IMG/VR virus record: IMGVR_UViG_3300037293_000055
Coordinates: 1 to 24,226 of that record
DNA: 24,226 bases
Strand: one strand, 5' to 3'
DNA from: a virus
Shown here: piece after piece, positions 1 to 24,226 of the stretch
Layout of the letters: every line of letters starts with the position of its first letter
How positions within the stretch are numbered: position 1 is the stretch's first letter
Position numbers and translations under genes: made by a program
The notes under the pieces: model-generated
What the model was told of the DNA's origin: nothing
Database searches by the model: none
What the model saw: only the letters and a program-made list of their open reading frames with translations

Positions 1-154
1 CTTTAACACTATATTCAGAAAACAACTTATTTGTAATGTAGTTTTTATCAAGCTTAACTATAGGAACATAATCATATTGATAAGGATAAGAAAGATTACT
101 ACTAATAGAAGTATTAATTAACTCATTAGTAATAGGTAGAAGGAATGACTTCAT
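1..154 (-). CDS. Partial minus-strand gene, 5' end only, function unknown
   Basis: An ATG at 154-152 opens a frame that stays open for 51 codons to the left edge of the window, so only the N-terminus is visible. The peptide begins MKSFLLPITNEL and is rich in Tyr, Ser and Ile. I see no signal peptide, membrane segment or known motif and do not recognise the family. The A/T-rich stretch before the start has no Shine-Dalgarno sequence, as elsewhere in the window. It points the same way as the 693-1112 gene, so it probably belongs to the module opposite to the virion genes. That this is the early or replication module is inference from crAss-like genome organisation. Confidence 0.6.
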   Translation of the reverse strand, partial: MKSFLLPITNELINTSISSNLSYPYQYDYVPIVKLDKNYITNKLFSEYSVK

Positions 155-202
155 AATGCTATATATTTTAATTGTTATTTTAATGTTTAGAATCTAATTA
201 TA

Positions 203-242
203 GAGAGTAAAAGAGTATCATGTTCCTCACACCCTTACTCTC
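203..242. repeat. 8-bp inverted repeat upstream of the left minus-strand gene
   Basis: GAGAGTAA at 203-210 is complementary to TTACTCTC at 235-242, with a 24-base spacer. It lies 49-88 bases upstream of the ATG at 154. It could be a leader hairpin in the minus-strand transcript or a protein-binding site. The left arm overlaps a short direct repeat (AGAGTAA followed by AGAGTA). Confidence 0.4.
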
Positions 243-437
243 ACTCACTTTTTTATATAAAACTTTTGTTTTATTTATTAGATTTAGTGTATAAGTAAAG
301 ATTACTTTTAGTATACTTTGGTTTGTTTGTGATAAACTTTTTAAAAGATTCATCATTGACACCTGGAATTAATAACATGCCTTTTAATTGTAGCTTCATA
401 TCAATTAATTTGTTTATTTCTCTGTGGAAAAGTTATA

Positions 438-451
438 CCTATATATATAGG
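438..451. repeat. 14-bp perfect palindrome CCTATATATATAGG
   Basis: This is a perfect 14-bp palindrome with an alternating TA core. A second, 10-bp palindrome with the same type of core, GATATATATC, lies at 553-562, immediately after the 10-bp tandem repeats. Paired palindromes with one core could be operator half-sites or easily melted DNA. Neither role can be shown from sequence alone. Confidence 0.4.
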
Positions 452-466
452 AGTAAAAAGCTACAA

Positions 467-486
467 GCTCAAAGCATGCTCAAAGC
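467..486. repeat. 9-bp direct repeat, 11-bp period
   Basis: GCTCAAAGC occurs at 467-475 and again at 478-486, one helical turn apart (11-base period). The surrounding bases carry further AAGCT/AGCTC fragments. The spacing would put two protein-binding sites on the same face of the helix. Confidence 0.45.
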
Positions 487-522
487 TCCCAAAAATTATC
501 GAATAAAAGCATCATACAAATG

Positions 523-552
523 CTTGTAATCGTTTGTAGTCGTTTGTTGTCG
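523..552. repeat. Three tandem 10-bp iteron-like repeats
   Basis: Three consecutive 10-mers read CTTGTAATCG (523-532), TTTGTAGTCG (533-542) and TTTGTTGTCG (543-552). The shared pattern is yTTGTnnTCG. They abut the palindrome at 553-562. Exact 10-bp phasing resembles iterons or a multimeric operator. No coding explanation fits well. Confidence 0.55.
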
Positions 553-591
553 GATATATATCTAACAATCAATACACTAACAAAACAAGAT

Positions 592-620
592 AAGAGCACA
601 TATATATTATACATGCTCTT
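592..620. terminator. Hairpin, possible terminator or processing site
   Basis: AAGAGCA (592-598) pairs with TGCTCTT (614-620) around a 15-base AT loop. On the plus strand it is followed by TCTATGTCTT, which is only moderately T-rich. It lies about 75 bases past the stop of the minus-strand gene at 693, so it may act in that transcript. Direction is uncertain. Confidence 0.3.
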
Positions 621-640
621 TCTATGTCTTGAGAAGTAAG

Positions 641-664
641 AACAATCTCTAATTAAAGATTGTT
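641..664 (-). terminator. Hairpin about 30 bases past the 693-1112 gene
   Basis: AACAATCT (641-648) pairs perfectly with AGATTGTT (657-664) with an 8-base loop. It lies about 30 bases beyond the stop codon of the minus-strand gene, where a terminator is expected. The following minus-strand bases (CTTACTTCTC) are T/C-rich but contain no clean run of T, so termination may be weak. Confidence 0.4.
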
Positions 665-687
665 TGATACTTTTACATATATGACAA

Positions 688-705
688 CGTTGCTATAAAG
701 CAACG
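688..705 (-). other. Stop-codon hairpin of the 693-1112 gene
   Basis: CGTTGCT (688-694) and AGCAACG (699-705) form a perfect 7-bp stem with a four-base loop. On the minus strand the TAG stop codon (695-693) straddles the junction between the loop and the 3' arm. A second hairpin with the same geometry occurs at 11584-11610. Confidence 0.5.
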
Positions 706-1112
706 AAGTCAAGGATGTTATCTTCAGTAGCACGAACGTAAGGTACTGTAGAGATAGACTTGGATTCAACACCAACAATCACTGAACTACCTAATGGTAA
801 GACAATTTTTGGGATGATAGTCCCTTCTCTTGTTTCATACTCTGTTATTGGAAAGGTAGCAACCTGATTAAGTTTAATAGACTTGTCTCTTATTCCCTCA
901 CTCACTTGCTTAGAACAGATGACATTATAAACCTTTCCAGTACTATCAGTTATAGTAGTACGCACTGCCACGCCTTCTCTTCTTAAATTGTCAAGACTTA
1001 CAGTAATGGTGCCTTTTGCACCCATTACGTCACTCACAAGACCAATAACTTTTAAGGTATTCTCTGTTGCTAGTGCACCTAATAATACGGAATTCTCTAA
1101 TACATTTGACAT
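693..1112 (-). CDS. Small beta-rich protein, possible ssDNA-binding-like
   Basis: This minus-strand gene encodes 139 residues from the ATG at 1112. A GTG two codons further upstream would add two residues but is a less likely start. The protein alternates short beta-prone segments and has no signal peptide or membrane segment. The pattern around residues 50-70 (TTITDSTGKVYNVICSKQ) and the Gly/Val-rich C-terminal third would suit a small beta-barrel. A crAss-like single-stranded DNA-binding protein is one possibility, but I see no diagnostic motif and hold this weakly. It is transcribed divergently from the virion module. It is the only complete gene here that ends in TAG, and its stop codon sits in a 7-bp hairpin. 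A second hairpin about 30 bases downstream may terminate its transcript. Confidence 0.7.
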   Translation of the reverse strand: MSNVLENSVLLGALATENTLKVIGLVSDVMGAKGTITVSLDNLRREGVAVRTTITDSTGKVYNVICSKQVSEGIRDKSIKLNQVATFPITEYETREGTIIPKIVLPLGSSVIVGVESKSISTVPYVRATEDNILDFVAL

Positions 1113-1297
1113 AATCACTTATTTTAATTTGTTAGCCGGGACCATTCCCAACTTCTCAAAATTTAGGTGGGGTTTTAATAGGAAGTGGTCTAACCTTTAG
1201 TGCACACAAACAATTTTAAAAATCACAAAAAAAATTAAAAAAAAATTCAAATGTTAATATAACCAAAAAAGTTATATATTTGTAACAAATAAAACCA
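1113..1297. promoter_or_regulatory. Divergent intergenic region
   Basis: 185 bases separate the minus-strand gene at 693-1112 from the plus-strand virion module. The left half contains a relatively GC-rich stretch (about 1132-1190) and the right half is almost pure A/T. A host-type -7 element lies at 1275-1282 for the plus direction. I found no equally good TAnnTTTG element for the minus direction; the closest (AAATTTTG, 1165-1158 region) has one mismatch and no clear -33 box. Confidence 0.55.
1275..1282 (+). promoter_or_regulatory. Bacteroidota-type -7 promoter element for the virion module
   Basis: TATATTTG matches the Bacteroidota -7 consensus TAnnTTTG exactly. A recognisable -33 TTTG box is missing at the expected distance (only TGTT at 1252-1255). 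The ATG of the first plus-strand gene begins 15 bases after the element, so the leader would be very short. A host-like promoter here would mean that the bacterial RNA polymerase, rather than a phage enzyme, starts the late module. This is inference from the consensus match. Confidence 0.45.
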
Positions 1298-1645
1298 ATG
1301 GAAAATACAATTGTACAAAAATTAATAGGCAAGGCCTTAGATGAATTTTCTCTAGCAAAAAAGTATTATGCAATTTTGTTTAGTTTAAATGATATTGAGA
1401 TTACTAATAGAGAATTGCAGCTAGTTTCTTTCACAGGAATAAAAGGCAATATTTCTAATGCAAATGTTAGGGATGAGTTTTGTAAGAAATTTAAAACATC
1501 TAGTCCCACTATTAATAATATGATTTCTAAGCTTAAGAAGAAAGGAATTTTTATTAAGGAAGATGGTAAGATAAAGGTTAACCCTAGAATTGTCCTTGAC
1601 TTTAAAAAAAATATTGTTCTACAGATAAGTTTAAATCATGAATAA
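1298..1645 (+). CDS. Small winged-helix-like DNA-binding protein
   Basis: This 115-residue protein opens the plus-strand module. The N-terminal half is helical. Residues about 60-95 (VRDEFCKKFKTSSPTINNM, then a Lys-rich segment and a short turn, GIFIKEDGKIKV) have the pattern of a helix-turn-helix followed by a beta wing. That suggests a winged-helix DNA-binding protein, perhaps a regulator of the module or a packaging component. The Ser-Pro-Thr at the start of the candidate recognition helix is typical of such folds. No enzyme motif is visible. The next gene starts 7 bases after its TAA stop, so the two are probably cotranscribed. The fold call is from pattern reading only. Confidence 0.6.
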   Translation: MENTIVQKLIGKALDEFSLAKKYYAILFSLNDIEITNRELQLVSFTGIKGNISNANVRDEFCKKFKTSSPTINNMISKLKKKGIFIKEDGKIKVNPRIVLDFKKNIVLQISLNHE

Positions 1646-1652
1646 ATAAGTT

Positions 1653-2012
1653 ATGACAGTAAAACCTGATAGCATGAGTATTAGAGAATTTTTAATAAAA
1701 ATCATATCACAGAAAAAGAAAATTTCTGTTGATGATGTTGGCAAGATAATATCTTTTCAATTTGATGAAGCTAATAATGCTACAGCTAATAATAACTCTA
1801 TTGAGATCTCTGGCTTTGGTAAGTTTGTTTTTAATCAAAAAAGAGCTGACAAACAAATGCAGAAATATTTAGCTCAGGAAAAATTTTTACTAGAAAAAAT
1901 ATTAGAACAACCCTCAGAGAATGAAATAAGGGTGCTTTCATTAAAGTTGCATACAACAAGAGAAAATATGAAACATTTAAAACCAAAGTTATGTCAAGAT
2001 TGTGTAAAGTAA
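1653..2012 (+). CDS. HU/IHF-like DNA-bending protein with C-terminal extension
   Basis: The 119-residue product resembles the HU/IHF family in its first 70 residues: a helical start (SIREFLIKIISQ, then ISVDDVGKIISFQF), then the hallmark EISGFGKFVFNQKRA near residues 50-65, matching the family's I-x-GFGxF beta arm region. HU/IHF proteins are normally about 90-100 residues; here the DNA-gripping arm looks shortened and a Lys/Glu-rich helical tail (about 70-119) is added. It ends with CQDC. IHF-like proteins are known in crAss-like genomes, so a role in DNA condensation or packaging is plausible. The next gene overlaps its end by 22 bases. Confidence 0.6.
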   Translation: MTVKPDSMSIREFLIKIISQKKKISVDDVGKIISFQFDEANNATANNNSIEISGFGKFVFNQKRADKQMQKYLAQEKFLLEKILEQPSENEIRVLSLKLHTTRENMKHLKPKLCQDCVK

Positions 2013-2248
2013 TATGTCAAATAATAGAAGGGTGGTTTAATTATTTCTTCCCTAAGAAAGAATCTTTTGTAGAAAAGGTGGCTTTTAGAAGAATGGCTAT
2101 TTGTAAAACTTGTGAACACATCTCTACAAATCATTCTACAATTAGGCCGGATGTACATTGTACTATTTGTAGTTGCACACTAGCTGCTAAAACTCGTTCT
2201 TTACACTCAGCATGTCCTATTAATAAATGGTCAGTAGAAAAAAAATAA
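1991..2248 (+). CDS. Small zinc-ribbon-like protein
   Basis: This 85-residue protein has a hydrophobic N-terminus (VICQIIEGWFNYFF) and a cysteine-rich C-terminal half. It has ICKTC at about 37-41, then CTICSC at about 57-62, and a last Cys in the CPINKW ending. Two CxxC knuckles followed by a conserved-looking C-P-I-x-K-W resemble a small phage zinc-ribbon family. The ATG at 1991 lies inside the preceding gene, and no other ATG in this frame would keep the N-terminus, so the 22-base overlap appears real and suggests translational coupling. Zn binding is inferred from the Cys spacing; the partner or role in the virion module is unknown. Confidence 0.7.
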   Translation: MSRLCKVICQIIEGWFNYFFPKKESFVEKVAFRRMAICKTCEHISTNHSTIRPDVHCTICSCTLAAKTRSLHSACPINKWSVEKK

Positions 2249-2250
2249 TT

Positions 2251-2514
2251 ATGGAAGGCAAAGAAAACAATATTGTTAGAAAAGTAGAGCTTGTAAGTTT
2301 TATAGACACTCTTATAAATTTATACCAAGATGGTTTAGATTTTGTTGATATATGTTTGGAACCTTCTGAAAACCCTGACATTCCTGATAAAATAAAAATA
2401 TTAGGAAAGGAAGAATATCTTTCAGATGATTCAGAAGATGAAGAAGAAGAAAAGGTATATCCTGCTTTGGTTATTAGAAAGCTCACAGATGATGACATTA
2501 ATAATTTAGTATAA
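2251..2514 (+). CDS. Small acidic protein, function unknown
   Basis: 87 residues from the ATG at 2251. A longer frame starts at 2227 but would overlap the previous gene, and the ATG right after its TAA is the natural start. The protein has an N-terminal helical part (VELVSFIDTLINLYQDG), a strongly acidic stretch at about 53-66 with many consecutive Asp/Glu residues, and a short C-terminal beta/helix part ending DDDINNLV. I recognise no family. Its TAA overlaps the ATG of the next gene by one base (TAATG), which implies translational coupling to the gene just before the terminase. Confidence 0.65.
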   Translation: MEGKENNIVRKVELVSFIDTLINLYQDGLDFVDICLEPSENPDIPDKIKILGKEEYLSDDSEDEEEEKVYPALVIRKLTDDDINNLV

Positions 2515-2831
2515 TGGCTGTTACAAAAAAAACTACATATATAAATACAGAACTTAATTGGGCTGAAGAACAATTGAAGTCTTGGAAAAAGTATGTAGAT
2601 GCTAATCTTTTACATGAGTTAAAAGATAGAATTGAATGGAAGCCGACAGCTAAAGGAGGAATGCTTCCAATGGTAATTGCTTCTATTGAAAGTCAAGGTA
2701 AGTTTGTACAAGAAACTATGAAAAACTATTTGGCTTTATTGGAAGTTGTAGAAAAACTTAGAGAAAAGGAAGAAGATAAGTTAAAAGTTGCTAGAGGTTC
2801 TGGCACAGTTCCTACACGTATGAATAGATAA
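2514..2831 (+). CDS. Helical protein next to TerL, candidate small terminase
   Basis: 105 residues, predicted mostly helical: an N-terminal helix (NWAEEQLKSWKKYVDANLLHE), a conserved-looking WKPTAKGG loop near residue 45, and a long C-terminal charged helix (about 60-95) ending in a basic tail with RMNR. It lies two bases before the terminase large subunit and overlaps the acidic gene upstream by one base, so all three are coupled. Its position and small helical nature would suit a small terminase subunit. However, I see no clear DNA-binding helix-turn-helix, so the assignment is only a candidate from context. Confidence 0.6.
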   Translation: MAVTKKTTYINTELNWAEEQLKSWKKYVDANLLHELKDRIEWKPTAKGGMLPMVIASIESQGKFVQETMKNYLALLEVVEKLREKEEDKLKVARGSGTVPTRMNR

Positions 2832-2832
2832 A

Positions 2833-4857
2833 ATGAAACAACCACAATTTTTTAGGAATAGAACTATTCCTCTTCCTGAGCCAGGATCAGAAGAAGAATT
2901 AGATTTAATAGATGTTGAAGAAGGAAAGATTTTAGGAGGGCTAACCATTGATGGAGTATTTATCAGTGGCTGGCTTTACTGGCATTTAAATCATTGGTGG
3001 ATAAGAATAGATAGTGAAGATGAATATGGAAATGACGTAAGGATTGAGGGTAACCCAGAACTACGTGATAATGAGTGGATAAGAGCAGATCATTTTGAAA
3101 ACTGTAGAATAGCAAGACAAGGATATGTAGAAGTGGGTGCAAGACAAGGAGGAAAATCCGAGTTTGAAGGTTCTTTCTTTGGAATGAATAGCACTATGTT
3201 TAAGGATACACAGAATGTTATTGTCTGTGGTAATGATAATGATTTGTCTTTACTTAAAGATAAAGTGGATTATGGTTTAAGAAAAATCTGGAGTGGCTTG
3301 CAAATACCCAGACTTGATAAAACCTGGAGAAGTAACCAGGTAAGGCTGGGATATAAAACACCAGATGGTGATGACCAAATCTGGAGTCACATTATAATCC
3401 GTAATGCAAAAGATGGACACAATACAGAGGTGGCCGCTGGTACAACAGCAAAAACCTTTATAATGGATGAAATAGGTAAGTATGCATTTGCTGCTGCATT
3501 TAAAGCTGCTGAACCTGCATTTAAAGGAAAAAATGGTTGGAGAGCAATTCCGATTCTAGTAGGAACTGGGGGAGCTTTTGAAAATGGTAAAGATGCAGAA
3601 AACTTTTTTTATAACCCAAGAGCCAATAACTTTTTACCTGTTACAAACCCGGATGGAACCGAAACTGGTTTATTCCTCTCAGGATTATATAGACAAGATT
3701 GTAAATACCAAACTACATTAGGAGCCTACATTGAAGAAACCCGAGGGGTGTCACTTCCTAAAGATTCAGAGCTTTTTACAATTTTAATGTATGTTACAGA
3801 TAAAGAAAAAGCATTATTAAAAATAAAAGAAGAACGCACTAAGGCTAAATTAAATCCAGATAGATCCATTTACTTAAAGCAAGTGATGTACTATCCTATC
3901 ACTGTAGATGAATGTTTTTTATCTGAATCTCAAAATATTTTTGACATAGAGGCAGCTAAAAGACAGAAAGCCAGACTATTAGCACAAGAGAGAATTGGGA
4001 CACCTGTAATTTTATATGATGATGGGGATGGTGTAAAGCATGATTTTACAGATAAACTACCAATTACAAACTTTCCACTTAAACCCATGGAGAGCAAAGA
4101 TGCTCCAATTATGATTTATGAGTTTCCTGTTGAAAATCCTCCTTATGGATTATACACCGCAGGAGTCGATCCATACAGACAAGGTAAAGCAAAATACAGT
4201 GATTCTCTTGGGTCTGTTTATATTTATAAAAGAATGAATAGTCTTACAGGAGAAAAATACCAAGATATGTTTGTTGCTTCTTATTGTGCTAGACCAGATG
4301 ATAAAAGAACATGGGAAGAACAAGCAAGAATGTTAATTAAATATTATAATGCTCGTACTCTTTGTGAAAATGATGAGATGTCTTTTATTGATTACATGAT
4401 AAGCAAGGGAGATGCCCATTATTTAGAAAAGCAACCTATGTGGCTTAGAGAGATTGTTCCAAATACAACTGTTGCTAGAGAATATGGAATACACAGATCT
4501 GCTGAAAAAATTAGAGACTTTTTACATGGTTGTTTAAAACATTACACGGAAGAAGTATTATATAAAGATATTGATGAAAATGGTGTAACTTTGTCCGAGA
4601 CAAAAGGTATGTCTAAAATATTTGATCCTGTCTTGTTAGAAGAAATAGCACAGTATAACGAAACAGATAACTTTGACAGGGTAGTAGCCGCAGAACTCGC
4701 TATAGCTTTAGCAATGAAATTAGATCCTATTTTTGGTATAACAGGCGCAACGTCTGACAACAGAGCATCTTCTTTAGGTAAAAGAAAAAATCCTAATAGT
4801 AAAAGTATGTTTTCACCAAATAAAACTTTATTTAAAAATACACGTAAATTATTTTAA
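2833..4857 (+). CDS. terL: Terminase large subunit (packaging ATPase and nuclease)
   Basis: This 674-residue protein is the DNA-packaging motor that docks on the portal. The ATPase domain shows Walker A GARQGGKS at 102-109 and Walker B TFIMDE at 208-213 with catalytic Glu213, followed by an ILVGTGG segment at 241-247 consistent with the coupling motif. The C-terminal RNase H-like nuclease shows GVDPYRQ with Asp446, CENDE with Glu512/Asp514, and a late acidic cluster (DNFDRVVAAE) near 640. Its length suits crAss-like terminases. It is preceded two bases upstream by the candidate small subunit and followed three bases later by the portal gene, the classical packaging order. The C-terminal 30 residues are basic and low in complexity. 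The family assignment is firm. Confidence 0.95.
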   Translation: MKQPQFFRNRTIPLPEPGSEEELDLIDVEEGKILGGLTIDGVFISGWLYWHLNHWWIRIDSEDEYGNDVRIEGNPELRDNEWIRADHFENCRIARQGYVEVGARQGGKSEFEGSFFGMNSTMFKDTQNVIVCGNDNDLSLLKDKVDYGLRKIWSGLQIPRLDKTWRSNQVRLGYKTPDGDDQIWSHIIIRNAKDGHNTEVAAGTTAKTFIMDEIGKYAFAAAFKAAEPAFKGKNGWRAIPILVGTGGAFENGKDAENFFYNPRANNFLPVTNPDGTETGLFLSGLYRQDCKYQTTLGAYIEETRGVSLPKDSELFTILMYVTDKEKALLKIKEERTKAKLNPDRSIYLKQVMYYPITVDECFLSESQNIFDIEAAKRQKARLLAQERIGTPVILYDDGDGVKHDFTDKLPITNFPLKPMESKDAPIMIYEFPVENPPYGLYTAGVDPYRQGKAKYSDSLGSVYIYKRMNSLTGEKYQDMFVASYCARPDDKRTWEEQARMLIKYYNARTLCENDEMSFIDYMISKGDAHYLEKQPMWLREIVPNTTVAREYGIHRSAEKIRDFLHGCLKHYTEEVLYKDIDENGVTLSETKGMSKIFDPVLLEEIAQYNETDNFDRVVAAELAIALAMKLDPIFGITGATSDNRASSLGKRKNPNSKSMFSPNKTLFKNTRKLF

Positions 4858-4860
4858 AAA

Positions 4861-7449
4861 ATGGCAATAATTCGTTTCACAAAAGACTCAACAGATAAGT
4901 ATGCTTATTTGAATATATTCCCTGATCAGTTTTTATCAGCAAAAGAAAAGCAGCAGGACTCTTACGTTAAAAACGTAATGGACTATTTTTCTAATCAAGC
5001 ACACGCACAATATATAGACCATAGAAATACCTTTGTAAAAAATTATAGATTTATAAAAGGTATAATGACTAGAGAAGACTTTTACGAAGAAGAAGACGTT
5101 AAGAGTTTTACTGAGGTGCTGACTAGAGATACTGAACTTCCTAAAAATGTTGTGATGTATTCTATTATGGCAACTCCTATAAATGAACTTGTAGGGGAAG
5201 TGTCGAAAAGGCCCGATAAGTATAAAGCAAAGGCATTTGATGATGAAAGTCGCTCTGAAGAACTACAGTATAAAACAGAAATTCTTCAAAAGTATATTCT
5301 TGGGCAAGCACGAGCAGATATTCTTGAAAAGGCTGCTATGGAGGGTGTTGAAATTCCTGATGAAGAAATAGAGGGTTTAACATTAGATAAAGTCAAAGAC
5401 GAATTAGATGGTTATACATCAGTGGCTGAAAAATGGTGTAATCATATATTAAATTGTTTAAAAGCAGAATTTAATATAAAAGAAAAATCTGAGGATACAT
5501 TTAGAGATTTATTAGTTTGTGCAAGAGAGTGGTTTCACATTTATGAAGACAACTCTAAATTAGGTTTTAATATAGAAGTTGTTAATCCTAAAAATGAGTG
5601 GCATTTAATGGGCTCAGATAAAAAATATACTTCAGATCCTTCTGGAAGAATGAATGGTGCTTATGCAGGAGGCAAGATTGAAGTTATGGAATTATCAGAG
5701 ATAATTGAATCTTCTCCTGATTTAACAAAAGAAGAAATAGATCATTTAAGATCTGGTATGAATAATTTTGGGTTAATAAATGCTAGAGAGTCAAATTTAA
5801 GCAATGGTGTTAATCCTGGAACAGATTCTATTACATATGATACATATGACCCTTTAGTTCAACAATCTCAAATGATATTAGAAGCTGAGGTTTCAGGATA
5901 TGTGGATGACATGAGAGATTTCTTAGGACAAACAAATAATGGTTTATCTTTTGGTCATAAATTTGTTGTTATTACATCTTACTGGGTGAGTAAGAAAAAA
6001 ATAGGAAGAGTTCAGTATTTAGATGAAATGCAGACAATACAATCAAGTTTAGTTGATGAAAATTACAAGAATGGTGATATTCCTACTCAAGTTGGAAAAA
6101 TACAATGGGGTTGGATTAATGAATGGTATCAAGGTAAAAAATGGGGAGATGATGTTTATAGCATTAAACCATTAAAAATATTAAACTACTATCCTATTAT
6201 AGGAACTATATATGAAAACAAAAATGCAGAGCCTAAATCTGTTACTGACATGATGAAACCTTTTCAGGTAACATATAATGTTTGTATGAATCAAATGTTT
6301 GAGTTACTTAAAAAAGAAATTGGTAATGTAGGAGTTGTTAATATAAGACGTATCCCTAGAGTGAAAGATGGTGATGGTCAAGATGATATTGATGTATGGG
6401 AAATGGAAGCAAAAGATAGGGGTATTATTTTTGATGATGATAGCCCTGAAAATACAAAAGCTCCTGTAAGTAATCAATCTGTTGCAAGAAATATTGATTT
6501 GACTAGAAGTTCTGAAATACAAACAAGATATAATCTAGCTATACAATTAAAGAATGAGTGCTGGGAATTAATAGGCATGTCTAAACAACGTTTGGGTTCT
6601 GTTTCTGCTAGTGAAAGTGCCACAGGTACAAATGCTGCTATTGCACAAAGTTATACTCAAACAGAGCCTTTATATGTAGCACATGAATATGTGTTAGGAC
6701 AATTATACCAAGCATGCATTGATGCTTCTTTATATATTGCAAGTAGTAAACCTGAAACTACTTTATCTTACATTACTTCTACAGGACAATCAGCTTTTAT
6801 ACAAGTTAATGGTAATGATTTAAAATTTAGAGATATTAAATTGTTTATGACTAACAGACCAGAAGACACTAAAATGTTTAATGAACTTAAAAGTTTGTCT
6901 CAGGCTGTTATACAAAATGGTGGATCTTTATATGATGTAATAGAATTATACACTACAGATTCTGTTAGAGAAATGAAAAAAGTGTTTAGAGATTTAAGAG
7001 ATAAGACAGATTCTTTACAACAGCAAGCTTCTCAGCAAAAACAGGCTGAAATGGAGCAAAATAAAGCTATTGCAGATGCACAAATTCAACAAGCTTACCA
7101 AGAGCAGCAAGAAATTATGCAGAATAGTAACTATCAGAATGAACTAGACAGATTGGCTGAAAAAGAAATAGCAATTATTAAGGCTACAGGATTTGGTGAA
7201 GTTACTTCTGAGGATAATAATAACAATGGTATCCCAGATATATTAGAACTTAGTAATATTGCTTTAGCAAGAGATAAAGCCAATAATGACTTTACAGGTA
7301 AACTGACAGACATTCAATCTAAGAATAAACAATTTGATAGTAAGATGTCTATAGAAAAAGATAAAATAAAAGTAGCTAGAGAAAATATGGTGAATGATTT
7401 AGCTGTAGCTAGAGAAAATGCTAAAAATAGAAATAACAAAAAAAGTTAA
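4861..7449 (+). CDS. Portal protein, crAss-like, with long C-terminal extension
   Basis: This 862-residue protein is placed directly after TerL, where the portal belongs. It is long for a portal (many are 450-700 residues), as is usual in crAss-like phages. The body is mixed alpha/beta. A conserved-looking helical stretch (SKQRLGSVSASESATGTNAA) lies in the second half, followed by segments expected of wing and stem. From about residue 715 on it becomes a Gln/Lys/Glu-rich coiled coil (SLQQQASQQKQAEMEQ and onward). This is interrupted at 785-796 by an acidic DNNNNGIPDILE loop that looks like a calcium-binding thrombospondin-3 or dockerin-type loop. The portal forms the vertex ring for DNA entry and tail attachment. 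The 126-base gap after it contains hairpins and a promoter candidate. Confidence 0.88.
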   Translation: MAIIRFTKDSTDKYAYLNIFPDQFLSAKEKQQDSYVKNVMDYFSNQAHAQYIDHRNTFVKNYRFIKGIMTREDFYEEEDVKSFTEVLTRDTELPKNVVMYSIMATPINELVGEVSKRPDKYKAKAFDDESRSEELQYKTEILQKYILGQARADILEKAAMEGVEIPDEEIEGLTLDKVKDELDGYTSVAEKWCNHILNCLKAEFNIKEKSEDTFRDLLVCAREWFHIYEDNSKLGFNIEVVNPKNEWHLMGSDKKYTSDPSGRMNGAYAGGKIEVMELSEIIESSPDLTKEEIDHLRSGMNNFGLINARESNLSNGVNPGTDSITYDTYDPLVQQSQMILEAEVSGYVDDMRDFLGQTNNGLSFGHKFVVITSYWVSKKKIGRVQYLDEMQTIQSSLVDENYKNGDIPTQVGKIQWGWINEWYQGKKWGDDVYSIKPLKILNYYPIIGTIYENKNAEPKSVTDMMKPFQVTYNVCMNQMFELLKKEIGNVGVVNIRRIPRVKDGDGQDDIDVWEMEAKDRGIIFDDDSPENTKAPVSNQSVARNIDLTRSSEIQTRYNLAIQLKNECWELIGMSKQRLGSVSASESATGTNAAIAQSYTQTEPLYVAHEYVLGQLYQACIDASLYIASSKPETTLSYITSTGQSAFIQVNGNDLKFRDIKLFMTNRPEDTKMFNELKSLSQAVIQNGGSLYDVIELYTTDSVREMKKVFRDLRDKTDSLQQQASQQKQAEMEQNKAIADAQIQQAYQEQQEIMQNSNYQNELDRLAEKEIAIIKATGFGEVTSEDNNNNGIPDILELSNIALARDKANNDFTGKLTDIQSKNKQFDSKMSIEKDKIKVARENMVNDLAVARENAKNRNNKKS

Positions 7450-7456
7450 TTACTAA

Positions 7457-7486
7457 AAACCTTAAAGGTTTGTAATGCTATATTAC
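7457..7486. other. Two adjacent small hairpins after the portal gene
   Basis: AAACCTTAAAGGTTT at 7457-7471 is an odd perfect palindrome. It is followed immediately by GTAAT (7472-7476) and ATTAC (7482-7486) around a five-base loop. They start eight bases after the portal stop. No run of T follows, so they look more like RNA processing or stability elements than a strong terminator. Confidence 0.35.
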
Positions 7487-7508
7487 CTTAGAAAAGTAAA
7501 CGCCTTCC

Positions 7509-7539
7509 TTTGTTATTACTTAAATCTATATTATTTTTA
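7509..7539 (+). promoter_or_regulatory. Bacteroidota-type promoter for the scaffold/capsid genes
   Basis: A TTTG box at 7509-7512 is followed after 19 bases by TATTTTTA at 7532-7539. The latter matches the -7 consensus TAnnTTTG at all but the last base. The spacing is right for the Bacteroidota sigma factor. Transcription would start around 7545, about 30 bases before the ATG at 7576. A dedicated promoter would let the capsid genes be made in excess over the terminase and portal. Confidence 0.5.
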
Positions 7540-7575
7540 CAGTGAAATAAATTAAACCAAAAATACAACTACATT

Positions 7576-8853
7576 ATGGCAGACAATACAGATAATTTAT
7601 CTATGGATTCATTTGGTATCCAAGATACAATGGAAATGGGTCTAGGAAATGCAACACTTCTTAATGATTTATATGATGATGATACTGCTTCTGGTCAATC
7701 AAAAGATTTAACACCTATTGTTAAAGAAGTTGATGCTGACAAAAAAGAAGAAGTAAAAACAGTCACACCTGTTAATAAATCAATTGATTTAGAAAACAAG
7801 GAAGACACAGAAGAAAGTGCACAAGATAGACTAAAAAGTTTTTTATCATCTAGTGAGGATGATGATGAAGATGAACCTGGAAAAACTAAACTACCTTCTG
7901 ATAAAAATAAAGAAAATCTGTTAGGTAAATCTAATGAAGAAGCTCTTAATAAAAGTTCTAATCAATTTACAGCATTAGCTAATGATTTATATAACTTAGG
8001 TGTTTTTACAAGAAATGAAGGAGAAGAAGATGATGATAATCCTGTTAGTTCCCCTGAAGAATTCTTAGAGAGATTTCAAGAAGAAAAAAGAAAGGGTGCT
8101 AGAGAGACAGTAGATACTTTCTTAGGACAGTTTGGAGATGATTACCGTAATGCTTTTGATGCCATATATGTTAAAGGTGTAGACCCTAAAGAATACTTTA
8201 GTGTTTATAATCAAGTTGTAGATTTCTCTCAAATAGATTTGTCTGAGGAGATTAATCAAGAAAAAGTAATGAAACAAGCTCTAACAGACCAAGGGTTTGA
8301 TAGAGAAGATATAGATTCTGAAATTGAAAGATTAAAAAACTACGGTGATTTAGCTTCTGTTGCAGAAAAACATCACAGAGTTCTTGTTAAGAAGGATGTG
8401 AAAAAGTTGGAAGAAATGGAAACAGTTTCCCAACAAAAATTACAACAAAAAGCATTTATTAAAAATGAATATGTAAAAAATGTTCAGAATGTATTAAATG
8501 AAAAGTTGAAAACTAAAGAATTTGATGGTATTCCATTAAACCCTAAAATAGCAGGTGAGTTACAAGATTTCCTTTTGACAGACAAATGGAAGACACCTAC
8601 AGGAGAAACCTTAACAGATTTTGACAGAACTATTTTAGATTTAAAAAAACCTGAGAATCATGCCATGAAAGTTAAAGTTGCTTTACTTTTAAAAGTTTTG
8701 GAGAAAGATCCTAACTTAACAAGCATACAAAAAACTGGAGTGAGCAAAAAAACAGATTCATTATTTGCAGAAGTAGCAAGACAAGCTACAAAAAAATCAG
8801 TATTACCTGATAATAATTCAAATAGTAATGATGAAAGAAAGTGGTCCTTATAA
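7576..8853 (+). CDS. Candidate capsid scaffolding protein
   Basis: 425 residues, strongly acidic and hydrophilic, between portal and major capsid genes, which is the standard scaffold position. The N-terminal third looks disordered, with a block of Asp/Glu near 95-101 (SSSEDDDEDEPGKTK) and many Lys/Glu pairs. A helical middle (about 155-215, EEFLERFQEEKRKG) and a helical C-terminal part (about 230-370, repeated Lys/Gln/Glu) follow. The C-terminus ends with a basic, Asn/Ser-rich tail, as is usual where scaffolds bind the capsid protein. No enzymatic motif was seen, and I found no protease signature. The assignment rests on position, charge and helical content. Confidence 0.6.
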   Translation: MADNTDNLSMDSFGIQDTMEMGLGNATLLNDLYDDDTASGQSKDLTPIVKEVDADKKEEVKTVTPVNKSIDLENKEDTEESAQDRLKSFLSSSEDDDEDEPGKTKLPSDKNKENLLGKSNEEALNKSSNQFTALANDLYNLGVFTRNEGEEDDDNPVSSPEEFLERFQEEKRKGARETVDTFLGQFGDDYRNAFDAIYVKGVDPKEYFSVYNQVVDFSQIDLSEEINQEKVMKQALTDQGFDREDIDSEIERLKNYGDLASVAEKHHRVLVKKDVKKLEEMETVSQQKLQQKAFIKNEYVKNVQNVLNEKLKTKEFDGIPLNPKIAGELQDFLLTDKWKTPTGETLTDFDRTILDLKKPENHAMKVKVALLLKVLEKDPNLTSIQKTGVSKKTDSLFAEVARQATKKSVLPDNNSNSNDERKWSL

Positions 8854-8878
8854 TAATAATTAATAAAAGTAAATAAAA

Positions 8879-10432
8879 ATGGCAATTCAAACAATTCCTG
8901 GATTAACTGGTTTTACTTATGCACGTGTAGCCTCTATGGACAAACGTGCAATTGGTAAATTAACAGATTCCAATCACTTAGAGTCTATGCACTCTGTAGA
9001 ACCAGCTGACTATGATAAAAAAATTATCAGCTTGTATACTCAGACATCATTATACAGTAATGATTTCTTAGATATGATCAATAAGTCTACTCCTTTTTAC
9101 ATTGACAATGCCTCTGATGCTTGGAAATGGAGTATTGAAGTACCTTATAAATTTCCTAAAATTATAGATGTTCCTGGAACTACTATGGAACTAATTAAAC
9201 CTGGTCAAGATGGTCAAGAGTTTCAAGTAGTATTGGATACTAATGAATTTTCTAAAAATGCAATTGTATCTGTTGGTACAAGACAATTTGGCCCAAGATT
9301 CTATGTAACTAAAGATCCTCTTCCATGGAACACAGGTTACTTATATACATTTACATTAGTAAGTGAAAACCCAATTGTAGATTTCGTAAGTTCTCAATAT
9401 TTACAAGTAGGTATTGAAATGGAATTAGTTGATGCTGCTATTGGTGAGTTTGATCAAGACTTATTAGGTTTGCCAAGACTAGGTGAAAAAATAACTATGT
9501 TTGAAACATTAGGCTCAGCATATGGTTATGAGCACAAAATTACTGAGTGGGCTGATGACAAAATGTTAAGAGATCAACAAGGTAATCCTGCTGATATTTT
9601 AGTATACAGCCAACAAAGACGTAATGAGTTACCAATGACTCAAAATCATCTTAAGTGGGAGCCCTTCATTGAATTCTTAATGCGTAAGTCTATGATGGAA
9701 CTTAAGGTTAAGAAAATGATTTGGGGTAAACCAGGTACAGTTAAATCTGGTGGTGGTAAACAAGAACTTAAGCGTACGTCTGCAGGTATTTATCACAGAA
9801 TGCGTAACAACGGTAACTTAGTACAATATAACAGAGGAGAGTTTTCTGCAAATTTACTTCGTACAGTATTTGGTGACTTATTTTACAGACGAGTGGATGT
9901 AAAAGACAGGCGTGTTAAAATGTATACTAATGAAGCTGGTTTTGATGTATTTCAGCAAGCTTTAAAAGAAGATGCTTTAAACTCTGGATTAACTTTTACT
10001 GCGGATTCTGGAGACAGATTCTTACAAGGTAAAGGTCAGAACATAACTTACAACTTTGCTTTTGATTCTATGGTTACTCGTGAAACTGGTAAAGTTGAAT
10101 TAGTACACTTAAAAGAATTAGATTTGCCACAAACAAATCTAGACTTTGGTCAAAACAAAAAATCTACTCCAGTATTTATGGTGTTTGATGTATCTCCTAG
10201 TTCTGATGGATCATTGTTGAATAACATTAGAGAAGTACGTATGAAAGGTGCACCTTCTATGACTTGGGGTTATATTGATGGAACACGTCATCACTTAGGT
10301 TTTGCTAAATCTCAAGGTATGAGTTCAGCAAATAAATTCCCAGGATATGAGCTTTGGATGAAAGACAGATGTGATATCTTTATTGAAGATTTATCAAGAA
10401 CTGTATTAATTGAAGAAATTCCTCAATTCTAA
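8879..10432 (+). CDS. Major capsid protein (crAss-like, HK97 fold expected)
   Basis: 517 residues, 26 bases after the scaffold candidate. The start MAIQTIPGLTGFTYARV and the sequence KRAIGKLTDSNHLESM near residues 22-37 fit my recollection of crAss-type major capsid proteins. The protein is mixed beta/alpha with no signal peptide or membrane segment, and has many aromatic and basic patches later (RTSAGIYHRMRNNGNL near 297-312). HK97-fold shell assembly is family knowledge, not visible in single motifs. Codon use differs slightly from neighbours, with more CGT and CGC Arg codons, as often seen in highly expressed genes. A tetraloop hairpin begins 11 bases after the stop. Confidence 0.88.
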   Translation: MAIQTIPGLTGFTYARVASMDKRAIGKLTDSNHLESMHSVEPADYDKKIISLYTQTSLYSNDFLDMINKSTPFYIDNASDAWKWSIEVPYKFPKIIDVPGTTMELIKPGQDGQEFQVVLDTNEFSKNAIVSVGTRQFGPRFYVTKDPLPWNTGYLYTFTLVSENPIVDFVSSQYLQVGIEMELVDAAIGEFDQDLLGLPRLGEKITMFETLGSAYGYEHKITEWADDKMLRDQQGNPADILVYSQQRRNELPMTQNHLKWEPFIEFLMRKSMMELKVKKMIWGKPGTVKSGGGKQELKRTSAGIYHRMRNNGNLVQYNRGEFSANLLRTVFGDLFYRRVDVKDRRVKMYTNEAGFDVFQQALKEDALNSGLTFTADSGDRFLQGKGQNITYNFAFDSMVTRETGKVELVHLKELDLPQTNLDFGQNKKSTPVFMVFDVSPSSDGSLLNNIREVRMKGAPSMTWGYIDGTRHHLGFAKSQGMSSANKFPGYELWMKDRCDIFIEDLSRTVLIEEIPQF

Positions 10433-10442
10433 TAAATAAATT

Positions 10443-10462
10443 CCTCCTTAGAAATAAGGAGG
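10443..10462 (+). other. 8-bp GAAA tetraloop hairpin after the capsid gene
   Basis: CCTCCTTA (10443-10450) pairs perfectly with TAAGGAGG (10455-10462) around a GAAA tetraloop. It starts 11 bases after the capsid stop. No T-run follows (TCTTAAAG), so it is more likely to protect the 3' end of the capsid message or attenuate readthrough than to terminate fully. Confidence 0.6.
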
Positions 10463-10477
10463 TCTTAAAGAGTGTTG

Positions 10478-10494
10478 TATAAGTTTTACTTATA
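10478..10494 (+). other. 6-bp hairpin upstream of the tRNA
   Basis: TATAAG (10478-10483) pairs with CTTATA (10489-10494) around TTTTA. It lies between the capsid 3' hairpin and the tRNA. AGAGTG at about 10470-10475 and CACTCT at about 10516-10521 could also close a longer stem over this segment. This could be a precursor fold for tRNA processing, but the evidence is weak. Confidence 0.3.
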
Positions 10495-10519
10495 GCTAAG
10501 GTTTTTCAATAAACCCACT

Positions 10520-10606
10520 CTACAAATTGCGTGGTAGAGCAGTTGGTTAGCTCGCAAGGCTCATAACCTTGAGGCCATGGGTTCGAATCCCATCTACGCT
10601 ACAAAT
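10520..10606. repeat. 8-bp direct repeats CTACAAAT flanking the tRNA
   Basis: CTACAAAT occurs at 10520-10527, ending exactly at the base before the tRNA, and again at 10599-10606, overlapping the tRNA's last three bases. The repeats bracket the tRNA. They could be a footprint of insertion or recombination at the tRNA, or chance in AT-rich DNA. Confidence 0.4.
10528..10601 (+). tRNA. Initiator-type tRNA-Met (anticodon CAT)
   Basis: A full cloverleaf can be drawn. The acceptor is TGCGTGG with CTACGCT, including one G-U and an unpaired T1/T72. The D stem is GAGC/GCTC with loop AGTTGGTTA, the anticodon stem CAAGG/CCTTG with loop CTCATAA (CAT at 10562-10564), and the T stem ATGGG/CCCAT with loop TTCGAAT. 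The discriminator is A, and CCA is not encoded. The absent 1-72 pair and the purine11:pyrimidine24 pair (A-T) are hallmarks of bacterial initiator tRNA rather than elongator Met or Ile2. The classic three G-C pairs of the anticodon stem are reduced to two, since 29:41 is A-T. It lies in the untranslated gap between capsid and next gene, whose ATG is 30 bases later, so it must be cut out of a long message or use its own promoter. Confidence 0.9.
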
Positions 10607-10631
10607 AAAACCAAATTAATTAAACTACATC

Positions 10632-11600
10632 ATGGGTAAATCAGGAAAGATCTCAACGATCAAAAAGGAAACACATAGCTCTCAATTGCAAACAATGCAA
10701 ACTGGTCTAGCTGCTAAAGGGATGACAAGAGTTCCTGGCACAGGAGTTTTTAAATATCCTTACAAAGAGTTAGATGGAAAATACAGAACAGGTCTAGATC
10801 CTGACGCAGGATATATAAGAAGAATTATAGATCCTACAGAAAGAGAACTCGAAATAGAAAGAGTAACCGATCTAAAAGATAAATTACAAAAAGCTCTAGG
10901 AGATATAGACTTAGGACCAAGATCTAAATTTTGGAATTATTCCTTATCTTCAGGTTCAAATGACACATTACATGTTCAACCAGTAAAATTGTTAGATGGT
11001 GATAACTATTTTGATTTAGGAGTAAGCTTTCAAGAGATAGCTTTTTCGTGGTTAAGAGTTCATCCAACTATTGCAAGTTCATACCAAGCTTGGGAAAGAG
11101 GAGAATTTCCTTCTGATACACAGTTTTATGTAGTGGATGAAGATGTTGAAAGTGGAATCATTTACAGAAAGAAACAAGTTGTCAATAAAGCTATTGTTAA
11201 ATTTGATGTAATGAGTCCTGAGAAGAAAAAGAAAGTTGCAAGACTATTAGGTTTGGCAATTACAGATAATACTAAAGAAGAAATTGTTTATAACTTAGTT
11301 GATAACGTTCTTAAACAGTCTGAATTTAAATCTGGATCTTTTAAAGGATCTAATCCAGTAGAAGTGTTTACTAGATTTGCTGATATGAAAGATGATTTAC
11401 TACATATTAAAGATTTAGTTCGTCAGGCACTGGATCACTCAATTTACAGAGCTAAACCTTCTGGTAAAGTTTATGAAGGAGATTTTGAAATTGCAAATGA
11501 CACTGAAGACTTAATTAAGTATTTAATAGATGATGAACACCAAGATGAATTATTAGTTTTGGAGCAAAAATTAAAAAGTAAAAAACTAGCCTCTGTTTAA
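10632..11600 (+). CDS. Conserved-looking structural protein after the capsid gene, function unknown
   Basis: 322 residues beginning MGKSGKISTIKKETHSSQ, a basic and probably flexible N-terminus. The middle is mixed alpha/beta with an aromatic segment (VSFQEIAFSWLRVHPTIA near 137-154). The C-terminal third is helical and acidic (TEDLIKYLIDDEHQDELL). No enzyme motif or membrane segment is visible. Position between the capsid gene and connector-type genes suggests a head or neck component of the virion. The gene's stop codon lies in the loop of an 11-bp hairpin, an unusual arrangement (see the feature at 11584). I do not recognise a named family and leave the role open. Confidence 0.75.
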   Translation: MGKSGKISTIKKETHSSQLQTMQTGLAAKGMTRVPGTGVFKYPYKELDGKYRTGLDPDAGYIRRIIDPTERELEIERVTDLKDKLQKALGDIDLGPRSKFWNYSLSSGSNDTLHVQPVKLLDGDNYFDLGVSFQEIAFSWLRVHPTIASSYQAWERGEFPSDTQFYVVDEDVESGIIYRKKQVVNKAIVKFDVMSPEKKKKVARLLGLAITDNTKEEIVYNLVDNVLKQSEFKSGSFKGSNPVEVFTRFADMKDDLLHIKDLVRQALDHSIYRAKPSGKVYEGDFEIANDTEDLIKYLIDDEHQDELLVLEQKLKSKKLASV

Positions 11601-11610
11601 GAGGCTGGTT
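11584..11610 (+). other. 11-bp hairpin with the stop codon at the loop
   Basis: AACTAGCCTCT (11584-11594) pairs with AGAGGCTGGTT (11600-11610), with one G-U, around a GTTTA loop. The TAA stop (11598-11600) straddles loop and 3' arm. No T-run follows. It may slow ribosomes at termination, protect the message, or separate expression of the flanking genes. Confidence 0.6.
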
Positions 11611-11626
11611 ATAAATAATAATAGAA

Positions 11627-12349
11627 ATGATTAAAGTTGATAGTTTATTATATAAGATTGATCAAAGATTAAATAAACTGGCATCTAATGATCACCAAGA
11701 AATACAACTTGAAGATAAAATCTTAGCTTTAAATGAAGCTCAGATAAAATTGATAAAGTTAAAGGTTACAGGTAGTAGAGATATGGGTTTAGACTCATTT
11801 AAAAAAAGGTATGAAGATTTAGAAAACTTAATTATACCTTATAATCGATACCCTTTAAACCTTGTTCTTAAAAATACTGAATTAAATGAATGGGTTGCTG
11901 ATATAGATAAGCTTGATGAAAGGTTTATGTTTTATATAGATAGCTATTTTATTGCTTCTAAAGGAGTATGTAAAAATAGAAGAATTAATATAAATAAAGA
12001 TTTAGCTAAACATGGTGATATTGTTTTGCTTTTACAAAATGAACATTATAAACCAAGTTTTGAATATCAAGAAAGTTTTAATCAAATTACTGATAATAAA
12101 TTTACTATTTATACAGATGGCACATTCATACCAAGCAAAGTATATATTTCTTATTTAAAGTACCCATTGTATATTGATAAAGAAGGTTATATTAAATTTG
12201 ATGGTACTGCATCAGATAACCAAGATTGTGAACTAGAAGATTACTTAGAGGATGAGTTGTTAGATTTAACAGTTCAAAATTTAGGAATGTATACTGAGAA
12301 TCAATCTGCAGTACAAACAGCACAAAACAGAATACAAACAAATGAATAA
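11627..12349 (+). CDS. Candidate head-tail connector/ring protein
   Basis: 240 residues, starting 26 bases after the previous stop. The first 75 residues are helical (VDSLLYKIDQRLNKLASND, ILALNEAQIKLIKLKV), followed by a beta-rich middle (about 110-200) and an acidic helical C-terminus with YLEDELLDLTVQNLG. This layout, and the ending E-x-x-LDLT-x-Q, recur in the 241-residue protein at 18817-19542, which suggests that the two are distant paralogs. Crassvirus tails contain several stacked ring proteins, and a place in the connector would fit both the fold pattern and the position. The function is inference; the paralogy is based on a short shared motif and should be treated as a hint. Confidence 0.65.
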   Translation: MIKVDSLLYKIDQRLNKLASNDHQEIQLEDKILALNEAQIKLIKLKVTGSRDMGLDSFKKRYEDLENLIIPYNRYPLNLVLKNTELNEWVADIDKLDERFMFYIDSYFIASKGVCKNRRININKDLAKHGDIVLLLQNEHYKPSFEYQESFNQITDNKFTIYTDGTFIPSKVYISYLKYPLYIDKEGYIKFDGTASDNQDCELEDYLEDELLDLTVQNLGMYTENQSAVQTAQNRIQTNE

Positions 12350-12373
12350 TTTTAACGCTAAATAAATAATAAA

Positions 12374-13561
12374 ATGGCAGATTTTTCTTTAACTACGCTC
12401 TTTGTAGTTCCTGTTGGCTCAACTTTAGCCAATAGCGGTTCTACACAAGATTTACCAGCAGGGAAACTAGGTTTCTATGGTACAATTTCAGGTGTTCCTT
12501 ACACTGTACTAAATGCAGGTAATATTGCTAGTGCACCTTACTTCTATGTAGCACAAGGTAGGCAAAACACTTACTTACAGGGAAGCAAGCGCTCTGACAA
12601 AATCAAAGGCTGTGCAACAGCTAATTGTAACTCAAATGTAACAGAAGCTTACAAAATTACTGGTTGTGCAACAGCTGTTAACCAAATCACTGATATTACT
12701 AATTTTTCAGCACATTGTGGTGAATCAGTAACTATTACTTTGGTATCACACTCTTCTTACATTGATACATTGTATTTCAATGGACTTACTAGATCTATAA
12801 CAGTGGAAACACCTTGTTGTGATTGTGGTGCAGACCCTTGTGATACTGTAGATGTACCAGCATTGATTAATCTTTTAATTGCAAAATTTAATCAATCAGC
12901 TCCCGGAATTAACCCGGACAATATTACATTCTCAGATTTCTTTACTTTTGAAAACATTGAAGATACTACTTTAAGAATTACTGCTAAAGCTTTAACAAAA
13001 TATGGTGTACCATGTGATGTAGCTGCAAATCCTTTTGAGTATGATAGAATGTTTTTTAGAGCTTTTATTTACACAGGACCAGCTACAACTGCTGATTTCT
13101 TAGTGGCTGATAATTGTAATATTGCAGGTGATGTCAATGTTATCCAAAAATCTAATTACCCTCGTGGTACTTCTGAAGAAATTATTCAGATGGAAAAAAA
13201 TTATTATAGTTACCAAGCAGGTTACTTAAAACATTTATTCCGTATGTCTGGGTATAACCAAAACTTTGAAAGTTATGTAGTTCCTGGAACAGTATATGAT
13301 ACTTACTATGTTAAATTCAATGAATTTGATAGAGCAGCTCAAAACTGGGGAGACTTTATAAAAGATGACCAAGCTATAATGATTTCTGTTGCAACAAACT
13401 CTTCAGAGTCAAATAATATTTATGATATGTTAGCAGCTGCACTAGGTAGTCAGTTTGGAGATGATAGTTCAACATGTATTACTACAACTAGTACTACTAC
13501 AGCTCCTGCTGTAGCTCCTACTACAACTTCTACTACCACTCAGCCATCTGCGAGTCTTTAA
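12374..13561 (+). CDS. Candidate auxiliary capsid/major structural protein with Thr-rich tail
   Basis: 395 residues, mainly beta-rich, starting MADFSLTTLFVVPVG. Cysteines are frequent in the first half, including GCATANCNSN near 76-85, GCATAV near 95 and a cluster near 149-158 (CCDCGADPC). The second half resembles an abundant structural protein with many Tyr/Phe. The C-terminus, about 366-395, is an almost pure Thr/Ser/Ala/Pro tail (ITTTSTTTAPAVAPTTT...), similar to the linkers in the fibre genes downstream. That may expose it at the virion surface or join it to another domain that was lost. Its place four genes after the capsid gene would suit an auxiliary capsid protein. A strong terminator follows 22 bases after the stop, consistent with a highly expressed unit. 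Confidence 0.6.
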   Translation: MADFSLTTLFVVPVGSTLANSGSTQDLPAGKLGFYGTISGVPYTVLNAGNIASAPYFYVAQGRQNTYLQGSKRSDKIKGCATANCNSNVTEAYKITGCATAVNQITDITNFSAHCGESVTITLVSHSSYIDTLYFNGLTRSITVETPCCDCGADPCDTVDVPALINLLIAKFNQSAPGINPDNITFSDFFTFENIEDTTLRITAKALTKYGVPCDVAANPFEYDRMFFRAFIYTGPATTADFLVADNCNIAGDVNVIQKSNYPRGTSEEIIQMEKNYYSYQAGYLKHLFRMSGYNQNFESYVVPGTVYDTYYVKFNEFDRAAQNWGDFIKDDQAIMISVATNSSESNNIYDMLAAALGSQFGDDSSTCITTTSTTTAPAVAPTTTSTTTQPSASL

Positions 13562-13583
13562 TGTTTAATATTAATAATATAAT

Positions 13584-13615
13584 GGGGAGGAAGGTTTACT
13601 TTCCTTCCCTTTTTT
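13584..13615 (+). terminator. Intrinsic terminator after the 12374-13561 gene
   Basis: A G/C-rich hairpin (GGAAGG at 13589-13594 with CCTTCC at 13603-13608, flanked by further G's on the left and C on the right) is followed directly by TTTTTT. This is a standard Rho-independent terminator. It separates the capsid unit from the small-protein and fibre genes. I see no good promoter before 13632, so those genes may rely on partial readthrough. Confidence 0.8.
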
Positions 13616-13631
13616 AATAAAAAAAATTATT

Positions 13632-14159
13632 ATGAGTTTAGATATTATTTCTTTCCCTACGTATAATGTAAACACTCTTGCAATTGTAGATAATTCAAAT
13701 TATACAATTGACATAGAGGATATAACTAATCCTACTATTGAAATAGTTCCTCCAGGGTATCCTCTTGTAGTTATTAATTTTAAAGTAAATGATTACAACT
13801 TATTTAGTTCTGATAATTTATTAATAACTTTACCAGGAGTAAAACAATCTTTACCGGATGGTTTATATAAACTTAAATATTCAATATATCCTGCAGATGT
13901 TAATTTTGTAGAAAAGACTGTTTTTAGAGTAGAAAAACTACAAGAAAAGTTTTATAAAGCTTTTTTAACTTTAGAAGGATTATCTTGTGACATGGCTATT
14001 AAAAAGCAAGCTAAGGATTCCTTAGATAGAATCCATATTTTTATCAATGGAGCTATTGCAGCTGGTAATGAATGTGCTTCTATTGAAGCGTATGCTTTGT
14101 ATAAAAAAGCAGATAAAATGTTAGATAAATTACTTAATAACAACTGCGGTTGTAACTAA
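13632..14159 (+). CDS. Two-part structural protein, function unknown
   Basis: 175 residues. Residues 1-100 are beta-rich (repeated Ile/Val/Thr with IEIVPPGYPLVVINFKV near 36-52). Residues 101-175 are helical (FYKAFLTLEGLSCDMAIKKQ, then DRIHIFINGAIAAGNE, YALYKKADKMLDKLL) and end with CGC. A beta head with an alpha tail would suit a neck or base component, or a chaperone of the fibres that follow. I recognise no named family. It begins right after the terminator and 16 bases after its T-run, and ends nine bases before the Cys-rich microprotein. Cysteines near 119 and 149 and at the very end match the Cys-rich theme of this region. Confidence 0.65.
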   Translation: MSLDIISFPTYNVNTLAIVDNSNYTIDIEDITNPTIEIVPPGYPLVVINFKVNDYNLFSSDNLLITLPGVKQSLPDGLYKLKYSIYPADVNFVEKTVFRVEKLQEKFYKAFLTLEGLSCDMAIKKQAKDSLDRIHIFINGAIAAGNECASIEAYALYKKADKMLDKLLNNNCGCN

Positions 14160-14168
14160 TATAATATT

Positions 14169-14264
14169 ATGGCAAATTGTACTAATTGTGGTATACAGGT
14201 TGGATGTAGTTGTAATCTAAACGGTGGCTTATGCACAACTTGTGCTAACAAATTAAAAAAATAA
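14169..14264 (+). CDS. 31-residue CxxC microprotein, zinc-ribbon-like
   Basis: This very short gene begins at ATG 14169 and ends at TAA 14264. The product starts MANCTNCGIQVGCSCNLN and continues with LCTTCANK, giving CxxC at 4-7, CxC at 13-15 and CxxC at 22-25. Six cysteines in 31 residues are a strong sign of a real, metal-binding or disulphide-rich peptide. Two CxxC knuckles would chelate one zinc ion. It is tightly packed, nine bases after the previous gene and two before the next, so it is surely part of the unit. I recall similar tiny Cys-rich proteins near fibre genes in Bacteroidota phages. The function is unknown. Confidence 0.75.
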   Translation: MANCTNCGIQVGCSCNLNGGLCTTCANKLKK

Positions 14265-14266
14265 AA

Positions 14267-14527
14267 ATGGTTTATTCTCCACTTAATAATTGTGCACATT
14301 GTGCAGATATTAATACTCTTATAAAAGAGATAGATTGTAAAGTATTTCAATTAAGTATTAAGGTATATAATAATCTTGTGTACCTTTTAAATAATTGTGT
14401 AAATGAAGGTAATATAAAAGACTTACTCCATTATAAAAACATTTTGTTATATAAAATGTGTAACCCTAAATTTGCTGGGGATGTTACAGTGGAAGTAATA
14501 GCAAATAGAATTAAATTTTTAAATTAA
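14267..14527 (+). CDS. Small helical protein with CxxC, function unknown
   Basis: 86 residues starting at the ATG two bases after the microprotein's stop. It opens with CAHC at about 9-12, has further single cysteines, and is predicted mainly helical (DINTLIKEIDCKVFQLSIKV, then YNNLVYLLNNCV). The C-terminal part (EVIANRIKFLN) is also helical. No known domain is apparent. Its position immediately before the first fibre gene, with five bases between, would suit a fibre assembly or attachment protein, but this is inferred only from the neighbours. Confidence 0.6.
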   Translation: MVYSPLNNCAHCADINTLIKEIDCKVFQLSIKVYNNLVYLLNNCVNEGNIKDLLHYKNILLYKMCNPKFAGDVTVEVIANRIKFLN

Positions 14528-14532
14528 AAAAA

Positions 14533-15663
14533 ATGAGCTGTACAAATTGTTTTAATAGCTGTACTGATATAGTTTCAGACACTTGTGTAAAATATACAGG
14601 AGTAAACATACCTCTTTTAAATATTAAAACCGGAGATACTTTACTTTTAGTAGAGAATTCTATTTTAAATTATTTAGTAAGCATTATAGATGGTACAGGG
14701 TTAATTGTTAACCCGGAACCTTTTTGTGCTATTATAAATAGTGCTTTTGGAGAAATTTCACAAGAAAACTTAACTCTTAATAACATATTAAATATTTTAG
14801 GAGATGTAATATGTGGATTAAATAATAATTTAGTTACTTTAAAAGAAGATGTAGATCTACTAGAACAAGAGTATGATTTAAGTTGTTTAGGAACTGTAAG
14901 TTTATTAAGTGATTCTAATACACATAATGCTTTACAAAATGTAATAAATAAAATTTGTTTATTACAAGAACAGATTGAAAGTGTTGCTACAGACATAGCT
15001 AATAACTATGTTGCTGTTGCAGACATTAATACTTACATTTCTGAATATCTTAGTTCTGTAAATGTAAGCAACCTTATAAGTAATAGAATGGTTCCTTTTA
15101 GTCCAATCCCTTTTATTGGCTCATTAGCTAATTTTGATATTACAGGAAAAGGATTAGGAGTGTGGGATAAAGTATATATTTGTAATGGTAACAATAGTAC
15201 ACAAGATATGAGAGGTAGAGTTATTGTGGGAGCAACTACAATGGGAACAAACTCTTTTAATCCTTCTGTGGATCCTGGTCTAAGTGGTAACCCTAGCTAT
15301 GCAGTTAATAATGTATTGGGAAGTAATCAAGTTTCTTTAACTAATGCAAATCAACTACCTATTCATAGTCATAATGTTTCAGCTACTACCGTGATTAGTC
15401 CTGCAACACATAAACACTTTACAGTAGGGGGTACAGACAATGAACCTTTATCTTCCACTAATTATACTAGTAATGTACACTCAACAGGTGGTAATTTAGG
15501 GTATGGTTTATATGGGTCAACAATACCAGCTTCTAAAGGAAATACAAATGAAGTTACTTTAACTGCAGCTACTACTTTAGTAGTAGGAACAACTGGAGGT
15601 GGTCAACCTCATAATAATATTCAGCCTGTAATAGCTACATATTATATAATTTATATACCTTAA
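14533..15663 (+). CDS. Fibre protein 1 with tail-collar-like domain
   Basis: 376 residues. Residues 1-95 contain a Cys-rich start (SCTNCFNSC) and the module shared with the two next genes (KYTGVNIPLLNIKTGDTLLL). Residues about 95-180 are helical and likely trimeric coiled coil (KEDVDLLEQEYDL, ICLLQEQIESV). Residues 187-240 resemble the phage tail-collar fold (PIPFIGS, then VWDKVYICNGNNSTQDMRGR, IVGA). A Gly/Thr/Asn-rich tip follows with IHSH at 277-280 and KHF near 295, histidines that could bind a metal as in some collar-domain tips. The final YYIIYIP closes as in many collar proteins. Role: trimeric receptor-binding fibre. The start is at ATG 14533, five bases after the previous gene. Confidence 0.8.
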   Translation: MSCTNCFNSCTDIVSDTCVKYTGVNIPLLNIKTGDTLLLVENSILNYLVSIIDGTGLIVNPEPFCAIINSAFGEISQENLTLNNILNILGDVICGLNNNLVTLKEDVDLLEQEYDLSCLGTVSLLSDSNTHNALQNVINKICLLQEQIESVATDIANNYVAVADINTYISEYLSSVNVSNLISNRMVPFSPIPFIGSLANFDITGKGLGVWDKVYICNGNNSTQDMRGRVIVGATTMGTNSFNPSVDPGLSGNPSYAVNNVLGSNQVSLTNANQLPIHSHNVSATTVISPATHKHFTVGGTDNEPLSSTNYTSNVHSTGGNLGYGLYGSTIPASKGNTNEVTLTAATTLVVGTTGGGQPHNNIQPVIATYYIIYIP

Positions 15664-15667
15664 TCTA

Positions 15668-16627
15668 ATGTGGAAATTTTTAAATAATTTAAAAAAATGT
15701 ATTGGGTGTAATGAGGTTAATACCAATATGCCCATACAATGTAACCCTGATTTAATTAGCTCAAATGATATTACATATGTTGGGCCAAACTTAACTTGTT
15801 TAAAAATTAACACAGGTGATTCTTTAACTTTAGTTTTAATTAAGTTAGATAATTTTTTATGTAACACTAGCTTTACTACAATAGTTATTAATAACATTAT
15901 TGATAACATTACAGAGTACCCAACATTTACAACATTAGTAAATGATTCCATTAATTGTGAGGATGTATATGGCTGTTTTACAACTACAACAACAACAACT
16001 GCATTACCAGTTACTACAACAACAACAACTTCTTCTAGCAGTAGTACTACTAGCACTACAACTACAGAAATAATCACCACCAGTACAACTACAACAAAAG
16101 GCTGCTCATTATTTTTAAATGATGATTATAGTACATGTAATGAAAGTAGTTCAGTAATAATAGATATTTTAGCTAACGATAGTATTACACTGTCATCTGT
16201 TGTAAGTATTAGTACACTTCCTACATTAGGAACAGTTGTATTAAATGCAGATAATACTATAACTTATACAAGTACTAGTGGTGTTATAGGTGATGTAGAT
16301 TCTTTTCAATATACTGTTACAGATGATGATTGTTTTAGTAGTGCTACTGTTAATATATATTTTGACTCTCCATTAGAACCATTACCTACTTTTAATTCTA
16401 TTACTTTACATAGGAACAATGCATTAGCAAATGGTTGTAATCAATCTCCTGGAACACAAAATACTTTTTATATAGACACAACTGAACTAAGTACTGCAAT
16501 TAGTATTTATAATGATATAAATGGTTTATATACAGCTCTTGCAGGTTATTACACTAATGGAATTATTTCAAGATACTGGAATGGTATAAGTTTCACAGAA
16601 GAACCAATAAATTGTATTCAACTATAA
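15668..16627 (+). CDS. Fibre protein 2: shared base, poly-Thr linker, cadherin-like and tip domains
   Basis: 319 residues, four bases after fibre 1. Residues 1-104 hold the shared N-terminal module (ITYVGPNLTCLKINTGDSL, then LIKLDNFLC and VINNIIDN). Residues 105-143 are a nearly pure Thr/Ser linker. Residues about 149-232 match a cadherin-like or Big_9-type domain: NDDYST, VIIDILANDS, LGTVVLNADNTITYTS, then DSFQYTVTDD. Residues about 238-319 form a tip domain with alternating Tyr/Asn and a GYYTNG turn followed by RYWNG, as seen in Bacteroidota adhesin tips. This is a bead-on-a-string adhesin. The longest Thr tract is encoded by a simple ACA/ACT repeat. Confidence 0.75.
   Translation: MWKFLNNLKKCIGCNEVNTNMPIQCNPDLISSNDITYVGPNLTCLKINTGDSLTLVLIKLDNFLCNTSFTTIVINNIIDNITEYPTFTTLVNDSINCEDVYGCFTTTTTTTALPVTTTTTTSSSSSTTSTTTTEIITTSTTTTKGCSLFLNDDYSTCNESSSVIIDILANDSITLSSVVSISTLPTLGTVVLNADNTITYTSTSGVIGDVDSFQYTVTDDDCFSSATVNIYFDSPLEPLPTFNSITLHRNNALANGCNQSPGTQNTFYIDTTELSTAISIYNDINGLYTALAGYYTNGIISRYWNGISFTEEPINCIQL
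15980..16096 (+). repeat. Threonine-codon microsatellite in fibre 2
   Basis: 39 codons dominated by ACA, ACT and ACC with AGT/TCT encode the Thr/Ser linker (residues 105-143). The 3-base period means slippage would change the length without breaking the frame. Shorter tracts of the same kind occur at the end of the 12374-13561 gene and in fibre 3. Confidence 0.8.
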
Positions 16628-16637
16628 AAAAAATAAA

Positions 16638-17180
16638 ATGTCAAATAATTGTAATTGCTCAGAAAATGCTAATGATTGTGGTTGTAAAATTACTACAGAT
16701 GAAATAGTATACCAAGGTCCGGAATTAGGATGTACAGAAATCAGCAACTGTGATACTTTAACTGAGGTACTAATAAAGCTTGATGCTTTGATTTGTGGTA
16801 CAGGGTTAACACAGACAGTTATTAATAATATTATTACAGACACAACTATTAATAATGAGTTTGTAACTGTAGTTAATAGTGTATTAGACTGTGATGTTCT
16901 TTATGATTGTATTTCACAAACAACCACTACTACTACAACTTTTATAGTTGAAGATTGTTCTGTTTGTGATAGTTGGTTTTTTGAAGCTTTTGGAGAAAAT
17001 CTTTCTAGGTTAACTTATATAGATTGTAATACAGAATTAAAAGAATCAATTCCAATAGTATTTATAACTGAGAATTCTGGTACTATTTGTGTCAAAAAGA
17101 ATACTACTCCAGAATGGGAGCCTGCTCCTAATGAAGGAACTCATATTCTTAGTAAAATAGGTTGTTGTGATGAAAGGTAA
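16638..17180 (+). CDS. Fibre protein 3: shared base, short Thr linker, different tip
   Basis: 180 residues, ten bases after fibre 2. It starts SNNCNCSENANDCGC, then the shared module (DEIVYQGPELGCTEI, LTEVLIKLDALICG, TQTVINNIITD). This aligns without gaps with fibre 2 around LIKLD and VINNII. A six-Thr linker (about 95-100) joins it to a Cys-containing C-terminal domain (CSVCDSWFFEAFGENLSRL, then IDCNTE and a late CVKKNTTPEW) unlike that of fibres 1 and 2. It is shorter than fibre 2 and has no cadherin-like spacer. A paralog with a swapped receptor-binding tip is the simplest reading. Confidence 0.75.
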   Translation: MSNNCNCSENANDCGCKITTDEIVYQGPELGCTEISNCDTLTEVLIKLDALICGTGLTQTVINNIITDTTINNEFVTVVNSVLDCDVLYDCISQTTTTTTTFIVEDCSVCDSWFFEAFGENLSRLTYIDCNTELKESIPIVFITENSGTICVKKNTTPEWEPAPNEGTHILSKIGCCDER

Positions 17181-17201
17181 TAATTTTTTAAAAATAATAT
17201 A

Positions 17202-17432
17202 ATGACTGTAACTATAACTTTAACTATTGCAGGAACTGACACAGGTCCATTTGACTTGTACTCAGATTTAGATAGTTATACCTCTGCATTTGAAACCAAT
17301 GTAAGTAAAATAAATCTTGAAGGTGGTTATTCTAGTCCACTTGTGCCAGACTTTACAAATACTATCAGAATTAAATCTAATAACAGTGACTGCCAAAATC
17401 AAATAGATGTGTCAGTAGCTCCTAGAATATAA
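17202..17432 (+). CDS. Stand-alone fibre-tip-like domain
   Basis: 76 residues starting at ATG 17202. The central pattern (GPFDLYSDLDSYTSAFETNV, then INLEGGYSSPLVPD, TIRIKSNN and a Cys) matches my recollection of a small beta domain that usually sits at the C-terminal end of long phage or Bacteroidota adhesin proteins. Here it is a separate gene with its own start and stop, 21 bases after fibre 3. It may be a detached tip that binds the fibre, or a decaying remnant. The operon ends here with a terminator. Confidence 0.6.
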   Translation: MTVTITLTIAGTDTGPFDLYSDLDSYTSAFETNVSKINLEGGYSSPLVPDFTNTIRIKSNNSDCQNQIDVSVAPRI

Positions 17433-17467
17433 AATAAAAAAACTCTGTTTATTGGTTTACAGGGTAT

Positions 17468-17505
17468 CTCCCTTAGATTAGTCTTTGGGAGTTTTTATTT
17501 TATAA
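17468..17505 (+). terminator. Intrinsic terminator after the fibre cluster
   Basis: CTCCC (17468-17472) pairs with GGGAG (17487-17491) and is followed by TTTTTATTTT. An alternative pairing of AAAAACTC (17438-17445) with GAGTTTTT (17489-17496) would compete for the same right arm. This leaves open an antitermination-like switch, though the simple terminator reading is sufficient. Confidence 0.7.
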
Positions 17506-17570
17506 TTAAAAAAATTATAAATACTCTCGCTAATAGCATCAAATCAATATTTTTTATAAAAACTATTAAT

Positions 17571-17578
17571 TATCTTTA
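17571..17578 (+). promoter_or_regulatory. Possible host-type -7 element before the tail module
   Basis: TATCTTTA matches TAnnTTTG at all but the last base and lies 24 bases before the ATG at 17603. No proper TTTG -33 box is seen at the correct distance, only a T-run at 17550-17555. A promoter is expected here because a terminator lies just upstream. Confidence 0.35.
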
Positions 17579-17602
17579 CAAGATTAATAAACAACCCTAT
17601 AT

Positions 17603-18814
17603 ATGACTGAGAATCAATTGATGGTAATAAAGCTTAGAAAGTTATTACCAAGAAAACTAAGTAAAGCTGGTTATGCTACAATGCTTGGTGTCACTGTTAC
17701 TGAAATAAATAAAATATTAAGTATTATTTATAAAGAAAATAAACAAAGTAAAAAAACAAATACAAATAGTAGAAATATTAATACAGACAAGGGAACATTA
17801 GAAAGTATAGTTACTTGTGATTTTGAGCCAAAGAATCCCGAAGACTTGGCAAACCTTCATAAAGTTGATTTAAAAGTTTATTCTATAGTAAATTACTGGT
17901 CTAAACTTTTACCTAATGGTAAGTTTACTTCTTCTGTCTTTTGTAAAACAAAAGATTCTAAAAATTATAATATAGAAGATCTAAAAGATTTTCTAAAAGA
18001 ATACAAATCAAACTACATTCCTATTGAATACCCTGCTCTTTCATTAGCTAAACAGCATGTAGATATTGAGATTTCTTTGGCAGATTATCACTTAGCTAAA
18101 AAAACTATAGATGGAGATAATTCTCCCAGTAAAAGAGTAGAGAGATACATATCTGTAATAACTTCTTTAATTACTAAAGTTCGTTCTATTTATAATATAA
18201 ACACTTTAGTTTTTCCTATATCAAATGATTTCTTTCATACTGATAATTATCAAAACCAGACTACACAGGGTACTCCCCAAGATACTATTATGACTTACTC
18301 AGAGGAATTTGAGCTGGGTTTTAATCTTTTAGTACAATCAATAAAAATTTTATTAAAGAATAGTAAAAAAGTAATAGTAGTACTTGTTCAAGGGAATCAT
18401 GATAAAACTAAATCTTATTATCTAGCACATGGTTTATCCATGTATTTTGCTAATGATGAAAGAGTAGTATTCGATAGAGAACATAGTGTAGTTAAAGCTA
18501 TTACTGTTGGTAACACTTTTATAGGGTACCATCATGGTAATTGTAAATTAGAAGATTTACCTTTACTTTTTGCTACACATCCAAATTATAGTGATAATTT
18601 TGGTAAAGCTAAGTATAGAGAAATACATACAGGAGATAAGCATCACTATATGGCTAAAGAAGTTAAAGGTGTAAGAATACAGCAAATGCCTTCACTGTCT
18701 GGCACAGATAGATGGCATGCAGATAATAATTTTGTTCATTCAGTTAGAGCTGCTTTAGCTTTAGTATATGATGAAGAAAAAGGAAAAATTTGTGAATTTG
18801 AAGAAAGAATTTAA
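17603..18814 (+). CDS. Metallophosphoesterase with N-terminal helix-turn-helix region
   Basis: 403 residues. Residues 10-45 (KLLPRKLSKAGYATMLGVTV, TEINKIL) look like a helix-turn-helix. The C-terminal enzyme domain has the calcineurin-like set: DYH at 161-163 (D-x-H motif), SNDFF at 207-211 in place of GDxxD, GNHD at 264-267, GYHHG at 308-312, and HTGDKHH at 342-348 with paired histidines. These bind two metal ions that activate water to cut phosphodiester bonds, so a nuclease or phosphatase acting on phage or host DNA is expected. The gene sits between fibres and tail proteins, an unusual place for an enzyme, and has its own promoter candidate. Substrate is unknown. Confidence 0.85.
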   Translation: MTENQLMVIKLRKLLPRKLSKAGYATMLGVTVTEINKILSIIYKENKQSKKTNTNSRNINTDKGTLESIVTCDFEPKNPEDLANLHKVDLKVYSIVNYWSKLLPNGKFTSSVFCKTKDSKNYNIEDLKDFLKEYKSNYIPIEYPALSLAKQHVDIEISLADYHLAKKTIDGDNSPSKRVERYISVITSLITKVRSIYNINTLVFPISNDFFHTDNYQNQTTQGTPQDTIMTYSEEFELGFNLLVQSIKILLKNSKKVIVVLVQGNHDKTKSYYLAHGLSMYFANDERVVFDREHSVVKAITVGNTFIGYHHGNCKLEDLPLLFATHPNYSDNFGKAKYREIHTGDKHHYMAKEVKGVRIQQMPSLSGTDRWHADNNFVHSVRAALALVYDEEKGKICEFEERI

Positions 18815-18816
18815 TT

Positions 18817-19542
18817 ATGGCAACAGGTAGAAAGTTAGTAAGTGATGTACGAAGTATGCACAAGTTACTAAGCACTGATAATTCAGTTACAGATAGAGCT
18901 ATATTTTCTGAGATAAGAAATAATACTTCTTTATTAGTAAAGAGGGAAACTAATCTTAGAAAATTGTGGGCTACAGATACTTTATTTACTACTATTCCTT
19001 GTATAGAATTAATTGAAGTTCCTTTGACAGAATGCTGTGGATATAATAGCCAGCTAACAGTATCAAGGACTAAGTTTAAAATACCTTTGATTTCTGAAGG
19101 AAATTATCAATATGTAATACAAGGAGTATATTCAATTAATATTCTTGGGGGTAATGGGACAAAATTAAAAGAAATAACAGTTAACAGATATGTTAATATG
19201 TTAAAACTTAATATTTTAAAGCAAGAAACTTATTACTGGATAACTAATGGTTATTTATATACTAATAATCCAGACTTAATTGCATTAAGACTTGTAGCTT
19301 ATTTTAGTGAAGATGTAAGTAATGATATAATGTTTTCTGATTGTGGCTGTGGTAAAGAATATTCTTCTGAGGAATACTGTAAAAATCCTTTAGATAAACC
19401 CTTTGCTATTCCTACTTATTTAGAAAAACAAGTATTAGACTTAACCTCACAAAGATTACTGTCTACTTACTTTAGAATTAAAACAGACATGGCAGACAAT
19501 GGAATTGATGGTCAAGCTCCTAATTCATCTAATAACGTATAA
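18817..19542 (+). CDS. Candidate tail ring/connector protein
   Basis: 241 residues, starting two bases after the enzyme gene. It begins MATGRKLVSDVRSMHKLLS, has a helical first third and a beta-rich middle. A Cys-rich stretch (DCGCGKEYSSEEYC) lies near 175-188. The C-terminal motif YLEKQVLDLTSQRLL recalls the ending of the 240-residue protein at 11627-12349, so they may be distant paralogs. crAss-like tails contain several ring proteins at these positions. The next gene begins at the base directly after the TAA, so translation is probably coupled. The role is from context and the weak motif match. Confidence 0.6.
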   Translation: MATGRKLVSDVRSMHKLLSTDNSVTDRAIFSEIRNNTSLLVKRETNLRKLWATDTLFTTIPCIELIEVPLTECCGYNSQLTVSRTKFKIPLISEGNYQYVIQGVYSINILGGNGTKLKEITVNRYVNMLKLNILKQETYYWITNGYLYTNNPDLIALRLVAYFSEDVSNDIMFSDCGCGKEYSSEEYCKNPLDKPFAIPTYLEKQVLDLTSQRLLSTYFRIKTDMADNGIDGQAPNSSNNV

Positions 19543-20028
19543 ATGAGGGTTAAAGTAGATTGGAGATCAGTTAGTAAAGAAAATTATTTAAAGTTTTGTA
19601 AAAAACATCCCACTATTACAGTTTCTTTTGAAGACTGGAAAGATGTATTATATTCTTTCAATGAGGGGTTTAGAGAAAATATTTTAGAAACAGGTGATAA
19701 AGAAAAACTACCTTTTGGTTTTGGTGAGTTTTCAATAATAAAAAAGAAAAGAAAAAGAATAAAAATAATTGATGGTGTTGAGTATATAAATTTACCTATC
19801 GACTGGAAAAAGACAAAAGAAAAAGGAAAAGTTATATATAATTTTAATCATCACACAGAAGGATATTTTTTTGGATGGTATTGGTTTAAAAGAACAGCAA
19901 GATTTAAACATTCTGATTTATGGTACTTTAAAACGTTCAGAACAACTTCTAGGCTTATTACAGAATATATTAATAAAGATGTTAAGTATCAACACATCTA
20001 CAGAGAATGGAACCTTAAAACACAGTAA
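19543..20028 (+). CDS. Basic protein, possible HU/IHF-like N-terminal half
   Basis: 161 residues with a high Lys/Arg content. In the first half, FEDWKDVLYSFNEGFRENI followed by LPFGFGEFSIIKKKRK reads like the helix and GFGxF arm region of HU/IHF-type proteins. In the second half an aromatic/basic block stands out (HHTEGYFFGWYWFKRTARF, then DLWYFKTFRTTSR). I recall a conserved crAss-like gene of this size and pattern but not its function. It is sandwiched between two ring-type genes (no gap before, two bases after), so it could be a tail component that contacts DNA. The HU-like reading is an inference. Confidence 0.6.
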   Translation: MRVKVDWRSVSKENYLKFCKKHPTITVSFEDWKDVLYSFNEGFRENILETGDKEKLPFGFGEFSIIKKKRKRIKIIDGVEYINLPIDWKKTKEKGKVIYNFNHHTEGYFFGWYWFKRTARFKHSDLWYFKTFRTTSRLITEYINKDVKYQHIYREWNLKTQ

Positions 20029-20030
20029 AA

Positions 20031-20951
20031 ATGAGTTACTATTATAAATATAATTTTATCAGTCCAGAAGCTACTTATGCTTTGGTAAAAGAAGAACTAA
20101 AATCTTACTTTGATACTGGTGCAATAGATGATTTATTGTTCCCAACTTATTTAAATAAATGTTTAAACAAGCTTGGTAAATCTTCTTATCGGATAACAGA
20201 ACAAATATTATTTATTGAAGATTTTACAGCACCCCTTCCTGATAATTTTCAAGGGATCAGAGAAGCTTGGATGTGTGAAGAAATTTCATTAAGACCTTTT
20301 CAAGGTGCTAGTGCTTTTTATTCACAAGCATACAAAAATGAAACTATACAAGTAGCACCTGTTACATACAGTGGGCCAGCCTGTCCTAATGAAAACTGTG
20401 TAGATGAGAAATGTGGGGGATGTAAAACAGAATTAGCTCCAGCTATCTATAAAACTATAACTAACTTTAATAGAACTTTTAAACAAAGTTATCTTTTAGT
20501 GCCAGGCAATATTTCTGCAGCAAATAATTGTAGTGCTGATTATACTTCTAATCTTTCTGTGTATGGCCAAAATTGTAATAATCCTTATTCTTCTACATAT
20601 AATTCTTTTGATATAAGAGATAATAAATTTGTTACAAATTTTAGACAAGGAGTTGTGCATATTTTATATTATGCAAATGATACAGATGATTGTGGAAATC
20701 AATTAGTTCCTGATAATTATAGAGTGTTAGAATATGTAGAAGCTTTTATTAAATATAAAGTGATGGAAATGCTTACTAATCAAGTTAATGATGAAACTGT
20801 TAATCAATTAGAAAGAAAGCTTGACAGATATAAACAAATGTCAGATGAAGCTTATGTTATGGCAGAATCAGAAATAAAAAAACAAACTCTTACACAAAAA
20901 ATCAATAGTATCAGAAGACAAAATAAAAGATTTGATAAATATAGATTATAA
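20031..20951 (+). CDS. Candidate tail/connector protein, Cys-rich loop, helical C-terminus
   Basis: 306 residues. The first 110 residues are mixed alpha/beta (SPEATYALVKEELKSYFDT, then NKLGKSSYRITEQ). A Cys-rich insertion follows near 120-135 (ACPNENCVDEKCGGCKTE), typical of a small metal or disulphide loop. The last third is helical (YVEAFIKYKVMEMLTN, then LERKLDRYKQMSDEAYVM, and a basic end). Such a mixed alpha/beta body with a helical tail recalls connector or adaptor proteins, and its neighbours are a ring candidate and the giant tail protein. I cannot name the family with confidence. Confidence 0.65.
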   Translation: MSYYYKYNFISPEATYALVKEELKSYFDTGAIDDLLFPTYLNKCLNKLGKSSYRITEQILFIEDFTAPLPDNFQGIREAWMCEEISLRPFQGASAFYSQAYKNETIQVAPVTYSGPACPNENCVDEKCGGCKTELAPAIYKTITNFNRTFKQSYLLVPGNISAANNCSADYTSNLSVYGQNCNNPYSSTYNSFDIRDNKFVTNFRQGVVHILYYANDTDDCGNQLVPDNYRVLEYVEAFIKYKVMEMLTNQVNDETVNQLERKLDRYKQMSDEAYVMAESEIKKQTLTQKINSIRRQNKRFDKYRL

Positions 20952-20962
20952 TTATTAATACC

Positions 20963-23900
20963 ATGGCTGAAAAAAACGAAGGTAACATTAGAAATGAAAT
21001 GAATGTTGCCAACACTGGTTTAAATTTAGATAATGTATCAAGCCAAATCCCAAAGGGTAAATTAACTTATGCTTTAAACGCACAAGTTGAAAATTTTAAT
21101 GACAGCTCTGTTAATTATCAGAATGAAACTGGTAATGAGTTTTGTCTTTCTTTTCCTAAAGATTTTGTTTTAATAGGTAATAGATATATACAAGAAAAAA
21201 ATAAACATATATTTTTTCTAACTAATCCTTTGACAAGAGATTGTCATATTGGATATATGGACAATAATGATTGTATTTATAATGTATTGGTAGATGATCC
21301 TTGCTTAGGTTGGGATGTAAAATTTCCAATACATAAAATAGTTCATAGAATTACTAATTGTTCGTTGGAGCTTTTCTGGCCAGATAATGTTGCAAGAAGA
21401 TATTTAGATATTAATAATATACCTAGAAAGCTAGTGGGAGGGTCTCCTCTTTGTAATCCTGTGTATAGTAATGAACTTGATTGTAATCAGCTGAGAGTAC
21501 AACCTAAGTTTACTATACCTCAATTAAAAGTAATTGATGTGATTGACGGAGGAGGTCTTACTAGTGGTACTGTTCAATTTGGTATACAATATTCTGACGA
21601 GGTTTCAAATCCTTTTACTTCTGTTTATTCTATTACAAACCCCACACCTATTGCAGATGTTCAGATAGTTACTAATAATTTTAATTATAATGTAGGTAAG
21701 TCTGTAATTGTAAATATATCTAATCTAGATATTACAGGACAATTTGAATATTTTAATTTAATAGTAATTAAAACTGTTAATAATATACCTTCTGCAGAAC
21801 TTATAGGAACGTATTTTATAGACAATGAGAATAAAAATATAACCTACTCTGGTCAAAACAATACCCAGATAAAATTAGCTATGATAGATGTTTTTGAAAA
21901 ACAAAACTATTACGAACTAGCTGATGACATTACAATGGTCCAGGATATTTTAGTATGGAAAGGTTTAACTACTGTAGATAGGATTAATTTTCAAAAAATT
22001 GCTACTAAGATTAGTTTACTTTGGGAAAGTTATAAAATACCTAGTAATGAAAATTATGCCACAGAGTTAAATGCTACTAATCTTAGAACATACTTAAGAG
22101 ATGAAGTTTATAGTTTTGAGTTTGTTCCCTTATTTTCAGGGGGTAAACAAGGCGATGGCTTTCATATACCCGGGAGAAGTTTGAGTTCATTTGATTTAAG
22201 TTTTCCTGATATATCTGAAACAGACCCTGATTTTATAGGAAACCCTTCAATATTTATAGATGGTGAAGGATACAGCCCTTACTGGAAGATTTATAATACA
22301 GCTAAAGTTTTAGGTGATTCTAATAGTCCTAATATTGGAAATGCTACTTCCTATAAATATGGTGAGTTTGCTTATTGGGAATCAGCAGAAGTATATCCTT
22401 GTGTTGAAGATACATGGGGTGAACTTGCAAATAAACCTATAAGACACCATAAATTTCCAGACACATTAGTTAGTCCTATTTTTGAAACAGGTAATATTAT
22501 ATTTGATAGCAATAATAAGTTTCTACCTGTAATGAAAGATGAAGCTGTTTTTCCTATTGGTGTAAGAGTAGACTTAAACCAAATATTTCAATTAATAAAC
22601 GATTCTGACTTAACAGATTTACAAAAAAGAGATGTAGTAGGGTTTAAAATTATTAGAGGTGATAGAGGAACTAATAAATCCATCATAGGAAAAGGAATTC
22701 TTAGAAATGTTAGCTCCTATGAAAGAGAAGAGCAGGTTTATTACTTCCCAAACTATCCTTATAATGAAATAGGTGATGATCCTTTTTTAAATAAAACAAA
22801 TAATGCTTTCTCACAAATAACTACAAGTTGGTTAGTTATATGTGAACAAACAGGTACATATGAGTATGGTGACCCTAATACAAATAAACCTAAAGTAAGG
22901 GATATGGTTATTGGGAAAACATATGAAATATGCTCTACACAAAGACCAAGATATTTAACAGGTAAGGCAGAAATAGGTCCTTCAGAATATGATGTTATAT
23001 TTGCAGATTCCTCTGAAGGTACTAGAGGATTTAGAATAAATTGGGTAGACCCTTTCTCAAATGAAAATTTAAACTCTACACCTAGAAGTAGATTTTTAGA
23101 AAACTACAAATGTTTAGGGGGGGTATTAAATGCTCAATCTGGATATTGTAGGGTTTCAGTTGGAGCAGGTGTTTCTGATGAATGTAATAACTCAGGTTTA
23201 AATGGTATATGTAAATGTAGATCTACTTTTTCATTACAAAATAATACTATTCAAGCTAATAGTGTTATTTCTAATATAGAAACAGGGGGAAGAAGAACAA
23301 GTATTAATTGTTTAGAAGAAAATCCTTTAGTGCCTGTTAAAACACCTGATGAGCTAAGAAATAGACAAATATTTAATTCTCCAGAAACTTCTTTTGGTCA
23401 ACCTTTTCTTGGGAATGTTTTAAAACTAGAGCAAGTTATTTTTGGTGGAGGAAAAGCACATTTTGTAGAAGTTAAAAAAAATGCTAAATATAAATTGTTA
23501 TCCAAAGAAGCACAAATGGATGCTTTGGCTAGCTCAGATGAGATAGGTAGAATTACAGATCCTTTTAATGGTATAGCTCTGTTTGCAGCATATCAGGCTT
23601 ATCTTACTATTTACATCAATGGAATTACTAGAAAGAATTATGCTTATTCTTTTAATTCTATAGCTAACTATAACTATACTGTAGATGTTCCTAATAATCA
23701 AGGAATAAAACAAAGAAAATTAGATTTAAAAAAATATTTAATCCCAGGTGTACAATCTGTAGGGGATGATAAAAATATTAATAATTATGACAGAGAGTCT
23801 TCTGTTTATTTAAGAACAGACTTGGACACTATCCCTTTACCTTTCCCTGATGAAAATATATTACTTTTAGGGATTAAAGAAAAATCTAAATTTACTATTA

Positions 23901-24226
23901 GTGAAGTGGGAGCTTGTTCTACTCCCGGATCTGAAAAAGATATTAATGTAGTATCTTATTATGGTTCTTTAAAAAATACATTTGAAGGGCAGTGGGGCCA
24001 GATATATTCTTATGAAACTGTTGACACTGGTTTTCAATATATATTTAATAATAATAGTTTGTTTACACCACAAGTTATGTTTGGTGGTGATACTTTTATT
24101 AGTAGGTATGCTTTTAAAACTAAATTACCTTTTTTTATAGACAATAGAGTAAATGCACCTGATGATAGTGATATTTTTTATGATGAAATTGGTAACATTG
24201 CTTATCCAACATATTGGCACTCAGCA
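20963..24226 (+). CDS. Giant tail protein (partial, 5' end only)
   Basis: An ATG at 20963 (MAEKNEGNIRNEMNVANTG) opens a frame that is open for 1088 codons to the window end, with no frame break at the several points I checked. The full length is not visible. The protein is beta-rich and extended, with frequent short Gly/Asn/Pro turns. Motifs include QIPKGKLTYALNAQ near 29-42, GGKQGDGFHIPGR near 393, and KLPFFIDNRVN near the visible end. In crAss-like phages a protein of this size forms the main tail nozzle or muzzle, so that is the best assignment, from size and order. It starts 11 bases after the previous gene. Confidence 0.8.
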   Translation, partial: MAEKNEGNIRNEMNVANTGLNLDNVSSQIPKGKLTYALNAQVENFNDSSVNYQNETGNEFCLSFPKDFVLIGNRYIQEKNKHIFFLTNPLTRDCHIGYMDNNDCIYNVLVDDPCLGWDVKFPIHKIVHRITNCSLELFWPDNVARRYLDINNIPRKLVGGSPLCNPVYSNELDCNQLRVQPKFTIPQLKVIDVIDGGGLTSGTVQFGIQYSDEVSNPFTSVYSITNPTPIADVQIVTNNFNYNVGKSVIVNISNLDITGQFEYFNLIVIKTVNNIPSAELIGTYFIDNENKNITYSGQNNTQIKLAMIDVFEKQNYYELADDITMVQDILVWKGLTTVDRINFQKIATKISLLWESYKIPSNENYATELNATNLRTYLRDEVYSFEFVPLFSGGKQGDGFHIPGRSLSSFDLSFPDISETDPDFIGNPSIFIDGEGYSPYWKIYNTAKVLGDSNSPNIGNATSYKYGEFAYWESAEVYPCVEDTWGELANKPIRHHKFPDTLVSPIFETGNIIFDSNNKFLPVMKDEAVFPIGVRVDLNQIFQLINDSDLTDLQKRDVVGFKIIRGDRGTNKSIIGKGILRNVSSYEREEQVYYFPNYPYNEIGDDPFLNKTNNAFSQITTSWLVICEQTGTYEYGDPNTNKPKVRDMVIGKTYEICSTQRPRYLTGKAEIGPSEYDVIFADSSEGTRGFRINWVDPFSNENLNSTPRSRFLENYKCLGGVLNAQSGYCRVSVGAGVSDECNNSGLNGICKCRSTFSLQNNTIQANSVISNIETGGRRTSINCLEENPLVPVKTPDELRNRQIFNSPETSFGQPFLGNVLKLEQVIFGGGKAHFVEVKKNAKYKLLSKEAQMDALASSDEIGRITDPFNGIALFAAYQAYLTIYINGITRKNYAYSFNSIANYNYTVDVPNNQGIKQRKLDLKKYLIPGVQSVGDDKNINNYDRESSVYLRTDLDTIPLPFPDENILLLGIKEKSKFTISEVGACSTPGSEKDINVVSYYGSLKNTFEGQWGQIYSYETVDTGFQYIFNNNSLFTPQVMFGGDTFISRYAFKTKLPFFIDNRVNAPDDSDIFYDEIGNIAYPTYWHSA

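Follow-up and report, generated by a model that had tools for sequence, protein, structure and literature searches.

A solitary initiator-type tRNA gene behind the capsid gene of a phage with terminase and portal related to those of crAss-like phages

We find a tRNA gene with a canonical cloverleaf and the features of the initiator class between the major capsid gene and the next gene of the virion operon in a 24,226-base virus record (hereafter the window), and the same gene, with compensatory base changes, at the same place in related phages. The best explanation, to which we assign a probability of approximately 85%, is a phage-encoded initiator tRNA of the tRNA-fMet type, which would be processed from the phage message and used in the ribosomal P site.

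Results

The tRNA gene and its class

ARAGORN, a check proposed in a preliminary description of this DNA, called a tRNA-Met(CAT) at 10528-10602. The Rfam model RF00005 matched 10528-10601 over its full length with 65.7 bits (E 1.9e-12), and this was the sole Rfam match within the window. The parsed stems (TGCGTGG TA GAGC AGTTGGTTA GCTC G CAAGG CTCATAA CCTTG AGGCC ATGGG TTCGAAT CCCAT CTACGCT A) give a canonical cloverleaf with anticodon CAU. The acceptor stem begins with a U.U mismatch at 1:72, followed by G2:C71, C3:G70 and G4:C69, while position 11:24 is A:U. The anticodon stem contains A29:U41, G30:C40 and G31:C39, and thus two of the three G:C pairs (29:41, 30:40, 31:39) often associated with initiators. 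The pairings read in the preliminary description (T/T at 1-72, A11:T24, A-T at 29:41, two of three G-C pairs) all agree with this parse. The gene ends with A73 at 10601; the CCA is unencoded, the next bases being CAA. A chance origin is ruled out by the 65.7-bit score together with the covariation and synteny described below.

Table 1 Features in and around the intergenic region.
Feature	Position	Strand	Basis
Major capsid protein gene	8879..10432	+	major head protein phrog_11589, E 6e-36
Hairpin CCTCCTTA-GAAA-TAAGGAGG behind the capsid stop codon	10443..10462	+	MFE fold
Three-way-junction RNA	10469..10521	+	structure descriptor match, covariation, MFE fold; 6 bases upstream of tRNA
Initiator-type tRNA gene, anticodon CAU	10528..10601	+	ARAGORN, RF00005, parsed pairs, homologue covariation, conserved place
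A-rich leader of the 322-aa gene (CAAATAAAACCAAATTAATTAAACTACATC)	10602..10631	+	conserved among relatives
322-aa gene downstream of tRNA	10632..11600	+	phrog_16383, E 3e-6, phage family of unknown function

The class of the tRNA was assessed using a published re-annotation of 9,917 bacterial CAU tRNA genes (PMC5143459). In this set, A11:U24 is present in 4430 of 4438 initiators and in none of the 2762 elongator Met or 2717 Ile2 genes. The U.U combination at 1:72 occurs in 207 initiators, compared with one elongator Met and one Ile2 gene, and the AGG/CCU arrangement at 29-31/39-41 in 522 initiators, again compared with one gene in each of the other two classes (PMC5143459). When these three frequencies are multiplied as if independent, the odds for initiator over elongator are of the order of 1e8. 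Every feature reported to help formylation (G2:C71, C3:G70, A11:U24 and an unpaired 1:72; PMC7949028) is found in the window tRNA. When E. coli genomes were searched with its sequence, the median number of matching places per genome was 4. The best match examined belongs to an array of three tandem tRNA-Met genes next to amiC, which we take to be the metZWV initiator cluster.

An elongator tRNA-Met or a lysidine-modified tRNA-Ile2 would have the CAU anticodon in common with the window tRNA, and the AGTTGGTTA D-loop is similar to elongator D-loops. However, this D-loop is also present in cellular initiators (L089-L095), an unpaired 1:72 is seen in only ~0.5% of elongator Met and Ile2 genes, and A11:U24 occurs in none of the 5479 genes of these two classes, which leads us to reject both readings as exceedingly improbable (PMC5143459). 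The elongator hallmark of C11:G24 with a paired 1:72 is absent from the window tRNA. Class frequencies, the E. coli match in a tRNA-Met cluster and 11 distinct homologues that never pair 1:72 (see below) strongly support the initiator-type identity put forward in the preliminary description, which had named a clear elongator Met or Ile2 identity as the outcome that would overturn it.

Genome and operon context

The window has the gene order terminase-portal-capsid. The terminase matches crAss-like phages at 23-30% and Leptolyngbya phage Lbo-JY46 at 41%, with corresponding values of 23-26% and 27% for the portal; by sequence, both proteins appear related to those of these phages. A tblastn search with the capsid matched only Lbo-JY46 (26%), with no match to crAss-like phages. 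Closer relatives have a capsid gene 86-87% identical to that of the window.

The three-way junction precedes the tRNA and the A-rich leader follows it (Table 1). Flanked by the capsid gene and the next operon gene, the tRNA has the virion-operon location originally proposed; the upstream neighbour is indeed the capsid gene (phrog_11589), whereas the label "structural" given to the downstream gene is likely only (phrog_16383). No promoter-like site was found on the + strand near the tRNA, which makes it likely that the tRNA is co-transcribed with the virion operon, and this would fit the predicted processing of the tRNA from a longer message.

A Shine-Dalgarno core within -20 to -4 was found at 0 of 22 gene starts in the window, and the leaders are A-rich, in line with the earlier remark on Shine-Dalgarno-free, A-rich phage genes. 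The purpose proposed with that remark, start-codon decoding for such genes late in infection, is not specific, as the majority of close relatives share the operon and are without a tRNA at this place. The many close relatives without the tRNA also argue against Shine-Dalgarno-free genes as such needing an initiator tRNA.

In two related records of 113,586 (G467) and 110,147 bases (G470), the initiator tRNA is the sole RF00005 match, and in a third of 114,355 bases (G001) it is the only one above the family cut-off. With an initiator as the sole detected tRNA, compensation for internal codons is excluded as its purpose. Other carriers have a second, tRNA-Leu-like element in addition to the initiator tRNA. 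These tRNA-Leu-like genes (L100-L103, L360, L362 and L364, from family members G002, G003, G008, G009, G469 and G473) can be recognised by their acceptor, D and T arms, but a long variable insert either enlarges the anticodon arm or takes its place.

Neighbouring RNA elements

The MFE fold of the 199-base intergenic region (10433-10631) has a z-score of -3.46 and consists of a hairpin, a three-way junction and the tRNA-like fold. The three-way junction is the single descriptor match in the window, with 0.22 expected per shuffle. It is made up of P1 (AGAGTG/CACTCT), a P2 hairpin and P3 (GGTTT-TTCAAT-AAACC), with P3 abutting P1 much as the T arm of a tRNA abuts the closing stem. Fifty distinct relatives (e.g. 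L042 from 2270 and L030 from 5660) have the element at this position, the majority of them without the tRNA. Both P1 and P3 covary on both sides (P1 pair 5: U-A 23, G-C 27; P3 pair 2: C-G 38, G-C 8, U-A 4), with UUC(A/G)NU as the P3 loop in nearly all cases. This assessment used the structure descriptor and per-pair counts, MAFFT misregistering the variable P1. An Rfam search gave no match for the three-way junction. On the basis of these sequence comparisons, it appears to be an undescribed, strongly covarying RNA that is family-wide even where the tRNA is absent.

The hairpin behind the capsid stop codon is listed as terminator-like on the - strand only, and relatives have a different, larger hairpin at this place. 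Its arms, CCTCCTTA and TAAGGAGG, correspond to an anti-Shine-Dalgarno paired with a Shine-Dalgarno sequence, in a window where gene starts are without Shine-Dalgarno motifs. As the hairpin sequence differs in relatives, this pairing is possibly due to chance.

Conservation among relatives

Relatives were first gathered via the capsid, yielding 80 loci: three with the tRNA at the same place, one with an odd tRNA-like gene (L035) and 76 without a tRNA call. Pattern scans then widened the set of carrier contigs to 28, counting the window; their tRNAs comprise 11 distinct sequences. The capsid gene and the 322-aa gene flank the tRNA in every carrier contig that extends to both sides. Compared with the window, the capsid of these contigs is 84-87% identical where full length and the 322-aa protein approximately 73-77%. 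The odd gene (L035:5724-5794), at the same place, has a 6-nt anticodon loop (ARAGORN "ag"); a three-way junction was looked for at this site and not found.

Across the 11 distinct homologues, position 1:72 is never paired (C.A in 8, A.A in 2, U.U in 1) and 30:40 is always G:C, while the outer pairs 29:41 and 31:39 vary (AU/GC in 6, GC/AU in 4, AU/AU in 1). A11:U24 is seen directly in 10 of the 11, the D arm of the remaining one (L083) being shifted or rearranged. In an alignment of 7 homologues, the anticodon and T stems are 100% paired and six pairs are double-changed, with 12 double-changed cells compared with 3.5 in shuffles. Carriers of the tRNA cluster on the tree of the 322-aa protein (2 changes, compared with 6.8 for shuffled labels), on which the window itself forms a long branch. 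The tRNA thus evolves under constraint. Synteny, compensatory changes and tree clustering suggest that it predates the split of the lineages or has moved among them, the initiator form having been held since. That most relatives with the same operon are without the tRNA indicates it is dispensable or replaceable.

HNH-type ORFs are located downstream of the capsid gene, at the site of the tRNA in others, in three loci (L006, L019 and L051), suggesting that the site is an insertion hot spot. In L265/L266, an HNH-type ORF (1791-2468) splits the initiator tRNA gene just past the anticodon loop; behind this ORF comes an aberrant tRNA-like gene, which is read as Thr(CGT). An alternative reading is that the tRNA is a passenger with little effect, which homing endonucleases or recombination carried to an intergenic site prone to insertions. 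The ORFs at the site and inside the tRNA gene, the odd gene of L035 and the absence of the tRNA from most relatives are consistent with this. However, compensatory changes and maintained initiator features across 11 distinct sequences, next to a 322-aa protein that is itself 73-77% identical to that of the window, make a passenger improbable.

A further alternative is RNA punctuation, in which the chief role of the tRNA would be to offer RNase P a cut site that parts the capsid mRNA from the downstream message. Its position exactly between the two genes, behind a structured RNA and with no + strand promoter-like site nearby, would suit such a role. Initiator features are unneeded for a cut site, yet they have been kept through base changes, and a pure processing signal is disfavoured on this ground. 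In addition, 5' processing is reported to be compromised by C1.A72 (PMC5143459), and the three-way junction stays in place in relatives without the tRNA. We therefore also consider RNA punctuation an unlikely main function.

The anticodon-stem pair 29:41 in cells and phages

The preliminary description held that A29:U41 departs from bacterial initiators. This view does not stand up to the published counts: AGG/CCU is the second commonest anticodon-stem type of cellular initiators (522 of 4438), and together with AGG/UCU (34) brings A29 to 12.5% (PMC5143459), placing A29:U41 within the bacterial range. Three G:C pairs are thus not strictly defining for bacterial initiators. Nor does A29:U41 appear special to the window tRNA, as judged from genome matches. 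It is found in the Holospora initiator and, among the matches listed, in many Pseudomonadota and in 1 of the 130 matching genomes from the phylum to which L091 belongs; of the 69 matching genomes from the phylum of L090, approximately 13 have A29 or U29. An attempt to trace the host by an exact-pattern scan of genomes for cellular tRNAs with the same core gave only initiators of Holospora, Phycisphaerae, Ruminococcaceae and Candidatus Pseudoscilispira; the core is common by type and provides no host link.

A sample of 75 distinct initiator-type tRNAs was collected from IMG/VR with a pattern constrained at the D stem and loop, the anticodon stem being left open. G:C is present in 73 of these at 30:40, in 59 at 31:39 and in 27 at 29:41; the other 48 have A:U (31) or U:A (17) at 29:41, the latter almost unknown among cellular initiators. 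The full GGG/CCC stem occurs in 20 of 75, compared with 3849 of 4438 cellular initiators (PMC5143459; Fisher p ~2e-31, a value overstated by shared ancestry and by hosts differing between the sets). A stricter subset, from which tRNAs near locus ends and those of the TCAGG type were removed, has GGG/CCC in 18 of 54. The GGA/UCC stem of the window's phage family is found in 0 of 4438 cellular initiators (PMC5143459). These counts would allow, as a tentative and by no means favoured proposal, that phage initiators form their own class in which the "3GC" feature has been relaxed in a set order (30:40 kept, 31:39 mostly kept, 29:41 mostly lost), furthest in the window's family (GGA/UCC, AGA/UCU), possibly by selection during infection, e.g. 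for toxin escape or altered P-site competition.

A related possibility is counter-defence, whereby the phage tRNA would be a replacement initiator whose altered anticodon-stem pairs resist host nucleases or toxins directed against tRNA-fMet. The tRNA would still be an initiator, and the proposal concerns why it is kept. VapC of Shigella and Salmonella cleaves tRNA-fMet between A38 and C39, and a Leptospira VapC also cleaves tRNA-fMet (PMC4105405), while phage tRNAs have been proposed to evade tRNA-cleaving enzymes (PMC10264068). The group-wide alteration of the anticodon stem (48 of 75 without G29:C41), the U39 that replaces C39 at the cut site in 5 of 11 distinct family sequences and the patchy presence of the tRNA, as expected for an arms race, would all fit. 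However, the window tRNA retains A38-C39 and shows no change in its anticodon loop, CUCAUAA, and the phages studied in PMC10264068 generally avoid tRNA-fMet. On balance, we hold counter-defence to be rather doubtful as the reason for keeping the tRNA.

Discussion

Proposed role of the phage initiator tRNA

We infer that the initiator tRNA is transcribed and processed, charged and formylated, and then used in initiation to the benefit of the phage, along the following lines. The tRNA is probably part of a long virion-operon message, from which host RNase P and 3' nucleases would cut it, with CCA being added by the host enzyme. Host MetRS would then charge it with methionine and the host transformylase formylate it, allowing it to act as an initiator in the ribosomal P site, so that it would supplement the initiator pool of the infected cell or take its place. 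One live reason for keeping the tRNA would be a larger initiator pool during phage takeover of translation; another would be to make good the loss of host initiator to toxins that cleave tRNA-fMet, VapC among them. A virus with an initiator as its only detected tRNA isolates the question of why a phage carries an initiator at all. The natural variants, some of which have only the middle "3GC" G:C pair, offer material for establishing which features are read by the P site and by toxins that cleave tRNA-fMet.

Comparison with known initiator tRNAs

The window tRNA shares with bacterial tRNA-fMet the CAU anticodon, unpaired 1:72, A11:U24, G2:C71, C3:G70, G30:C40, G31:C39 and A73. It differs from the usual form in having A29:U41, as in 12.5% of cellular initiators, an unencoded CCA, and U.U at 1:72 where bacteria usually have C.A. 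The Holospora cellular initiator has A29:U41, G30:C40, G31:C39 and the AGTTGGTTA D-loop in common with it, and differs in C1.A72 and U27:A43.

Among phages, 345 records match E. coli tRNA-fMet, although a few look like host sequence or prophage fragments. The phage tRNAs compared here include those of Gordonia phage GodonK, Mycobacterium phage Myrna, Cellulophaga phage phi4:1, Cronobacter phage GAP32, Caulobacter phage RB23 and Stenotrophomonas phage vB_Sm_QDWS359. The phage initiators examined are mostly annotated as tRNA-Met, with one tRNA-fMet. The named phage tRNAs share unpaired 1:72, A11:U24 and G30:C40 with the window tRNA, to which that of GodonK is 88.9% identical, and 29:41 is mostly A:U or U:A (A:U in GodonK, Myrna, phi4:1 and GAP32; U:A in RB23 and Elanor; G:C in Lak-B1 and QDWS359). 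Phage initiator tRNAs are thus already known from hundreds of phages, and the window tRNA is a well-supported addition. What is unusual here is the group-wide loosening of 29:41 together with a solitary place behind the capsid gene: most phage initiators examined adjoin other tRNA genes, whereas the window tRNA stands alone between the capsid gene and the next gene of the virion operon.
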